Assembly (NCBI GenBank): GCA_004376055.2
Contig: CP049016.1
Coordinates: 3,038,001-3,102,000 of the forward strand
Length of the DNA: 64,000 nucleotides
Origin: Nitrospirales bacterium LBB_01
GTDB taxonomy: Bacteria > Nitrospirota > Thermodesulfovibrionia > Thermodesulfovibrionales > Magnetobacteriaceae
Reading direction: 5' to 3'
Numbering within the stretch: position 1 is the stretch's first letter; the number at the start of each line of letters is the position of its first letter. Below the pieces are notes generated by a model. The model worked only from the letters and a program-made list of their open reading frames with translations, ran no database searches and had not been told where the DNA came from. Position numbers and translations under genes: made by a program. Below are positions 1-64,000 of this stretch, piece by piece.

Positions 1-344
1 CGGATTTCCTGTGAATCAGTATCGTCTCTTCTATAACATGCGGCAGAAACAGCCATCTGGCATGGGAAAACTGTTGTGCCATCCACCTGCTGCCCGACTC
101 CCTTTTCTATGTCTGAGGCAATCAGAAGCGGATAGTCGCTCTGATTTTGAAGTACGGTAAGGAATTCCTTTATTTCATTGCGTTTACCGCCAAAGAGCAA
201 AAAACCAGCAATACCTTTCTTAGCAAGGTCAATGTATTCCTGCCGCTTTTTGGCAGAATTAAGAAATGCTCCGTCAAGCCGGCATATTATCAGCCCGTAT
301 AGTGCCCTTGTCAATGAATCATCTGCTGTCAGCATGTCGTCCAT
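1..344 (-). CDS. Glycoside hydrolase family 3 protein, NagZ-like (partial)
   Basis: The 3' part of this gene lies beyond the left window edge; about 114 N-terminal residues are visible. The reading (GIAGFLLFGG, then LLIASDIEKGVGQQV) matches the N-terminal TIM barrel of family 3 beta-N-acetylhexosaminidases, where an Asp-x-Glu-x-Gly segment follows a strand. NagZ-type enzymes recycle peptidoglycan by removing GlcNAc from muropeptides; this role is inferred from the family. The ATG at 344 was chosen because the frame upstream lacks another ATG, but no strong ribosome site precedes it and the frame stays open for some 25 more codons. The gene is divergent from the 66-residue gene at 582. Confidence 0.7.
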   Translation of the reverse strand, partial: MDDMLTADDSLTRALYGLIICRLDGAFLNSAKKRQEYIDLAKKGIAGFLLFGGKRNEIKEFLTVLQNQSDYPLLIASDIEKGVGQQVDGTTVFPCQMAVSAACYRRDDTDSQEI

Positions 345-486
345 GAAAGAGAGTGTATCAAAAAAGACCGTTACGTTACAACATTTTTCCCGGTCTGCAG
401 GAAAAATTTTCCTTAAAACAGAAAATATTACTCAGACGTCAGAAGTTAATACCCTCGAAAGTGTTGAGTATAAGCGCTTTGTTTAT

Positions 487-504
487 TTGGCATAACATTT
501 GCAT
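487..504 (+). promoter_or_regulatory. Sigma-54-type -24/-12 promoter
   Basis: TTGGCAT followed by AACAT and TTGCAT places GG (489-490) exactly 12 bases before GC (501-502), the spacing RpoN holoenzyme needs. Transcription would start near 513 and run into the small gene at 582. The window also encodes a sigma-54 activator (NtrX-like, 10452-11795), but nothing links the two directly. Confidence 0.6.
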
Positions 505-581
505 AGTATATAACAGTTAAACGTTTGCGGCTTAATGAAATTTAATTGTACTGAAAAGATATTTAACAAAGGAGGTACACA

Positions 582-782
582 ATGAATGCGAAGGAAACAG
601 TAGTAGTAAAGGGATCAGTTCCGTTTGATATGCTTGATGAGGACGAACAGATAATGTCAGTGATAATGGCTCTAAGACAGCACGGAAAGATTGATTTGCC
701 CATGAACGACAACTTTGAAAGGGCTGTCAGACAGGTAAGAGAAGAGACCGCATCAATTACAATGCCTTACTATACGAAATAA
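582..782 (+). CDS. Small conserved-looking protein of unknown function (66 aa)
   Basis: I do not recognise this family. The protein is short, soluble and acidic in its first half (LDEDEQ), then basic, with no signal peptide, membrane segment or Cys motif. A strong ribosome site (AAAGGAGGT, ending about 7 bases before ATG) and the sigma-54-like promoter at 487 argue that it is a real, regulated gene. A 15-bp hairpin follows its stop. It stands alone between the divergent GH3 gene and proC. Function cannot be assigned. Confidence 0.65.
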   Translation: MNAKETVVVKGSVPFDMLDEDEQIMSVIMALRQHGKIDLPMNDNFERAVRQVREETASITMPYYTK

Positions 783-822
783 GACGTTGCTCTAAATACA
801 CATCCTCCTCCAACCCCCGGAT

Positions 823-856
823 GACTGCCAAAAAGTTACTAAACTTTTTGGCAGTC
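823..856 (+). terminator. Strong hairpin downstream of the 66-aa gene
   Basis: Two perfect 15-base arms (823-837 and 842-856) enclose a 4-base ACTA loop. The stem begins with GACTGCC. A C-run rather than a T-run follows, so it is not a textbook Rho-independent terminator, but its position between two same-strand genes fits transcript termination or 3' end protection. Confidence 0.5.
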
Positions 857-890
857 CCCCACCTTATATCAGATTTTGTGTCGCTCGTTG

Positions 891-920
891 TTGTCTTTAG
901 AGTCCCCCTTTGTCTATAAT
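891..920 (+). promoter_or_regulatory. Sigma-70-type promoter for proC
   Basis: TTGTCT at 891-896 and a perfect TATAAT at 915-920 are separated by 18 bases. Only 6 bases separate the -10 box from the GTG start of proC at 927, so the transcript probably begins at or next to the start codon and is leaderless. No Shine-Dalgarno sequence is present, consistent with this. Confidence 0.6.
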
Positions 921-926
921 AGTGGT

Positions 927-1781
927 GTGAAGATAGGTTTTATAGGCGGCGGTAACATGGCAGAGGCTCTGATAAAGGGGCTTACAGAAAAAGGCCAAGA
1001 TATTACCCGTTCCAGCGAGGTTGATACTTTAGTCTTTCAACAAGCTGCTCCTTTAGTCTTTGTGCAGGCTGGTATTTTAGTCTCCGAGCCTGTTAGCGCA
1101 AGATGTTATTATCTTAAGGATCATTATCACGTAACCGCCATGTCTGACAACATAACTGTATTAAAAGCCTCAGATACTATTATTATAGCGATTAAACCTC
1201 AGAACATGCCTACACTTAAAGAACAGGTACAGGGAATTGATTTTACCGGTAAAACAGTCATGTCAATAGTGGCTGGGATAAAACTTGCCGCACTTAATGC
1301 GATGTTTCCGGGAGCTTTTGTCGTACGTGTAATGCCCAATACGCCTGCTTTGGTGCTTGAGGCAATGTCTGTGGTGACAAGCGATACATCAGTGCCAAAG
1401 GAAATTTTGAAAAAAGCAGAGGGTATTTTTTCTGCAATAGGTCAGGTTGTGTTTTTATCTGAGGATATGATGGATGCTGTAACGGCAGTGTCTGGAAGCG
1501 GTCCAGCGTTTTTTGCTCTCTTTACAAAATGTGTCATAGAAGCTGGTGTTGCTCTTGGGCTGCCTGATGATATTTCCAGCAAATTAGCTATACAGACTAT
1601 GACAGGAACCGCAAAACTTCTTAGCTCCGGTCAGCTGCCTGCTGAATTAATAAAAATGGTGGCATCCCCTGGTGGAACAACAGAGGCCGGTCTAAAAAAA
1701 TTTGAAGCTCTCGGACTAAAAAATATAGTTTCTGAAGCACTGCAGAGTGCCGCACACAGAAGCGCAGAGTTGGGTAAATAG
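927..1781 (+). CDS. proC: Pyrroline-5-carboxylate reductase
   Basis: ProC reduces pyrroline-5-carboxylate to proline with NAD(P)H in the cytoplasm. The N-terminus carries the Rossmann motif KIGFIGGGNMAEAL; MPNTPAL in the middle and the C-terminal AVSGSGPAFF and ASPGGTTEAGL blocks are the family signatures. I chose the GTG at 927, which gives 284 residues and puts the Rossmann strand at the N-terminus; a longer frame from 876 has no ribosome site. Residues about 34-57 hold three degenerate 8-residue repeats from a 24-bp DNA tandem repeat. The insert lies in the loop after the first helix, away from the catalytic C-terminal domain, so the enzyme may still work. Confidence 0.93.
   Translation: MKIGFIGGGNMAEALIKGLTEKGQDITRSSEVDTLVFQQAAPLVFVQAGILVSEPVSARCYYLKDHYHVTAMSDNITVLKASDTIIIAIKPQNMPTLKEQVQGIDFTGKTVMSIVAGIKLAALNAMFPGAFVVRVMPNTPALVLEAMSVVTSDTSVPKEILKKAEGIFSAIGQVVFLSEDMMDAVTAVSGSGPAFFALFTKCVIEAGVALGLPDDISSKLAIQTMTGTAKLLSSGQLPAELIKMVASPGGTTEAGLKKFEALGLKNIVSEALQSAAHRSAELGK
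1027..1098 (+). repeat. Three degenerate 24-bp tandem repeats inside proC
   Basis: Units at 1027-1050, 1051-1074 and 1075-1098 each begin with (C/T)TTTAGTCT and keep a CAAGCTG/CAGGCTG-like core. The unit length is a multiple of three, so the reading frame is kept. The encoded octapeptides are LVFQQAAP, LVFVQAGI and LVSEPVSA. Confidence 0.7.
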
Positions 1782-1800
1782 AGTTGGAGGTGTACAGGAT

Positions 1801-2100
1801 ATGTTTGTAGCCGGACATTTTTTTATATCTATCGCAACAGTAGCAGATATAGTACTGAGCGCTTATACGTGGATTTTAATCATATCGGCATTGATAAGCT
1901 GGGTAAATCCCGATCCCTATAACCCTGTCGTGAAGTTTTTGTATCTTGCCACTGAACCGGTTTTAAGACCGATACGCCGGAAAATAGGCACCCTTGGCGG
2001 CATTGACATCTCACCGGTTATAGTTATTTTACTCATACGATTCGTACAGTCTTTTGTAGTTGCCTCACTGAAGCAATTTGGTGCAAGGTTGTTGTTTTAA
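1801..2100 (+). CDS. YggT family integral membrane protein
   Basis: This 99-residue protein has two hydrophobic segments split by a conserved loop (SWVNPDPYNPV, then PVLRPIRRKIG), the usual YggT layout. YggT proteins lie next to proC in many bacteria, as here, and have been linked to membrane or osmotic functions and cell shape; the molecular role is not settled. The start at 1801 follows a GGAGGT site, so I prefer it over the frame extension to 1747 that overlaps proC. The gene starts 19 bases after the proC stop and is probably cotranscribed. Confidence 0.85.
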   Translation: MFVAGHFFISIATVADIVLSAYTWILIISALISWVNPDPYNPVVKFLYLATEPVLRPIRRKIGTLGGIDISPVIVILLIRFVQSFVVASLKQFGARLLF

Positions 2101-2138
2101 TATCAGAAAAAGAATATCAAACACAGATAAATAACTTA

Positions 2139-2354
2139 ATTGCCTATGCAGTTAGCTCCGCAAACAAAAAAATGGATTCCTGCCTTCGCAGGAATGACAA
2201 GAAAAAAAGGAATGACAAGAAAAAGAAATGACCCCCCTTTGTCATTCCCGCCTTTTTCACTTTGTCATTCCCGCCTACGAGCGGGAATCCAGCCCTTTTA
2301 ACTGTATCATTTGCTGACTGAAAAAAATCTACAGGAGTTAACTCAATAAGCATT
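2139..2354 (+). mobile_element. MITE copy 1
   Basis: The element starts ATTGCCTATGCAG and ends CAATAAGCATT; these ends form imperfect inverted repeats of about 21 bases. It is flanked by a perfect 8-bp duplication ATAACTTA (2131-2138 and 2355-2362). Inside are two hairpin cores built from ATTCCTGC...GCAGGAAT and ATTCCCGC...GCGGGAAT. It has no transposase; a 69-residue minus frame across it is an artefact of the repeat. It abuts the 3' end of the TPR gene. Confidence 0.85.
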
Positions 2355-2363
2355 ATAACTTAT

Positions 2364-3926
2364 TTAGTTTCTGTGCTGTTGCTGCATTTGTGAGATGGCC
2401 TCAATTTTATTTCTTATTTCAGCATACCGCACCGGGTTTTCCTCTTCAACCAGAAAACTCATAGCACTCTCGTATGCTTGTTGAGCCTTGATGAGATTAT
2501 CCTCTTTGTTGTCTATAAAGGAAAGATTAAAACACATATTGCCAAGAGTAAAAAGCATAGAGGCGTATTTGGCTGGGTACTTTTCCACAAGCGGCATCTT
2601 TATCGCTCTTTCATAGCTGCGAATCGCCTTCATAATATTCTGCTCTTTGTCGGTAAGCTCAGAAAGACTGTTATAAGCATTTCCTAAGGTCAACTGCGTC
2701 TTAAAGTACTCATCCGGCGTCTGCTCGGGGATGTAAACTTTTAAGGCTTCTTTGTAGGCAAAAATAGCAAGTTTAAGATTTACCTCTTTTTCTGTACTCT
2801 CAGCATATAGAAAATAGGCATTTGCTACATTTATCTGAGCCATAGCATAATCCATAGGAGACGTTTCAAAGGTATAAACTTTCAGGGTTTCCTTAAATGC
2901 AAGTATCGCCTTTTGCAGATTACCGCTTTTGTCCTGAAGTTCGGCAAGGGCGCCGTAAGCACTGCCCAGGTTATTTTGAAGCATACCGTATTCAGCCGGG
3001 AAATCCACATAAGTCCTTACCTTTATAGCCTCTTCATAAGCATCTATGGCCTTGTTAAGAAATCCTGCCCTGTTGCCAACCTCTGAAAGATCACAGTAAA
3101 CGTTACCCAGATTAGCCTGTGTCTCAGCATAATCTCCCGGGTCTGTTACAACTGTGCGTACCTTTAACGCCTCTTCAAAAGACTCTGCCGCTTTGCTTAG
3201 GTTTTCCTGTCTGTCTTTGTACCGTGAGAGTTCCCACAGGGTGTGTCCAAGACTGTTATGGGTTATTCCGTACTCACGCGGGTGCTCGTGGTCAGTCCTG
3301 CCCTTAAGTGCCTCTGTAAAAGCCGTAGCAGCGCGGCTTAGGTTTTCGTCTCTGTCCTTGAACTCACTCAACGCCCTGTAAGCAAGCGCAAGGCTGTTTT
3401 GGATGCTGCCGTATTTTAATGCATCATCGTTTAGATTGTATGCCGTTACTGCTGCTTCAAACGCTGATATTGCCTCAATTAAATCAGTCTCAGCTGCCGT
3501 CAGCTCATAAAGCGCCCAACACGTATTGCCAAGATTCATATTCACCATGCCGTAGTCATAGGGCCTATCTTTGAACTTAAACACAGTAAGAGCATCAGCA
3601 TAGGCAGATTTTGCTTTTTTTAAGTATTTTTCCTTTTCGTCACCAAGCGCTAACTTGCGATAACATATCCCTATGTTGTTTTTTATATGACCATAGACCT
3701 CCGGAGCCTCCTTTAACGAGACATCCACCACTATGTCAACGTAGGCATTCAAGGCGCTTTCAATATCGCCATCCTCAAGCAGTTTATCCGCAGCGGTTAC
3801 TTTCTCTGTATATGCTGAAACTGCTTTCTTTTTCTTTGATACACTGAATACGAAAAAAACGAGGATAACAAGCAAAAACACACCGGTCACAATGCCTGCC
3901 ATCACAGGATCAAATACCATAATCAA
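2364..3926 (-). CDS. Membrane-anchored tetratricopeptide repeat protein
   Basis: The 520-residue product has one N-terminal membrane helix (about residues 8-28), a Lys-rich stop and then some nine helical repeats of roughly 48 residues. Each repeat has a pattern like YGxxxNNLGxAYxxLAE, DxxxNLxKAxxAYEEALKV. These are TPR-type protein-protein interaction solenoids, here probably facing the cytoplasm. Nothing catalytic is visible, so a scaffold role is inference. It is the last gene of the minus-strand block; 87 bases separate it from the HEAT gene, and a MITE begins just past its stop. Confidence 0.75.
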   Translation of the reverse strand: MIMVFDPVMAGIVTGVFLLVILVFFVFSVSKKKKAVSAYTEKVTAADKLLEDGDIESALNAYVDIVVDVSLKEAPEVYGHIKNNIGICYRKLALGDEKEKYLKKAKSAYADALTVFKFKDRPYDYGMVNMNLGNTCWALYELTAAETDLIEAISAFEAAVTAYNLNDDALKYGSIQNSLALAYRALSEFKDRDENLSRAATAFTEALKGRTDHEHPREYGITHNSLGHTLWELSRYKDRQENLSKAAESFEEALKVRTVVTDPGDYAETQANLGNVYCDLSEVGNRAGFLNKAIDAYEEAIKVRTYVDFPAEYGMLQNNLGSAYGALAELQDKSGNLQKAILAFKETLKVYTFETSPMDYAMAQINVANAYFLYAESTEKEVNLKLAIFAYKEALKVYIPEQTPDEYFKTQLTLGNAYNSLSELTDKEQNIMKAIRSYERAIKMPLVEKYPAKYASMLFTLGNMCFNLSFIDNKEDNLIKAQQAYESAMSFLVEEENPVRYAEIRNKIEAISQMQQQHRN

Positions 3927-4013
3927 CTCCGAAATCTCTTTTCCCCAACCGCCCTCCTGACCTCTATTGTAATGTTTGGATAATTATACAACTAATGGCA
4001 AAAAAAATATATG

Positions 4014-4430
4014 CTAAATAAGGTTTTTAACGTTTGTGATATTGTCAATTGCTTCTAAGGCTGCCTCTCTGACATCCTTTTCACTATCTGTGGTAAGTTT
4101 CCTCAAATGCTCTATATGGGGGGGGCCACCTATAATGCCAAGACAGTAGGCAGCGTCCCCTCTGACAAAAGAAATCTCATCCACTAAAAGTGGCAGCAGC
4201 ATATCCGCTATATGTTCTAAACCCGGCATCTTTGCCTCACTAAGCTCCTCAAGAAGTGCTACTGCCCCTATGCGCACACGCATTCTCTCATCCCTGAGCA
4301 GCCCCACAATAAGACTGTGCGTATCGCTGTCAGCTTTAAACATTGACACGATATTGTCCAGAAAACCCTTTTCCATATAGTCTGACACCATATCCTCAAA
4401 GGGTTGTCCGTCATCTATTTTGCCATTCAT
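4014..4430 (-). CDS. HEAT repeat protein
   Basis: This 138-residue soluble protein has helical repeats typical of HEAT/PBS-lyase folds (for example RIGAVALLEELSE, VRGDAAYCLGIIGG and VREAALEAIDNI). Such repeats usually bind protein partners. It lies 19 bases downstream of mlaC in the same direction and may be cotranscribed with the lipid-transport genes, though no functional link is known to me. The ribosome site is weak. Confidence 0.75.
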   Translation of the reverse strand: MNGKIDDGQPFEDMVSDYMEKGFLDNIVSMFKADSDTHSLIVGLLRDERMRVRIGAVALLEELSEAKMPGLEHIADMLLPLLVDEISFVRGDAAYCLGIIGGPPHIEHLRKLTTDSEKDVREAALEAIDNITNVKNLI

Positions 4431-4449
4431 AATTATGCTTCTGTGAATT

Positions 4450-5061
4450 TTAATTATACTCTTTATGCTCGTTGGCTGCTATTTTTTCTTTTAGCGTTTT
4501 GACAAGTCCCTCGTATGTTCCTGATCCCAGCATCTTAGTAAACTGAGTTCTATAGTTGCTGACAAGGCTTATTCCCTCAATAACAATATCATACACTTTC
4601 CACTCATTATTTATTTTCATGAGTTTATAGTCAATGGGGATTTTCTGAGTCTTTCTTATAAGCATAGTTTTAACCGTTGAGTAATCGCCGTCAACGTTCT
4701 GTTCAAGGAATAACACTTCCTCTCCGCTATAGGACTCTATTTTTGTAATATAAACGTTTTCAAGGAGGCTTTCAAAAAGAGCAGTAAATTCCTTTTTTTC
4801 AGCATCGGTTCGCTTTTGCCAATTGACAGCCAGCGCCCGCTTTGACATCTCTTCAAAATCAAAACGACTCTCTATAATGGCGCGGATGTGTTTACGCCTC
4901 TCTGGCGTTTTATCCTTGCTTTTTAAGGTATTGTCCTTTAAAACCGTATAAATCTTATCTATAACGATTTTTAACAACTCATCAGGAGTCTCGGCAAAGG
5001 CACCAGATTCTAAAATAAAAACAAACACTATCAGAGCAAATGCGATTTTTATATATTTCAA
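4450..5061 (-). CDS. mlaC: MlaC-like periplasmic phospholipid-binding protein
   Basis: A signal peptide (about residues 1-23, ending SGAFA-E) precedes a MlaC/Ttg2D domain with the family pattern RRKHIRAIIESRFDFEEM and WQKRTDAEKKEFTALF, then DYKLMKINNEWKVYDIVIEG. MlaC ferries phospholipids across the periplasm between the outer-membrane complex and the MlaFEDB transporter. The 203-residue length is normal. The gene follows mlaD by 22 bases. Confidence 0.92.
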   Translation of the reverse strand: MKYIKIAFALIVFVFILESGAFAETPDELLKIVIDKIYTVLKDNTLKSKDKTPERRKHIRAIIESRFDFEEMSKRALAVNWQKRTDAEKKEFTALFESLLENVYITKIESYSGEEVLFLEQNVDGDYSTVKTMLIRKTQKIPIDYKLMKINNEWKVYDIVIEGISLVSNYRTQFTKMLGSGTYEGLVKTLKEKIAANEHKEYN

Positions 5062-5083
5062 GGTTTAACCCCCTATTAAGTTT

Positions 5084-5533
5084 TTACTTAACATCGCCAA
5101 AGGCGTATTTTGAAATCAATTCCTCTATGTCAACAGCCGATTCTGTTTCCCGTATTTTGCCGCCATTAGCAAGTAAAGTCTTAGAGCCGCCCGGAGCTAT
5201 TTGGATATATTTTTCACCAAGCAGCCCTTTTGTTTTTATTGAGGCAATGGAGTCCTCTGAAATATTGACTGTTTTGTGGATAGCCATCATAACCTTTGCC
5301 TGATAGGTTTTATCATCAAGTGTTATGTCGCTTACTTTTCCGACTGCGACTCCGGCTATCTCCACAGTGGTTCCCTTCTTAAGTCCGCCGGTTTTAGTAA
5401 AAGACGCCGTAACAATGTAGCCCTTTTCGTCTAAAAAATGGACATCTCCCAGCTTTATGGATAGATACGCCATAGACAGAATCCCTAAGACCAAAAAAAA
5501 CCCTACTGCCGTCTCAATATCAAATCTTTTCAC
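5084..5533 (-). CDS. mlaD: MlaD-like MCE-domain protein
   Basis: One N-terminal membrane helix (about residues 7-25) is followed by a single MCE domain (about residues 38-115; KTGGLKKGTTVEIAGVAVG, then IKTKGLLGEKYIQIAPGG). MlaD forms the hexameric periplasmic ring of the Mla ABC transporter that moves phospholipids. The start overlaps the end of mlaF by 14 bases, which points to translational coupling. At 149 residues it is slightly short but has the whole domain. Confidence 0.93.
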   Translation of the reverse strand: MKRFDIETAVGFFLVLGILSMAYLSIKLGDVHFLDEKGYIVTASFTKTGGLKKGTTVEIAGVAVGKVSDITLDDKTYQAKVMMAIHKTVNISEDSIASIKTKGLLGEKYIQIAPGGSKTLLANGGKIRETESAVDIEELISKYAFGDVK

Positions 5534-6305
5534 TGTTAACCCTCCTGTTGATATTCTCTCTCATCCCACATCCACTTCCAATGAACTCTTTTACCTCAGG
5601 AATTTGACTGTCTTTGATTTCCTCCGGTGTGCCACAAAAGACAATTCTCCCTTCATAAAGCATTGCAACTCTGTCGGCAACATCAAAAATTTCAGGAATC
5701 TCATGGCTTATTATAAGCCCTGTAAAGCCATACCTCTGATGATTTTCGCTAATAAGGTCATGGATTGATTTTTTTAGCACAGGGTCAAGACCGGTTGTCG
5801 GTTCATCAAAGAAAATTATCTCCGGGTTTGATATTATTGCCCTTGCTAAAGCCACACGCTTTTTCATCCCGCCGCTTAACTCAGCCGGATACTTTTCCTC
5901 CACGTCCTTTAAGTGTACATCGCTTAACGCCTTCGTAACACGCTTAGCAATCTCAGTATCCTTAAGGCGTGTCTTTTCCTTAAGCGGGAAAGCCACATTC
6001 TCATATACATTCAGAGAGTCAAATAGAGCGCCGCTTTGAAACAGCACTCCAAAGCTGCTGCGTATTCTGTTGAGCTCTCCCATGCTCATACCGGTAATAT
6101 CTCTGCCCCCTATAAAAACGGCGCCGGAGTTCGGCTCTAACAGTCCGGTTATGCACTTAAGAGAAACGCTTTTCCCTGCCCCCGATGCTCCTATGACTGC
6201 CATCAGTTCACCCTTATGAATGGCTAAATCAACACCTTTTAAAACCTCAACGCCATCAAGGATTTTCTTTAACCGGCTTATCTTTATAAAAGGCTTTTTT
6301 CCCAT
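5520..6305 (-). CDS. mlaF: MlaF-like ABC transporter ATPase
   Basis: This is a complete ABC ATPase: Walker A GASGAGKS, signature LSGGMKKRVALARA, Walker B EIIFFDEPTTGLDP and the switch His in LIISHE. It powers the phospholipid transporter with MlaE and MlaD. The start at 6305 is chosen because its ATG overlaps the mlaE stop by one base (TAATG), giving 261 residues; a longer frame to 6338 would add residues inside mlaE. Confidence 0.94.
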   Translation of the reverse strand: MGKKPFIKISRLKKILDGVEVLKGVDLAIHKGELMAVIGASGAGKSVSLKCITGLLEPNSGAVFIGGRDITGMSMGELNRIRSSFGVLFQSGALFDSLNVYENVAFPLKEKTRLKDTEIAKRVTKALSDVHLKDVEEKYPAELSGGMKKRVALARAIISNPEIIFFDEPTTGLDPVLKKSIHDLISENHQRYGFTGLIISHEIPEIFDVADRVAMLYEGRIVFCGTPEEIKDSQIPEVKEFIGSGCGMRENINRRVNSEKI

Positions 6306-7096
6306 TAAATGAAATAAGACCCAAGAACATAATCCCAAATGAGAACAACTACCGAGGACATTACAACTGCATCCGTTGTTGCCTTACTAACGGCACGCGC
6401 ACCAAAACCAGAGGAGCCTTTACCCAGAAAAAACCCCTTATAACAGCATACCCATGAAACTATCAAAGCAAAACTCAACGATTTATAAAGCCCGATTAAT
6501 AAATCAGCCCTTTCCACAAAGCTTCTCATCTCCTCAAAATAAACGCCGCTGCTTAACCCCAAAAGCTTAACACCGACCAAATACCCTCCGAATATACCTG
6601 TAACATCAAATATTGCAGTAAGAAGCGGAAAGCATATCAGGGCTGCTATAAAGTTGGGAGTTATCACGTACTTGTACGGATTTAACCCCATGATATAAAG
6701 GGAGTCAATTTGCTCGGAAATTTTCATAATTCCTATTTCTGCAGTGAGTGCCGAGCCTCCGCGGCCGGTTACCATAAGGGCGGTAAAGACGGGTCCTAGC
6801 TCTCTGACCAAACTGAGGGCAACACCCGGGCCAAGCAGAGACTCAGCCCCGAATTTTCTCAACGTATAGAACAGCTGAATAGCCAGCACCATACCCGTAA
6901 AGGCTCCTGTCATAAGGATTACGCCAAGTGACATGTAGCCGATAAACCATATTTGGCGAACTATCAGTTTCCACTTATAGGGGGGAGTCAAAGCGTAGTA
7001 AAGAGAGTTAATCAGAAAAATCCCAGAGCTTCCAAGGTCTCTCAGATATCTTACAAACCGCCCTCCTACGGGCTTAAAAACAATCTGACCGAGCAT
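6305..7096 (-). CDS. mlaE: MlaE-like ABC transporter permease
   Basis: The 263-residue product has several membrane helices and the MlaE core (LVRELGPVFTALMVTGRGGSALTAEIG, best cited as RELGPV...GRGGSA at about residues 95-115). It is the permease of the retrograde or anterograde phospholipid transporter. The gene begins two bases after the ferredoxin stop and is coupled to mlaF by a TAATG overlap. Confidence 0.94.
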   Translation of the reverse strand: MLGQIVFKPVGGRFVRYLRDLGSSGIFLINSLYYALTPPYKWKLIVRQIWFIGYMSLGVILMTGAFTGMVLAIQLFYTLRKFGAESLLGPGVALSLVRELGPVFTALMVTGRGGSALTAEIGIMKISEQIDSLYIMGLNPYKYVITPNFIAALICFPLLTAIFDVTGIFGGYLVGVKLLGLSSGVYFEEMRSFVERADLLIGLYKSLSFALIVSWVCCYKGFFLGKGSSGFGARAVSKATTDAVVMSSVVVLIWDYVLGSYFI

Positions 7097-7098
7097 AA

Positions 7099-7311
7099 TT
7101 ATTTATCTGCCCATACATCAATAGAAAGCTCCGGGCATATTTGAGCACAAAGGGCACACCCTGTACACCTCTTCATATCCGTCACAAAAACAGTGTAGTA
7201 ACCGGAGGTGTTTAACTCATCGCACAGATGAAGTATTTTTTTTGGACAGACAGTTATACACAGTTCGCAGCCCTTACAAAGTTCGGCGTTTATTTCTATT
7301 GTGCCTTTCAT
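7099..7311 (-). CDS. Two-cluster 4Fe-4S ferredoxin
   Basis: Two CxxCxxCxxxCP motifs (CKGCELCITVCP near residue 12 and CTGCALCAQICP near residue 49) bind two [4Fe-4S] clusters. The sequence resembles the delta subunit of 2-oxoacid:ferredoxin oxidoreductases, but no alpha, beta or gamma subunit is near. The ATG overlaps the recN stop by 4 bases and mlaE follows after two bases, so it is embedded in an operon of unrelated function. Its redox partner is unknown. Confidence 0.88.
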   Translation of the reverse strand: MKGTIEINAELCKGCELCITVCPKKILHLCDELNTSGYYTVFVTDMKRCTGCALCAQICPELSIDVWADK

Positions 7312-9005
7312 GGTGCACTCTGTCTCTGAGAGTCTCCTGACTGGAGATTTTTTGCAAGCAGTTCTCTTGCATGTTCAAGGGAAATGTCAGTAATTGCGCC
7401 GCTTAACATTCGAGCAAGTTCACAGACACGAGCCTCTCCGGTAAGCTGCTGCACTTCTATGTTTACGACTGTACCGGTGTCGTCTTTAATGATTTTAGCG
7501 TGGTTGTCAGCTTTTGAAGCTATCTGAGGAAGGTGAGTTATACAAAAGACCTGATGTCTGGCTGACAGTTTTTTGAGTTTTTCACCGACAGCATCTGCCG
7601 TCTCACCGCCAATTCCAGCGTCCACCTCGTCAAACACCAGCACTCCGATATCGTCACAGTCTGAGGCAGCGCTCTTTAGCGCAAGCATCACACGGGATAG
7701 CTCCCCGCCTGAGGCCACCTTCTGTATGGTTTTAAGCGGCTCGCCGGGGTTAGCGCTAAACAGAAACTCTATCGTGTCTGCTCCGTCGCTAAGAAACTTA
7801 AGCGAATCACCATCCGTTGTGCTGCTTTCAATCTTTATTTCAAACCGTGCGTTTTTAAAAGCAAGTTCCCGCAAGGATTTGTTTACATCTTTGGTTAGGG
7901 CTGAGGCTGCTGCTTTTCTTTTTTCTGAAACACTGTAAGCCGCGTTGGTAAGGGCTTTTCGTGTTGAGTCAATCTCAGCCTCTAAGCTTTCAAGCCTTTC
8001 CTCTGCGTTTAACAACGAATCCAGCTCCAGCTGTGCCTCATCTCTGAATTTATAAATCTCATCCGTACCGTTGCCATATTTTTTTTCGATTTTCTTTATA
8101 AGTTCAAGTCGTATTTCCACATCATCAAGTTTTCCGCCTGTTAAGTCCACATTTTCCTTATAACTCCTCAACATTATGCAAAGCTCATTGATGTATGATA
8201 GCGCCTCCTTAGCCATGCTGTTGAGCTCGGCACTGTGCTCGTCCAGAGAGCTAAGCCTCATCAGGTTTTCAGACACTAAAGAAAGTCTGTCGTTTACTGA
8301 AAAATCACCGGAATGGAGAATTTCATAGGAGCTTTCACTGAGCTCTTTAATGGTTGTAAGGTTTGAAAGCATGGTAAGCTCTTTTGTCAGTGATTCCTTT
8401 TCGCCCTGCTTAACGGAGGCAGCATCAATTTCCTCTATCTGATACCGCAGCACGTCTATACGTTGATTTCTTTGTCTGAGATTTTCTGAAAGTATATCTT
8501 TTTCTTGTGTTAAAGATCGATATGCTGAGAGAAACTCTTTGTATTTGCGTACGTCTTCTTCAATTTTACCAAAGGAATCCACAAGGCGCATCTGCCTTGC
8601 TCTGGACATAAGGCTCTGGTGCTCGTGCTGACCGTGAATGTCAAGCAGCGACTCACCTATTTCCAGAAGATTTTGCAGATTAACCATGCTGCCGTTTACA
8701 TAAACCCGGTTTTTACCTGCTGAGGAGATCACCCTTCTTATGATAAGCCCATCGCCTATATCAATGCCAAGACGAGTTGCCGCTTCATTTTCCGCAATAT
8801 CAAAAAAAGCCTCAACAGACGCCTCATTTGCTCCTGTCCTTATCAGAGCCCCCCCAGCTTTCCCGCCTAAAACAAGCTCTAACGCATCCACAATTATGGA
8901 CTTACCGGCCCCAGTCTCACCGGTTAACACATTTAACCCCCCTGTGAACTCAAGCCTTAAACTGTCCACTATGGCAAAATTTCTGATGCTTAACTCTTTT
9001 AGCAC
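7308..9005 (-). CDS. recN: DNA repair protein RecN
   Basis: RecN is an SMC-like ATPase that acts in double-strand break repair. Visible are the N-terminal LKELSIRNFAIVD, Walker A GETGAGKS, the HGQHEHQSL motif, a coiled-coil centre, ABC signature VASGGELSRVMLAL and Walker B VLVFDEVDAGIGG with the following CITHLPQIAS. I chose the GTG at 9005: it matches the usual N-terminus and has GAGG just upstream, giving 565 residues; the frame continues to 9080 without improving the fit. Confidence 0.94.
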   Translation of the reverse strand: MLKELSIRNFAIVDSLRLEFTGGLNVLTGETGAGKSIIVDALELVLGGKAGGALIRTGANEASVEAFFDIAENEAATRLGIDIGDGLIIRRVISSAGKNRVYVNGSMVNLQNLLEIGESLLDIHGQHEHQSLMSRARQMRLVDSFGKIEEDVRKYKEFLSAYRSLTQEKDILSENLRQRNQRIDVLRYQIEEIDAASVKQGEKESLTKELTMLSNLTTIKELSESSYEILHSGDFSVNDRLSLVSENLMRLSSLDEHSAELNSMAKEALSYINELCIMLRSYKENVDLTGGKLDDVEIRLELIKKIEKKYGNGTDEIYKFRDEAQLELDSLLNAEERLESLEAEIDSTRKALTNAAYSVSEKRKAAASALTKDVNKSLRELAFKNARFEIKIESSTTDGDSLKFLSDGADTIEFLFSANPGEPLKTIQKVASGGELSRVMLALKSAASDCDDIGVLVFDEVDAGIGGETADAVGEKLKKLSARHQVFCITHLPQIASKADNHAKIIKDDTGTVVNIEVQQLTGEARVCELARMLSGAITDISLEHARELLAKNLQSGDSQRQSAP

Positions 9006-9104
9006 TGCTGCCTCTAATATCCGCCGGCCAAATTTAGACTCGTAGTATAGCATACCGGCTGAGAAAAAATATAAACACATCTGTCACAAGGACAGCAATA
9101 AGCC

Positions 9105-10424
9105 TTATCCCTTTTTAAGAACAAGGTAAATTCGTTTTTCTATCCATAACTTATCCCACCACTGAACAGGACTTACATAGACTCCGTGGCATATTATTGC
9201 AAAGTGAAGGTGATCGCCGCCAGCAAACCCCGTCATTCCGCTTTTTGCAATTATGCCGCCTTTAACAACCTTGTCTCCCTCCTTTACTAAAATTGCAGAA
9301 AGATGCCCGTAAAGACTCATTAGCCCAAGACCGTGGTCAATTATTATTGCATTGCCATAGATTCCGAGATTTCCTGCAAACTGCACTATTCCAGAGTTGG
9401 CGGCAGGAACCGGTGAGTTAGCCAAAGAGGCAAGATCATATCCCATATGGCGGCTGCCGCTTATTATCTTACCACTGTATTCGTATGAGCGGATATCCCC
9501 AAAATGGGCAAACACCTGGGTGTTTTTCATCTGAATAAAGGCGCCCTGCCAAAGAATCTCATTAACGCTCTTAGACGTTATCTCACTTATTTTAGCTTCA
9601 TTTTCAGTTCTCCAGCCCTCGTTAAGTTTTATAAATGCATCCACAGGGGGCATCTCTCCCTCAGTAATGCCAAGCAGGGGATACACTTGCCGTTTTATAA
9701 AATTATCCGATATTTTTAGTGTATCTTTTCTGTAAACTGTGGGCTTAAATATTGTCTTAATCGGCGTCATAACTACGTTTCCGGCACTGTCCTCCGCTAC
9801 AGCGTTTAAAGGTGTAGTGCCATTGTATTCAACATCAAGCGGATAGATACAGAAGTAGTGGTTTTTATTTTTAAAAATTGAATTTACCGCCGGATATGTT
9901 TTATCAGCTATCTTAACATACACTGAATCTGCCCCCGAGGCCTCTATCAATACCGCTGTGGCTGAGCCCTGATCTGATATATACGTGGAATCAAGGACTG
10001 ATATAATCGGAGGGATTGTGTCAATAACCGTGTCAAATTGTTTTTCGGTCTTTGAAAATAGTCCGCTTTTTATGATAACTTTTACATGGGCTGTGCCGTC
10101 TTTAATCCCAAGTTTTACAGGCTCAATTTTAAGCAGGTAATCGGCTGATTTTTCCCCTGGCTTATCGGAAACTATCTCCTCTGTCTTTGTGCCGTCACCC
10201 TGAGTTATAGTGATTGAGACTGATTTTAACGTGGATTTACTCACTATCTTAACAGGAATCTCTTTTTTGCGCGGAAGCTTTTCTAATCCCTCCAATCCTG
10301 AAATCACAGGCGGCTTAACGCTTATTAATGTGTAAAGTGAAAACGCAGCAATAGAGGCAACTGCTATGCCCAACACATAGTAAACGTATTTTAATATGCC
10401 TGAACTTTTTTCATTTCTGAACAT
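9105..10424 (-). CDS. M23 family metallopeptidase, membrane anchored
   Basis: An N-terminal membrane helix (about residues 12-34) precedes about 280 residues of beta-rich extracytoplasmic sequence and a C-terminal LytM/M23 domain. The zinc ligands look intact: HMGYD (HxxxD) and GDHLHFAI (HxH), with SLYGHLS between. Such enzymes cut peptidoglycan cross-links, so this is probably an active endopeptidase or cell-separation factor. It lies between ntrX and recN, about 28 and 100 bases from them. Confidence 0.88.
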   Translation of the reverse strand: MFRNEKSSGILKYVYYVLGIAVASIAAFSLYTLISVKPPVISGLEGLEKLPRKKEIPVKIVSKSTLKSVSITITQGDGTKTEEIVSDKPGEKSADYLLKIEPVKLGIKDGTAHVKVIIKSGLFSKTEKQFDTVIDTIPPIISVLDSTYISDQGSATAVLIEASGADSVYVKIADKTYPAVNSIFKNKNHYFCIYPLDVEYNGTTPLNAVAEDSAGNVVMTPIKTIFKPTVYRKDTLKISDNFIKRQVYPLLGITEGEMPPVDAFIKLNEGWRTENEAKISEITSKSVNEILWQGAFIQMKNTQVFAHFGDIRSYEYSGKIISGSRHMGYDLASLANSPVPAANSGIVQFAGNLGIYGNAIIIDHGLGLMSLYGHLSAILVKEGDKVVKGGIIAKSGMTGFAGGDHLHFAIICHGVYVSPVQWWDKLWIEKRIYLVLKKG

Positions 10425-10451
10425 TCCTCTTCGCTCCTTTACTTAATTTTG

Positions 10452-11795
10452 TCATGGAATATCTATATCATAACCTTTGATTTTTCTATGAAGGTTACTT
10501 CTTTCAATTTGAAGGGTCTCAGCGGTTTTAGATACATTCCACTTGTGCTTTACCAACTGTTTGATTATGTAGTCTTTTTCGAAAGAATCCCGGGCTTCAC
10601 GGAGTGTTTCATAAGCAAAGTAGTCTTTTTGCGGAGTGTCGCCTATGGATATATCGTTTGGTGTGATGACCTTAGATTGAGTCATTATGAAAAGCCGCTC
10701 AAGAGTGTTTTTTAGCTCCCTTACGTTACCTGGCCAGTCGTGAGCAATGAGTGTGTTCATAGCCTCTGGGCTTATAACTCTAAGTGGGCGCGCATACTCA
10801 GCTGCAAAAGAACCCATAAAGTGCTCTATCAGTATAGGCAGGTCATCTTTTCTTTCCCTAAGGGGAGGCACTATAACGGGGATAACATTCAGCCGGAAAA
10901 AGAGATCCTCGCGAAACTTTCCCTCTTTAACCTCTTTCTGGAGGTCTTTATTTGTTGCCGCTATGATTCGCACATCTACCTTGATGTTCTTACTACCACC
11001 CACGCGCTGAAACTCCTGTGTTTCTATGATTCTTAGGAGTTTTGCCTGTGTAGTCATAGACATATCCCCGATTTCATCAAGAAACAGGGTGCCCTCGTTA
11101 GCAAGCTCAAACTTGCCTTTTTTCTTTTCAAAAGCCCCTGTAAAGGAGCCCTTTTCATGGCCAAAAAGTTCACTTTCTATAAGTTCCTGTGGAATGGCTA
11201 CACAGTTAACCTCAACAAAGGCTTTGTTTGCCCTGTCGCTTTGGTAATGGAGGTTTCGTGCAACAAGCTCCTTCCCTACGCCGCTTTCTCCCATTATCAA
11301 CACTCGCGCATTGCTCTTACCGGCAATCTCTATTTCCTTTTTCAAATCAACTATTACGCCTGATTCGCCCACTATGGTGTGTTTGGCAATCATGTCCTTT
11401 TTAAGGGTTTCGTTTTGTACCTGAAGCTCTTTCCGCTCGATTGCATTTTTTGCAGTAATAAGCACCCGTTCCAACGATAGTGGCTTTTCCAGAAAATCAT
11501 AAGCTCCCATTTTGGTGGCCTTTACAGCCTGGTCAATTTTCCCGTGCCCCGAAATTATTATAACCGGCAGCACTGAGTTAATCTGCTTTATTTTCTGCAG
11601 CACCTCAAGGCCGTCTATGCCGGGAAGCCACAGGTCTAAAAATATCACATCAGGTGGGGCCTTCTCTATATACTCTAAGCCCTCCTCGCCTGTTTCAAAT
11701 TTCACAACAGTAAAACCCTCATCCTCAAAAATCTCTGAAAGAGTCTCCCTTATACTCTTTTCGTCATCAATTAAAACTACTGTAAAATTGCTCAT
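10452..11795 (-). CDS. ntrX: NtrX-like sigma-54-dependent response regulator
   Basis: Domains in order: receiver (residues about 4-120; phosphoacceptor Asp in LDLWLPGIDG), AAA+ sigma-54 activation domain (about 140-375; Walker A GESGVGKE, then GSFTGA where GAFTGA is usual) and a C-terminal Fis-type helix-turn-helix (SKTAETLQIERSNLHRKI). The DLWLPG and IERSNLHRKIK sequences are typical of NtrX. It is the partner of the kinase gene 13 bases upstream. Targets may include the sigma-54-type promoter at 487, but this is inference. Confidence 0.9.
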   Translation of the reverse strand: MSNFTVVLIDDEKSIRETLSEIFEDEGFTVVKFETGEEGLEYIEKAPPDVIFLDLWLPGIDGLEVLQKIKQINSVLPVIIISGHGKIDQAVKATKMGAYDFLEKPLSLERVLITAKNAIERKELQVQNETLKKDMIAKHTIVGESGVIVDLKKEIEIAGKSNARVLIMGESGVGKELVARNLHYQSDRANKAFVEVNCVAIPQELIESELFGHEKGSFTGAFEKKKGKFELANEGTLFLDEIGDMSMTTQAKLLRIIETQEFQRVGGSKNIKVDVRIIAATNKDLQKEVKEGKFREDLFFRLNVIPVIVPPLRERKDDLPILIEHFMGSFAAEYARPLRVISPEAMNTLIAHDWPGNVRELKNTLERLFIMTQSKVITPNDISIGDTPQKDYFAYETLREARDSFEKDYIIKQLVKHKWNVSKTAETLQIERSNLHRKIKGYDIDIP

Positions 11796-11808
11796 ATCCC
11801 CCGCCTGC

Positions 11809-13839
11809 TTAAAAACATGGTAATTCTATTTTAAACGTTGAACCCTTCGGATTGTTATCCAAAACGGAAATCATACCCCTGTGCTCTGTTATAATCCTGT
11901 GGGCTATCGCAAGACCAAGCCCTGTTCCGTTTTTTCTCCGTGAAAAATACGGCTGAAACAACTTATCCTTATCCTCCTCTCTTATGCCCTCACCTGTGTC
12001 TGATATCTCTATTATAATGTTACTTGTTGAGTCATCCTCACTGACTGATACAGTTATTGTACCATTTTCATCAATAGCCTGCACGGCATTATCAAAAATA
12101 TTTATCAGCACACGTTTGAAATTATCGGAGTCAATTAGAAGCTCTTCTATACGGGTTTCGTAGTGCAGGGTTATCTCAAGATTTTCATACTCGCTGTAGA
12201 GGTCGATAACCTCGTTAATCAGCGGTTTAAGGTGTGTCACTGAAAGCTCAATGTCGGGCATTTTACCAAGACGGGAAAACTCGTTAACAAGTTTTTGAAT
12301 GCCGTCCACCTCACGGACAATTGTACCGGTGGCTTTTTTTAAAATTTCACCAAATTTAGCATCTCCTGAGTTCCATCTCTTTAGCATCCGTTCGGCGGAA
12401 AGTTTAATCGGAGTGAGAGGGTTTTTTATTTCATGTGTAAGCCGTTTTGCCACGTCTTGCCATGCAAGAGCTTTTTCTGCTCTTATCAGCTCTGTCAGGT
12501 CATCAAACACAACAAGCAGGCCCACTGGGTTTTTACTGTCGTCTTTTAGCTGCACTATAAAGACCCGCAGCACTATACTCCTGCCGTTAATTGACACTCT
12601 TATCTGGTCCTTTTTACTGTGGAAATTATACAGATTAATATCTTTTATGAATTTCTCAAACTGATCAGACTTAATATTTTTTGTAACCTCCGTATAGTGA
12701 CAGTTAATGACATCCCGTGCGTTTACTCCTAAAATATTGCATGCAACGTCGTTTATCGTTATCACCGAGCTGTCCACATCAAGAGAGATAACCCCTGAGT
12801 TTATATTATTTACAATGTTTTCAAAACTCAGCCTTCTTCTTTCCGACTCAAGATAGGCGCTGTTGAGGGAAAGCTCGGTATCTTTGATTTTTTCAATCAT
12901 CGTGTTAAATGAGCTTATAAGCATTCCTATTTCGTCGTCTGCCTGTTTTGTTTCAACCACTGTGTTAAAATCGCCAAGCGAGACATTTGCAGTTGCCTTA
13001 AGCAGGTTTTGAATTGGTTCGGTAATGCTGCGGGATATACGCAGTGCTATCCACAGAGCAAGAAACATGATAAGAAGGGTAAAAAAACCCAAAATTATCA
13101 GATAGTTTGCCTTAAGCGGCACTCTGAACTCTCTTAGTGCCATATAGTTTTCGTTTGCCTTTTGAATCTCACCAACCCGCATAGTTATCTCAGGGGGTAC
13201 CACCTGCGACACACTCAGCACTTTATCAACCTGCCCGCCTTTATAAATGGGCACAGAGGCTCGTATTATATCGGTATCACCTTGAGTTATAACCTCTACA
13301 GCGCTATTGCCGCTAAAGGCGTCCTTTTGTGCCTCGGATAGCTCATGAGATTCATTCTTTGCTATCACGACCGATGTGTATTTACTGTCTATCGGTATTG
13401 AATTTTTAAGTTTAAAGGCGCTTTCCAGTGTTTCTTTCCTTAAGAGAACGTATATTTTTGCAGAAAGCGCAAGCGAGTCCTCTATCGGTTTGCTAACAAG
13501 CGGAACAAACCACTTATCAACGTAGCTTGTTACAAGACCGCTTGAGATTATAAACAACATAAGTGAAGGTAAAAGGGTTATTCCAACAAGGATTATGACA
13601 AGCTTAGTTTTAAACTTGTAGCCGACAATTCTATTTCTCTTTTCCATGAAAAGCTTAATCAGACTTTTAGCGGCAAAAAAGATTAGTGTCAGGATGGCTA
13701 TAATGGTGATATTAAAAGCTGCTATGAACTTTGAAGCTGTATCAAAGTCTGTTTTTACAGAGTTTAAATCTATATAAACCCACCCAGCTACTAGCAGGGC
13801 AATAGCCAGTGTGAGCATGGTTAGTTTTAAGTATTTCAT
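11809..13839 (-). CDS. ntrY: NtrY-like sensor histidine kinase
   Basis: The 676-residue kinase has N-terminal membrane helices (near residues 5-25, 38-60 and 82-110), an extracytoplasmic region, another helix near 250-270, a HAMP linker, a PAS domain and the HisKA/HATPase core. The phosphorylated His is in AKRLTHEIKNPLTPIKLS, a form characteristic of NtrY; N and G boxes (NIFDNAVQAI, DTGEGI, GTGLGLAI) are intact. It senses an unknown signal, classically nitrogen or redox state. Its start overlaps the DUF4390 stop by 4 bases. Confidence 0.92.
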   Translation of the reverse strand: MKYLKLTMLTLAIALLVAGWVYIDLNSVKTDFDTASKFIAAFNITIIAILTLIFFAAKSLIKLFMEKRNRIVGYKFKTKLVIILVGITLLPSLMLFIISSGLVTSYVDKWFVPLVSKPIEDSLALSAKIYVLLRKETLESAFKLKNSIPIDSKYTSVVIAKNESHELSEAQKDAFSGNSAVEVITQGDTDIIRASVPIYKGGQVDKVLSVSQVVPPEITMRVGEIQKANENYMALREFRVPLKANYLIILGFFTLLIMFLALWIALRISRSITEPIQNLLKATANVSLGDFNTVVETKQADDEIGMLISSFNTMIEKIKDTELSLNSAYLESERRRLSFENIVNNINSGVISLDVDSSVITINDVACNILGVNARDVINCHYTEVTKNIKSDQFEKFIKDINLYNFHSKKDQIRVSINGRSIVLRVFIVQLKDDSKNPVGLLVVFDDLTELIRAEKALAWQDVAKRLTHEIKNPLTPIKLSAERMLKRWNSGDAKFGEILKKATGTIVREVDGIQKLVNEFSRLGKMPDIELSVTHLKPLINEVIDLYSEYENLEITLHYETRIEELLIDSDNFKRVLINIFDNAVQAIDENGTITVSVSEDDSTSNIIIEISDTGEGIREEDKDKLFQPYFSRRKNGTGLGLAIAHRIITEHRGMISVLDNNPKGSTFKIELPCF

Positions 13840-14447
13840 TTAACTAAAGGAGTGAAGGTTGCCGAGTCTTTTTTTATCTTAAAATCCCTGTCATCAACAA
13901 AAAAGAAGACATAGCCAAGCATCTGCTGCGGCTTTTGTTTAACCGATTCAACCGTAATCCTCACAAAGTACGAACTGTCATCTGACAGAGCATCTGTGAC
14001 AAGTGTTGCCTCCTTAATATTTAATGCCCACTTGATCATAGAATCAAAGGAATTGAAACGTTTCTCCAAAATAGTGTTACCCTCAATGGATATGACCTTA
14101 TACTCACCCTTTACAGGATTAGCTATTAATGTCCGGGAGATTTTCTTACCCTTTATAAACTCATCCGGCCAGAGGTTCCACTTTCTAAATATATCTATAT
14201 AGAAAGCGATTTCCTTTTGAAGACCCTCACTGATAAGTTTGATTTGGCTTTCCTCAAGAGAAAGTGTTAAACTTGTCTTTACCGTACCGCCGGAGATATG
14301 TACCTCCAGCCTGGTTATCTCCTGTGCCATCACCCGGCAAGGAGCGAGTGTTACACACAGAGCGGCAACTGTTATCGTTAATAGTAGTCTGTTCACAGGA
14401 AATTTCTCTTTCTTTATGTAGAGAGGGTATTTTAACATAAACAGCAA
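13836..14447 (-). CDS. DUF4390 domain protein, exported
   Basis: A signal peptide (LLLTITVAALCVTLAP...) precedes a DUF4390 domain (from about residue 45; conserved YIDIFRKWNLWPDE and the FNSFDSM segment). DUF4390 genes often sit just upstream of ntrY-ntrX; function is unknown, with a periplasmic sensing or accessory role likely. The long frame starts at 14447; a GTG at 14396 directly before the signal peptide is an alternative start. It overlaps ntrY by 4 bases. Confidence 0.78.
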   Translation of the reverse strand: MLFMLKYPLYIKKEKFPVNRLLLTITVAALCVTLAPCRVMAQEITRLEVHISGGTVKTSLTLSLEESQIKLISEGLQKEIAFYIDIFRKWNLWPDEFIKGKKISRTLIANPVKGEYKVISIEGNTILEKRFNSFDSMIKWALNIKEATLVTDALSDDSSYFVRITVESVKQKPQQMLGYVFFFVDDRDFKIKKDSATFTPLVK

Positions 14448-14454
14448 AGGAAAT

Positions 14455-15192
14455 TTGAAAAGTTACAAAATAAAATATGGCTTTTTAAACCAGCCAGAGC
14501 TACGGACTGTTGTCATCTGTGTTATTTTGGCTATACCTACAGTTTATATTATAAGTAATAGCGATGTCCTGATAAGAAGCTCTATCGCCGTTTTTTTTCA
14601 AAATCATAATGCGGTCAGTTTCTTTTACGACAAAATAACTCCTTTACTTAATTTCATATTTCATGGAATGCCGCAATTTACTGTAGCTGTAGTAATATTA
14701 ATACTGGGCAGGTACCGGTTCCCTGAACTCTTTGCGCACGGGAAAATCGCCCTGATTTCTCTTTGCTCAAGCGGGTTAGCAGTGCAGGCAATTAAACACA
14801 TTGTGGGACGCGGCCGCCCGCGGGTCACTGAGACTTTCATAGCAGTAGGCCCCACTCTAAACGGCGATTACGACTCCTTTCCATCCGGTCACACAGTGCT
14901 GGCTTTTACAATAGCGGTGCTTATGACGCACTATTTCCCAAATTTTAGGGTCCCGGCATATATGTATGCCGCTTTGAGTGCGTTTCACAGGGTAAAGACA
15001 GGGTCGCACTTTCCCTCGGATGTAACGGCGGGGGCTTTTGTTGGCGTGGTAATAGCCAATATAGTATTGTATTATTTCAGAGATAATGGAAAGTATGAAG
15101 AAACCACGAATAAAAGAGAAGAATTGAAACCACGAAAATCACGAAAATCACGAAAAACAGAATCAGAAAAGGAGGCAGAAAATGGATGTTAA
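14455..15192 (+). CDS. PAP2-family membrane phosphatase
   Basis: The three PAP2 motifs are present: [19 protein letters not shown] and [12 protein letters not shown], with several membrane helices. Members remove phosphate from undecaprenyl pyrophosphate, phosphatidic acid or lipid A. The start is TTG at 14455 after AAAGGAAA. The C-terminus ends in a Lys/Arg/Ser-rich tail from a short AT-rich DNA repeat (CACGAAAAT units), which may be a later extension. It overlaps hisI by 11 bases and is divergent from DUF4390. Confidence 0.87.
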
Positions 15193-15553
15193 TGTTAAGT
15201 ATGACAGTAACGGATTGATTCCTGCAATAGTTCAGGATGCAGACAATGGGGAGATTCTAATGATGGCGTACATGAACGAGCAATCGCTTATGGAGACAAT
15301 CGCAAGCGGCTACACGCATTTTTGGTCTCGCTCGCGTCAAAAGTTTTGGAAAAAGGGGGAAAGCTCAGGGCATGTGCAGGAGGTTAAGGAGATTTTAATA
15401 GACTGTGACGGCGACACGCTTGTAATTAAAGCTAAGCAGCATGGACCCGGGGCTTGTCACACTGGGCATAGAACCTGTTTTTACAGAAACATTGACGGCA
15501 AGGAGGTCTCAGGAAAAACATTCTCCGAGGAGGACGTCTATGGACGTAATTGA
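15182..15553 (+). CDS. hisI: Phosphoribosyl-AMP cyclohydrolase
   Basis: HisI opens the purine ring of phosphoribosyl-AMP in histidine synthesis. The metal-binding and catalytic signature is present: [24 protein letters not shown] and [14 protein letters not shown]. The 123-residue length is that of a stand-alone HisI. An AAGGAGG site precedes the ATG. It overlaps the PAP2 gene upstream and hisE downstream. Confidence 0.96.
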
Positions 15554-15848
15554 GTCGCTCTATGAGATGATTTTAAGCAGAAAAGCCAATCCTGTGTCCG
15601 GCTCATACACCTGTAAGCTGTTAGAGTCGGGCAGGGGAGGGATTTTAAAGAAACTTGGCGAAGAGGCGGTTGAAACCATATTAGCAGCGTACGAAAACGA
15701 CAAAAACCGGATAATCCATGAGTTAGCCGACCTCTTTTATCATACTCTGGTCTTTATGGCTTATGAGGATATAACTCTTGAGGATGTGTATTGTGAGCTA
15801 ATCAGCAGAAAGCAAAATCACCTGCCAAAGCTAAATGATAAGTGTTGA
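15540..15848 (+). CDS. hisE: Phosphoribosyl-ATP pyrophosphatase
   Basis: HisE hydrolyses phosphoribosyl-ATP to phosphoribosyl-AMP, the step before HisI. The MazG-like helical core is clear: [13 protein letters not shown] and [12 protein letters not shown] with the metal-binding Glu/Asp residues. I chose ATG 15540 (102 residues), which follows GAGGAGG within the hisI end and overlaps hisI by 14 bases; the longer frame from 15441 merely reads through hisI. Many bacteria fuse the two enzymes; here they are separate but coupled. Confidence 0.95.
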
Positions 15849-15854
15849 AATATC

Positions 15855-16643
15855 TCACCGGGTTAAAACATCTATCCACATACGAATGGATGTCAGCGCT
15901 ATAATAACGGCAAGTGCTTTTCTTAATGTCTGAGCCGGAATTTTTTTTGTAAATCCAGCGCCTAACCTTGCTGCCGGCACTGCTCCAAGCACAACTGAAG
16001 CAGTCAATAAGAATGGAACCTGTCCAGTTAAAACTTTCCCTGCAATGCCCGAAACTGATGACACGAGTACTATTCCCAGAGTGCTGCCTATTGCTACTTT
16101 AACAGGTATCCTCAGAAAATATATCATTAATGGGGTAAAAATATATGCTCCCGGAGCACCCACCATGCCACCTATAAATCCTAAAGCAGAAGATATTATC
16201 ACAGCTTTTATTTTGTTAAACTCTATCTTTTCTAAATCAATGTTTTCATCCATTTCCTTTTTTGGAAAAAATAAAATTATAGCGGCAAAAGCAGACATAA
16301 CTGCAAAGATAGCAAGTAATACACCGCTTGATGTCGTTTTAGAGCAAATTGCTCCTATAAATGAAAATACTACTGCGCTAACCCCCATTACTAAGACAAG
16401 GTTTTTTAGAACTAATCGGTTCTTATTGTGCACAAGTACTCCAGCAAGGGATGAGGCAAAAACAACTACTATAGTAATTCCTGCAACCTGTTTCATATTT
16501 AGTATCCCTACGCCTAACAAGGGGGGAATATAAAGCATCATTGGCACAAGAATAATCGCCCCTCCCAATCCCAACATGCCTGAAAAAAAGGCTCCTGTTA
16601 CCCCTATAAAAAACAGTGTTATCAGTAATCCGTATTCAGTCAT
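15855..16643 (-). CDS. TauE/SafE family sulfur-anion exporter
   Basis: The 262-residue membrane protein has two related halves, each starting with a Gly-rich turn (GMLGLGGAIILVPMM and GFIGGMVGAPGAYIFTPLM), as in TauE/SafE permeases that export sulfite, sulfoacetate or related anions. It overlaps the thioredoxin-like gene by 4 bases. Neighbours (an ArsR regulator and two YeeE/YedE proteins) support a sulfur role. The exact substrate is unknown. Confidence 0.88.
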   Translation of the reverse strand: MTEYGLLITLFFIGVTGAFFSGMLGLGGAIILVPMMLYIPPLLGVGILNMKQVAGITIVVVFASSLAGVLVHNKNRLVLKNLVLVMGVSAVVFSFIGAICSKTTSSGVLLAIFAVMSAFAAIILFFPKKEMDENIDLEKIEFNKIKAVIISSALGFIGGMVGAPGAYIFTPLMIYFLRIPVKVAIGSTLGIVLVSSVSGIAGKVLTGQVPFLLTASVVLGAVPAARLGAGFTKKIPAQTLRKALAVIIALTSIRMWIDVLTR

Positions 16644-16897
16644 ATCTTAATTCTCTTAAAAATTTCATTTTCCAGTTCCTCATGCGTTACATTTTGCCCC
16701 TCAAAAACAATATCGCCGTCAATGCTAACTGCTGGTAATTTTGGTGCTGCGCAACCACTACACGTATAATTTATGACATCGCTTTTTTTCATTATCATAT
16801 ATTCAAAATTATATTTGTTTTTCAGACTGGTAACTGAGTTAAGGATATTAGTGCATCTGTTTCCAAGCGGCTCGTTAAGAAACAATTTTAACTGCAT
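16640..16897 (-). CDS. Thioredoxin-fold protein with CSGC motif
   Basis: The 85-residue product resembles glutaredoxin-like thioredoxin folds: a strand at the start (LKLFLNE), a lone Cys near residue 15, a CSGC pair at 46-49 and a cis-Pro segment KLPAVSIDG. The CSGC lies later than in classical thioredoxins, so it may handle persulfides or metals rather than be a standard reductase; that is inference. Start 16897 is chosen for its GGAGG site; the frame continues to 16951 through the palindrome. It is coupled to TauE. Confidence 0.65.
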   Translation of the reverse strand: MQLKLFLNEPLGNRCTNILNSVTSLKNKYNFEYMIMKKSDVINYTCSGCAAPKLPAVSIDGDIVFEGQNVTHEELENEIFKRIKI

Positions 16898-16906
16898 AGA
16901 ATTTTC

Positions 16907-16966
16907 CTCCATATTGTAACATTGATATATTCTAATATTAGAATATATCAATGTTACAATATGGAG
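16907..16966. promoter_or_regulatory. 60-bp perfect palindrome, probable ArsR operator
   Basis: The two 30-base halves around 16936/16937 are exact reverse complements. The centre contains ATTC, eight bases and GAAT, the spacing I recall for SqrR/BigR-type ArsR repressors that sense persulfide. It covers the promoter and ribosome site of the thioredoxin-like gene and faces arsR at 17220. Both outer ends carry ATATGGAG. Regulator identity is inferred from proximity. Confidence 0.7.
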
Positions 16967-16995
16967 TTTGATTAAGTCAATACTAAAAAGTTATA

Positions 16996-17185
16996 ATTGC
17001 CTATGCAGTTAACTCCGTTAATAAAAAATGGATTCCTGCTTTCGCAGGAATGACAAGAAAAAAAAGAATGACAGAAAAAAGCATTCCCTCCTTTGTCATT
17101 CCCGCCTCCGAGCGGGAATCCAGTCCTTTTAAATATATCATTTGCTGACAAAACACCGTCTGCCGGAGTTAACTCAATAAACATT
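16996..17185 (+). mobile_element. MITE copy 2
   Basis: This copy has the same ends as copy 1 and a perfect 8-bp duplication AAGTTATA (16988-16995 and 17186-17193). It separates the 60-bp palindrome from the arsR start codon. The 70-residue minus frame over it is not a gene. Confidence 0.85.
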
Positions 17186-17219
17186 AAGTTATATTAAAAC
17201 ATAGGAAGGGAGATATACT

Positions 17220-17555
17220 GTGAAAAGTTTAGGGAAAAAAATAGAGTTATTAAGAGTAGTTGCGCATCCTGTGAGAATCAGAATTCTTGAGGAACTCAGG
17301 ATGGGAGTTAAGTGTGTCAGCGATTTTGAAAAATTCTTGGAAATAAGTCAGCCCAACGTATCCCAGCACCTTTCTTTGCTGAGAAACCATGGGGTTATCA
17401 ACTACTATATGGACGGTAACCTTAGATGTTATTTCTTAGTTGACCCTATAATTATTGATATACTGACTATACTTAACAAAGAATACACTGAAAGCATTCC
17501 TCCCCCCGCTTGCTGTCCAATAAAGAAAAGAAAGAAAACCGTTTTGGAGCAATAA
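17220..17555 (+). CDS. ArsR-family transcriptional repressor
   Basis: The 111-residue protein is a winged helix-turn-helix: VVAHPVRIRILEEL at the N-terminus and ISQPNVSQHLSLLRNHGVI as the recognition helix. Cys residues at 32, 70, 98 and 99 could be thiol sensors; the classical arsenic motif (CVCD) is not complete (KCVSDF). Its neighbours handle sulfur, so a persulfide or thiol sensor like SqrR/BigR is more likely than a metal sensor, but this is inference. The start is GTG at 17220 after AAGGGAG. Confidence 0.88.
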   Translation: MKSLGKKIELLRVVAHPVRIRILEELRMGVKCVSDFEKFLEISQPNVSQHLSLLRNHGVINYYMDGNLRCYFLVDPIIIDILTILNKEYTESIPPPACCPIKKRKKTVLEQ

Positions 17556-17619
17556 GCAATTTAAGCGATACAAAGTTTTTTTTAGGCTGTACTGTAGTCC
17601 GCCAGCGCCTGTAAAGTAT

Positions 17620-18165
17620 TTATATTTCAATCGCTTTTTTTCTTTCTACATAAAATAGTCCAAATAAAAAGATTAAGACAAGAATTTCTAACACAACTAC
17701 ACCGCTAAAATATTCCACCCCGAACTGTTGATAAATGGTAAGCTCTTTAGGCTCCTCAAAACGAAGTCCGTAACCACCCATCAACGGTAGAATTTTCTCT
17801 GCAATAAAAGAGGCGCTTAATACTCCCATTACCCCCAAAAGAGCTAAGTATTTACCTGTTCCAAGGCGTCCCACACACGTACCAGGGCACATGCCAAGCA
17901 GACCCATGCCGACACCGAAAACGCCGCCCCCTATGACATGAGACAATCCCCAGTATGGTCTGATTCCTATTTCTACATTAACTCCAAATAGTTTAAACAC
18001 AATGATACCTAACACAACCGTTGCCAGAGCCGTCATCATAAATCCATATAATCGGATATCTTTAAGAAGTAAAGCGCCAACTACCACCGAGTACCTCAAA
18101 GCCCCGGCTTTCCAAAGCGCAAAACCAAACACAAAACCTATTATCAAGCCTGAAATTATATCCAT
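17620..18165 (-). CDS. YeeE/YedE sulfur-transport protein (second half-size gene)
   Basis: A half-size YeeE/YedE membrane protein of 181 residues, with GGGVFGVGMGLLGMCPGT followed by CVGRLGTG, where the Cys residues are those implicated in thiosulfate or sulfur passage in the family. The start at 18165 follows AGGGGGA; an ATG further up would overlap the upstream gene. It and 18176-18724 are probably two subunits of one transporter, similar to PmpA/PmpB pairs. The gene reads towards arsR on the other strand. Confidence 0.85.
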   Translation of the reverse strand: MDIISGLIIGFVFGFALWKAGALRYSVVVGALLLKDIRLYGFMMTALATVVLGIIVFKLFGVNVEIGIRPYWGLSHVIGGGVFGVGMGLLGMCPGTCVGRLGTGKYLALLGVMGVLSASFIAEKILPLMGGYGLRFEEPKELTIYQQFGVEYFSGVVVLEILVLIFLFGLFYVERKKAIEI

Positions 18166-18175
18166 CTGCTTCCCC

Positions 18176-18724
18176 CTAATCTTCATTGTAAGACAGGCTA
18201 CCTGTCGTCTTATCTTTACGTAAGTAAAGGAAGTTTGCTGTTAATATTGCGGCGGCAAAAAAAGAGATGCTTGTCACAATGCTGCCCACCGACAATGTGG
18301 GCACTCCTGTAAGAAATGCTCCAGTAGTGCATCCTCCGCCTATATTAGCTCCCACACCTAACAAAATGCCGCCGCCAAAAACAACCGCAGCCCGTTTCCA
18401 CACACTGCCGCTAAACGTCCTGCCCCATATTGCCGTTATACCATGCAGCTGAAACGTACCGGAGAGTTTTGATGCTGCAAATGCGCCCAGCATTATCCCT
18501 CCAAGCATTGACACCATCCAGGTATCGCTGCCCCTTATCTCTCCGATAAATGATGTTCCGGCTAAGTAATCAGGGTTAACAATATTAAGAATCTTTCTCA
18601 CAAGTGCAACAAACGCTCCCGCTATAGCAAGGTTTTTAGAGAGCAGCATTGCAGCTAAAATAGAAACTCCGGCTAAAATTCCTGCCATTGACCAGTGCCA
18701 CTGGCTTTTTAATATCTTTTTCAC
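18176..18724 (-). CDS. YeeE/YedE sulfur-transport protein (first half-size gene)
   Basis: The 182-residue membrane protein has the YeeE/YedE core GVGANIGGGCTTGAFLTGVP and further helices. It forms a tandem pair with the next gene, 10 bases away. A strong ribosome site (GGAGGGTAAC before ATG) is present. A short inverted repeat 95-115 bases upstream (18820-18839) could be a second operator of the sulfur regulon. Confidence 0.86.
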   Translation of the reverse strand: MKKILKSQWHWSMAGILAGVSILAAMLLSKNLAIAGAFVALVRKILNIVNPDYLAGTSFIGEIRGSDTWMVSMLGGIMLGAFAASKLSGTFQLHGITAIWGRTFSGSVWKRAAVVFGGGILLGVGANIGGGCTTGAFLTGVPTLSVGSIVTSISFFAAAILTANFLYLRKDKTTGSLSYNED

Positions 18725-18819
18725 GTTACCCTCCTTTGTTTGCTGTTACATTTAGTAATACACGTCAGCAGGAATAGAAAAACTTTTAATATCCTTTGAC
18801 TGTTCCAGCATCGCATTGT

Positions 18820-18839
18820 TATATTAGACTATTAATATA
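18820..18839. promoter_or_regulatory. AT-rich inverted repeat upstream of YeeE genes
   Basis: TATATTA and TAATATA flank GACTAT, making 7-base arms with a 6-base gap. It lies in the 259-base leader of the YeeE operon and resembles the AT-rich core of the large palindrome at 16907 in composition, though it lacks ATTC-N8-GAAT. A repressor site is possible. Confidence 0.4.
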
Positions 18840-18983
18840 TGCGAATGTTTGAATATTGTCAAGTGTTTTTTTATGCCTTTTCACATTTTAATTGTTCAGT
18901 GTATTTTAGGTCATTCCAAGTAGCAATTAGAAGTAGCGACGTTTAGTAGAGCAATAAAGGGAGAAACCGGCAGAAGTTTATAC

Positions 18984-19724
18984 TTAACTCTGCTTAGACT
19001 TCACACACTCCCTCTGTCTTTTACATTCAAACAGAAAAATTCCGGCAGAAACGGACACATTAAGGGAGCTGACAGAGCCATAAACGGGAATTTTAATAAG
19101 CATATCGCATTGCTCAGAAACAGTCCTTCTAAGCCCAGTGCCCTCTGAGCCAAACACAAAGGCAGTAGGCCCTGTTAAATCAACGCTCCAGAGGGAGCGC
19201 TCGCAGGCTGCGTCGGCGCCATAGACAGTAACGCCGTTGTCTTTAAGATACCGCATAGAGTTTTTAATGTTTGAAACTTGAGCCATTGGAATGTAAAAAG
19301 ACGCCCCGCTTGACGTCTTATCCACAAGGGGTGAAAGCCCGGCACTCCTGTGAGTTTGAAAAATAACTCCGCCTGCGCCTGCTACCTCAGATGTTCTAAG
19401 TATTGCTCCAAAATTTCTTGGGTCTTCTATCCCGTCAAGTATCACAAACAGCGGATTAACAGCGGTTTTAAATAGCTCCTCAACTGAGAATAACCTCTGT
19501 TTTTCACTAAGCAACGCACATATTCCCTGATGCGTATGCCCATGGAATTTATCAAAAAACTCCTTCCCTACCTCCTCTACGTTAACCTTAGCCTGGCCGG
19601 TCAGAGACAATAACGCCGCCCTGTCCCGTTTCCATCCCTTAGTTATATAGACAGTGCGTATGTGCTGTTTTGAAGTTAATGCCTCAAAAACCGGGTTTAT
19701 TCCGTAAATCCACTGTTCGGTCAT
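18984..19724 (-). CDS. rlmB: 23S rRNA (guanosine-2'-O)-methyltransferase RlmB / SpoU family
   Basis: The protein has an N-terminal substrate-binding part (IYGINPVFEAL, THQGICALL) and a C-terminal SPOUT knot with the three motifs LDGIEDPRNFGAILRT, FVFGSEGTGLRR and IPVYGSVSSLNVSVSAGI. These enzymes methylate a 2'-OH of 23S rRNA (G2251 in E. coli) using SAM. At 246 residues it has normal length. It is 10 bases downstream of the hypothetical gene at 19735. Confidence 0.9.
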   Translation of the reverse strand: MTEQWIYGINPVFEALTSKQHIRTVYITKGWKRDRAALLSLTGQAKVNVEEVGKEFFDKFHGHTHQGICALLSEKQRLFSVEELFKTAVNPLFVILDGIEDPRNFGAILRTSEVAGAGGVIFQTHRSAGLSPLVDKTSSGASFYIPMAQVSNIKNSMRYLKDNGVTVYGADAACERSLWSVDLTGPTAFVFGSEGTGLRRTVSEQCDMLIKIPVYGSVSSLNVSVSAGIFLFECKRQRECVKSKQS

Positions 19725-19734
19725 AATGCTTAGG

Positions 19735-20067
19735 TTAAAACCCCGGGAAAAGTTTTAATGTTACAGACTTACCGTCATTTAGCTCATGCACTGCAGATAG
19801 GATTCCGCCGTCTATATAATCAAGTTTGAAATCTCCAAACCCCCTGCTTACAAGTCCTTTAGCATCTGACGGGCAGCCATGCTCGCACCCAGCGACACCC
19901 TTTATCATTTTGGCTATCAAGGAATCTATCTTAAGCTCTGAAATGTCCACTCCGTTTTCCCGCCCAAAATGCACTATCTTCTCTGTTGCTGTCCTGGCGT
20001 CAAACTTATACGGATTTTCTATGTCAACTCCAAGTGACTTGCTGCCAATAGTTACGTCAAGTTCCAT
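19735..20067 (-). CDS. Hypothetical protein with CEHGCP motif
   Basis: I do not recognise this 110-residue soluble protein. Its centre has CEHGCPSDAKGLVSRGFGDF, in which the two Cys and the His could bind metal; the C-terminus (YIDGGILSAVHEL, SVTLKLFPGF) looks beta-rich. A GGAGGT site lies 9 bases before the ATG. It is probably cotranscribed with rlmB, and the Cys pair may suggest an RNA- or metal-related role, but no function can be given. Confidence 0.6.
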   Translation of the reverse strand: MELDVTIGSKSLGVDIENPYKFDARTATEKIVHFGRENGVDISELKIDSLIAKMIKGVAGCEHGCPSDAKGLVSRGFGDFKLDYIDGGILSAVHELNDGKSVTLKLFPGF

Positions 20068-20218
20068 TCACATACCTCCGTTTTGTTTTCATAATACCTG
20101 CCGGTTGAGTCATACACACATAACTATACGTTATATTATTATTTTACTGTACCAATAAGTCAAGCAATGGTGTTAAATAAATGCAATCAGCCCTTTCTCT
20201 TTTCCCAGTCCTTTCGTT

Positions 20219-20224
20219 TATAAT
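20219..20224 (+). promoter_or_regulatory. -10 box directly before the radical SAM gene
   Basis: A perfect TATAAT ends 6 bases before the ATG at 20231, the same spacing as at proC and 34889. No -35 box matches well and no ribosome site is visible, so a leaderless transcript is likely. Confidence 0.5.
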
Positions 20225-20230
20225 TAACTG

Positions 20231-21664
20231 ATGACGAAGAAATTTTATTTACTCTACCCACCGATAACTAAAATGGAGAGGTACTCGTCAAAGGTGGGAA
20301 GTGTTGGAGGGGAGCAAATCCCTCTTGGGATATACTACATAGCAGCATACCTTCGCACACATGGGTTTGTGACATCCGTGACGGATGCCGAGGCACTTAA
20401 ACTTACTGAGGATGACATAATCAAAGAAATCAGAGATTTCTCGCCTGCCTTTGTAGGAATAAGCTCAACTACGGTTGCCTTTCATCGTGCACTGACGACA
20501 GCTAAGTTGATAAAGGAGACATTCCCAAATATCGTTACCATATTAGGAGGCCCGCATGTCACCTCAAATCTTGAACACGCAATGTCCTTTGAAGCGTTTG
20601 ACTATGGGGTGTTAGGCGAGGGAGAGGTAACAGTTCATGAGCTTTTAGAGGCTCTGTATGAGGACAAACCGGTAGCCGACATCAAGGGTATAGCATATCG
20701 CGACAGCAGTGGAGAACTCAGAAGCACTGTACGCAGGGACTACATTGAAAACCTTGACACCCTGCCATATCCTGCTTTTGACCTTGTTTCCGATATTAAT
20801 CTCTACAAGCCTCCTCCGTCAAATTACAAAACCCTGCCTGTAGTAAACATGATAACCTCACGAGGCTGCCCTAGCGGCTGCACATTTTGCGATAAAAACA
20901 TATTTGGCAGAATGTACAGAAAGCGCTCTGCTCAAAACGTCTTTGACGAGATTCTCTTCTTATGGGAAAAATATAAGATTCGTGAAATCGCCTTTGTTGA
21001 CGATACTTTTTTAGTCAATAAACAGCGCATATACGACTTGTTTGGATTGATACAAAAATCGGGACTGTTTTTCCACTGGACGTGTATGGCAAGGATAAAT
21101 AATGTTGATTTTGAATTTTTAAAATTTTTAAGAGACAACGGCTGCTGGAACATTGCCTTTGGAATAGAGTCCGGCGATGAGGAAATACTGAAGGTGATAA
21201 AAAAAGATATTTCGCTTGAAAAAACCCGGCAGGTAATAGAGTGGTGCCATGAACTTAAAATTAAAACCAAAGGTTTTTTCATAATAGGGCATCCGCTTGA
21301 GACCCTTGATACGATGAACAAAACCATAGAGTTTTCCCTAAGCATTCCCCTTGATGCGGTCGTGGTGACAATCAACACGCCTATTCCAGGCTCGCCCCAG
21401 TACGCTGAGGCGCACAAGTACGGCTCATTGGACACTGCCGATTGGTCGCAGTTTAACTACTGGCGTCCGGTTTTTGTTCCAGCAGGGTTAACAAAAGAGA
21501 TTCTACTTGAAAAGCAAAAGGAGATGTACACGCGATTTTACATGAGGCCACACATCTTGTTTGAGTACTTCAAAAGTCTCTTTGGCAGAGGGGGTATAAA
21601 ACGCCTTAAGGCCATACTGCCATCGCTCTCGCTTTTGATTCAAAGCAAACTAAAGAGGATTTAG
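20231..21664 (+). CDS. B12-binding-domain radical SAM protein
   Basis: The 477-residue protein starts with a cobalamin-binding domain (IYYIAAYLRTHGF, ILGGPHVTSNL, GEGEVTVHELL) and continues with a radical SAM domain whose cluster motif CPSGCTFC lies near residue 215. Downstream are FVDDTFLVNKQRI and IAFGIESGDEEILK. Such enzymes do methylations or rearrangements in lipid, hopanoid or cofactor synthesis; the substrate is not predictable here. No associated pathway genes flank it: repeats follow and rlmB diverges upstream. Confidence 0.88.
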   Translation: MTKKFYLLYPPITKMERYSSKVGSVGGEQIPLGIYYIAAYLRTHGFVTSVTDAEALKLTEDDIIKEIRDFSPAFVGISSTTVAFHRALTTAKLIKETFPNIVTILGGPHVTSNLEHAMSFEAFDYGVLGEGEVTVHELLEALYEDKPVADIKGIAYRDSSGELRSTVRRDYIENLDTLPYPAFDLVSDINLYKPPPSNYKTLPVVNMITSRGCPSGCTFCDKNIFGRMYRKRSAQNVFDEILFLWEKYKIREIAFVDDTFLVNKQRIYDLFGLIQKSGLFFHWTCMARINNVDFEFLKFLRDNGCWNIAFGIESGDEEILKVIKKDISLEKTRQVIEWCHELKIKTKGFFIIGHPLETLDTMNKTIEFSLSIPLDAVVVTINTPIPGSPQYAEAHKYGSLDTADWSQFNYWRPVFVPAGLTKEILLEKQKEMYTRFYMRPHILFEYFKSLFGRGGIKRLKAILPSLSLLIQSKLKRI

Positions 21665-21715
21665 TACGACTCATACCAATTTAGATGTCAAAAAAAAGAT
21701 TAACGAATGAAGCTA

Positions 21716-21932
21716 CCCGCCGCAAGCAACGGGGTATCTACTAAAAAAACTATTAGTAATATAGAAAAAAATGGATTCCCGCTCGGAGGCGGGAATGACA
21801 AGGGAGAGCACACTTCTTTTTTGTCATTCCTGCGAAAGCAGGAATCCAGTCTTTATTTACTCTGTAAATGCTATCTCTACTTATATGTCTGAACGCACAT
21901 TCACGCCGCAAGCGGCGGGGAATAATACCCCA
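21716..21932. repeat. Hairpin repeats flanking a partial MITE core
   Basis: CCCGCCGC...ACGGG at 21716-21734 and CGCCGCAAGCGGCGGGG at 21904-21920 are similar GC-rich hairpins. Between them, 21771-21850 is the inner part of the MITE family (ATTCCCGC...GCGGGAAT and ATTCCTGC...GCAGGAAT) without the terminal repeats. No gene is visible in the 546 bases between 21664 and 22211. Confidence 0.6.
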
Positions 21933-21945
21933 AGAGATTAAATTA

Positions 21946-22121
21946 ATTGCCTATGCAGTTAGCTCCGGTAGAGGGTTTTCTGTCATTTAAAGGATGTATA
22001 TAAAATAACTGGATCCCGCATCAAGTGCGGGATGACAAATGAAGGCGTAGTTAGCAGTCCTGTCATTCCTGCGAAGGCAGGAATCCAGTTTCTTGTTAGC
22101 GGAGTTAACTCAATAAGCATT
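21946..22121 (+). mobile_element. MITE copy 3
   Basis: It has the ATTGCCTATGCAG start and the CAATAAGCATT end of the family. Flanks are TTAAATTA on the left and a similar AT-rich TTAATTTA on the right, a degraded 8-bp duplication. Its inner hairpin uses GGATCCCGCATC...GTGCGGGAT, unlike the other copies. Confidence 0.75.
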
Positions 22122-22225
22122 TTTAATTTATCTGTGTATATCTGTGTCAACTGTGGTTAAAATTTTATCTCTGAGTGCAACTCGGTATAAGGAATTGACT
22201 CATCGGGCTTTTGCAGCTGCACAAT

Positions 22226-22254
22226 TTGACAAAAAACCTACATTTTTATAGAAT
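22226..22254 (+). promoter_or_regulatory. Promoter of the TolC gene
   Basis: A consensus TTGACA (22226-22231) and TAGAAT (22249-22254) are separated by exactly 17 bases. The start codon (GTG 22262 or ATG 22265) is 7-10 bases after the -10 box, so the message should be leaderless. Confidence 0.7.
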
Positions 22255-22264
22255 ACAAACTGTG

Positions 22265-23605
22265 ATGAGAGCCGCCTCGGGGTTAGCAAGTGCATGTTTG
22301 TTATCAGTGTTTTTGACGCATGGTGTATCTTTTGCACAAGCGTCTGAGCCCTCAGCCTCAGAGACCATGACAATTTCTGAAGGGGTTGCCATTGCCGTTT
22401 CAGATGAAAACCGGATTGTTAAAATAGCAGCCCAAAGCGTTAATATCTCAGAGCGGGAAACTGACATTGCCGCCGCACCGCTTTTACCATCTGTCAATGC
22501 CGAAATATCGCAGGGATATTTGCAGCATACGCCCACCGCTATGTTTGGTTCTATGCAGGTGCCCATGGGTAACAGAGATTCCCTCTCTTACACAATAAGC
22601 GCAAGGCAGACTATTTTTGACTTTGGTGCAAGTATCTCCCGTTACAGAGCCTCTCTCTCAACCCTTGATGCTGTTAAGTACGACTATGAACGCACAAAAA
22701 ATCTTATAGTGCTGGAGTTTATTGTTGGCTGCTACGATACGCTTGAGTTTGAAAAACTTGTAGCTGTGTCACAAGCTGAGACTGAAAGATTTCAGTCGCA
22801 CCTTAAAGTTGCACGCTCTCTTTTTAAAGAAGGCGTGATTACAAAAAATGACCTCCTTCAGGCTGAGGTTAAACTTGCTGATGCTAAGCAGCGGCATCTC
22901 TCACTAAAAAATATGCTGGCGGTTTCCGTCTCTAAGTTAAATAATATCTTATCTCGGCCATTAAAGACACAATTACACATAATTGACGACCCTGAGTCGC
23001 CTGTCACTGATATGTCAGTTGAACACTTTTGGAAAATAGCCGAAAAACAAAGACTTGAGATAAAAATTATGGACAAGCAGCTTCAGGCATTGAGCTTTCA
23101 TGAAAAATCGAAAACCGCCGCATTTTTCCCGTCATTTTACGTACAAGGCGGCTATAACTATACACAAAATGACTACCAGGTGTATGAGGGGAACTGGGCT
23201 CTTATTGCAGGGGTAAGTGTTAATCTCTTTAATGGAGGCAGCACAAGGGCCGAGGTATCAAAGTTGAAACTGATGACAGAAAAACTCTCAGAAGAAAGAA
23301 AAAAACTCATTGATAATATCAGGCTTGATGTTCAAAAGTATTATCTTAATATGAAAAGCGCTGAGGAAAAGATTTCAGTTTTAAAGGATTCAACTCAGCA
23401 GGCAACGGAAAATCTGCGTATTAACAAAATTCGCTATGAGCAAGGACAGGGTACAGCAACAGATGTCTTAGATGCTATAACGCTTTTGACCAATGCTGAG
23501 ACAAACTACTTTAGCGCCCTCTATGATTTGAAGCGAGCCTCTGCGGGACTTATGTATTTAAGCGGAGCAGATATGGCAGAAGTGTTTAAAAAGAAAATAC
23601 TGTAA
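22265..23605 (+). CDS. TolC family outer-membrane efflux protein
   Basis: A signal peptide (about residues 1-26, VSFAQA) precedes about 420 residues with the TolC layout: long coiled-coil helices (LKVARSLFKEGVITKNDLLQAEVKLADAK, RINKIRYEQGQGTATDVLDA) and beta segments (YVQGGYNYTQNDYQ). It forms the outer-membrane channel of a tripartite pump or type I secretion system. HlyD follows after 33 bases. The frame extends 18 codons further upstream but through the promoter, so ATG 22265 (or GTG 22262) is preferred. Confidence 0.9.
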   Translation: MRAASGLASACLLSVFLTHGVSFAQASEPSASETMTISEGVAIAVSDENRIVKIAAQSVNISERETDIAAAPLLPSVNAEISQGYLQHTPTAMFGSMQVPMGNRDSLSYTISARQTIFDFGASISRYRASLSTLDAVKYDYERTKNLIVLEFIVGCYDTLEFEKLVAVSQAETERFQSHLKVARSLFKEGVITKNDLLQAEVKLADAKQRHLSLKNMLAVSVSKLNNILSRPLKTQLHIIDDPESPVTDMSVEHFWKIAEKQRLEIKIMDKQLQALSFHEKSKTAAFFPSFYVQGGYNYTQNDYQVYEGNWALIAGVSVNLFNGGSTRAEVSKLKLMTEKLSEERKKLIDNIRLDVQKYYLNMKSAEEKISVLKDSTQQATENLRINKIRYEQGQGTATDVLDAITLLTNAETNYFSALYDLKRASAGLMYLSGADMAEVFKKKIL

Positions 23606-23638
23606 ATAAAACTCATAGATGAGGGATAAAACATAACT

Positions 23639-24733
23639 ATGGATCAAGCAGTGGATAATACTCCGGATAACAACAAGAAAAAAATTGCCTTAACGGTCTT
23701 AACAATAGTAATTGTTATCGGCGGACTAGTTACTATTTTATACCTAAGATACAAGGCTCATCATATCTCAACGGACGATGCCTTTGTCGAGGGCAAGATT
23801 CACACAGTATCGGCAAAAGTCTCCGGTACAGTTAAGACCATTCATGTGACAGACAACCAGTTTGTCAAAGAGGGACAGCTCCTTGTGGAACTTGATGACT
23901 CCGACTATGTGCTTAGGTTAAAAGAGACAGAGGCGGCGCTTGCTGCTGAAAAAGCAAAGGCAGGCGAGGCAGACTCAAAGCTTGATACTGCCAAAGGTCA
24001 GCTTTCCGAACATGATGCAAAAACCGCTATAGCAAAGGCAAATGTCGCTCTTTCAGAGGCTAACCTCAAACAAGCGCAACTGGATATAAAAAGAGCGGAA
24101 AACCTTTACAAAGATGAGGCGATTTCTAAGGAAAAATACGAAAAGACTCAGACAAGTTACTCAGTCCTTACAGCGGCCAAAAACTCCGCTATGGAGCAGC
24201 TTAGGCAGGCAGAACTTGCATTTAAAACCCAACGGTCTGTTATAAAGCAGACAGAGGCAATGCAGATATCACAACTTTCTGCTATCAAGCAAAAAGAGGC
24301 GCTTTCTGAGGAGGCAGCCCTTAACCTGAGTTACACAAAGGTATATGCCCCAGCCTCAGGGTATATAAACAAAAAGAGCGTAGAAACCGGAAATCGCATT
24401 CAAGCCGGACAGCCCCTTATGGCGATAGTCGCCCTTGATGACATCTGGGTGGTTGCTAATTATAAAGAGACACAGGTTTCAAAGATACACCCCGGACAGA
24501 AGGTTGAAATATCGGTAGATGCCTACCCCGGGAAAAAATTCAATGCTGCTGTTGACAGCATAATGGCAGGCACAGGGGCTGTGTTTTCCCTGTTTCCGCC
24601 AGAAAACGCAAGCGGTCATTATGTTAAAGTGCTGCAGCGTATTCCTGTAAAAATCGTGCTTGATAACACCACAGTCAAAGAACACGTGCTAAGAGTGGGG
24701 ATGTCTGTTGTGCCCACAGTTATTGTGGAGTGA
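23639..24733 (+). CDS. HlyD/EmrA family membrane fusion protein
   Basis: One N-terminal membrane helix (about residues 17-37), a biotinyl-lipoyl-like domain (SGTVKTIHVTDNQFVKEGQLLVELDD), a long coiled-coil (about 95-215, rich in Ala/Lys/Glu) and a second lipoyl/barrel part (YAPASGYINKKSVETGNRIQAGQPL, KIHPGQKVEISVDAYPG). It would link an inner-membrane transporter to the TolC channel. No EmrB-type pump follows in this window; the next gene is on the opposite strand. Confidence 0.9.
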   Translation: MDQAVDNTPDNNKKKIALTVLTIVIVIGGLVTILYLRYKAHHISTDDAFVEGKIHTVSAKVSGTVKTIHVTDNQFVKEGQLLVELDDSDYVLRLKETEAALAAEKAKAGEADSKLDTAKGQLSEHDAKTAIAKANVALSEANLKQAQLDIKRAENLYKDEAISKEKYEKTQTSYSVLTAAKNSAMEQLRQAELAFKTQRSVIKQTEAMQISQLSAIKQKEALSEEAALNLSYTKVYAPASGYINKKSVETGNRIQAGQPLMAIVALDDIWVVANYKETQVSKIHPGQKVEISVDAYPGKKFNAAVDSIMAGTGAVFSLFPPENASGHYVKVLQRIPVKIVLDNTTVKEHVLRVGMSVVPTVIVE

Positions 24734-24735
24734 GC

Positions 24736-26148
24736 TTAATGTTTTACAGATTTTGGAATCAGTATTTTAACCGTAGTACCTTCTCCCTCAGTACTTTCAA
24801 ATTTCAATTCCCAATCGTGCGCCCGGATGATGTGTTTGACTATGGCAAGTCCAAGCCCGGTTCCTCCAAGCTCTCTTGACCGTGAGGGGTCAACGCGGTA
24901 AAATCTCTCCCCAAGGCGGGTAAGACTCTTTTTGGGAATCCCCACTCCCGTATCTTTAACGTAAAGACAACATTTGGAGTTGTCATCATTAAAGCCTATC
25001 TCTATCATCCCATTTTGAGTAAACTTTATAGCGTTATCAATAAGATTAATCAAAACCTGCACCACTCTGTCCTTGTCCGCCACAAGCGGTATATTGCTGC
25101 TGGTAAAAGAGGTTTTAATTGTTAGTGATTTTTCAGCGGCCTTAGCCCTGAGAGTCTCTACCACAGTGTCAACAACATCAACAAGATTAATGCCTTGCTT
25201 GTTTATTCGTATAACGCCCAGCTCTATACTTGAGATGGTAAGCAGGTCTTCAACCAGCCTATTAAGACGCTCGCTGTGAAAGACAATCGAGTTTAAAAAT
25301 TTGACGGCATTCTTTTTATCCGTTAAGGCGCCCCCGATAAGGGTTTCGGCAAATCCCTTTATGGCAGTGACCGGAGTCCGTATCTCGTGGGATACGTTTG
25401 CCACAAAATCTTTTCTCATTGTCTCAAGTTTCTTTAACTCAGTAATATCATGAAAGACAATGACCACACCAGAGAGATCGTTTTTTTTGTAAAACGGCGA
25501 CATTCTGACCATGAGGTATTTTTCTGCTGGATGCTCAAGAAATATTTCGCCGGATTCGCTTTTGTCAAATTTTTTCACATTCTCAAGCATAACATTTAGA
25601 TTGAAACTCCTTATTATCTCAATAAGTGTCCGAGAAACAGGTGTGCTCTTGTAGTCAAACATCTCTCGTGCTCTGTCGTTTAAATAGACGACTTCGTCAC
25701 GATTGTCTATAATAAGCAGTGCATCTGGAATGCTTTCCAGTATTGCGTCCAGTTGGGAGCGCTCCTCTTCTGTCCTTTCAGATTTTTTCTTCAGGTTTTT
25801 TGTTATATTGTTTATAAAATGATACACCTCAGCCAGATCAGGGTAGTCCTCAAAATAGACCCTGTCCTGAAAACTCCCGTGATAGACAATCTCTGAAAAT
25901 AACTTTATCTCTTCAAGAAAGCGTTTCTTACTCCTGTAGTCCCTGTAAATAAAAATTACCATTATACATGCGCCTATAAATGAAAAAAATACAAAAGAAT
26001 ATGTCAGAACATATACTTTGAAATTATTGTCATAAAAATTGTTTTTAATGATTAATAAGGCAATCAGGTAAAACAGAGCTGAGGAGACCGACATTATTGC
26101 ACAGACAGTCAAAATGCGAAGACAAAGGCGTTTACCGGCTGTTATCAT
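24736..26148 (-). CDS. PhoR-like sensor histidine kinase
   Basis: Two membrane helices (about residues 10-32 and 47-68) precede a PAS domain (ALLIIDNRDEVVYLNDRAREMF) and a full HisKA/HATPase core: phosphorylation site ANVSHEIRTPVTAIKG, N box LINLIDNAIKF, G boxes DTGVGIP and GTGLGLAIVKHI. This layout is that of PhoR-type kinases. No response regulator gene is adjacent, so it is an orphan in this window. The 3' end lies 3 bases from the HlyD stop in convergent orientation. Confidence 0.88.
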   Translation of the reverse strand: MITAGKRLCLRILTVCAIMSVSSALFYLIALLIIKNNFYDNNFKVYVLTYSFVFFSFIGACIMVIFIYRDYRSKKRFLEEIKLFSEIVYHGSFQDRVYFEDYPDLAEVYHFINNITKNLKKKSERTEEERSQLDAILESIPDALLIIDNRDEVVYLNDRAREMFDYKSTPVSRTLIEIIRSFNLNVMLENVKKFDKSESGEIFLEHPAEKYLMVRMSPFYKKNDLSGVVIVFHDITELKKLETMRKDFVANVSHEIRTPVTAIKGFAETLIGGALTDKKNAVKFLNSIVFHSERLNRLVEDLLTISSIELGVIRINKQGINLVDVVDTVVETLRAKAAEKSLTIKTSFTSSNIPLVADKDRVVQVLINLIDNAIKFTQNGMIEIGFNDDNSKCCLYVKDTGVGIPKKSLTRLGERFYRVDPSRSRELGGTGLGLAIVKHIIRAHDWELKFESTEGEGTTVKILIPKSVKH

Positions 26149-26291
26149 ACCGTTCCCTCAAAACAAAAACCACAACTATTTTTTTCACTGCGCATCCGCC
26201 ATATTTATGCTATTAATGTAACATAAAAATAAACTTTGCTGCGATACAGGAAACGCTTTCTTTCATATCGTTATTACACAAAAAAAGTAAT

Positions 26292-26321
26292 TTGACTTTC
26301 TTTGATTTAATTATGTACAAT
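26292..26321 (+). promoter_or_regulatory. Promoter of the tol-pal operon
   Basis: TTGACT (26292-26297) and TACAAT (26316-26321) are 18 bases apart. The tolQ ATG at 26336 lies 14 bases beyond the -10 box, leaving a 5' leader of only about 7-8 bases. Confidence 0.6.
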
Positions 26322-26335
26322 ATCAATGGACTTTA

Positions 26336-26980
26336 ATGGAACAGACAGTTATAAATTTAATTTTGCAAGCTGGTTACGTTGTTAAGGGCGTAATGTTGAC
26401 ACTGCTTGTGTTTTCGGTAGTTTCATGGGGCATAATAATTTATAAGTGGCGGTTTTTTGCAAAGGGCAAGCGGGAATCCAATGATTTTGTAAGATACTTC
26501 AGAGCAGGTAAGGAACCTGGCGGGTTACATAAGTTAGCTAGGGCCTGCACAGTAAGTCCGCTTGCAAATATCTATACCGCAGTCTATGAGGACAAAGACG
26601 TCTCAGGGACAGACGGCATAAGAAGAGCATTAAACAGATACGGTGCGCTTGAGACCGCTAATCTTGAAAAATATTTGAACTTTCTTGCCACAACCGGTTC
26701 AACAACTCCGTTTATAGGGCTGTTTGGTACGGTTTGGGGTATTATGAACGCTTTCAAAGGTATTGGAGCAGCTGGCTCTGCATCTCTTGCCGTGGTTGCC
26801 CCCGGTATTGCGGAGGCTCTGATTACAACAGCTGCTGGTCTTGCTACAGCGATACCTGCCGTTATCGGTTATAATTACTATCTCAGCATGGCAAAAAGAA
26901 TGATGGTTGAGATGGAGGATTTTTCAGAAGACCTGCAAGCCTTTTTTGAGGGACTAATTATTGAAAGTAGAAAAAAATAG
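26336..26980 (+). CDS. tolQ: TolQ proton channel subunit
   Basis: The 214-residue protein has three membrane helices and the TolQ/ExbB signature (LEKYLNFLATTGSTTPFIGLFGTVWGIMNAF, then APGIAEALITTAAGLATAIPAVIGYN). With TolR it uses proton motive force to energise TolA for outer-membrane constriction. The next five genes complete the tol-pal set, which favours TolQ over ExbB. It overlaps tolR by 20 bases. Confidence 0.93.
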   Translation: MEQTVINLILQAGYVVKGVMLTLLVFSVVSWGIIIYKWRFFAKGKRESNDFVRYFRAGKEPGGLHKLARACTVSPLANIYTAVYEDKDVSGTDGIRRALNRYGALETANLEKYLNFLATTGSTTPFIGLFGTVWGIMNAFKGIGAAGSASLAVVAPGIAEALITTAAGLATAIPAVIGYNYYLSMAKRMMVEMEDFSEDLQAFFEGLIIESRKK

Positions 26981-27362
26981 GTCTGCCCTCTCAGAGATTA
27001 ATGTAACTCCGCTTGTTGACGTTATGTTGGTGTTGCTGGTGATTTTTATGGTTACAGCTCCTATGATGAAACAGGGCATGGACATAGAATTACCAAAAAC
27101 CAAAGGCTCATCTCTTCCAAATCAGGAGAGATTCACTGTTACTATAAAAAAAGACGGTGTGCTTTACCTAAACACAGAGAAAATGACCGAGGAGGCTCTG
27201 ATTAATAAACTAAAGAGCGTCAGCACAATAAACCCTGATGTATATCTTGAAGCGGATAAGACCGTTCCCTATGGTCGTGTAGCCGAATTAATGGCTGAAA
27301 TAAAAGCGGCAGGCATAGAAAAACTTGGCCTTGTTACAGAACCCAAAGTAAATGAAAAATAA
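26961..27362 (+). CDS. tolR: TolR
   Basis: One membrane helix near the N-terminus contains the proton-relay Asp in INVTPLVDVMLVLLVIFMV, followed by a periplasmic domain (DIELPKTKG). At 133 residues this is standard. The start is TTG at 26961, with GAGGG upstream, inside the end of tolQ. TolR couples TolQ to TolA and binds peptidoglycan. Confidence 0.93.
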   Translation: MKVEKNRSALSEINVTPLVDVMLVLLVIFMVTAPMMKQGMDIELPKTKGSSLPNQERFTVTIKKDGVLYLNTEKMTEEALINKLKSVSTINPDVYLEADKTVPYGRVAELMAEIKAAGIEKLGLVTEPKVNEK

Positions 27363-28264
27363 TGAAGCAACCGAGTATTCAGTTAGCGGCAATTGCATCT
27401 CTGATTATTCACGCTGCGGCCTTTATGCTGCTGGTCTATATCGCTAACAGACGTCCGGAGTTTACCATGCCGAGGGCTTACACTGTAAACCTTGTCTCTT
27501 TGCCTAAAACATCGCCTGCAAATCTGCCTTTAAAAGGAGAGCCGCCAAAAGCCCCTAAACAAGTAGAACCTGAGGTTAAAGAACCGGCTGAGGAGCGTGA
27601 AGCTGAGGCAAAACCAACTAAAACTGAACCAGAAAAACCCGCTAAAACCGAGCTGAAAGAACCAGAGGTCAAAAAGCCGGAAAAGCCCAAAGAAGTGCCT
27701 AAAAAACCAGTAGACAAAGGCAAAGAACCTGTCAAAGTAAAGGATAAAAAGCCGGAAAAATCAAAGGAATCGCCTAAACCGAAAGAAAAACCTAAATCTG
27801 AGGAAACCCCTTCAAAGAAGGAGACCCCGAAGGAGGATACCACATCTGTTGAGGACAGGATAGCAGCGTTGAAAGCTAAAAAGAAAATCCAGCAGCACGC
27901 TATGCAAAGGGCAGTCGTAGATGTGGGAAAAACGAGTACAAAGCCGGGGCAGCATGTCTCAGGAACAGGGCAAGGAGCGATGCCATCTACCGGTAACGTC
28001 ATAACGGATGAGTATGCGGCTACGGTCAGCGCTCACATCAAGAAAAGATGGGTATATCCTGAGGCTGGGAAAAAAGGACTGCTCGCTGTGGTTACATTTA
28101 CTATAAAGAGGAACGGCCAAATAGAAAACATACAGCTCGAAAAGAAATCAGGAAATACATTCTATGACCGCTCTGCGCTTGCAGCTGTTACAAAGTCTGT
28201 TCCTTTGCCACAGCCGCCTTATGATAATTTTGAATTAGGTATAAACTTTAAGGATGATTTATAA
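27362..28264 (+). CDS. tolA: TolA-like TonB-domain protein
   Basis: An N-terminal membrane helix (about residues 8-26) precedes a long Lys/Pro/Glu-rich segment (about 50-185, KPEKPKEVPKKP-like) and a C-terminal TonB/TolA domain (VSAHIKKRWVYPEAGKKG ... YDRSALAAVTKSVPLPQPP). Position after tolR and before tolB identifies it as the TolA equivalent, although the C-terminal domain is closer to TonB. The low-complexity middle spans the periplasm. It starts at the last base of tolR. Confidence 0.88.
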   Translation: MKQPSIQLAAIASLIIHAAAFMLLVYIANRRPEFTMPRAYTVNLVSLPKTSPANLPLKGEPPKAPKQVEPEVKEPAEEREAEAKPTKTEPEKPAKTELKEPEVKKPEKPKEVPKKPVDKGKEPVKVKDKKPEKSKESPKPKEKPKSEETPSKKETPKEDTTSVEDRIAALKAKKKIQQHAMQRAVVDVGKTSTKPGQHVSGTGQGAMPSTGNVITDEYAATVSAHIKKRWVYPEAGKKGLLAVVTFTIKRNGQIENIQLEKKSGNTFYDRSALAAVTKSVPLPQPPYDNFELGINFKDDL

Positions 28265-28285
28265 TAATTTTATGGGGGATACAGT

Positions 28286-29557
28286 TTGACTACGAGAAAG
28301 ATGTTTATGGAAGGTTTTTTCTTAACAGTTCTTGTTTTGATTTTTTACGCAAGTGCCGATGCAAGGCTCTATGTGGACATAACATCACCAGGAATGAGGA
28401 AATTGCCTATTGCCGTTCAGGACTTTCCTGGACTTCTGGAGGGTAAAGAGGTCTCAGACACTGTGGAGTCTGATTTGGGTTTCACCGGTGTGTTTGCAAT
28501 GCTGGATAAGTCCAGACAGGTAGAGGGTCCAGGGTCGCCTTTCAGCCCCAACAACTGGAGACCGCTTGGTGTGGATGCCGTTGTAAAAGGTACCCTTGAG
28601 ATGAACCCAAACGGTGAGATGAGTGCCACTGTAACCGTGTATGATGTTACAGAGGCAAACACAATGATGAAAAAACAATATGTAACAAGAAAGGATTTGA
28701 TAAGACCCCTTGCTCACCGCATAGCCGATGACATATATGAGGCAATAACCGGTCAAAAGGGGATTTTCAGCTCAAAAATCGCCTTTGCAGGTCAGACTGG
28801 AGAAGGACGCTCTATTTTCCTTATGGACTATGACGGAGAGAGGATGAAAAAGATAGTGAGCCGCGGCAGTATCACGATGAAACCCCACTGGGCGCCTGAT
28901 GGTAAAAAATTAGCCTACTCATCACTTAGAAACGGTAAATGGGGGATTTTCATGCTGGATTTTGACAGCGCTACGGAATCTTCTTTCTTCTCTTCACCGG
29001 GAACCAACCTTGCCGGAGATTTTACACCGGATGGTAAGTATCTTCTTTTGTCGTCATCAAGCAAAGGCTCCCCAGACATTTACATGCTGCATATTACAAC
29101 GAAAGTCTTAAGCCGCATCACTTATTCTGACGGCATAGAGGTCTCCCCTTCACCCTCCCCTGACGGCAGCAGAATTGTGTTTGTATCTGACAAAAGCACG
29201 ACCCCGCAAATATACACTATGCTGCTTGACGGCACAGACGTAAGGAGAATATCCTATGAAGGTAATTATAGCACGTCCCCTGAGTGGTCTCCGGCAGGGG
29301 ACAAGATTGTGTTTGCCTCAATACGGGGAGGACAGTTCCAGATATTTACGGTAAATCCAGACGGCGGCGCACTGACTCAGTTAACACATGAGGGGACAAA
29401 CGATGAGCCTTCTTTTTCGCCGGATGGCAGATACATTACCTTCACATCTACGCGTGACGGCGCAAAGGGTGTATATATAATGAATGCAGACGGACAACAG
29501 CAAAGGAGAATAACTCCAAGAAACATAAGGGCCTTTGGCCCTTCATGGTCACATTAA
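28286..29557 (+). CDS. tolB: Tol-Pal system protein TolB
   Basis: The signal peptide (LTVLVLIFYASADA) is followed by a TolB N-terminal domain (YVDITSPGMRKLPIAV) and a C-terminal six-bladed propeller with repeated blades such as KPHWAPDGKKLAYSS, SPSPSPDGSRIVFVS and EPSFSPDGRYITFTS. TolB is periplasmic and binds Pal. The start is TTG after GGGGGATACAG. The length of 423 is normal. Confidence 0.94.
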   Translation: MTTRKMFMEGFFLTVLVLIFYASADARLYVDITSPGMRKLPIAVQDFPGLLEGKEVSDTVESDLGFTGVFAMLDKSRQVEGPGSPFSPNNWRPLGVDAVVKGTLEMNPNGEMSATVTVYDVTEANTMMKKQYVTRKDLIRPLAHRIADDIYEAITGQKGIFSSKIAFAGQTGEGRSIFLMDYDGERMKKIVSRGSITMKPHWAPDGKKLAYSSLRNGKWGIFMLDFDSATESSFFSSPGTNLAGDFTPDGKYLLLSSSSKGSPDIYMLHITTKVLSRITYSDGIEVSPSPSPDGSRIVFVSDKSTTPQIYTMLLDGTDVRRISYEGNYSTSPEWSPAGDKIVFASIRGGQFQIFTVNPDGGALTQLTHEGTNDEPSFSPDGRYITFTSTRDGAKGVYIMNADGQQQRRITPRNIRAFGPSWSH

Positions 29558-29575
29558 ACCTAAGGGGGATCACTG

Positions 29576-30100
29576 ATGAAATATTTAGTATTACTTTTGT
29601 CGCTTTTAGTATTTGCAGCAGGGTGTGCAAGCGACTCCAAAGTGAAAGATGACAGCCAAAGACTTAAAAATGTAAAAACACAAAATACAGACGATGGCAT
29701 TTCAATCAACAAAGAGGGGATAAGTGATAAGTCCTTAACAGATGAGCAGTTGAGAAATGTAATGAATACAATCTTTACTGATGTACATTTTCCATACAAC
29801 AAGTATGATATATTAGACGAGGACAAGGCGTCTTTGAGGCTAAAAACGGACTGGCTGCTAAAACATCCCTCTGTTACGCTTATCATAGAGGGGCATTGTG
29901 ATGACAGAGGCTCAAGCGAATATAACCTGGCTCTGGGAGATCAAAGGGCAATGTCGGTTAAAAACTATATGGTATCTCTTGGAGTTCCGGCCGACAGAAT
30001 AGATACCATGAGTTTAGGCAAAGAAAAACCTATTTGCACCGAAGAGAACGAAAGCTGCTGGGGAATGAACAGAAGGGCTCACTTCATTTTAAACAGATAG
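29576..30100 (+). CDS. pal: Peptidoglycan-associated lipoprotein
   Basis: A lipobox (LLVFAAGCAS) near residue 18 marks lipid attachment to the outer membrane. The C-terminal OmpA-like domain (IFTDVHFPYNKYDILDEDK, IEGHCDDRGSSEYNLALGDQRA) binds peptidoglycan. At 174 residues it is typical Pal. It lies 18 bases after tolB. Confidence 0.95.
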   Translation: MKYLVLLLSLLVFAAGCASDSKVKDDSQRLKNVKTQNTDDGISINKEGISDKSLTDEQLRNVMNTIFTDVHFPYNKYDILDEDKASLRLKTDWLLKHPSVTLIIEGHCDDRGSSEYNLALGDQRAMSVKNYMVSLGVPADRIDTMSLGKEKPICTEENESCWGMNRRAHFILNR

Positions 30101-30117
30101 CATAGGAGGACAACATT

Positions 30118-31179
30118 TTGCGTTTAAAATTTTTGAAAGTATGCGCTGTTGTCTCTTTGGCGGCTTTGTGTGCTTGTGCGCAGGACGGTGAGTACAGCAC
30201 AATGAAAAATGAGATTATCGAACTGAGAAAAGTCCAACTTGGACAAAAACAGGAGATAACCGAAATTCAAAAACGCTTATCAATGACAGACACGTCAAAG
30301 ACAGGAGCAAAGACCGATGTTCTTTCAGCAATAAGAGAAAATCAGGAGACACTGAACTCAAAAGTGGTACATCTGACCAGAGAGCTTCAACAGTTGTCAG
30401 GGCGATTTGATGAGAGGAAGTACTATGATGACAGAATGTTTGCTGAGACAAAAACAGACAGAGATGTGCTTAAGGCGCAGCTGGAGGCGCTTGAAAATGA
30501 GATAAAGGTGATTCAAGGAAAGCCTGTGACGGCACCCCAGCAAAAGTCGCCGCAAGTTGCACAGACTCAAGTTGCACAAACGCCACCGCCTGCGCAGCTA
30601 AAGCCCCAGGAAACCCCTCCTCCTCAGCAGCAGCAACAAGTTGCCGCTAAACCTGAGGACACAGCCGACACTAAAACTCTCTATGAGGATGCCTACAAAG
30701 ACCTCCTCTCTGGCAAACCAAAAGAGGCACGAGATAAATTTAATCGGGTTATAAAAGATTTTCCGGCAAGCCCGTTTGTGCCAAATTGTCACTTCTGGAT
30801 AGCTGATTCGTACTTCAAAGAGGGAAACTATGAGGATGCGATATTGGGGTTTGATGTTGTGATAAAAAAATACCCAAGCAGCACTAAGGTTCCCGGAGCA
30901 AAGTTAAAACAGGCAATGGCATTTAACGAACTCAAGGACACAAAAACTGCCAAGACCATTCTTCATCAGCTAATTGAGGAGCATCCACAGTCAAAGGAGG
31001 CTGAACAGGCCAAGCAATTACTTGAAAAAATCGGTGGCACTGATACCAGCAAAACTGATGTAAAAAAACTGCCAGCGAAAATTGATAAGAAGACAGATAA
31101 GAAAAAATTGACCACCGATACTCAAAAGACAAAGAAAAAGACTACTACCGATGTTAAGAAAAAAACAGATGACGAGTGA
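30118..31179 (+). CDS. cpoB: CpoB/YbgF, Tol-Pal coordinator with TPR domain
   Basis: A lipobox-like SLAALCACAQ ends the signal peptide, so this may be a lipoprotein. A coiled-coil (about 30-125), a Gln/Pro-rich linker (about 145-180) and a TPR domain (LYEDAYKDLLSGKPKEARDKFNRVI, YPSSTKVPGAKLKQAMAF) follow, ending in an extra Lys/Thr-rich tail (about 305-353) not usual in CpoB. CpoB coordinates outer-membrane constriction with peptidoglycan synthesis. The start is TTG. It closes the tol-pal cluster. Confidence 0.9.
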   Translation: MRLKFLKVCAVVSLAALCACAQDGEYSTMKNEIIELRKVQLGQKQEITEIQKRLSMTDTSKTGAKTDVLSAIRENQETLNSKVVHLTRELQQLSGRFDERKYYDDRMFAETKTDRDVLKAQLEALENEIKVIQGKPVTAPQQKSPQVAQTQVAQTPPPAQLKPQETPPPQQQQQVAAKPEDTADTKTLYEDAYKDLLSGKPKEARDKFNRVIKDFPASPFVPNCHFWIADSYFKEGNYEDAILGFDVVIKKYPSSTKVPGAKLKQAMAFNELKDTKTAKTILHQLIEEHPQSKEAEQAKQLLEKIGGTDTSKTDVKKLPAKIDKKTDKKKLTTDTQKTKKKTTTDVKKKTDDE

Positions 31180-31212
31180 CCGTTTGCAGATGTGCTGCGG
31201 TATAAATAAAAG

Positions 31213-31241
31213 TTGAAAAAAGTGGTTTTTTGTAGTATAAT
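31213..31241 (+). promoter_or_regulatory. Promoter of tRNA-Leu
   Basis: TTGAAA and TATAAT are separated by 17 bases. The tRNA begins 13 bases after the -10 box. Confidence 0.65.
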
Positions 31242-31254
31242 AACGTTGTATTAT

Positions 31255-31336
31255 GCCGATGTGGTGGAACTGGTAGACACGCACGTTTGAGGGGCGTGTA
31301 GGGTAACCTATGGGGGTTCGAGTCCCCCCGTCGGCA
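31255..31336 (+). tRNA. tRNA-Leu (anticodon GAG)
   Basis: The acceptor GCCGATG pairs with CGTCGGC plus discriminator A. The anticodon stem CACGT/GCGTG encloses the loop TTGAGGG, anticodon GAG, and a long variable arm precedes the GGTTCGAGTCC T-arm, as in leucine tRNAs. The CCA end is not encoded. Confidence 0.93.
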
Positions 31337-31439
31337 GTGTCCTTGAAAATCTATTAAGAACAGTATATTTATATTAACCCGAAGGTACTATTGCCAAGCC
31401 TTCTCCATCGCTTATATAAACCAAAATAATATAAATGTA

Positions 31440-31615
31440 ATTGCCCATGCCCTTAGCTCCGCAAAGAAAAAACTGGATTCCTGCCTTCGCAGGAATGACA
31501 AAAAAAAGAAATGGACCCCCCTTTGTCATTCCCGCCTCCGAGCGGGAATCCAGTCCTTTTTAATGTATCTTTAGCAGACATAAAACTATGTACCTGAGTT
31601 AAGTATATAAGCATT
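31440..31615 (+). mobile_element. MITE copy 4
   Basis: Ends ATTGCCCATGC and ATATAAGCATT match the family with a few changes. TAAATGTA (31432-31439) and TAAATTTA (31616-31623) form a 7/8 duplication. It separates tRNA-Leu from the TonB-receptor gene, and its right end may contribute to the promoter region of that gene. Confidence 0.8.
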
Positions 31616-31656
31616 TAAATTTAATTGGCATTTAAGTTACAATATGCGCTAATGAA

Positions 31657-32447
31657 ATGAAGACTATTTTTAAAATTCTCCTGATTTCTATTTTGGTGCT
31701 ATGTTCAAGCACCCTTGCGCTGTCATGGACTGATGACAACGATGAGAAGGTGCTTTCCATGTATTTTAAAAAGGAGTATTTGGTTATAACTCCTACCAGG
31801 TATCTTAAGTCAACATCTCAGGTGGCTGAAAACATTGCAGTAATCACCGCTTCAGACATAGAGGCAATTGGAGCCGTTACTCTTGCCGATGTTTTAAAAT
31901 ATGTTGTCGGCATACAAGCATTGATGATTCCAGGCGGGATAGGTGTGGAGTCACACATTCAAGGCACAGAGACAACAAATCACGTGCGAGTCATAATAGA
32001 CGGAGTGACTTTAAATGATATATCTTTGGGCACTATCACTTTACAGAGCATTCCTGTGGAAAATATAGAAAGAATAGAAATTATTAAGGGGCCTGCCTCC
32101 GCCGCATGGGGCTCCTCGCTTGGCGGTATCATTAACATTATAACGAAGGACAGTTACAGTGAAAAACCAATCAGTGTGAAACTTCAGGGTTCTTATGGAT
32201 TCTATAAAACCCAGGATGACCGTGCAGCGCTAAACGGTACTGTTGGCCCCATAGGGTATTACGTGTTTTATGGCAGGCAATATTCTGATGGATATAATTC
32301 TGAGCTTTTAAACGATCAGCACAACTTCTACACTAAACTAAAAGTTGCTTTATCAGAAAATACAGTTATGAGGTTCACTCTTGGGTATAAGAAGGTCTCA
32401 AATGAGCCAATTAAACCTGAACTTGTAGATTTTAACAATTCTTTATT
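31657..32447 (+). pseudogene. TonB-dependent receptor, 5' part (split by IS)
   Basis: The signal peptide (LLISILVLCSSTLALS), a TonB-box-like LVITPTRY and a full plug domain (ITASDIEAIGAVTLADVLKYVVG, VIIDGVTLNDISLG, IERIEIIKGPASAAWGSSLGGIINI) are visible, then the start of the beta-barrel. The IS3-family element begins at 32448 and the frame ends in it at 32481. Joining to 33759 with one copy of the ATT duplication removed restores an open frame (NNSLFTTLSINS). The substrate of the receptor, a siderophore, vitamin or metal complex, is not evident. Confidence 0.9.
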
Positions 32448-32555
32448 TATAGTGGACCCCATTGTCAAGACCACTTTTTAGTGGACTTAAGGTATAGCCC
32501 TCTAAGAGGGTATTTAGTCTGTTAGTATAAGGGTAAGGGATAGGGTAATGCATCC

Positions 32556-33383
32556 TTACGCCGCCATCGCAAAATCAGAGCTTTTATAAACCTCGGCAGG
32601 TGTTTTGCCTCTAAGCGTAGAATGCGGACGCTCATTGTTATAAAAATCAAAATAGCTCCTTAGCGCTTTAATCAACTCATCAACAGTTTCATAATCTTTT
32701 ATATAAACCTCCTCATACTTGACACTGCGCCACAGCCGCTCAATCATGATATTATCCATAGCCCGTCCTCTGCCATCCATACTTATCCGAATCCCATTGC
32801 TCTGAAGCACATTGATAAACGCTGCCCCTGTATACTGGCTGCCTTGATCTGTGTTGAATATCTCAGGACTGCCATAGAGCCTAAGGGCTCGCTCAAGGCT
32901 ACTTACGCAAAAACCATCATCCATTGTCACTGACACCTCCCATGACAGCACATAGCGGCTATACCAGTCCATTACTGCTGTCAGATACACAAAGCCATGT
33001 CTCATTCGAATATACGTTATATCACTGCACCAGACTTGGTTGATGATAGTAATATCTAATAATCGCAGTAGATAAGGGTAAACTTTATGTTGCTTATTCC
33101 GTACTGTCGTTCTTTTTCTGGGTGCTATAGATACAAGACCCATCAACATCATCAAACGCTTTACTCGCTTGCGATTTACTTTATATCCTGCTCGGAAAAG
33201 AATGTAAACCATTGTGCGGCTTCCATACCATGGATGCATTGTGTACTGCTCATCTATTGCCCTCATCACCTTCAAATTCTCCTCGCTCTCCGGTACTGCC
33301 TGACGATAATAACTGGAGCGTGGAAGGCTTAGCAGGTTACACTGCTGACGAATACTCAATTCCTTATTTGCTGGCTCTATCAT
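32556..33383 (-). CDS. IS3-family transposase OrfB (DDE integrase core)
   Basis: OrfB has the integrase core with D,D(35)E residues in WCSDITYIRM, NTDQGSQYTG and MIERLWRSVKYEEVY, and a C-terminal YNNERPHSTL. An HTH-like region precedes it (YRQAVPESEEN, YKVNRKRVKRLMMLMGL). In IS3 elements it is made as an OrfAB fusion by a -1 frameshift on the A-run at about 33420-33428; the frame stays open upstream of this ATG up to that run, which supports this. Confidence 0.94.
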   Translation of the reverse strand: MIEPANKELSIRQQCNLLSLPRSSYYRQAVPESEENLKVMRAIDEQYTMHPWYGSRTMVYILFRAGYKVNRKRVKRLMMLMGLVSIAPRKRTTVRNKQHKVYPYLLRLLDITIINQVWCSDITYIRMRHGFVYLTAVMDWYSRYVLSWEVSVTMDDGFCVSSLERALRLYGSPEIFNTDQGSQYTGAAFINVLQSNGIRISMDGRGRAMDNIMIERLWRSVKYEEVYIKDYETVDELIKALRSYFDFYNNERPHSTLRGKTPAEVYKSSDFAMAA

Positions 33384-33397
33384 CGCTCGTTTCTCAC

Positions 33398-33691
33398 TTA
33401 CCGTTGCGCAAGTAACAGGCTCTTTTTTTTTAGCCAGTCCACTTCTACTTGCAACTTCCCTATTTGACTATATAACCGCTCTCGCTCTGATTCATATGCC
33501 GCCTGAGAATTTTCTTGCACTCCATTAAATAACGTTGACGCCCCTTCTACTAAATGCTTTTTCCATTCATTCACCTGGTTCACATGAATATCAAATTCCT
33601 GCGCTATCTCATTGGCTGTCCTCTGACCTTTGAGCGCTTCTATTGCTACTTTTGCTTTGTACTCTTTGCCAAACTTCCGTCTGTTTTTCAT
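33398..33691 (-). CDS. IS3-family transposase OrfA
   Basis: The 97-residue protein has the HTH (YKAKVAIEALKGQRTANEIAQEFDIHVNQVNEWKK) and a leucine-zipper-like tail (SERERLYSQIGKLQVEVDWLKKK). The gene ends just after an A9 run in frame with LKKK, the usual slippage point for making OrfAB. Confidence 0.94.
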   Translation of the reverse strand: MKNRRKFGKEYKAKVAIEALKGQRTANEIAQEFDIHVNQVNEWKKHLVEGASTLFNGVQENSQAAYESERERLYSQIGKLQVEVDWLKKKSLLLAQR

Positions 33692-33758
33692 TTTATCCTC
33701 CCATTCATTACAACCAGCTCTATCTTAACTGATTGTCTCATATTTGGGATCCACTATA

Positions 33759-34833
33759 ATTTACTACACTTAGCATAAACTCCAAACTAAGTGAATCAGT
33801 TGACCTTAACGTTTCACTAAGGAACTCAGCGTTTGACCATGATGTCGTGATGAGAGGTGGAAACGAGATTGTAAGTGAAAACGACTATGGCGCAACTGTA
33901 AACGTCAAATGGAGTGCTTACGGGCACTCAGTTGTGACCGGCGGCGATTACGATTACCAAACTCTTAAGACAGACACATTGGAGGGAGGCAAGGCTAATT
34001 TTAAAAAGTGGGCGGTTTTTGTCAACGATACCATTCCGGTTAGTAAATTTACTATAACGCCCGGCATCAGATACGACTGGCTCACACAGGGCGGAGCATT
34101 TGTAAGTCCCGGGTTTGGAGTCACATACGATTTAGGTAAAACGACCATCCTGCGGTTTTTCGTAACCAGAGGGTTTAACTCCGTCCCTGCCAAGTACTCC
34201 TTAGTAACTATAAAAGCTGGGGATTCCTCTTATCTCGCAAATCCAGACTTAAAAGTAGAAAAGGTGCTCTCTTATCAGGCAGGGATAGAAAGCGGCATAC
34301 TAAAATACCTGTGGTTTAAGACATCTCTTTTCAGGCATGACGTCTGGGATGCTTTTACTATGAAAACAGTATCGTCAAACACCTATCAGATGCAAAACGA
34401 CATGAGACAAATCCGTCAGGGGTTTGAGATAGAAACTGAAACTGTACCGATTTATCATACAATCATTACTTTGGGCTTTACGTTTACCGATACAAAAGAT
34501 GAGGATACCGGACAGAAAGTTGAAGATACACCTCAATACAGTTATGATTTAGGAGTTGAATACCGCAACCCTAAAGTTTTAAACGCTTCACTAAAAGGCC
34601 ACTATATCAGATGGTACTATAACCCCTCCAAATACGATAATTACTACACATTTTTGGGAAATAACGCCATGATTTTTGATATTAATCTCACCAAAGACGT
34701 ATATAGAGATAATAATGTGAATGTGGGACTTTTTGTAAAGGGTAACAATATTTTTAATGACTCCCTTATTTTCTATGCCAACCGTCTCTACAACGGACGC
34801 ATAATCTATGGCGGCGTAAAGGTAAGCTTCTGA
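33759..34833 (+). pseudogene. TonB-dependent receptor, 3' part (split by IS)
   Basis: This is the rest of the beta-barrel, with strands such as FVNDTIPVSKFTITPGIRYD, FFVTRGFNSVPAKYS and the C-terminal VKGNNIFNDSLIFYANRLYNGRIIYGGVKVSF ending in Phe as outer-membrane barrels do. No lesion other than the insertion is seen, so disruption is recent. An in-frame ATG at 33847 could start only a barrel fragment without signal peptide. Confidence 0.88.
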
Positions 34834-34853
34834 TATTAATCAGCTTAGGGTAA

Positions 34854-34882
34854 TTGACATTTAACGTCAGATAATTTACAAT
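34854..34882 (+). promoter_or_regulatory. Consensus promoter, leaderless gene at 34889
   Basis: TTGACA, 17 bases, TACAAT, then 6 bases and the ATG at 34889. No ribosome site fits between them. Confidence 0.7.
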
Positions 34883-34888
34883 CACCGC

Positions 34889-35755
34889 ATGGGCGAAGAG
34901 TTGAAGATTCTGGTGTTGATTCATGACCAGAGGGGTCTTGATTTTGCAAAAGGAACTCTCAGCTATATGGGTTATCCGCAGGTTGCAGGAGTAACAAAGC
35001 CGCTAAGTGTTTTCAATATCCTTAAAACTGAACACTACGAGATACTTATGGCAGATTATTTCACTGTTATCTCCTATGAGGAAAATTTTTTTAAAGAGCT
35101 AAGAGAACACTACAGCATAAGAGTTATTCTTCTTATAGACGCTGAGATGGAGGCCTCTGACCTTAAAAAAATGTACAAAGAGGGAGTCAGTGCGGTTTTG
35201 CAGTATCCGTATCAGATTGAAGACGTTAAAAAAGCAATAGACGATGCAATCAGAAGTGTCCCCATGGCAATAACCAAGACTATCAGAAAAATCCGCGATC
35301 TGGATTTCTTTTCCTTTCTCACCGACGAGGAGTTGATGACTCTTTTGAGAATTTCCAAATGCAGAAAGTATGCCGAGGGAGATTTGATTTTTGACGAGGG
35401 ACAGCCTGGTGACAGGTTTTACGTGATAGTGGATGGTGTTGTAAGCATTTCAAAAAAAATCGGCAAAAAACGCGAAGAGACCCTTGCAAGACTAAAAAGA
35501 GGTAGTTGCTTTGGTGAGATGGCTATTTTGGACGGCCAGCCTCGTTCTGCTAAAGCTAAAGCTTTTGACGATGTAATTTTACTGGAATTTGACAAACGCA
35601 TCATGGTGGGCTATGACGATATTATAACACTGAAGCTGTTTAAGAAACTTGCCCATATCTTTAGCAAAAGACTCAGAGGGGCAACCACTAAAATCAAGGA
35701 AATGGTTCTCACCTCTCATGCCAAAGATGGTTTAGCTGACACTCCCGTCCTGTGA
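34889..35755 (+). CDS. Receiver-like plus cyclic-nucleotide-binding domain protein
   Basis: The first 130 residues fold like a response-regulator receiver (ILVLIHDQRGL, Asp in EILMADYF, IRVILLIDA), but the conserved Lys-Pro near the end is QYPYQ, so it may be a degenerate receiver. After a linker (residues about 150-285) comes a cNMP/CRP-like domain: FDEGQPGDRFYVIVDG, FGEMAILDGQPRSAKAKA. No DNA-binding domain follows, so it probably controls a partner protein. It overlaps the kinase gene at 35732 by 24 bases, tail to tail. Confidence 0.82.
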   Translation: MGEELKILVLIHDQRGLDFAKGTLSYMGYPQVAGVTKPLSVFNILKTEHYEILMADYFTVISYEENFFKELREHYSIRVILLIDAEMEASDLKKMYKEGVSAVLQYPYQIEDVKKAIDDAIRSVPMAITKTIRKIRDLDFFSFLTDEELMTLLRISKCRKYAEGDLIFDEGQPGDRFYVIVDGVVSISKKIGKKREETLARLKRGSCFGEMAILDGQPRSAKAKAFDDVILLEFDKRIMVGYDDIITLKLFKKLAHIFSKRLRGATTKIKEMVLTSHAKDGLADTPVL

Positions 35756-36460
35756 TGCGTTTAATTCTATAGTAAAGACGGCGCCATCTCCCCTGTTTGA
35801 CGCAGTGAGCCTGCCGCCCATGTTTTTCTCTATTATCGTCCTTGACATGTACATACCAATGCCTGTGCCCTTTTTATCATCTTTTGTTGTAAAGTAGGCG
35901 TCAAACACTTTTCCCAAAGCCGCCTCTGAGATGCCGCCGCCGTTGTCGCTTATTTCCACTACAACCCGATTATCTGAGCACCATCCGGTTATATCTATCC
36001 TGCCCTTTATGCGGGAGTTTGTCGCTGCTCGATTTCCTTCAATGGCATCACGTGCATTATTAATTATATTAAAAATCACCTGCTTAAACTCGTTAGCAAA
36101 TCCTTCAACCTCTATCACTGAATTGTCATTAAAGTCTAAATTCACTGTTATCCCAACGTTTTTCAGCATGGTTTCAAAAAGAAGGAGAGTCTCTTTAATT
36201 GACTGAACTATATTAAAAAGCTCTTTTTTCTTAGAGGGTTTTAGAAAATTTCTGAAAGCCTCAATTGCTTTTGACATAAAATCTATCTGGCTCACTGATT
36301 CTTCTACGGACTTATTCAAATAGTCGCTGTCAAGCTCTCCGTCAGCGAAGGCATCCTGAAGGTCATACAGTATGAGAGATATAACATTAAGGGGCTGTCG
36401 CCACTGGTGGGCTATTGCGCCTATCATCTCTCCTATGGCAGCCATCTTAGACTGCTGCAC
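35732..36460 (-). CDS. Histidine kinase domain (part of a frameshifted REC-kinase gene)
   Basis: The sequence starts with the His box (IGEMIGAIAHQWRQPLNVI) and has N and G boxes (NIINNARDAI, DNGGGI, GTGIGMYMSRTI), a HisKA/HATPase core of the type common in hybrid kinases. An upstream frame, open to about 36590, continues with KPINTDKLLEALTRC, joining the receiver at 36589-36924 if one T is restored. It may translate separately from ATG 36460, but the whole is best seen as one gene broken by a single-base loss. Confidence 0.85.
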   Translation of the reverse strand: MQQSKMAAIGEMIGAIAHQWRQPLNVISLILYDLQDAFADGELDSDYLNKSVEESVSQIDFMSKAIEAFRNFLKPSKKKELFNIVQSIKETLLLFETMLKNVGITVNLDFNDNSVIEVEGFANEFKQVIFNIINNARDAIEGNRAATNSRIKGRIDITGWCSDNRVVVEISDNGGGISEAALGKVFDAYFTTKDDKKGTGIGMYMSRTIIEKNMGGRLTASNRGDGAVFTIELNASQDGSVS

Positions 36461-36588
36461 TAAGAGCAGTTCCTGTTCTGAGGCAAGATTTTTAAATAAA
36501 TCGTGGCTTTCCTTAAATGCTCTCTCTGTATAAGCCAGCTCTGCACATCGTGTTAGCGCCTCAAGAAGCTTGTCGGTGTTGATTGGTT

Positions 36589-36924
36589 TTATACGTACTG
36601 ACTGACGCCAACCTCTATTGATTCAATAAGCATGTCTTTGTCACTGAAGGCAGTGGTGATAATCACCTGAACTTTTGGATTTTCTTTCTTTATTTCCCGA
36701 ACCATAGTGAGACCGTTCATCTTTGGCATACGAATGTCGGTTATCACAATATCAGGCCGGTATGCTAAATAAATATCCAGTCCCTCTTTGCCGTTTGATG
36801 CCATATAGAGATTGCGGCAAAGTCCCGTTAGCGACTCTCCCACGCTTAGCCGCACAGCAGCCTCATCCTCCACATACAGAACACTCATCTCATCTAATAT
36901 TACACGTCGGTCGTTGTCAGACAT
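36589..36924 (-). CDS. Receiver domain (5' part of the frameshifted REC-kinase gene)
   Basis: A response-regulator receiver with acidic pocket and phosphoacceptor (VLYVEDEAAVR, DIVITDIRMPKMNG) and VIITTAFSDKDML. The frame stops with GVSQYV just before the usual Leu-Lys-Pro; the next frame holds KPINTDK, so the stop is the result of a 1-base deletion (GTATAAAACC for an expected GTATTAAAACC). Its ATG overlaps the DUF190 stop (TAATG). Confidence 0.85.
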   Translation of the reverse strand: MSDNDRRVILDEMSVLYVEDEAAVRLSVGESLTGLCRNLYMASNGKEGLDIYLAYRPDIVITDIRMPKMNGLTMVREIKKENPKVQVIITTAFSDKDMLIESIEVGVSQYV

Positions 36925-37634
36925 TATTCCTTACACATTTCCATTGAATATCTCACCACGTTTACATCACAAACTGACACTATCCCCTCCTTAAGCATAT
37001 CGTCTATCGCCTGAAGCGCTCTTTCCATTTTATCCTCCGTCTCAACAATAACCATAAGCACCGGCAGACCGTCAGTCAGAGAAAAAAATCTGTGCTTGTG
37101 GATCTCCTTGTGACTACCGTATCCGGTAATGCCCTTGAAAACTGTTACACCGGTAATCTCCTCCATGGCAAACCTTTTTAAGAGCGCTTCAGTCATGGGC
37201 TGCCCCTCCCACTTATCGTTTTCATTTATCATTATCTGAAGCACCTTTGCTGCGTATCGGGTACTTATGCGTTTAGTAGTGTCCGATATTTCCGGCGCTA
37301 CGGCACGCTTTTCCCATTTGACTATCTCAGTGTCACTGATTTCAATAAGCCCTTTGTCAACAATCAGGTAAATATCGGGAAGCACACTGTTTATTGCTGC
37401 CTGCGTGTCAATTGCTTCTATTTTTATGGGAAGGTTTTCAGAAAGTTCAAGTATTTTTGACGTGTGAACCACTGCTCCTCTGCCAAACCCCGCAGTACCC
37501 TTAAAGAGAGTGACACCGTTTATTCCCTTCTTTAAAAAAAGCTCTATAACTACCTCATACACGGGCTTATCTCCGTATTTTTCATTTTCATCCACGTAGA
37601 TGGTTAGTTTTTTAGCAGCTCCTTTAATAATCAT
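36924..37634 (-). CDS. Tandem DUF190 domain protein
   Basis: The 236-residue protein consists of two DUF190 domains (PII-like folds): GVTLFKGTAGFGRGAVVHT in the first and GVTVFKGITGYGSHKEIHKHRF in the second. DUF190 genes commonly lie next to crcB in fluoride-associated loci, as here (16 bases downstream of crcB). Function is not established; PII-like nucleotide sensing is a reasonable guess. Confidence 0.86.
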   Translation of the reverse strand: MIIKGAAKKLTIYVDENEKYGDKPVYEVVIELFLKKGINGVTLFKGTAGFGRGAVVHTSKILELSENLPIKIEAIDTQAAINSVLPDIYLIVDKGLIEISDTEIVKWEKRAVAPEISDTTKRISTRYAAKVLQIMINENDKWEGQPMTEALLKRFAMEEITGVTVFKGITGYGSHKEIHKHRFFSLTDGLPVLMVIVETEDKMERALQAIDDMLKEGIVSVCDVNVVRYSMEMCKE

Positions 37635-37650
37635 AACTATTTCTCACTCC

Positions 37651-38028
37651 TCATATAAGTTTAGCAAGTGTTTCCCCTAACTTTAAGGCGATAAAGCCGA
37701 CCACTACGCTTAATACCACATTTAAAGCGGCGTAGAGAAACTCCCCGCCCCTCAGTAACTGCCCTGTTTCATACTCAAAGGTGGAAAACGTTGTATATGC
37801 TCCAAGAAATCCCACTGCAAGAAACAACCTCCACTGGGGATTAACCATATACTTTTCCGCACAAATTGCCATTACCAACGCTATAAAGAAACTTCCGCTT
37901 ACATTTATGAATAGTGTCCCCCATGGGAAACTGCTCCCAAAGCGCCTCCCAATCCAACCGCCTAAGGCGTAACGGGCAACGGCTCCAAGAAACCCGCCCA
38001 TGCCTACTATTAAATAACTTTTGTACAC
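37651..38028 (-). CDS. crcB: Fluoride channel CrcB (Fluc)
   Basis: This small four-helix protein has the CrcB signature: GGFLGAVARYALGGWIG, FPWGTLFINVSGSF and VGFLGAYTTFSTFEYET. Fluc channels export fluoride as dimers. I chose the GTG at 38028 (125 residues), which aligns with the family's N-terminus; the frame runs up to 38064. No fluoride riboswitch was recognised upstream. Confidence 0.9.
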   Translation of the reverse strand: MYKSYLIVGMGGFLGAVARYALGGWIGRRFGSSFPWGTLFINVSGSFFIALVMAICAEKYMVNPQWRLFLAVGFLGAYTTFSTFEYETGQLLRGGEFLYAALNVVLSVVVGFIALKLGETLAKLI

Positions 38029-38098
38029 ATTATTTGTCTTGTTTAGTTTATAATATTTTAGCATTTTAATTAAAAGAAAGGGGTAATCTTAAAACTAA

Positions 38099-38767
38099 GT
38101 GAAAGTTTCATTAAAAGACAGAGAGGGGCTGTTGGGTCTGGCATATCTGCTTTCTGTGATAACAGTGTTTTATAACATCATAGAGGGAGTGGTATCTGTC
38201 TATTTTGGACTTGATGATGACACAATGTCTCTTTTTGGGTTTGGGCTGGATTCCTTTGCCGAGGTGGTTTCCGGCATAGGGATATGGCACATGGTCGTGC
38301 GGATGAAAGGAGACGCCGGTTCAAACACTATTACACAGGATGCTTTTGAAGAGACAGCTTTAAAAGTAACCGGCAGGGCTTTCTACGTTTTAGCGGCTGG
38401 ACTTGCCATTACTTCTGTTTATAACTTTATAGCTGGTAAAAAACCGGTTACAACAATAGCAGGAATAGTGGTGGCAATTGTTTCCATTGTCTCAATGCTC
38501 TCGCTTATTCACTACAAGACCAGAGTCGGAAAGGCACTTGGTTCTGAGGCAATACTATCCGATGCCGCCTGCACACGCACATGTCTGTATCTGTCGGTAG
38601 TGCTGCTTGCAGCAAGTGTTGGCTATGAGGTTACAAAAATAGCCGGATTGGATAGTATCGGAGCCATTGCCATAGCTGCTTTTTCAGTTAAAGAGGGTAA
38701 AGAGGCGCTTGATAAGGCTAAAAACAAGGGTGTTTGTGCTTGCTCATCTTGCGGCTGTAGTAAATAA
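38099..38767 (+). CDS. CDF-like cation transporter, membrane part only
   Basis: The 222-residue protein has six predicted membrane helices with CDF-like motifs (FGLDSFAEVVSGIGIWHMV and SEAILSDAACTRTCLYLS). The usual cytoplasmic C-terminal domain is missing; instead a Cys-rich tail (CACSSCGCS) could bind metal. It is divergent from crcB. The GTG start is 15 bases from an AAAGGGG site, so the exact start is less sure. Confidence 0.75.
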   Translation: MKVSLKDREGLLGLAYLLSVITVFYNIIEGVVSVYFGLDDDTMSLFGFGLDSFAEVVSGIGIWHMVVRMKGDAGSNTITQDAFEETALKVTGRAFYVLAAGLAITSVYNFIAGKKPVTTIAGIVVAIVSIVSMLSLIHYKTRVGKALGSEAILSDAACTRTCLYLSVVLLAASVGYEVTKIAGLDSIGAIAIAAFSVKEGKEALDKAKNKGVCACSSCGCSK

Positions 38768-38923
38768 CTATTTAATGTTTTTTACCAAATATTACACCTG
38801 TACATAAATCCTCAAGATAGGTTATAATGGCAGTGATTTTTTTGATGTGGAATATTTTTTTATTTTTTTGCTAAAATTGATGTCTGACAGAATTAAGCAG
38901 ACAAGTGGAGGTGTAAGAGCCTA

Positions 38924-39658
38924 ATGAAAGATCGTGTAGCATTGGTAACTGGTTCAGCCAGAGGGATAGGAAAGGCGATAGCAGAGGTGTTGGCTCAAAG
39001 AGGGGCTAATGTGGTAATTTCTGATGTTAATCTTGAGGAGGCACAAAAAACTGCCGCAGAAATCGCAACATTTGGCGTAAAAACTATGGCCGTTAAATTT
39101 GATGTGTCAAACTCCAAAGAGGTCACCGAAGCCTTTTCCGCTATTACGGCACAGTTTGGACAACTTGACATACTTATCAATAACGCCGGTATCACCAAAG
39201 ATTCCCTAATAATGAGAATGAAGGACGAGGATTGGGATGCCGTGATAAATGTAAATCTAAAGAGCGTATTTCTGTGCTCTAAGGAGGCTCTTAAAACCAT
39301 GTCTAAGCAAAGATATGGCAGAATAGTTAACATTGCCTCTATCGTAGCCTTTATAGGCAATGCTGGACAGGCCAATTACAGCGCCTCTAAGGCCGGTATA
39401 ATAGGGCTTACAAAAACTACCGCTAAAGAGTATGCTAAAAGAAATATAACAGTTAATGCCGTAGCACCTGGCTTTATTAAAACCGCTATGACTGAAGCGC
39501 TGCCGGATAAAGTTAAAGAGGATATGTTTAACTCTATCCCTATGGGACGTTTTGGCGAGGTCTCTGATGTTGCTAATGCTGTGGCATTTCTCGCCTCAGA
39601 ATCGGCTATGTATATCACCGGAAATGTCATACACGTAAACGGCGGGATGTATATGTAG
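38924..39658 (+). CDS. fabG: 3-oxoacyl-ACP reductase
   Basis: FabG uses NADPH to reduce 3-oxoacyl-ACP in fatty-acid synthesis. The short-chain dehydrogenase motifs TGSARGIGKA, NNAGITKDS and the catalytic YSASKAG are intact, and GGMYM ends the protein. The length of 244 is normal. GGAGGTG lies before the ATG. acpP and fabF follow. Confidence 0.96.
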   Translation: MKDRVALVTGSARGIGKAIAEVLAQRGANVVISDVNLEEAQKTAAEIATFGVKTMAVKFDVSNSKEVTEAFSAITAQFGQLDILINNAGITKDSLIMRMKDEDWDAVINVNLKSVFLCSKEALKTMSKQRYGRIVNIASIVAFIGNAGQANYSASKAGIIGLTKTTAKEYAKRNITVNAVAPGFIKTAMTEALPDKVKEDMFNSIPMGRFGEVSDVANAVAFLASESAMYITGNVIHVNGGMYM

Positions 39659-39721
39659 ATTGCTGCATACACGTACAGATGAACACTGAAATTAATATAT
39701 AAATAAACGGAGGTTAATTTA

Positions 39722-39964
39722 ATGTCGGTAAATGTAGAGGAAAAAGTAAAAGAGATAATATCTAAGCAGTTGGGCATAGAGTTGGCTCAGATAAAACCGG
39801 AGGCTTCTTTTGTAGAAGATCTTGGAGCAGACTCACTGGATACTGTAGAGCTTGTAATGGCTTTTGAGGAGGCTTTTTCGGTTCAGATTCCGGATGAGGA
39901 CGCAGAGAAAATCACAAAGGTTGAGGATGCCGTCAACTACATAAAGAAAAAGCTTGGTCAATAG
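39722..39964 (+). CDS. acpP: Acyl carrier protein
   Basis: An 80-residue acidic protein with the phosphopantetheine site [18 protein letters not shown]. It carries acyl chains during fatty-acid synthesis. A GGAGG site precedes ATG 39722. It sits between fabG and fabF as usual. Confidence 0.97.
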
Positions 39965-40008
39965 GTAAAGTTCGGGGCAGCCGCCGGAATTTACGTAAAA
40001 GGAGGCAT

Positions 40009-41262
40009 ATGGCAAAGGCAAGAGTTGTAGTAACGGGGCTTGGGCTGATAACTCCTCTTGGCACGGGGGTAGAGAAATCATGGGAGGCGCTTGTGGCCGG
40101 TAAGTCCGGTATCGGGCGAATCACACGCTTTGATGATCCTGATATTCCTGTGCAAATAGCAGGTGAAGTAGATGACTTCAATCCTGAGACCTACATACAT
40201 CCCAAAGAAATCAAGAAGATGGACAGATTTATCCACTTTGCAATAGGCGCCTCTGATATGGCAGTAAAAGACTCCGGGTTGAAAATAACTGAAGAAAACG
40301 CAGACAGAGCAGGCGTCTATATAGGTTCAGGGATAGGCGGTTTGCCCGCTATCGAGCGCTATTACAAGGGCTATCTTGACGGTGGTTATAAAAAGGTGTC
40401 GCCGTTTTTTATCCCAATGTTGATAATTAACCTGGCTGCCGGAAATGTCTCAATGCTGACAGGCGCTAAGGGTCCTAACTCAGCTGTAGCAACAGCTTGT
40501 GCCTCCGGTAATCACGCAATCGGAGACGCATTTAAGATAATTCAGCGCGGGGATGCTGATGTTATGATAGCAGGCGGAACAGAGTCTGTGATAACTCCGC
40601 TTTCAATATCAGGGTTTACCGTAATGAAAGCGCTTTCAAGGAGAAACGATGAGCCTCAAAAGGCCAGCCGCCCGTTTGAACTAAATCGTGACGGCTTTGT
40701 TATGGGCGAGGGGGCGGGAATACTCGTACTTGAAAACCTTGAACATGCACTTAAAAGAGATGCTAAAATATATGCCGAGATAGTTGGGTACGCTATGACA
40801 GGCGATGCCTACCACATAACCTCACCGGCGCCTGAGGGTGAAGGCGCTCGCAGGTGTATGGCCGCCGCAGTAAAAGATGCCGGCGTGCCTTATGAAAAAA
40901 TTGACTACATCAATGCTCACGGAACATCCACTAAGTTTAACGATGAGCTTGAATCTATGGCGATAAAGTATGTGTTTAAAGACCATGCCTATAAAATGAT
41001 GGTAAGTTCTACAAAATCAATGACCGGGCATCTGCTGGGGGCATCAGGTGGCGTTGAGGCCGTGTTTTGTACTCTTAGTTTATATAACGCAATTGTCCTT
41101 CCAACCATAAACCTCGATGAGCCAGACCCAGAGTGCGATCTTGACTATGTGCCTCACACAGCGCGGGATGCTAAAATTGAGTATGCTATGTCAAACTCAT
41201 TTGGTTTTGGCGGCACTAACGCATGTGTAATATTTAAAAAGTTCTCTCAGAGCAGGACATAA
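40009..41262 (+). CDS. fabF: 3-oxoacyl-ACP synthase II
   Basis: FabF extends acyl-ACP with malonyl-ACP. The Cys-His-His triad is in TACASGNHA, NAHGTSTKFND and GHLLGASGGVE. Length 417 is normal, and GGAGG lies before ATG. It follows acpP by 44 bases and precedes rnc by 10. Confidence 0.97.
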   Translation: MAKARVVVTGLGLITPLGTGVEKSWEALVAGKSGIGRITRFDDPDIPVQIAGEVDDFNPETYIHPKEIKKMDRFIHFAIGASDMAVKDSGLKITEENADRAGVYIGSGIGGLPAIERYYKGYLDGGYKKVSPFFIPMLIINLAAGNVSMLTGAKGPNSAVATACASGNHAIGDAFKIIQRGDADVMIAGGTESVITPLSISGFTVMKALSRRNDEPQKASRPFELNRDGFVMGEGAGILVLENLEHALKRDAKIYAEIVGYAMTGDAYHITSPAPEGEGARRCMAAAVKDAGVPYEKIDYINAHGTSTKFNDELESMAIKYVFKDHAYKMMVSSTKSMTGHLLGASGGVEAVFCTLSLYNAIVLPTINLDEPDPECDLDYVPHTARDAKIEYAMSNSFGFGGTNACVIFKKFSQSRT

Positions 41263-41272
41263 CCGGTAACGA

Positions 41273-41995
41273 ATGCTTGAGGAGGCGCTCGGCTATTATT
41301 TTGTTAACAAAAAACTCCTTGAAGAGGCTATAACTCACAGGTCATACTATCACGAGTGCTCGGATAAAAGCCGCAAGTATAATGAACGTATAGAGTTTCT
41401 TGGTGATTCTGTCCTTGGGCTTGCTATAACAGAGGCTCTGTTTAACGAAGCCGCTATTTTCACGGAATCTGAAATGTCTAAAATGAAATCCTATCTTGTG
41501 TCAAAAAAGATGCTTCACCGAATAGCCATAGGGCTTAACCTCGGTAGTTACCTGCGCCTTGGGAAAGGTGAGGAGTTGACAGGGGGGCGAGAGAAAGCCT
41601 CGTTGCTGGCTAACTCCATGGAGGCAATAATAGGGGCCGTGTTCCTTGACTCCGACTACGACAAAGCCAAAGAGGTTGTCCTTAACCTTTACAAAAAGGA
41701 AATAGAAGAGCTTGTGGTTAAACAGCGATGTTTTGATTATAAAACAGAGCTTCAAGAACTGGGTCAAAAGCTATATGCAGAACTCCCCGAGTACGTGCTT
41801 GCAGCAGAAGCCGGCACTGACCATGAGAAGTCATTCACCTATGAGGTGCGGTTAAACGGCAGGTGTTTTGGTACCGGAGAGGGCAAAAACAAAAAATCGG
41901 CACAATCGGAGGCAGCTCGCGCTGCCCTTGAAGCAATTAAGGATGTTGTTGTGTTGATACAGAAAAGAGATGAAAAAACCTCAGTTAACGTATAA
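41273..41995 (+). CDS. rnc: Ribonuclease III
   Basis: The catalytic domain has NERIEFLGDSVLGLAITE and the second acidic site NSMEAIIGAVFLDS; a dsRNA-binding domain follows (DYKTELQELGQKL, GTGEGKNKKSAQSEAARAAL). It cleaves double-stranded RNA in rRNA processing. The tail overlaps purM by 26 bases. Confidence 0.96.
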   Translation: MLEEALGYYFVNKKLLEEAITHRSYYHECSDKSRKYNERIEFLGDSVLGLAITEALFNEAAIFTESEMSKMKSYLVSKKMLHRIAIGLNLGSYLRLGKGEELTGGREKASLLANSMEAIIGAVFLDSDYDKAKEVVLNLYKKEIEELVVKQRCFDYKTELQELGQKLYAELPEYVLAAEAGTDHEKSFTYEVRLNGRCFGTGEGKNKKSAQSEAARAALEAIKDVVVLIQKRDEKTSVNV

Positions 41996-43007
41996 AAACG
42001 CAGGGGTGGATATAGAGGCCGGGGACGCCTTTGTTAAACGCATAACCCCTCATGCGGCAAAAACATTGCGCAAAGAAGTGCTTACAGGAATTGGCCCATT
42101 TAGCGCACTGTTTAAACTTGACCTTAAAAAATACCACTCCCCTGTGCTGGTAAGCGGCACAGACGGCGTTGGCACTAAGTTAAAGGTTGCATTTATGACA
42201 GGCAAGCACGATACAGTAGGCATTGATCTTGTTGCGATGTGTGTTAATGATGTGCTGACAACCTCTGCCGAGCCGTTGTTTTTTCTTGATTACCTATCGG
42301 TGTCAAATTTGCAGCCGGAGGCGCTGGAGCAGGTCATAAAGGGGATAGCAGATGGGTGTCTGATGGCGGGGTGCTCATTAATAGGCGGAGAGACCGCAGA
42401 GATGCCGGGATTTTATGAAAGCGGCGAGTATGATATGGCTGGGTTTTGTGTTGGAGTTGTTAACTCCGATGAAATAACGGACGGCTCTGCTATTAAAGCT
42501 GGAGATGCAATAATTGGGCTATCCTCAAGCGGCATTCATAGTAATGGATATTCTCTTGTCAGAAAAGTGTTTTTTGAAATTGCAGGGTTAAAGGTTGATT
42601 CATATGTTAAAGAGCTTGGAAAAACTGTTGGCGAGGAGCTTTTGGTTCCTACGGCAATATATGTAAAGACAATTTTACAGCTTAAAGAAACTGTGAAGAT
42701 AAAAGGGATGGCGCATATAACCGGAGGCGGCATAACCGGCAACGTCCCACGTGTTTTACCTCTTGGCTGCGGCGCCCATATTGATAAAACTGCATGGGAG
42801 CGCCCACCTGTATTTGATCTAATAAAAGAGATGGGCAATGTCTCGGAGGATGAGATGTACTGCACTTTTAATCAGGGGATAGGCTATGTGGTTATAACAT
42901 CAAAGGAGGATTCGGTTGCCGCACTTAAAAAATTAAACGATTTGGGACATAAGGCTTATCTGGTAGGTGAGGTTGTAGCAAGGGAGGGTGTTGGTTATAG
43001 TGCTTAA
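41970..43007 (+). CDS. purM: Phosphoribosylformylglycinamidine cyclo-ligase (AIR synthetase)
   Basis: PurM closes the imidazole ring in purine synthesis. Signatures: YKNAGVDIEAGDAFV, SGTDGVGTKLKVAF, MCVNDVLTTSAEPLFFLDY and GGETAEMPGFY, then HITGGGITGNVPR. Length 345 is normal. The start overlaps the rnc end. Confidence 0.97.
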   Translation: MKKPQLTYKNAGVDIEAGDAFVKRITPHAAKTLRKEVLTGIGPFSALFKLDLKKYHSPVLVSGTDGVGTKLKVAFMTGKHDTVGIDLVAMCVNDVLTTSAEPLFFLDYLSVSNLQPEALEQVIKGIADGCLMAGCSLIGGETAEMPGFYESGEYDMAGFCVGVVNSDEITDGSAIKAGDAIIGLSSSGIHSNGYSLVRKVFFEIAGLKVDSYVKELGKTVGEELLVPTAIYVKTILQLKETVKIKGMAHITGGGITGNVPRVLPLGCGAHIDKTAWERPPVFDLIKEMGNVSEDEMYCTFNQGIGYVVITSKEDSVAALKKLNDLGHKAYLVGEVVAREGVGYSA

Positions 43008-43015
43008 GAGGTGCT

Positions 43016-43105
43016 TCAGGCTTCTTCAAAGACTTTACGAATTCTAAGCCATCCTTTATCTTTTATATGGATAACATCCAATCCTGACTCCCTCAGAAAA
43101 GACAC
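43016..43105 (-). pseudogene. DUF5615-like (PIN-like toxin) remnant
   Basis: A 29-codon frame reads SFLRESGLDVIHIKDKGWLR, like the first part of DUF5615 PIN-like proteins, but the start and the catalytic remainder are gone. It directly follows and partly overlaps the DUF433 remnant, the usual antitoxin partner. Confidence 0.5.
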
Positions 43106-43293
43106 AATGCGTGGGCAGCATACTCAAGGCAGGCGTGTATATCTTCTTTTGTGAGATGTGGATAATCCATGAGGATTTCATCTTCTGTAACAGATGAAGC
43201 AAGCAATTCAAGAATGAATCCGACAGTGATTCTTGTGCCTTTAATAATTGGTTTTCAACCTAAGATTGCCGGATTGACAACTATTTTTTTCAT
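43093..43293 (-). pseudogene. DUF433 antitoxin with internal stop
   Basis: ATG after an AGGGAG site opens a 66-codon DUF433 reading (KPIIKGTRITVGFILELLAS ... EILMDYPHLTKEDIHACLEYAA). An in-frame TGA replaces the conserved GGA of GGKPIIKG at codon 13, so the protein is cut off after 12 residues unless the stop is read through. DUF433 proteins are often antitoxins of DUF5615 toxins. Confidence 0.75.
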
Positions 43294-43527
43294 AGCACTC
43301 CCTAAAAGAGATTAATTTCAGCGACAACATCCAGCCTATTTGTTATACTATCATAATCACGTGAGTTTTTACTGAATCGTGAGAGTAGAAAAAAAGCAAG
43401 GGCCGATGTTTTCTTAAAAAGATTACTCTCCCTAATCATTGTATATTTAACTTGCCAAAAGGAAGCAACCTTCAGTTGGGAAACTATTTTATTACTACAG
43501 CTGGTTTAATTTAGTGGAAATCACAAG

Positions 43528-44430
43528 TTATAGGATATATATTCCGGTTAAAGACTTAAATTCACGGATATCGTCATTATTTACCTTATGGTCTTTTTTC
43601 ATTCCATTACTATCAAAATCCCAAACCTCTGTTTCTGAATGCTGAAAAATGTATTTTATATAATCCTCCAATCTATCAAAGTCTTGATCTTTTACCATTT
43701 TTACATTAAACTCACTATTCTTTTTTGTCTCCACTAGTTTGACATGTCCCTCTGCTCCTTTTTCATATAATTTTTCTATATCAGTATTTATTATAAAAAA
43801 AGCCGATGGAGGGTCAAGAGGATAGTAAACCATTTCAGTAACCAAAGGAATTGTTGTAACGAGCAACCAGATATCACGCGGTTTAATATCTGATTTTTTC
43901 ATGTGAAAAGCAATGAGTTTATCAAAATGTTTTACTGCAACTGGCTTATGTGTGATGTATACATATTTTATACCTCTTTTTAGATTATTTACAACGTTAT
44001 TAAAGAAATCAGTGCTGGTAGAGTTATCACCTTGATTATAGTCATTACGAAAAGTAGGTGTTATTACTAATATTGCTTTACCTTTTTGAATTTTGCTTTC
44101 ATAATGCTTATTTAGTTCTGAGTCATTAAAAATCCACTGGTGAAAACTTGATACAAAAATATCGTACAAAGCTGAATGAATTTTTTCGGTGGTACCATTT
44201 AGATTTGCACATGCCTCTTCAAAAAGCTTGGACGAATAACTTTTAAAAAAGTTCAATGTAACTATCCATGTTAAAAACAAAAACAAACCAATTAACAGAT
44301 ATTCATAAGTTCTATCAATTTTCAACGCTTTAGAAATAAAAGTTAGAAATAGAGGAACAACGCCAAGCAGTATGGTAAAAAAAATCCCTGCATTTATACT
44401 GTACTTCTTATGTATTTCATCAGTGTTCAT
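43528..44430 (-). CDS. Hypothetical two-helix membrane protein
   Basis: I do not recognise this 300-residue protein. Two membrane helices (about 14-34 and 42-62) precede a soluble domain with strands and helices (KGKAILVITPTFRNDYNQG, LKRGIKYVYITHKP, PPSAFFIINTD), which could be a ligand-sensing or PLD-like fold. The gene is clearly more AT-rich than its neighbours, lies next to a MITE and a decayed toxin-antitoxin pair, and looks acquired. Its layout (two helices, then a sensor-like part) recalls effectors of defence systems, without proof. Confidence 0.6.
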   Translation of the reverse strand: MNTDEIHKKYSINAGIFFTILLGVVPLFLTFISKALKIDRTYEYLLIGLFLFLTWIVTLNFFKSYSSKLFEEACANLNGTTEKIHSALYDIFVSSFHQWIFNDSELNKHYESKIQKGKAILVITPTFRNDYNQGDNSTSTDFFNNVVNNLKRGIKYVYITHKPVAVKHFDKLIAFHMKKSDIKPRDIWLLVTTIPLVTEMVYYPLDPPSAFFIINTDIEKLYEKGAEGHVKLVETKKNSEFNVKMVKDQDFDRLEDYIKYIFQHSETEVWDFDSNGMKKDHKVNNDDIREFKSLTGIYIL

Positions 44431-44528
44431 ATCTAAAACTATCTATAGTTTAATGTTTTAATATGAATAAGTCAATATCATTAAAGTAAATTTCTAAACT
44501 TATTTTACTCTAAATTAAAATAAGTTTT

Positions 44529-44736
44529 AATGCTTATTGAGTTAACTCCTGTAAATTTTTTTCAGTCAGCAAATGATACAGTAAAAAGGACTGGATTCCC
44601 GCTCGTAGGCGGGAATGACAAAGGGGGCCACTTTACAGGGGAATCCCCTTTAGGGGAGGTCATTCCTTTTTTTCTTGTCATTCCTGCGAAAGCAGGAATC
44701 CATTTTTTTGTTTGCGGAGCTAACTGCATATGCAAT
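44529..44736 (-). mobile_element. MITE copy 5
   Basis: The family is inverted here (AATGCTTATTGAG first). The flanks TAAGTTTT and TATTTTTT agree at 6 of 8 positions. It shares an extra ACAGGGGAATCCCC stem with copy 6, so the two form a subfamily. The 93-residue plus frame over it is not a gene. Confidence 0.8.
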
Positions 44737-44830
44737 TATTTTTTTACTTTTATGTTTTGGGGTGTCTTACTTTACAGCAAATTGGACAAATCCCTAAAAG
44801 AGTTAGTATAGTACGAAATGGGAGTTGGTT

Positions 44831-46768
44831 ATGAAAAGAAGCGTCTATATCGACAGTATTGCGCTTGATGAGGCGCAAAAGAAGTGGGCGGCGGCTCTTA
44901 AGGAAAAAGGTCTTGATAAGCCTCTGGGTTCGGAGCTTATTAGTACAACGCTTTCCTGTGGCGCTGTAACTGCTGAGGCGCTCCCTGCTAAAGTGTCATC
45001 TCCCGCGTTTCACTCATCAGCAATGGATGGCTATGCCGTCAGGTTTGAAGAGACATTTGGCGCAAATGAAACCAATCCTCTTTTATTAAAAATTCCCGAC
45101 GCCGCAGTCTATATAAACACAGGGGAGCCAATTCCTGAGCCATTTAACGCCGTTATTATGATTGAAGATATAAACACAGTAACAACGGGCAACGACAACT
45201 TCATAGAGATAATCGCTCCTGTGACGCCTTATAAAAACGTTAGAGTAACCGGAGAGGACATTGTGGCAACCGAGTTGATACTGCCCGAAAACCACCGAAT
45301 CCGCCCAATGGATGTAGGTGCTCTTCTTGCGGGCGGTTACATAGAGGTTCCGGTGCGAAAGAAACCAGTCGCAGCCATAATCCCTACCGGTAATGAACTT
45401 GTGCCGCCATGTGTTTTGCCCCAACACGGACAGGTGGTGGATTCCAACTCTGCTATGCTAAAGGCAATGACTGAAGAGCTTGGCGCAACCGGACTGCGAT
45501 ATGACATTGTGCGGGATGACCTTTCAGAGCTTAAAGCCGCAATTTTGAAAGGTGTTAAAGAGGCCGACATGGTGCTTGTCATAGCTGGCTCATCTGCTGG
45601 TAAGCGGGATTTTACAACAATGGCGATTGCCGAATTAGGCTATATAATAGTCCATGGGGTTAATATAAAACCAGGAAGACCCCTTCTTCTTGGTTTTGTT
45701 CAGAATAAACCTGTGATAGGAATTCCCGGCTTTCCAGTCAGCACTTATTTAACGTATAATCTTTTCGTAAAACTGATGATTCTTACGTGGCTGGGAGTTT
45801 CAGACACTGCGATTAACTCTATCACGGCTGTTAACTCACGTAACATCAGCTCCACCGTTGGACAAGAGGAATTTGTCCGTGTGAAGGTTGGCATGGTGGC
45901 AGATGGTGAGTTTATCGCCACTCCGTTAAGCCGAGGAGCCGGAGCTATGATGTCTTTAGTGCGGGCGGACGGCATTCTAAGAATACCGGCAATGAGTGAA
46001 GGAGTGGGCGCTGGAACTAAAATTGGAATTGAGTTGATTACGCCTGTCTCTGACATCACAAATACGATAGTGTGTATCGGCTCTCATGACAACACGCTGG
46101 ATGTTTTGTTTAATCTTCTGAGAAAACGCACACCATATTCGTTGTCATCGGCTCATGTGGGTTCAATGGGAGGCTTAATGGCTATTAAGCGCGGGGAGGC
46201 TCACATTGCAGGGACCCATCTTTTGGATGAGGCCTCGGGGACATATAATGTGCCATTTATAGAAAAATTTCTTGCCGGTGAGGATGTGATATTAATAAAT
46301 CTTGTTCACAGAGAGCAGGGGCTTATAGTGAAGCGTGGCAATCCAAAGGGGATATTGTCAATCAATGACCTTAAACGCCCGGATGTTATATTTATAAACC
46401 GTCAGGCAGGCACGGGTACAAGGCTGTTAACCGATAAGTGTCTCAGAGAGGTGGGTATCTCGGCAGATATGGTTAAGGGTTATGACCGCATTGAATACAC
46501 GCACATGGCGGTGGCCTCAGCGGTAGCCTCAGGGGTAGCCGATACCGGTATGGGGATATTATCGGCAGCAGTTGCGCTTAATCTTGATTTTATACCCGTT
46601 ACACAGGAGCGATACGATTTTCTGATGAAAAGGGAAACCTACAAATTACCCATGGTTGAAGCGCTGTTTAATATAATCAGAAATGATACGGAATTCAGGG
46701 AAATCGTCACAAAAATGGGCGGCTATGATATGTCTCAAACCGGCGAAATTATGTACTGTAATTCTTAA
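44831..46768 (+). CDS. moeA: MoeA-type molybdopterin molybdenumtransferase fused to a substrate-binding domain
   Basis: Residues about 1-400 are MoeA: MDGYAVRF, INTGEPIPEPFNAVIMIED, GNELVPP, GFPVSTYLTY. MoeA inserts molybdate (or tungstate) into molybdopterin. Residues about 415-645 are a PBP-like domain (HIAGTHLLDEASGTYNVPF, INRQAGTGTRLLTD, YTHMAVASAVASGVADTG) as in known MoeA-fusion proteins. ATG 44831 follows GGGAG; the frame starts two codons earlier with TTG. The binding domain may sense or deliver the metal. Confidence 0.92.
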   Translation: MKRSVYIDSIALDEAQKKWAAALKEKGLDKPLGSELISTTLSCGAVTAEALPAKVSSPAFHSSAMDGYAVRFEETFGANETNPLLLKIPDAAVYINTGEPIPEPFNAVIMIEDINTVTTGNDNFIEIIAPVTPYKNVRVTGEDIVATELILPENHRIRPMDVGALLAGGYIEVPVRKKPVAAIIPTGNELVPPCVLPQHGQVVDSNSAMLKAMTEELGATGLRYDIVRDDLSELKAAILKGVKEADMVLVIAGSSAGKRDFTTMAIAELGYIIVHGVNIKPGRPLLLGFVQNKPVIGIPGFPVSTYLTYNLFVKLMILTWLGVSDTAINSITAVNSRNISSTVGQEEFVRVKVGMVADGEFIATPLSRGAGAMMSLVRADGILRIPAMSEGVGAGTKIGIELITPVSDITNTIVCIGSHDNTLDVLFNLLRKRTPYSLSSAHVGSMGGLMAIKRGEAHIAGTHLLDEASGTYNVPFIEKFLAGEDVILINLVHREQGLIVKRGNPKGILSINDLKRPDVIFINRQAGTGTRLLTDKCLREVGISADMVKGYDRIEYTHMAVASAVASGVADTGMGILSAAVALNLDFIPVTQERYDFLMKRETYKLPMVEALFNIIRNDTEFREIVTKMGGYDMSQTGEIMYCNS

Positions 46769-46804
46769 ATTTTGACGTGATGACACTTAGATACACACCA
46801 CATA

Positions 46805-47200
46805 CTACTTATGCAGAGTCTTAATAATATCGTCTGCCATTTTTGATGCTAATTTGGGAAGTTCATTAGGATCAAGCAATGAGTTTAACAAATCCTTATA
46901 TTGTCCTCGTAGTTTCACGTAAGGAGTATCAAACTCATAATAAGCAAATGCTTCATTTACATTACCTACCAGCCGATTTCCTATCAATATAAAAATAATA
47001 GGTAGTATAAAACCAGCAATTTCAATCCAGTATAAGGTGTAAAACAAATAAAGTGAAAAATGATTATGTTTACTTTCAAATGATTTGACATCCAGACCAA
47101 CTAATGAAACTAATAAAAGAGAAGAACATATTAAAAACACTAAAATTATAAATCTGTCATTGTAGTTCCAAATTTTTGTTTGAATATTAATAATGTCCAA
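46805..47200 (-). CDS. Hypothetical membrane protein, probable 3' part of a frameshifted gene
   Basis: Two to three membrane helices (FIILVFLICSSLLLVSLVG and FYTLYWIEIAGFILPIIFILIG) are followed by a cytoplasmic tail. No family is recognised. The nominal TTG start overlaps the previous frame (47146-47430) by 55 bases. The same frame continues upstream to about 47240 with plausible coding (FFGKHDACKEIKLDIINIQ), so both pieces probably belong to one membrane-protein gene with a one-base lesion. Confidence 0.45.
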   Translation of the reverse strand: MDIINIQTKIWNYNDRFIILVFLICSSLLLVSLVGLDVKSFESKHNHFSLYLFYTLYWIEIAGFILPIIFILIGNRLVGNVNEAFAYYEFDTPYVKLRGQYKDLLNSLLDPNELPKLASKMADDIIKTLHK

Positions 47201-47430
47201 TTTGATTTCTTTACAAGCATCATGCTTACCAAAGAAATTATACGATCATGCTCTTCTCCTATGTTTTCAGGAGCATATGATCTATTACTTCCATTTAACG
47301 TCTTAGTGATAAACTCCATTATTTTATCAGTCATCATTTTAGTAAAATTAAATTGGTCAAACTGAAGATACGCAAACCCAACACCCACAACCACCTGGAC
47401 AATAGAAATCAGCTCAAGTAAACTATACAA
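47146..47430 (-). CDS. Hypothetical membrane protein, probable 5' part of a frameshifted gene
   Basis: One N-terminal helix (LLELISIVQVVVGVGFAY) and a soluble stretch (SYAPENIGEEHDRIIS) are visible. The start is TTG directly after the stop of the 183-residue gene (coupled). After about residue 65 the reading (LVSMMLVKKSNW) looks less natural than the next frame. AT-rich. Confidence 0.45.
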   Translation of the reverse strand: MYSLLELISIVQVVVGVGFAYLQFDQFNFTKMMTDKIMEFITKTLNGSNRSYAPENIGEEHDRIISLVSMMLVKKSNWTLLIFKQKFGTTMTDL

Positions 47431-47982
47431 CTAATACGCCAATTCACCCTGGAGAACTAAGTCTTGAGAAAAAATACTCTCTGAATTCTTACATAGGTAG
47501 TCAAATATTTTGTATAATTTATCAGTCATTTTTTTATCTCCAAAATTAGCTATAGCCTTCATCTTTTTTTCATCTATTTCAAATCTATAGCCGCTCTCAT
47601 CCATGACGGCGAAATGGTTTATACCTTTCTTTTCAGAAATATTAAACAACCTAATATCTATATTTTTCTTATCGGATTTGGAGAGGAACTCAACAAATTT
47701 GTTAATGGGCTCGTCTTCTCTCACATCAGTTTCAACGACAATGGTAAGTTTAGTGTTCTCCCTGCCAATAAAGTCAAGAGCAGTAGCCTGCAAGTCAGAG
47801 TCACCAAATACTTCGTTAGAAAGAGCACCGCTGTAAATATTCACTTTGGTTATTGCGGTTTCAAAAAACTTAGTCAACAAGTAAGCTGCATGCTTGGAAT
47901 GCCCATTTTCAATTGCATGGTCCCTTTTCTCCTTAGCGCAGGCATCTATGAGTGCTTTATACTCCTTCTCTAAGTCCAACAT
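47431..47982 (-). CDS. Hypothetical soluble sensor-like protein
   Basis: The 183-residue protein begins with a helix (LEKEYKALIDACAKEKRD) and continues with alternating strands and helices (VNIYSGALSNEVFGDS, TKLTIVVETDV, NIDIRLFNI, HFAVMDESGYRFE). The last part resembles PLD-like sensor proteins without an HKD motif, but I cannot name the family. The start at 47982 follows AGGAGG. The next gene starts at its stop, so it forms a small operon with the membrane protein. AT-rich and possibly acquired. Confidence 0.6.
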   Translation of the reverse strand: MLDLEKEYKALIDACAKEKRDHAIENGHSKHAAYLLTKFFETAITKVNIYSGALSNEVFGDSDLQATALDFIGRENTKLTIVVETDVREDEPINKFVEFLSKSDKKNIDIRLFNISEKKGINHFAVMDESGYRFEIDEKKMKAIANFGDKKMTDKLYKIFDYLCKNSESIFSQDLVLQGELAY

Positions 47983-48326
47983 AACTAACCTCCTTTCAAA
48001 CGTAGCACATATTACACAAAAAACAACACATCTGTCAAGCACTGTCACATTAAAAAATATTTAAGCCGCCTCTAATATTTAAAATGAAAAAATCATAGCA
48101 CTAACCTATACCTATATAATACCACTTTAAACTCTGCAAAAACTATAATACAAACTATAACAAAATTCAGATGAAAAAACTGAGAAAAGCATGCAAGCCA
48201 ACGTATTATCACCTGATAGACATGTCATATTTATATAAAAGGTAGAAATAAGACATTGTAGCCTCAGCGCACAAAATCCACCACATTTGCTATCTTTACA
48301 CATGTTTATGTTACAATTGTAGCGTT

Positions 48327-48515
48327 ATGAATGTAATGGTGGATGAGGGGACCTGTATTGGCTGCGGCAGGTGTGAGGAGTTATGTCCTGCGGTGTTTCA
48401 TGTTCCAGAAGAAACCGGCAAATCTGAGGTAATTGACCCAGATGGCTGTGACTATGCCGGGTGCTGTGAGGCTGCCGAGGAGAACTGTCCTGTGCACGCT
48501 ATACACATTAAGTGA
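48327..48515 (+). CDS. Single-cluster 4Fe-4S ferredoxin
   Basis: A 62-residue ferredoxin with CIGCGRCEELCP near the N-terminus and a distal Cys in EENCPVHAI, the pattern of [4Fe-4S] or [3Fe-4S] ferredoxins that pair with P450 or other oxidoreductases. A TACAAT box 9 bases before the ATG suggests a leaderless message. gltX starts 15 bases downstream, so they may be cotranscribed. The redox partner is not known. Confidence 0.88.
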   Translation: MNVMVDEGTCIGCGRCEELCPAVFHVPEETGKSEVIDPDGCDYAGCCEAAEENCPVHAIHIK

Positions 48516-48530
48516 CCGTGGGGGTGTGGT

Positions 48531-49937
48531 TTGTCTAAAGAAGTAAGAGTGCGGTTTGCTCCAAGTCCTACAGGGTATCTTCACATAGGGGGCGCAAGGA
48601 CTGCCCTATTTAATTATCTGTTTGCTCGCAAACATAAGGGGACTTTTATCCTTCGCATAGAAGACACCGACAGGAGCCGCTCAACAGATGAGTTTATAGA
48701 TGCTATAATTGACGGCATGAAGTGGCTTAACTTAAGCCATGATGAGGGGCCGTTTCGGCAAACTGACCGCACCGATATTTATAACAAATACGCTATAGAT
48801 ATGCTTGAAAACGGAGCGGCCTACTACTGCTACTGTGAACCAGATGAGCTTGAGATGCGGCGAAAGGAGGCCCTTAAGCACGGAAAACCTCCTAAGTATG
48901 ACGGCAGATGCAGAGATATTAAAACGCCTCCCATAGGAATTAAACCCACAATACGATTTAAGATGCCTGAGCATGGGCAAACCATAGTTGATGACCTTAT
49001 AAAGGGCAAGGTTGATTTTGATAATTCCGTTTTGGATGATTTTATAATTATGCGCTCGGATGGCTCCCCCACATATAACTTTGTTGTAGTTTGCGATGAC
49101 ATAGATATGGGGATAACTCACATTATACGAGGCGATGACCACCTTAACAACACCCCTAAGCAGATGCAAATATATAAGGCCTTTGGCAAGATGCCTCCCC
49201 TGTTTGCACATTTGCCCATGATTCTTGGCTCTGACAAAACACGATTAAGTAAACGACATGGGGCAACCTCTGTGATGGCGTACAAAGATATGGGATATTT
49301 GCCGGAGGCACTGCTTAACTACCTTGTGCGGCTTGGCTGGTCTTTTGGAGATCAGGAGGTGTTTAGCGTTGATGAGTTAACAGAGAAATTTTCACTTGAG
49401 TCGGTCGGGAAATCCTCAGCCGTGTTTAATCCCGAAAAACTCCTCTGGCTTAACAGCGAGTATATTAAAAACTCTGACCTTGCAAGGCTGGCTTCTTTTG
49501 TCAAACCGTTTCTGCTGTCAATGAACATTGTTGATAACTCGTATGTGTTTGACGAGGGTTGGTTAGCAAGCGCCATTGCAACTTTATTGGAACGCTCAAG
49601 AACCCTTATTGAGCTTGCCAATTCCCTTAGATACTATATTGCCGACACTGTGGAAATTGATGAAAAAGCCGGCAAGAAGTTTATCACTCAGGATACAAAA
49701 CCATTTCTTACTGCTGTTGCAGATAAACTAAAAAACTTAGAGGACTTTACCCCAAAAGAAATAGAAGGAGTGTTTTTGTCTCTTATGTCAGAGCATAACG
49801 TGGCACTTGGGAAAATTGCCCAACCGGTAAGAGTTGCCATAACAGGAAACACGGTAAGCCCTGGAATTTATGAGGTTCTTGAGATTGTCGGAAAAGAAAA
49901 ATCACTTAGACGCTTAAACAGAGCTATCGAAAGCTAA
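48531..49937 (+). CDS. gltX: Glutamyl-tRNA synthetase
   Basis: GltX charges tRNA-Glu. The class I motifs are intact: PSPTGYLHIGGARTALFN (HIGH-type) and KTRLSKRHGATSV (KMSKS-type). Length 468 is normal. The start is TTG at 48531 (GGGGGTGTGG before it). The gene is convergent with the pseudokinase gene. Confidence 0.95.
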   Translation: MSKEVRVRFAPSPTGYLHIGGARTALFNYLFARKHKGTFILRIEDTDRSRSTDEFIDAIIDGMKWLNLSHDEGPFRQTDRTDIYNKYAIDMLENGAAYYCYCEPDELEMRRKEALKHGKPPKYDGRCRDIKTPPIGIKPTIRFKMPEHGQTIVDDLIKGKVDFDNSVLDDFIIMRSDGSPTYNFVVVCDDIDMGITHIIRGDDHLNNTPKQMQIYKAFGKMPPLFAHLPMILGSDKTRLSKRHGATSVMAYKDMGYLPEALLNYLVRLGWSFGDQEVFSVDELTEKFSLESVGKSSAVFNPEKLLWLNSEYIKNSDLARLASFVKPFLLSMNIVDNSYVFDEGWLASAIATLLERSRTLIELANSLRYYIADTVEIDEKAGKKFITQDTKPFLTAVADKLKNLEDFTPKEIEGVFLSLMSEHNVALGKIAQPVRVAITGNTVSPGIYEVLEIVGKEKSLRRLNRAIES

Positions 49938-49940
49938 TTA

Positions 49941-52900
49941 CTATGTTTCCCATACGGTTTCCCGTGCAAGCTTACAGAACTCACTAAGCGATATCCTTTC
50001 GTTTGGGGGGCTTAAGGCTGAATTTATCAATTTTCCCGCATTTTTACATTTTGTTAACTGTATTAAGTGCTCCCCTGAGACAAAACGCAGGGGGTGTCCC
50101 TCTGTAAGGTAATAGCCGATAAGACCAAGGAGCGCTACCGTGTTTTTTTCTATCGCCTGTTTAGAACTTAGAACGTTTTCCATTGCCGGAGTCTTTATAA
50201 AGTCCGGGTCTATAAAGGAAAGCTCTCCTGTGATTCTCTCCTTAAAAGTTTTCAAATAAATCCTGTCCATGTTGACTTTGGATATGCCGGTTGCCGCAAA
50301 GTGTATGCTGTCGCCATTTCTGAAGATGAAAGACGGGTGAAGGTTTGGCACAAACCAGCCCGGTTTGTGACTTAAGAGATGTTCAGCAAGTGAAATCAAT
50401 ATTTCTCCCGCCTCTTTTACCGTAACACCCTCTGTCACAGTCCTTTTTAAAGACTTATACGGCAAAAACTGCTCAACTAAAACAGTCCATCGTTTATTGG
50501 CGTGAACGTTTATCACCCGTGCAAAAGAGTTGGGAAGCGCCTTAATTTCAGCATCAAGACCTATGCTAAGTGATTTGTACTTATTAAATATACAACGCAA
50601 AATTACCCCAGTTCTTTTTAACCGGTTAAAGGCCTTTATGGTTAAGAAAGCCCCATGTACACGGGGCATATCTATTGGGGTGTAGTTTGACACAATTACC
50701 CTTGGCAGCGCTTCTCTTAAAAAACACTCCTCACACATGGAATTGATTAGCGGAGTAAGCTTGTCATTTAAATTTTTTAACCTATAAAAAGATAGCACTT
50801 TTAATTGGCCGGTAAGCCCTCTCACTCTGCTAAAAAAGTGCCTCCGGTAATTGATGAGATAATTCTCAAGTTTTTTCTCCGGTATGAATTCAAGAAATCT
50901 TAACACATCAGAGTCAGGGTCAGGCACTTTTAGAGTGGAGTCGTACTTAAGCACAAGTTTATGAAAATAATTGAAAGCAGGTTTGTACTCGTTCATGTTC
51001 ATAAAGACTCTGGCAAGCTCAAATTTAAGAATTGATATTTCAACATCCCCTTTGTCCGGATAGTCGTAAAAATCACGGCTCAAGCTATGTCTTATCTGAA
51101 ACACAAGCCAAAGAAAAGGCGAGCCTCTGTGGATTTTCTTATAAAAGAGTCGTTTATACAAATACGACAGGTAGCGGTAAAATGTCCATCTATCCTGATC
51201 TTTCAAGCTCCCTGAGTCAAGGACAGCCTTTTCATAAGTTGTAAGAACTTCAAGCCAGATACAGTCCTTTTCTTTTAACAAAAGAGCAAGAAAAATCCTG
51301 AATCTGAAATCGGTCTTTTGACTTAGAGGCCATTTGAAAAAATCCTCAGCCTCAAGATATTCATTTAACTCCTTAATGCCCTCCCGTTCTCTTATCAGTT
51401 TTTTAAAGAGCAGGGTTGTGCCCAGACGATCAAAAATATTCAGATAGATTTTTATGAAAAAGGTATAGTTAAATATTATTAAAACAATCGCTACCAGTAT
51501 CAGTATGCCAGAGGCTATTGGGAAAAATGCCTTTAAAAAAGATTTAACACGTCCAAGGTCTTTGTAAAACCCTGCAATACGTGCCTCTTCAAGAAACTCC
51601 GGGTCCTGCTTTACAACATAGTTAAGGGTTGTCTCAATGTTGTCTGAAAGCAGCCACTGTACAAGGACAAAATAATCGTACTTTGAAGCTCGTTTCCTTA
51701 AACTATCTTTCATCTCGCCAAGTTTTGCGTACCTTACAGCCTCACCCTCCATCCTTGTCTTTAGGGTATCAATTTTTTTACGAAAATCTGGATTACCAGG
51801 ATACAGTTGTGCCATTAATTTAAGCATATCCTTCAGATGACTCTCATTTCTTATGTCTATGAAATTATCTGTCTCTTCAAACAGTGTACTTGTCTCTTTT
51901 AGCGGATACACTCCCTGATTTAAATATCCCTGTTCGTTTGGTTCATAAAATTTGGCTTCAAATGCGTTGCCGCCGTCAAACCATATTGTGCCGTTACCGT
52001 CAGAGCCGATAAGCGCATACTCTCTGCCCTTTTCCTTTGACAGTGGAAACAGATAAATCTTATCAAGTTTGGGGATTTCTGCAGACACCGGAGCAAGTTT
52101 TATCGTCTTGCCGTGTTCATAAGCATTAAGAGTTGCTCCCTCGATAAAGATTAAATTGGAGGACACTGATTTATCATTATCACCTTTTAAGTAGATAGGA
52201 ATGTTTTCGTACTGCGGAATTGTATTAGCACTGCTGTCACTTTTACCGCTTACCGGGTCAAGGAAACTAACTGTAGAGTTATCCGTAAGTCTAACCATCA
52301 GGCGGCAGTCTTTACCGGTTTCACATATAAGAGGAATTTGATTTTTAGAATCATTTTTAATGCCTGAAGAAATACGTTTACTAAATTTTAAGGAGAGTTT
52401 TTCGGTTTCATGACTCCATGACAGAGTGTAGGTGGAAAGTGAATTGTCGGGGTGAGGAGCAATGACAAGCCATTTCACTGTGGCGTCATCTGCAGTTTTA
52501 ATCACTGTCGGCAACACTTTCATCTCACCGCTTACTTGAAACGTAACTTTCTCATACCCAAATTCCTTTCCTGTTGAGAGAAAAACGTCTATAAAATTCT
52601 GGTTCTTGTTTGAATAAGGAATGAGGAAATCACTTATTCCGTCATCGTTAAAATCATCAACCACGGGGGATGTAAAGCTGACTCCGGTCAATGAATAGCT
52701 ATGTATCTGAGGAGCAGCCATATTGGTCAGATATGCGCCGTCTATCAAATAAAGACCATGTCCGGAAACCAGAAAGTCCACATTACCGTCGTTATCAAAA
52801 TCAGCAACCGCGGGTTTTGAAACCACACTGCCTTCTATTTTAACTTCAAGTTTCTTAGTAAACGTTTTTCCGTCCACTATAACCATGAGACTCTCTTTGG

Positions 52901-53255
52901 CAGGCTTATCGTACTCAGAAAGTCTTGAAAACACAACAATATCTGGATGAGTGTCTCTTTCTAAATTTATCAGCATAGGCTGCACCTTTATTGAATCGCC
53001 TACCTTTAAAGACTTTACTCTTTTGCCGTCCTGTTCTAAAGCAAAAAGATAGCCTTTTTTTGTGCCAAATATGATTTCGCTTTTTCCATCGCCTTTAATA
53101 TCGCCAAACACAAGCGGCGTGGATATGTCTCCGTATTGGGTTACATAATCAGACAATTTCTCAGGAAAGTGCCAAAGAGCTCCGCCACCCTCAACGTTTC
53201 CGGCTATCAGTAACAACAGCAGTACCGGTATCGCTAAAATTCGTACCTTCTTCAC
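49941..53255 (-). CDS. Beta-propeller receptor with a cytoplasmic pseudokinase-like domain
   Basis: Order of domains in 1104 residues: signal peptide (1-24), an extracytoplasmic FG-GAP/VCBS-like propeller (about 30-440, blades with Asp-rich turns such as VADFDNDGNVDFLVSG and VVDDFNDDGISDFLIP), a membrane helix (about 578-600), a helical cytoplasmic part (about 610-840) and a kinase-like C-terminus (about 850-1100). In that last part FLTIKAF, LVEQFLPYKSLKR, VPNLHPSFIF and FAATGISK mimic the beta-3, hinge, catalytic and DFG segments, but the catalytic Asp residues are absent, so it should be inactive as a kinase. The GTG start has GGAG upstream. Signal and function are unknown. Confidence 0.8.
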   Translation of the reverse strand: MKKVRILAIPVLLLLLIAGNVEGGGALWHFPEKLSDYVTQYGDISTPLVFGDIKGDGKSEIIFGTKKGYLFALEQDGKRVKSLKVGDSIKVQPMLINLERDTHPDIVVFSRLSEYDKPAKESLMVIVDGKTFTKKLEVKIEGSVVSKPAVADFDNDGNVDFLVSGHGLYLIDGAYLTNMAAPQIHSYSLTGVSFTSPVVDDFNDDGISDFLIPYSNKNQNFIDVFLSTGKEFGYEKVTFQVSGEMKVLPTVIKTADDATVKWLVIAPHPDNSLSTYTLSWSHETEKLSLKFSKRISSGIKNDSKNQIPLICETGKDCRLMVRLTDNSTVSFLDPVSGKSDSSANTIPQYENIPIYLKGDNDKSVSSNLIFIEGATLNAYEHGKTIKLAPVSAEIPKLDKIYLFPLSKEKGREYALIGSDGNGTIWFDGGNAFEAKFYEPNEQGYLNQGVYPLKETSTLFEETDNFIDIRNESHLKDMLKLMAQLYPGNPDFRKKIDTLKTRMEGEAVRYAKLGEMKDSLRKRASKYDYFVLVQWLLSDNIETTLNYVVKQDPEFLEEARIAGFYKDLGRVKSFLKAFFPIASGILILVAIVLIIFNYTFFIKIYLNIFDRLGTTLLFKKLIREREGIKELNEYLEAEDFFKWPLSQKTDFRFRIFLALLLKEKDCIWLEVLTTYEKAVLDSGSLKDQDRWTFYRYLSYLYKRLFYKKIHRGSPFLWLVFQIRHSLSRDFYDYPDKGDVEISILKFELARVFMNMNEYKPAFNYFHKLVLKYDSTLKVPDPDSDVLRFLEFIPEKKLENYLINYRRHFFSRVRGLTGQLKVLSFYRLKNLNDKLTPLINSMCEECFLREALPRVIVSNYTPIDMPRVHGAFLTIKAFNRLKRTGVILRCIFNKYKSLSIGLDAEIKALPNSFARVINVHANKRWTVLVEQFLPYKSLKRTVTEGVTVKEAGEILISLAEHLLSHKPGWFVPNLHPSFIFRNGDSIHFAATGISKVNMDRIYLKTFKERITGELSFIDPDFIKTPAMENVLSSKQAIEKNTVALLGLIGYYLTEGHPLRFVSGEHLIQLTKCKNAGKLINSALSPPNERISLSEFCKLARETVWET

Positions 53256-53294
53256 TGTTTCTCCGCAAGCAGTTTCTCAACCCATTTGACTAAA

Positions 53295-53609
53295 TTATCT
53301 CCGCTCATAAACAACTTTTCCGGATAATGCGATTTCCTTATAAATCATATATGGATTGTCCTTAAGTTCATCAAACTTTGCAGGTGATTCAACAATTAAA
53401 TCCACTCCGGCTCCAATTCCATAAAGCGATCTGTATAAAGCATGAGTAAGCTCTCTTTTATTTTCTATTTCTTTTTTTAGAACAAAAATATCGTAATCAC
53501 TTTCCGCTGTAAAATCCTCTCTTCCCCGTGATCCAAAGAGGATTATTTTATCAGGATTTGCTACCCGAATAATTATTTGAATTGTTTTCTCTAACTGCAT
53601 ATCCATCAT
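53295..53609 (-). CDS. MNT-type nucleotidyltransferase domain protein
   Basis: A 104-residue minimal nucleotidyltransferase: LFGSRGREDFTAESDYDIFV holds the GSxGR and DxD sites. Such proteins are antitoxins that adenylylate HEPN-type RNase toxins. Here the downstream HEPN gene seems reduced to an 18-codon frame (53252-53308) that overlaps its end, after which the pseudokinase gene starts. It may therefore be an orphan. Confidence 0.85.
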   Translation of the reverse strand: MMDMQLEKTIQIIIRVANPDKIILFGSRGREDFTAESDYDIFVLKKEIENKRELTHALYRSLYGIGAGVDLIVESPAKFDELKDNPYMIYKEIALSGKVVYERR

Positions 53610-53734
53610 AATTCACCACTTATTGTTAATTAGCCACCTGCCTCTCCCACGATCAGCTATTGAGGCTGTCTGAACCTGCCCTTGCTATATTATCACACCA
53701 GTCATTTGTTATTCAACAAGAAATGAATGGTTGT

Positions 53735-54042
53735 CAGGGCAAACGCATTAGAAAAAATATTGTTGTTAACGCTTGGTTTCTTGGGCGAGATTGCCCTCCC
53801 CTGAAGGGGATTCCCCTTGTCGCTATCGCTTCTCGCAATGACAAATAAAAAAAACGCTCTACGCAGCCTTCGTAAACCATAAACGACTCTAAGATAAACA
53901 AACAAGCCCTTGTTGTCATTGCGAACCCACGCAGTGGGTGTGGCAATCCCGTCCCATGCACACACTTGCGAATCCTTTCAGTTCCTTATTTTAAGAATGC
54001 GCACCCTTTTGGGACATTGAGAGCTCTAATGCGTTCGCCCTG
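53735..54042. mobile_element. 308-bp non-autonomous element with 10-bp target duplication
   Basis: Inverted repeats of 18 bases, CAGGGC(A/G)AACGCATTAGA, end the element. The direct repeat GAATGGTTGT flanks it (53725-53734 and 54043-54052). No transposase is inside; the content is intergenic-type repeat sequence (GGGATTCCCC stem, TTGTCATTGCGAA unit). It differs from the ATTGCC MITE family. Confidence 0.75.
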
Positions 54043-54084
54043 GAATGGTTGTCAGTGTACCCTGAGTTGTTAATGAGTTAAGTA

Positions 54085-54114
54085 TTGTTAATTAAAATTA
54101 TTTTCTGTTACAAT
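54085..54114 (+). promoter_or_regulatory. Promoter of the Tim44-like gene
   Basis: TTGTTA and TACAAT are separated by 18 bases. The ATG is about 82 bases after the -10 box, so this gene has a true leader with a GGGGG ribosome site. Confidence 0.5.
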
Positions 54115-54196
54115 AGTGGCGTTGGGGTGTAAGAGGTACAAGTGCCTCTGAAAGTGAAACGCTGTAATACTTAGTGAAAAAGGGGGATTAAAGTAT

Positions 54197-55204
54197 ATGA
54201 AGAAACACTTTGCGATATTTCTGATAGTAATGTTTTTAACCGCATTAGTGATTGAAGAGGCGTATGCCCGTGCCGGTGGTGGAGGCAGAAGCAGTGGTGG
54301 TGGCAGCCGCAGTTCAGCATCGTCATCCTCAGGCAGCCGCGGCTCAAGAACCTATAGCGCACCAAAGACATCTCAGCAAAATACGCAGGCTGTACAAGCT
54401 CAAAGACCTGTAGCGGCAGCTCCTGCACCAGCGTATGCAACGCCTCAGCGCAGCGGGTTTTTTAGCTCCTCGTTTGGACGTGGATTAGCAGGTGGATTAA
54501 TTGGCGGCGCTTTGGGCAGTATGCTGTTTGGTTCACATGGTTATGGCGGAGGATACGGTGGTGGCGGCTATGGCGGAGGGTACGGAGGAGGCGGTGGAAT
54601 CGGTCTTTTTGATATTATTCTCCTGCTGATTATTGGTTATATAATCTACAGAGTAATAAAATCACGCCGCAGAAATGTCCACGACTACGAAACAACCTAT
54701 ATGGTAGGTAATAGCTATGAAAGCAGCTACGAGGAACCGCATTCCGAGAAGGAAATTATGGACAGCGTTACAGGACTCCGCGACATAAAACAAATTGATC
54801 ATAATTTTGACGAATATCATTTTATTGAGGCTGTGTCAAGTTTTTTCATTAAACTTCAGGACGCATGGTCAAAACGCAATCTTGAACCCGTTAAAAGTAT
54901 GATGATGCCGGAGATTTATGTAACTTTTAACTCTGACGTAGAGAAAATGAAAGCTAACGGCGAAATCAACAAAATTGAAAACATATCCCTCAAACAGGTT
55001 ATAATTACTGAGGCATGGCAGGAAAAAGGAAAGGATTACATAACGGTAGAGATTTCCGCTAACTTGATTGATTACACAACGGATGAGTCCGGTAAATTAA
55101 TTGACGGCGATAATGTAAACCCTGACAGATTTACCGAATTCTGGACATTTGTCAGAAACTCTAATACAAACGACTGGAAATTCACGGCTATTCAACAGCA
55201 ATAA
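54197..55204 (+). CDS. Tim44-like domain protein with Gly-rich segment
   Basis: A signal peptide (LIVMFLTALVIEEAYA) is followed by a Gly/Ser-rich region (about 25-55), a membrane-like GLIGGALGSMLFG, a GYGGG repeat (about 115-135), a membrane helix (GLFDIILLLIIGYIIYRVI) and a C-terminal Tim44-like domain (about 200-335; FIEAVSSFFIKLQDAWSKRNLEPVKSMM). The family in bacteria is little understood; it may bind membranes or assist import-like processes. It is monocistronic, closed by the hairpin at 55217. Confidence 0.82.
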   Translation: MKKHFAIFLIVMFLTALVIEEAYARAGGGGRSSGGGSRSSASSSSGSRGSRTYSAPKTSQQNTQAVQAQRPVAAAPAPAYATPQRSGFFSSSFGRGLAGGLIGGALGSMLFGSHGYGGGYGGGGYGGGYGGGGGIGLFDIILLLIIGYIIYRVIKSRRRNVHDYETTYMVGNSYESSYEEPHSEKEIMDSVTGLRDIKQIDHNFDEYHFIEAVSSFFIKLQDAWSKRNLEPVKSMMMPEIYVTFNSDVEKMKANGEINKIENISLKQVIITEAWQEKGKDYITVEISANLIDYTTDESGKLIDGDNVNPDRFTEFWTFVRNSNTNDWKFTAIQQQ

Positions 55205-55216
55205 GGGAAAATAAAT

Positions 55217-55241
55217 TGAGAGAGGGCTTTGCCCTCTCTCA
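55217..55241. terminator. Bidirectional hairpin between convergent genes
   Basis: An 11-base perfect stem with a 3-base loop (TGAGAGAGGGC/TTT/GCCCTCTCTCA). An AT-rich tail (AATTTATTTT) follows on the minus strand. It lies between the Tim44-like gene and the anti-sigma gene, both ending here. Confidence 0.65.
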
Positions 55242-55253
55242 CAGATAAAAGAT

Positions 55254-55670
55254 TTACTGGTTATAAACAGTCAGAGTGAGAACGTTTTTGGTGTCAACTC
55301 TTTGATAGTTGACCTCATCCATAAGTTGTTTTACGAAAAAAATCCCGAGACCACCGATTTGTCTATCTTCAAGTGACATGTCAAGGTCAGGCGCCTCTGC
55401 CTCAAGAACGTTAAAAGGAATGCCGGAATCAACTATTTCTATTACAAACTTATTTTCTCCGTCAGAGGTGCAGATTACAGAAATATCGCCCTCGTGCTCC
55501 ACATACGCATAGTTTATGACGTTAACCACAACCTCTTCACAGGCAAGCTCAATGTCCCCAATTTTCTCGTCAGCTATTCCAAACCCCTTTGCTGCCTCAG
55601 TTATCCGGTCTAAAAACTCATGGAGATTTTCCATCTTAGCCGGCAACTTTATTTCTGATAATGCTGTCAC
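55254..55670 (-). CDS. RsbW-like anti-sigma factor ATP-binding protein
   Basis: A GHKL-type ATPase: DIELACEEVVVNVINYAY (N box), IVDSGIPFN (G1) and GGLGIFFVKQLMDEV (G2). Such proteins phosphorylate STAS-domain antagonists and bind sigma factors. The STAS gene lies 5 bases upstream, so this is a partner-switch pair. The GTG at 55670 begins with TALSEIKLPAK; the frame extends to 55712. Confidence 0.86.
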   Translation of the reverse strand: MTALSEIKLPAKMENLHEFLDRITEAAKGFGIADEKIGDIELACEEVVVNVINYAYVEHEGDISVICTSDGENKFVIEIVDSGIPFNVLEAEAPDLDMSLEDRQIGGLGIFFVKQLMDEVNYQRVDTKNVLTLTVYNQ

Positions 55671-55675
55671 AAGGA

Positions 55676-56017
55676 TTACAACTCTTTCAGTGCTTCGTCC
55701 ATTGAGTTGCAAATTTTCAGCACGGTAGTCATGCCGGACATTTTCAACACTTTTAAAACCTGTTCTGTGGGCTCTATAAAGACAAGTTTACCCTCACACT
55801 TTTTTATCTCTTTGGCAGCGGCAAGAAAACTCCTTAAACCGGCACTGCTTACGTACTCAAGCCCTTTCAGTGAAACCACAACTTTAGCAGGATTCTTAGC
55901 TAAAACCTCTTTCATCTTTTCGTCAAAACCGGACGCACTCGTTGCATCCATCCGGCCACTTATAGAAATCACATCCAATCCGTTTATTTTATCTGCTGTT
56001 ACATCCACGGTGACCAT
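55676..56017 (-). CDS. STAS-domain anti-anti-sigma factor
   Basis: The 113-residue STAS domain has the phosphorylatable Ser motif YVSSAGLRSFLAA and the strand DVISISGRMDA. When unphosphorylated it would capture the RsbW-like kinase and free its target. A gene for the sigma factor is not adjacent. MITE copy 6 lies upstream. Confidence 0.9.
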   Translation of the reverse strand: MVTVDVTADKINGLDVISISGRMDATSASGFDEKMKEVLAKNPAKVVVSLKGLEYVSSAGLRSFLAAAKEIKKCEGKLVFIEPTEQVLKVLKMSGMTTVLKICNSMDEALKEL

Positions 56018-56078
56018 ACCCCCTGTTTTTTTATTTACCTGTTTTAGCTATCCTAACACAGAGTCAAAAATAAATCAA

Positions 56079-56286
56079 ATTGCCTATGCAGTTAGCTCCG
56101 CAAACAAAAAAATGGATTCCTGCTTTCGCAGGAATGACAAGAAAAAAAGGAATGACCTCCCCTAAAGGGGATTCCCCTGTAAAGTGGCCCCCCTTGTCAT
56201 TCCCGCCTACGAGCGGGAATCCAGTCCTTTTTACTGTATCATTTGCTGACTGAAAAAAATCTACAGGAGTTAACTCAATAAGCATT
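56079..56286 (+). mobile_element. MITE copy 6
   Basis: Almost identical to copy 5 in the other direction. TAAATCAA (56071-56078) and AAAATCAA (56287-56294) match at 7 of 8 positions. The 80-residue minus frame over it is not a gene. Confidence 0.85.
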
Positions 56287-56473
56287 AAAATCAAATAGTT
56301 TTCCACTCACGTACCACTAAGTACTATCTACGTTGTCATCTTCAAAGTTATCAGGGTGTTCAGAGGGAGTTTTCTTTCACAATATTGCTGACAAGGGAAG
56401 AGGTCAAAAAAAGCTGGTGACGGTCTTTAAAATGGTCTCAGGGAATTTTACTGTTAAAAATCAAGGAGTTAAA

Positions 56474-56551
56474 TGGCGTCCCCAACGGGATTCGAACCCG
56501 TGTTACCGACGTGAAAGGCCGATGTCCTAGGCCGAGCTAGACGATGGGGAC
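56474..56551 (-). tRNA. tRNA-Glu (anticodon TTC)
   Basis: The acceptor stem GTCCCCA/TGGGGAC, the loop CTTTCAC with anticodon TTC, and the T-arm GGGTTCGAATCCC are present; discriminator G and CCA are encoded. It follows tRNA-Lys in the same direction, 8 bases apart. Confidence 0.95.
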
Positions 56552-56559
56552 GCACGTTA

Positions 56560-56632
56560 TGAGTCGCCTGGGATTCGAACCCAGGACGCCCGCCTTAAAA
56601 GGGCGGTGCTCTACCAACTGAGCTAGCGACTC
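56560..56632 (-). tRNA. tRNA-Lys (anticodon TTT)
   Basis: The acceptor GAGTCGC/GCGACTC with discriminator A, the anticodon loop CTTTTAA (TTT) and the T-arm GGGTTCGAATCCC are clear. CCA is not encoded, unlike the neighbouring tRNA-Glu. Confidence 0.95.
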
Positions 56633-56642
56633 AAACAAAGGC

Positions 56643-56672
56643 ATAGTAACACCCTTACATCAATTTTGTCAA
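56643..56672 (-). promoter_or_regulatory. Promoter of the tRNA-Lys/tRNA-Glu transcript
   Basis: On the minus strand TTGACA and TACTAT are separated by 18 bases, ending about 10 bases before the tRNA-Lys 5' end. Confidence 0.65.
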
Positions 56673-56756
56673 TCTCCTTTGTGTATTGTTAAAATAAAAA
56701 TGTCCACTGGTTTGAAACTCAGTGAGGATGCTGCATAAACATGTAATTTTCTGTAT

Positions 56757-56786
56757 TTGACATTTTAAAACTAAAACTGCTATAAT
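56757..56786 (+). promoter_or_regulatory. Promoter of rimP-nusA
   Basis: A consensus TTGACA and TATAAT separated by 18 bases. The start point would be near 56793. Confidence 0.75.
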
Positions 56787-56835
56787 ATAATTTAGAGGTA
56801 AAGGGATTTTGTGAGTTCTTTACTAAACTTAACGA

Positions 56836-56856
56836 GTGGGCTTAACCCACTTTTTT
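56836..56856 (+). terminator. Attenuator-like hairpin in the rimP leader
   Basis: GTGGG, a CTTAA loop and CCCAC (with an extra outer A-T pair) are followed by six Ts, forming a short Rho-independent terminator between the promoter and the rimP ATG at 56865. Confidence 0.6.
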
Positions 56857-56864
56857 GTTTTTAT

Positions 56865-57323
56865 ATGATGGAAATGCAAAGGAAATTAAGAAACCTCGTT
56901 GAGGAGGCGGCACTGAGGCACGGTGTTGAGGTTGTAGGGGTCGAGGTGAAAGGCCACGGGAGGCGTACGCTTTTGAGATTAACGTTGGATAAGGAGGGTG
57001 GAGTTACTCTGAGTGATTGTGAGAAAGTAAGCCGTGAGGTTGGTGTGATGCTTGACGTTGAGGACATGTTTCCAGAGTCATTCACTCTTGAGGTGACCTC
57101 TCCCGGCATTGACAGACCGCTTAAGGGCAGAACGGATTTCTTAAAAAACATAGGGAAACTTCTTAATGTGGTAACAGCAGAAAAAATATACAATGAGAGT
57201 TTCTTCAGGGGACGCCTGCAAAGTGTTGCAGAAAATTCGATAATCCTTACGGTTGATAAGACGATGGTGGAAATCCCCATTGACAACGTATCAAGAGCTA
57301 AAGTGGAGATAGAGATAAAATGA
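56865..57323 (+). CDS. rimP: Ribosome maturation factor RimP
   Basis: RimP assists 30S assembly. Typical sequences: LTLDKEGGVTLSDCEKVSREVG and FTLEVTSPGIDRPLK, then VDKTMVEIPIDNVSRAKVE. I chose ATG 56865 (152 residues); the frame opens at GTG 56811 but would encode through the leader hairpin. It overlaps nusA by 4 bases. Confidence 0.93.
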   Translation: MMEMQRKLRNLVEEAALRHGVEVVGVEVKGHGRRTLLRLTLDKEGGVTLSDCEKVSREVGVMLDVEDMFPESFTLEVTSPGIDRPLKGRTDFLKNIGKLLNVVTAEKIYNESFFRGRLQSVAENSIILTVDKTMVEIPIDNVSRAKVEIEIK

Positions 57324-58420
57324 GCAAGGAAATCCGATACGTAATAGAACAGATAAGCAACGAAAAGGGAATATCACGGGACCACCTAAGAGCCACGATA
57401 GAGTCGGCAATGTTGACTGCTGTGAAGCGTAAATTTGTAAGGAATGAAAACATAGGGCTGACCATAAGTCCGGAAAGCTATGAACTGAGCGCATTTAAGA
57501 TAAAAACCGTAGTACAAAATGTCGTTGATCCCCACATTGAGATAACGCTTGCGGACGCCCTGTTACTTAATAAGAATGCAAAATTGGGCGATGAAATACA
57601 AGACCCTATAGACATAAAAGACTTCGGACGAATTGCAGCCCAAACTGCCAAGCAGGTGATAATGCAAAAAGTGCGGGAGGCTGAAAGAGATGTAATCTAC
57701 GATAAATTCATAGGGAAGGTGCAAACGGTTGCCTCCGGCGTGGTACAAAGAAAAGAAAAAGGGATGTACTTTATAAATATCGGGAAAGTTGAGGCGGTGC
57801 TGCCGATAAAAGACACTCTGCCACGAGAGTATCTTAAGTCAGGGGATACGATAAGAGCCTATATTGCTGCCGTTAATCCCTCAACAAAGGGGCCTCAGAT
57901 AATACTATCAAGAGCTTCTGCCAACTTTGTGGCAGAGCTTTTCAAGATGGAAGTGCCAGAGATTAACGATGGAATTGTTACTATAAAAGACCTGGTCAGA
58001 GAGCCAGGAGAAAGAACAAAACTTGCTGTGTTTTCAAGCGATCACTCAATTGACCCCGTAGGGGCATGTGTTGGAATGAAAGGAACCCGCGTACAGGCCA
58101 TAGTCAGAGAACTGCGCGGAGAACGCATTGACATAATCCACTGGACTACCGATATACGGGTCTATATAGCCAAGGCGCTGACGCCAGCCGAGGTGGATAG
58201 AATCGGTATCAATGAAGAGGATAAAACAGCAATGGTCGTTGTTGATGATTCACAGCTCTCTTTGGCTATCGGCAAAAAAGGGCAAAACGTAAAACTTGCC
58301 ATGAAACTTACCGGTTGGGACATAGATATTATAAGTGAGTCACGGTACTCAAAAATGCGCCTCGACGGTACAGATAAGGACTTTGACGAAATAATACTTG
58401 AACAGAGGCATGGCGGCTAA
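57320..58420 (+). CDS. nusA: Transcription termination/antitermination protein NusA
   Basis: Order: N-terminal RNA-polymerase-binding domain, S1 domain (about 135-200; [23 protein letters not shown]) and two KH domains ([35 protein letters not shown]). The 366-residue length lacks the C-terminal acidic repeats of the E. coli protein, as in many phyla. It is coupled to rimP. Confidence 0.96.
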
Positions 58421-58452
58421 GACGAGAGTGTTAGAGTGGAGGAATTCGTAAG

Positions 58453-58764
58453 TTGTGGGGTGAGCTTAAAGACGATTTAGGGCGCGGGATAGAAAAACTT
58501 AAGTGGGTTTCTGTGTTTGTTTCCGACAGACTGAGAGCAGATATTGCATTCTTTAAAATTCTTGAAAAAATAACAGAGCTTGAAAAATCAAAGACCTCGC
58601 TGTACGCTGAGATTGGCGAAAAAGTATATGAATTAAGCGCATCCCCAAATCCACCTAATGTTTATACCAATCCGGAAATTTCAAGGGCTTTGCGAGCCAT
58701 TAATGAGCTTGACGGCAAGATTGAAGAGCTGCGAGCCTCAGCAGTCAGCACACCGGAGGGGTAG
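58453..58764 (+). CDS. Hypothetical coiled-coil protein
   Basis: This 103-residue protein has a helical coiled-coil (ILEKITELEKSKTSLYAEIGEKVYEL, AINELDGKIEELRAS). No family is recognised. The start is TTG with GGAGG upstream. It lies between nusA and the prepilin peptidase, with no gap before the latter. A regulatory or structural helper role is possible. Confidence 0.55.
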   Translation: MWGELKDDLGRGIEKLKWVSVFVSDRLRADIAFFKILEKITELEKSKTSLYAEIGEKVYELSASPNPPNVYTNPEISRALRAINELDGKIEELRASAVSTPEG

Positions 58765-59556
58765 TTGTTTCCATATGTTGTAGTTTTGACCTTTGGGCTT
58801 GTTGTCGGCTCATTCCTAAATGTCTGCATTCACAGGCTGCCGCTTGAAAAATCCATAGTAACTCCTCCCTCATCGTGCCCACACTGTCACACCCGCATTA
58901 AGCCCTGGGATAACATCCCTGTGCTAAGTTATATGATACTTCTTGGCAAATGTAGGCATTGCAGGGAACGAATCCCGATAAGGTATCCGTTAGTTGAGCT
59001 TTTAAATGGGCTGCTGTATGTGTTGACATTTTACAAATTTGGACTGACTCCGCATTCAATATTTTACATGGTATTTGTGTCATCTTTGGTAGTAATCATT
59101 TTTATTGATTTTGACCACATGATTATCCCCGATGTTATAACAATACCGGGAGCGATAGCAGGTCTCATTGCGGGCGCTTTCATACTTCCCGATGTATTTA
59201 ACACAACCGAAAAACTTGGCATTGTAAGCTCATTAATTGGATTAGCCGTAGGATTTGGGGTTTTTTATGCGATAGCGTTTTTAGGTGAGAAGATATTAAA
59301 AAAGGAGGCAATGGGAGGAGGCGACATTAAACTAATGGCAATGACTGGCGCAATTTTAGGCTGGAAAGCAGTGCTTATGGCGATGTTTGCCGGCAGTTTT
59401 ATAGGCTCAATTTATGGCATCTCCGTGATGATTATAAAGGGCAAACACTGGCAGTCAAGGATTCCTTTTGGCCCATTTTTAGCAATCGGAACGCTTCTTA
59501 GCCTGTATTTTGGAAAGGAACTGCTGTATTTGTATCTACATGCAGGACGGCGGTAG
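58765..59556 (+). CDS. pilD: Prepilin peptidase (type IV)
   Basis: Bifunctional leader peptidase and methylase for prepilins. The N-terminal zinc-like CxxC pair (CPHCHTRIKPWDNIPVLSY, CRHC) and the two catalytic Asp motifs (IDFDHMIIPD and GGGDIKLMA) are intact in a membrane protein of eight or so helices. Start TTG directly after the hypothetical gene. No pilin or pilus-assembly genes are in this window. Confidence 0.92.
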   Translation: MFPYVVVLTFGLVVGSFLNVCIHRLPLEKSIVTPPSSCPHCHTRIKPWDNIPVLSYMILLGKCRHCRERIPIRYPLVELLNGLLYVLTFYKFGLTPHSIFYMVFVSSLVVIIFIDFDHMIIPDVITIPGAIAGLIAGAFILPDVFNTTEKLGIVSSLIGLAVGFGVFYAIAFLGEKILKKEAMGGGDIKLMAMTGAILGWKAVLMAMFAGSFIGSIYGISVMIIKGKHWQSRIPFGPFLAIGTLLSLYFGKELLYLYLHAGRR

Positions 59557-59565
59557 GGAAAATAG

Positions 59566-60876
59566 TCACTCGGTGTCGGATGAGGTTGTCTGACGGTCTT
59601 TTGCGAGTTTTTCGCTTGTTCTTGTAAGGCGGTCTATTAATGTCCTAAGAAAAACCCTGTTGAATCTGAGTTGACAGTGCACCGATGCCTTGTCAATCAG
59701 AGAGCCGTTTACTTTAAGCAAGGACACCTGTGTCAAAGATATAATATCTGCAGTTCTGCGGGCTTTTGACAAATACCCCATCTCTCCAAAACAATCCCCG
59801 TGTGTAAGTTTAACTAAGACATTGTCACCTTTTTTAACATACACCTCGCCTGAGACTATGATGTAGAAGGATTCGTCTATCTCTCCTTCGGTTATTATCC
59901 GCTGCTCCTCTTCAAACTCTACCCAATCAGAGGCCTTTATCACCTCCCACAGCTCAGAGTTGTAGAAATCCTTAAAGAAATCAAGTTTTTTAAGTTTTTC
60001 AAATTTCTCCTGCTCCTTAATGCCCTGTCCTGTGTGCTTGAGGGTTCTGTAGGCATGGCTTATATCGGCGGCAAAGTCAAGACCTCTTTGGTATCTATCA
60101 TCTGGGTTTCTGCTTAGAGCTTTCTTAATAATATTTTCTATCGTCTCGGGGATATCCGGTTTAATCTGTCTGATAGTAATCGGGTCTTCGGTTATGATTT
60201 TATATATAAGGCTTGATACGTTATCGCCGCTGTATGGGGGAGAGCCGGTTAAAAGTTCAAACATGACCACTCCCATTGAGTATAAATCAGTGCGGTTGGT
60301 CAGCTCTTCTTCTTTGACCTGCTCGGGGGACATGTATAGCGGGGAGCCGAGAAAGCCTGTTACTTGGGTCTCATCGCCTTTAATGATTTGAGCGACGCTA
60401 AAATCACCAAGTTTAACCTCCATGTCCTTTGTAAGCATAATGTTACCGGGCTTTATATCTCTGTGGATAACGCCAAGTGTGTGAGCGTAATCAAGAGCCT
60501 TACAGCACTTAAATATTATGGCAAGCACCTTTTCCTGTGGCAGAAGGTTAGATGTTCTGGAAAAATCGCGCAGAGTTTTGCCGCCCTTAATGTATTCCAT
60601 GACAAGATAGCTGTAACTGCCCTCCATTCCTGCGTCATACACGTGGACAATGTTAGGGTGGTCAAGCATACCGGCAACCCGTGCCTCGTTAAAAAACATC
60701 CTGCTATATCTTTGTGAGAAGTGCTTGTCTTGCATCATATCGGAAAGAGCCACTTTTAGAGCGACCTCTCTGTCTAAGAACGGGTCAAACCCCCGATAGA
60801 CAACACCCATGCTGCCGCGCCCAAGCTCCTCTTTTACCTCGTATTTACCAAGCTTCTCTATTTTCGTAAGTGCCAA
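59566..60876 (-). CDS. Ser/Thr protein kinase fused to a cyclic-nucleotide-binding domain
   Basis: Residues about 10-275 are a Hanks-type kinase: GRGSMGVVYRGFD, catalytic HRDIKPGNIML, and the metal-binding motif is DFS (GDFSVAQI) instead of DFG; the activation-loop GSPLYMSPEQ is intact. Residues about 300-420 are a cNMP-binding domain (EGEIDESFYIIVSGEVYVKK, FGEMGYLSKARRTAD). It is predicted to be a kinase regulated by a nucleotide. I chose TTG 60876 with AAAAGGAG upstream (436 residues) over the extension to 60957. It is divergent from argB. Confidence 0.87.
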   Translation of the reverse strand: MALTKIEKLGKYEVKEELGRGSMGVVYRGFDPFLDREVALKVALSDMMQDKHFSQRYSRMFFNEARVAGMLDHPNIVHVYDAGMEGSYSYLVMEYIKGGKTLRDFSRTSNLLPQEKVLAIIFKCCKALDYAHTLGVIHRDIKPGNIMLTKDMEVKLGDFSVAQIIKGDETQVTGFLGSPLYMSPEQVKEEELTNRTDLYSMGVVMFELLTGSPPYSGDNVSSLIYKIITEDPITIRQIKPDIPETIENIIKKALSRNPDDRYQRGLDFAADISHAYRTLKHTGQGIKEQEKFEKLKKLDFFKDFYNSELWEVIKASDWVEFEEEQRIITEGEIDESFYIIVSGEVYVKKGDNVLVKLTHGDCFGEMGYLSKARRTADIISLTQVSLLKVNGSLIDKASVHCQLRFNRVFLRTLIDRLTRTSEKLAKDRQTTSSDTE

Positions 60877-61032
60877 CTTGTTCTCCTTTTGATGTACCTT
60901 AAAGATAGCAGAAGTTGCGATGATTTGACAAGTTTTGCTCTTTACAGTCAGCAGCACAAATTTACAAACATAACTTATTATGATAGACTACTTTTAGCGA
61001 TTTTCATAAAAATAATTAAGGAGATACACTAT

Positions 61033-61926
61033 ATGCCGCATATGACGCTGCTAAAAACGGCAAGGATACTTGTTAAGAAGCACAATTTTACCGGTCAGGG
61101 ACTGCGTGAAGCAATTCCCTACATAAATGCCTTTAACGGGAAGCGGTTTGTGCTTAAAATAGGCGGCTCTGTTTTAAATGACCTGTCGCTTATACCGTTG
61201 TTGATAGAGGACGTCGTGTTTTTGAAAAAAGTAGGGATAAGTGTTATTTTGGTTCATGGCGGGGCGCGTCAGCTTAGTGAGGCGATGACAGCCAGAAATT
61301 TACCGGTTGAGGTAAAAGACGGCTTACGGGTGACGTCGGCTGAGGCGCTGGAATTAGCGGCTGAGGTTTTTATGGAGATAAGTCAGGCTATCAAAACAGA
61401 GATAGAAACAAACGGCTATAAGGGCGCAATTTTTGGACGGGACTCCGGCCTTGTTAAATCAACACAGATTGATCCAGCCGCAGGGTTAGGGTTTGTCGGC
61501 GTTCCGGAGAGCGTTGACGTTGCTTTGCTTAGTGCGCTTGCTAAAGATGTAATCCCTATCGTGTCGGCAATTACAGCGGGGGTTAGCGCGAGGGATATCG
61601 GCTTTAACGTAAACGCTGACGATGTAGCCGGCATAATAGCCTCAGCGATAACTGCGGAAAAGCTGATTCTTATGACCGATGTAGATGGCGTGCTTGACGC
61701 CTCGGGTCAGCTTCTATCTACTTTGACAGTTAGTCAGGTTGAGGAGCTGATAGCGCAAAAAGTTATCCATGGGGGAATGATCCCTAAAGTTCAAACCTGT
61801 CTAAACACACTAAGAGGCGGCACTCAAAAGTGCCACATCATTAAAGGCAGCGCACGCTCTTTCATGGATGAGATTCTCACTGACAGAGGAGTTGGTACGG
61901 AATTTATTAGAGATAAAGCTCCTTAG
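61033..61926 (+). CDS. argB: Acetylglutamate kinase
   Basis: ArgB phosphorylates N-acetylglutamate in arginine synthesis. The amino-acid-kinase fold shows KIGGSVLND, VHGGARQLSEAM, ILMTDVDGVLDASGQLL and GGMIPKVQTC. ATG 61033 with TAAGGAG upstream gives 297 residues; the longer frame from 60889 crosses the divergent promoter region. It stands alone here. Confidence 0.93.
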   Translation: MPHMTLLKTARILVKKHNFTGQGLREAIPYINAFNGKRFVLKIGGSVLNDLSLIPLLIEDVVFLKKVGISVILVHGGARQLSEAMTARNLPVEVKDGLRVTSAEALELAAEVFMEISQAIKTEIETNGYKGAIFGRDSGLVKSTQIDPAAGLGFVGVPESVDVALLSALAKDVIPIVSAITAGVSARDIGFNVNADDVAGIIASAITAEKLILMTDVDGVLDASGQLLSTLTVSQVEELIAQKVIHGGMIPKVQTCLNTLRGGTQKCHIIKGSARSFMDEILTDRGVGTEFIRDKAP

Positions 61927-61938
61927 TAAAAAAAGTTC

Positions 61939-61967
61939 TTGACAATGTTACTCACAATAAGTAATAT
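61939..61967 (+). promoter_or_regulatory. Promoter upstream of the gene at 62006
   Basis: TTGACA, 17 bases, then TAATAT. An AAAGGGGA ribosome site lies before the ATG. Confidence 0.6.
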
Positions 61968-62005
61968 TATCGCATTAATACTCTAAAGGGGATGTAACGC
62001 TTAAA

Positions 62006-63009
62006 ATGAAGGGAGAGAACAGGGCGTCTTTTTTACAAATAAGCCAACACATCATTGCCTTAATCTACGGAATTACATTAAGAATTCTCAGAGAAGATGC
62101 TGTAGAAAATGTCTATGAGAATTTGTGTAAGAGCGATACATTTAAAAAAGAATTTCCTGACATTGAAGAGTTTAAGAGTTTTATAAGATATATAGATTGT
62201 AACAGCGACACATTAGAATATCTTGACCTTTTTGAAAAGAATGGGTGGGTTATAGAAAAGGAATGGTTGTGGGAAACTATGATAAGCAACCCAAACCTCT
62301 ATCACAAAAAAGCGACTCAACATAAAAAAACAGGCTTATTTTGTACATTGTGTAATCTAAAGAAACTTGTAGATATAAAAGCAGGTGGCATTAATTCAAA
62401 TGAAAATGATTCTATCGATATTCACAATTGCATTACAGGCATGATTGAGTTTGTAACTAAAATAGAAGGCATATCCGGTTACTTAATTGGCGGCTTATTA
62501 TGGGAATTACCTGAAAATGATGGTAATAAAATAGACGACAATATTACCAAACATATACAACGAATAATTGGTTTTCATAGAAATGAATCTGTGGTGTCTG
62601 AAAGTGACCTGAATATTTTAGCACATCATAGAACGCCGATAACAAAAGAACGTTTAGAACATAAGGCTCAGATTGTAAAGAAAGTATTTGAAAAAATTAT
62701 ATCGCTTAAAAGCGATTTGGAAGCTCAGATAAAAAACTTTGGAAGATATGAACAAATAGCTTTAGTTGAAACGGTTTCTTTTTTATCTGATAATTTAATA
62801 GATAGCTATATAAATAGTTTTATTAGAAATCCGGAAAATAAGTGCAAAGATGATAAAACACTAGAGTTATACATGTATTTTAAGTTAAGTGATAGGTACG
62901 TAATAGAAATAAAAAAAGGTGAGAATGAAGAGAATTATAATTACAATTTAGAAAATTGCATTAAGAAAGATGAAATATATTATAAAGGTGTTAACCTATC
63001 CTTATCGTT
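62006..63009 (+). pseudogene. Hypothetical gene interrupted by an IS3 copy
   Basis: About 334 codons are visible before the IS, and the frame then ends in it at 63043. I do not recognise the family. It is AT-rich and mostly helical, with a long coiled-coil-like stretch (LEHKAQIVKKVFEKIISLKSDLEAQIKN), a Cys-x2-Cys (CTLC) near residue 110 and no membrane helix. The original end is outside the window. It has its own promoter and may have been an accessory or conflict-type gene. Confidence 0.55.
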
Positions 63010-63696
63010 TATAGTGGACCCCATTGTCAAGACCACTTTTTAGTGGACTTAAGGTATAGCCCTCTAAGAGGGTATTTAGTCTGTTAGTATAAGGGTAAGG
63101 GATAGGGTAATGCATCCTTACGCCGCCATCGCAAAATCAGAGCTTTTATAAACCTCGGCAGGTGTTTTGCCTCTAAGCGTAGAATGCGGACGCTCATTGT
63201 TATAAAAATCAAAATAGCTCCTTAGCGCTTTAATCAACTCATCAACAGTTTCATAATCTTTTATATAAACCTCCTCATACTTGACACTGCGCCACAGCCG
63301 CTCAATCATGATATTATCCATAGCCCGTCCTCTGCCATCCATACTTATCCGAATCCCATTGCTCTGAAGCACATTGATAAACGCTGCCCCTGTATACTGG
63401 CTGCCTTGATCTGTGTTGAATATCTCAGACTGCCATAGAGCCTAATCGCCAAGGCTACTTACGCAAAAACCATCATCCATTGTCACTGACACCTCCCATG
63501 ACAGCACATAGCGGCTATACCAGTCCATTACTGCTGTCAGATACACAAAGCCATGTCTCATTCGAATATACGTTATATCACTGCACCAGACTTGGTTGAT
63601 GATAGTAATATCTAATAATCGCAGTAGATAAGGGTAAACTTTATGTTGCTTATTCCGTACTGTCGTTCTTTTTCTGGGTGCTATAGATACAAGACC
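63010..63696 (-). mobile_element. Decayed IS3-type copy (second copy)
   Basis: It begins with TATAGTGGACCCC and matches the copy at 32448 over about 690 bases, including the OrfB coding part. Against that copy a 1-base and a 5-base loss near 63429-63450 create an in-frame stop (SSLGD), so OrfB is broken. It is cut at 63696 by another copy in reverse direction. Confidence 0.85.
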
Positions 63697-64000
63697 TATA
63701 GTGGATCCCAAATATGAGACAATCAGTTAAGATAGAGCTGGTTGTAATGAATGGGAGGATAAAATGAAAAACAGACGGAAGTTTGGCAAAGAGTACAAAG
63801 CAAAAGTAGCAATAGAAGCGCTCAAAGGTCAGAGGACAGCCAATGAGATAGCGCAGGAATTTGATATTCATGTGAACCAGGTGAATGAATGGAAAAAGCA
63901 TTTAGTAGAAGGGGCGTCAACGTTATTTAATGGAGTGCAAGAAAATTCTCAGGCGGCATATGAATCAGAGCGAGAGCGGTTATATAGTCAAATAGGGAAG
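63697..64000 (+). mobile_element. Third IS3-type copy, inserted into the second, runs off the window
   Basis: TATAGTGGATCCCAAA is the right-hand end of the intact element read in reverse. The insertion follows ACC (63694-63696), the likely 3-bp target site. Only its 5' part including orfA is visible. Confidence 0.85.
63764..64000 (+). CDS. IS3-family OrfA (partial)
   Basis: The first 79 codons are identical in protein sequence to OrfA at 33398-33691 (KFGKEYKAKVAIEALKG). The gene continues past the window end. GGGAGG is just upstream of the ATG. Confidence 0.9.
   Translation, partial: MKNRRKFGKEYKAKVAIEALKGQRTANEIAQEFDIHVNQVNEWKKHLVEGASTLFNGVQENSQAAYESERERLYSQIGK

Follow-up and report, generated by a model that had tools for sequence, protein, structure and literature searches.

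The minus-strand gene described here encodes a membrane protein in which an FG-GAP β-propeller and a protein-kinase-like domain lacking the catalytic residues are joined across a single transmembrane (TM) helix, and we propose, with moderate confidence, that it is a single-pass type I receptor with the propeller outside and a non-catalytic pseudokinase output inside. The predicted models support a bilobal Hanks/Ser-Thr protein-kinase-like fold in the C-terminal domain, and the conserved motif loss, kept by selection, supports a maintained pseudokinase rather than a decaying one, as judged from aligned sequences and models. The gene lies in a window of 64,000 nucleotides, the whole stretch of DNA that was analysed, with a GC content of 41.7 %, and the host genome, 3,273,455 bases long, forms a single contig. 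From the N- to the C-terminus, the protein consists of a signal peptide, the FG-GAP propeller, a helical stalk, the TM helix, a helical region and the kinase fold.

Table 1. Features of the receptor gene and its 1104-aa product. Coordinates are those of the window; residue 1 is the GTG at 53253-53255.
Feature	Residues	Coordinates	Strand	Basis or remark
Whole gene		49941..53255	-	GTG start, 1104 aa; ORF call and orthologues
Signal peptide	~1-23	53187..53255	-	N-terminal hydrophobic segment, KD 2.05
Extracytoplasmic FG-GAP β-propeller	~27-433	51957..53177	-	Pfam, AF2, Foldseek
Ca-binding-type loop DFDNDGNVD	152-160	52776..52802	-	Counterpart in 13/13 aligned orthologues
Ca-binding-type loop DFNDDGISD	201-209	52629..52655	-	Counterpart in 13/13 aligned orthologues
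Membrane-proximal helical stalk	452-575	51531..51902	-	AF2 secondary structure
Single TM helix	577-595	51471..51527	-	KD 2.95; C-terminal side net positive
Cytoplasmic all-helical region	602-847	50715..51452	-	AF2; Pfam scan without family
Pseudokinase domain	848-1104	49944..50714	-	AF2, Foldseek PDB, hmmsearch PDB, hhalign
β3 strand GVILRCIF, with Arg887 for the VAIK Lys		50586..50609	-	Register set by the sequence pattern and the AF2 strand
Catalytic-loop equivalent WFVPNLHPSFIF, with Asn971 for the HRD Asp and His973 for the Lys		50322..50357	-	hmmsearch, hhalign, orthologues
DFG equivalent ATG, without Asp	988-990	50286..50294	-	hmmsearch, hhalign, orthologues

The open reading frame from which an earlier note on this DNA had started proved to be real, with full-length orthologues in other genomes at 32-83 % identity. 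A protein search of 61 relatives returned single orthologues without internal stops, and the window copy and 12 others are full length or nearly so. Because the orthologues are open along their entire length, the frame has not been misread, and a frame error or pseudogene was ruled out by these open copies together with purifying selection. Nei-Gojobori dN/dS ranges over 0.10-0.22 for the pseudokinase domain in the eight pairs compared and, similarly, over 0.12-0.17 for the ectodomain, and is mostly 0.1-0.2 and well below 1 in every domain, indicating purifying selection; some dS values of ~2 are saturated, and the pairs with dS <1 agree in this picture. The gene copies cluster by genus in the gene tree, as expected for vertical descent.

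Within the host family (f1), the gene is present in 15 of 20 genomes, one copy each, and these are the only matches among the 177 genomes of the order (0 of 157 outside the family). The five family genomes without it are G009 (99 % complete), G007 (92 %), G012 (88 %) and two others of 64-75 %, and the absence from G009 is probably real because that genome is 99 % complete. No homologue was found in a search of plasmids and viruses, and among the matches listed in a profile scan of genome contigs there were FG-GAP matches only. In a phylum sample of 396 genomes, the sole match outside the family was a weak one in G200, which was rejected as a homologue because it is a different protein. That protein, from another family of the phylum (L048:607-2514, 635 aa), combines TIR, kinase-like and globin-like parts, the last at its C-terminus, and its kinase-like domain lacks HRD and DFG (LLTPQHVYYD, AIGVSN). 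We regard f1 as a magnetotactic family because the magnetochrome domain PF18509 is common in it (18 of 20 genomes) and rare outside it (8 of 379 genomes in the phylum sample). A link of the receptor to the magnetosome genes was rejected, as ~665 kb separate it from the magnetochrome gene, and G007, G009 and G012 carry magnetochrome genes and give no receptor match. A literature query on kinases in these bacteria returned nothing.

The signal peptide and single membrane helix read from the sequence at the outset are both present in every full-length orthologue, with the TM hydrophobicity peak at 577-595. The signal peptide and the positive-inside rule suggest that the propeller faces outward, although the charge difference in the window protein is small, with five K/R on each flank of the TM helix and a net charge of +2 outside and +4 inside. 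The Asp-rich FG-GAP propeller proposed by the same reading was borne out by an HMM search (Pfam FG-GAP_3, E=1e-7), and Pfam matched FG-GAP repeats in 13/13 orthologues. The ectodomain thus has the repeats with DxDxDG-type loops that define an FG-GAP β-propeller. Its AF2 model (mean pLDDT 76) is β-rich first, with an all-β propeller, and helical after, and confidence is low near residues 438-466. Foldseek matched this model to propellers in the PDB with E down to 1.7e-10, including the designed 'Cake' propellers and a KICSTOR subunit; the sequence profile of the ectodomain also matches Cake proteins, with a best E of 1.9e-23, a score inflated by high repetitiveness.

On the cytoplasmic side, the resemblance to kinases claimed for residues 850-1100 held, whereas the cytoplasmic part as a whole begins at ~602, and its first ~245 residues form a separate all-helical region, for which a Pfam scan matched no family. 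The AF2 model of residues 602-1104 has a pLDDT of 85.1 and a pTM of 0.73, and this and the ectodomain model rest on shallow alignments of 12-13 rows. In a Foldseek search of the PDB, 50/50 matches listed for this predicted model were protein kinases, with a best E of 3.4e-8 and with mycobacterial PknA/PknB entries and staphylococcal Stk1 at the top. The TM-scores by target, 0.44-0.66 among the matches listed, imply a kinase fold that has diverged. The window protein alone gave no Pkinase match in Pfam. A family profile built without any kinase, however, retrieved from the PDB by hmmsearch 56 matches, 55 of which are Ser/Thr kinases (best E 0.0044), aligning PNLHPSxxFWDG...ATGxSK against the HRDxKPxN...DFGLSK region. 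With hhalign, the family profile aligned to 11 kinases of the same genome at 95.6 % (E 1.1e-8), and a control with the ectodomain instead of the kinase-like domain reached 0.7 %. The register first read from the sequence is thereby agreed upon by HMMER against the PDB, hhalign and Foldseek. Because the hhalign alignment begins at the hinge, the glycine loop and β3 were assigned from the sequence pattern and the strand order of the model.

The replaced motifs quoted in the earlier note, VPNLHPSFIF for HRDxKPxN and FAATGIS for DFG, were found at residues 969-978 and 986-992. The three residues characteristic of active Hanks kinases, the β3 Lys, the HRD Asp and the DFG Asp, correspond here to R887, N971 and A988, and Thr1039 replaces the αF Asp. 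The same positions are replaced across five genera: the β3 position is Arg in 14/14 readable orthologues, the HRD Asp position is Asn in 14/15 orthologues and Ser in L013, and at the DFG Asp position every copy that can be read has Ala, Gly or Cys, the stretch being masked in L009. The glycine-rich loop is reduced to HGxF in most copies. HRD and DFG are intact in none of the orthologues, and homologues with intact motifs were sought in the order and the phylum sample and not found; no active paralogue of the same layout was seen in the genome either, where WD40, CHASE2 or FGE-sulfatase domains accompany the large kinases that were scanned. That several separate catalytic positions have been lost suggests that the domain is inactive as a kinase, and the protein probably acts via partner binding, not phosphorylation.

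As a receptor, the protein would signal by scaffolding or docking. The N-terminal propeller, probably Ca2+-stabilised, would lie outside the inner membrane and bind a ligand or a component of the envelope, and binding or clustering could pass via the helical stalk and TM helix to the cytoplasmic helical/pseudokinase module. This module, which would not phosphorylate, may provide a surface for docking or allosteric control, most probably of an active Hanks kinase of the cell or of kinase substrates. The same genome holds 12 kinase genes over the Pfam cut-off, whose products could be the partners of the receptor. In the window itself, 59566-60957 (-) encodes a Hanks kinase that looks active and also has a cNMP-binding domain (HRD intact, DFG reading DFS), and L092 carries a second kinase-cNMP protein. 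The genome also encodes WD40-repeat kinases of 1235 and 1532 aa (L082:3424-7128 and L083:2707-7302). Near the receptor gene, at 55254-56017 (-), the genes of an RsbW-like ATPase and of a STAS protein overlap and appear to form a partner-switching pair.

We consider it rather unlikely that the protein is instead a constitutive structural scaffold that anchors or assembles an envelope complex and transmits no signal. The precedent is EssB/YukC, a single-pass membrane pseudokinase that scaffolds type VII secretion (PMC12599244), and the ectodomain and helical parts of the present protein are as strongly conserved as the kinase-like part. In four genomes of genus g3, a gene for an SLT lytic transglycosylase is located directly upstream in the same direction. 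In other genera and one g3 genome, however, its orthologue is elsewhere, so that the adjacency is no more than a hint of a cell-wall connection, and no secretion or assembly gene is conserved next to the receptor gene. No conserved operon partner was found around the orthologues, whose neighbours differ between genera. In the window, the receptor gene and a glutamyl-tRNA-synthetase-like gene (48531-49937) are convergent, and an MNT-type nucleotidyltransferase gene precedes the receptor gene. In two sister genomes, a HEPN gene sits between the MNT gene and the receptor gene (HEPN gene L068:10267-10668, Pfam E 4.8e-26). The window retains an 18-codon HEPN remnant, MSGDNLVKWVEKLLAEKQ, at 53252-53308 (-), apparently from an internal in-frame deletion, which leaves its MNT gene without the usual HEPN partner.

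An atypical enzyme, in which the kinase fold serves a different reaction, as it does in SelO and SidJ, or Arg887 takes part in nucleotide binding, appears distinctly improbable. R887, N971, H973, P974, G990, K993 and D997 are invariant or nearly so, and some pseudokinases retain ATP binding or possess other enzymatic activities, ActPs2 proteins, which share the Lys-to-Arg and Asp-to-Asn changes at β3 and HRD, being modelled as ATP-binding (PMC12599244). However, SelO and SidJ retain the β3 Lys and DFG Asp (PMC12599244, Table 1), whereas here these and the HRD and αF Asp are all lost. That the gene encodes a decaying kinase receptor en route to loss is scarcely credible, for although it is missing from the nearly complete G009, all domains are under purifying selection, the same positions are replaced across the five genera and no copy contains a stop.

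The receptor with a non-catalytic output that we favour differs from the known systems with which it was compared. The combination of a receptor-like exterior and an inactive kinase had been called unusual in bacteria; this stands for the architecture but not for bacterial pseudokinases as such, which are a known class with a review of the Ser/Thr families (PMC12599244). That review mentions neither FG-GAP nor propellers, and the kinases listed in a survey of bacterial architectures from 2005 include some with PQQ or WD repeats, with no mention of FG-GAP. In the openly licensed literature we found no paper on a bacterial pseudokinase with FG-GAP, nor a described family with an RTK-like order and an FG-GAP propeller. 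MviN/MurJ (ActPs3), an essential membrane protein of peptidoglycan synthesis, recruits FhaA once PknB has phosphorylated it and is, with EssB/YukC, an example of a bacterial pseudokinase with such a non-catalytic role (PMC12599244). Like the present protein, MviN has a fully degraded kinase fold with a His-Pro-Ser catalytic loop (LSIDHPSR vs VPNLHPSF here), but its β3 motif is VALT and its activation loop carries a deletion (PMC12599244), whereas β3 here reads VILR, and MviN structures were absent among the hmmsearch PDB matches at E<=10. ActPs2 pseudokinases have a long activation-loop insertion (~250 residues) and a TM segment after the kinase, whereas here the loop is short, with ~45-50 residues from ATG to the αF equivalent, and the TM helix precedes the kinase. 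In EssB/YukC, the pseudokinase is cytoplasmic too but N-terminal (EssB residues 9-211), with no propeller described (PMC12599244), whereas ours is C-terminal; EssB/YukC was absent from the hmmsearch PDB sequence matches, and the neighbours of the receptor gene are unrelated across genomes (not individually scanned for T7SS genes).

A function is known for few bacterial pseudokinases, and because its receptor layout is clear, its catalytic loss is fixed in five genera and it occurs as one copy per genome, this family offers a clean test of dead-kinase signalling outputs in bacteria. PknD-type receptor Ser/Thr kinases, with an NHL β-propeller sensor, likewise have a propeller outside, one TM helix and a kinase fold inside. 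PknD, however, is catalytically active and runs from an N-terminal kinase to a C-terminal propeller, whereas the present protein has the opposite order, a propeller of the FG-GAP type and a kinase without catalytic residues. The eukaryotic pseudokinase receptors ErbB3 and EphB6 run from an outside part through a TM segment to a pseudokinase. The domain order is alike in the present protein, the claim of homology being restricted to the kinase fold, and it may, tentatively, be a bacterial counterpart of these animal receptors, confined to magnetotactic Nitrospirota, that is ligand-gated and controls Hanks kinases allosterically and without catalysis.
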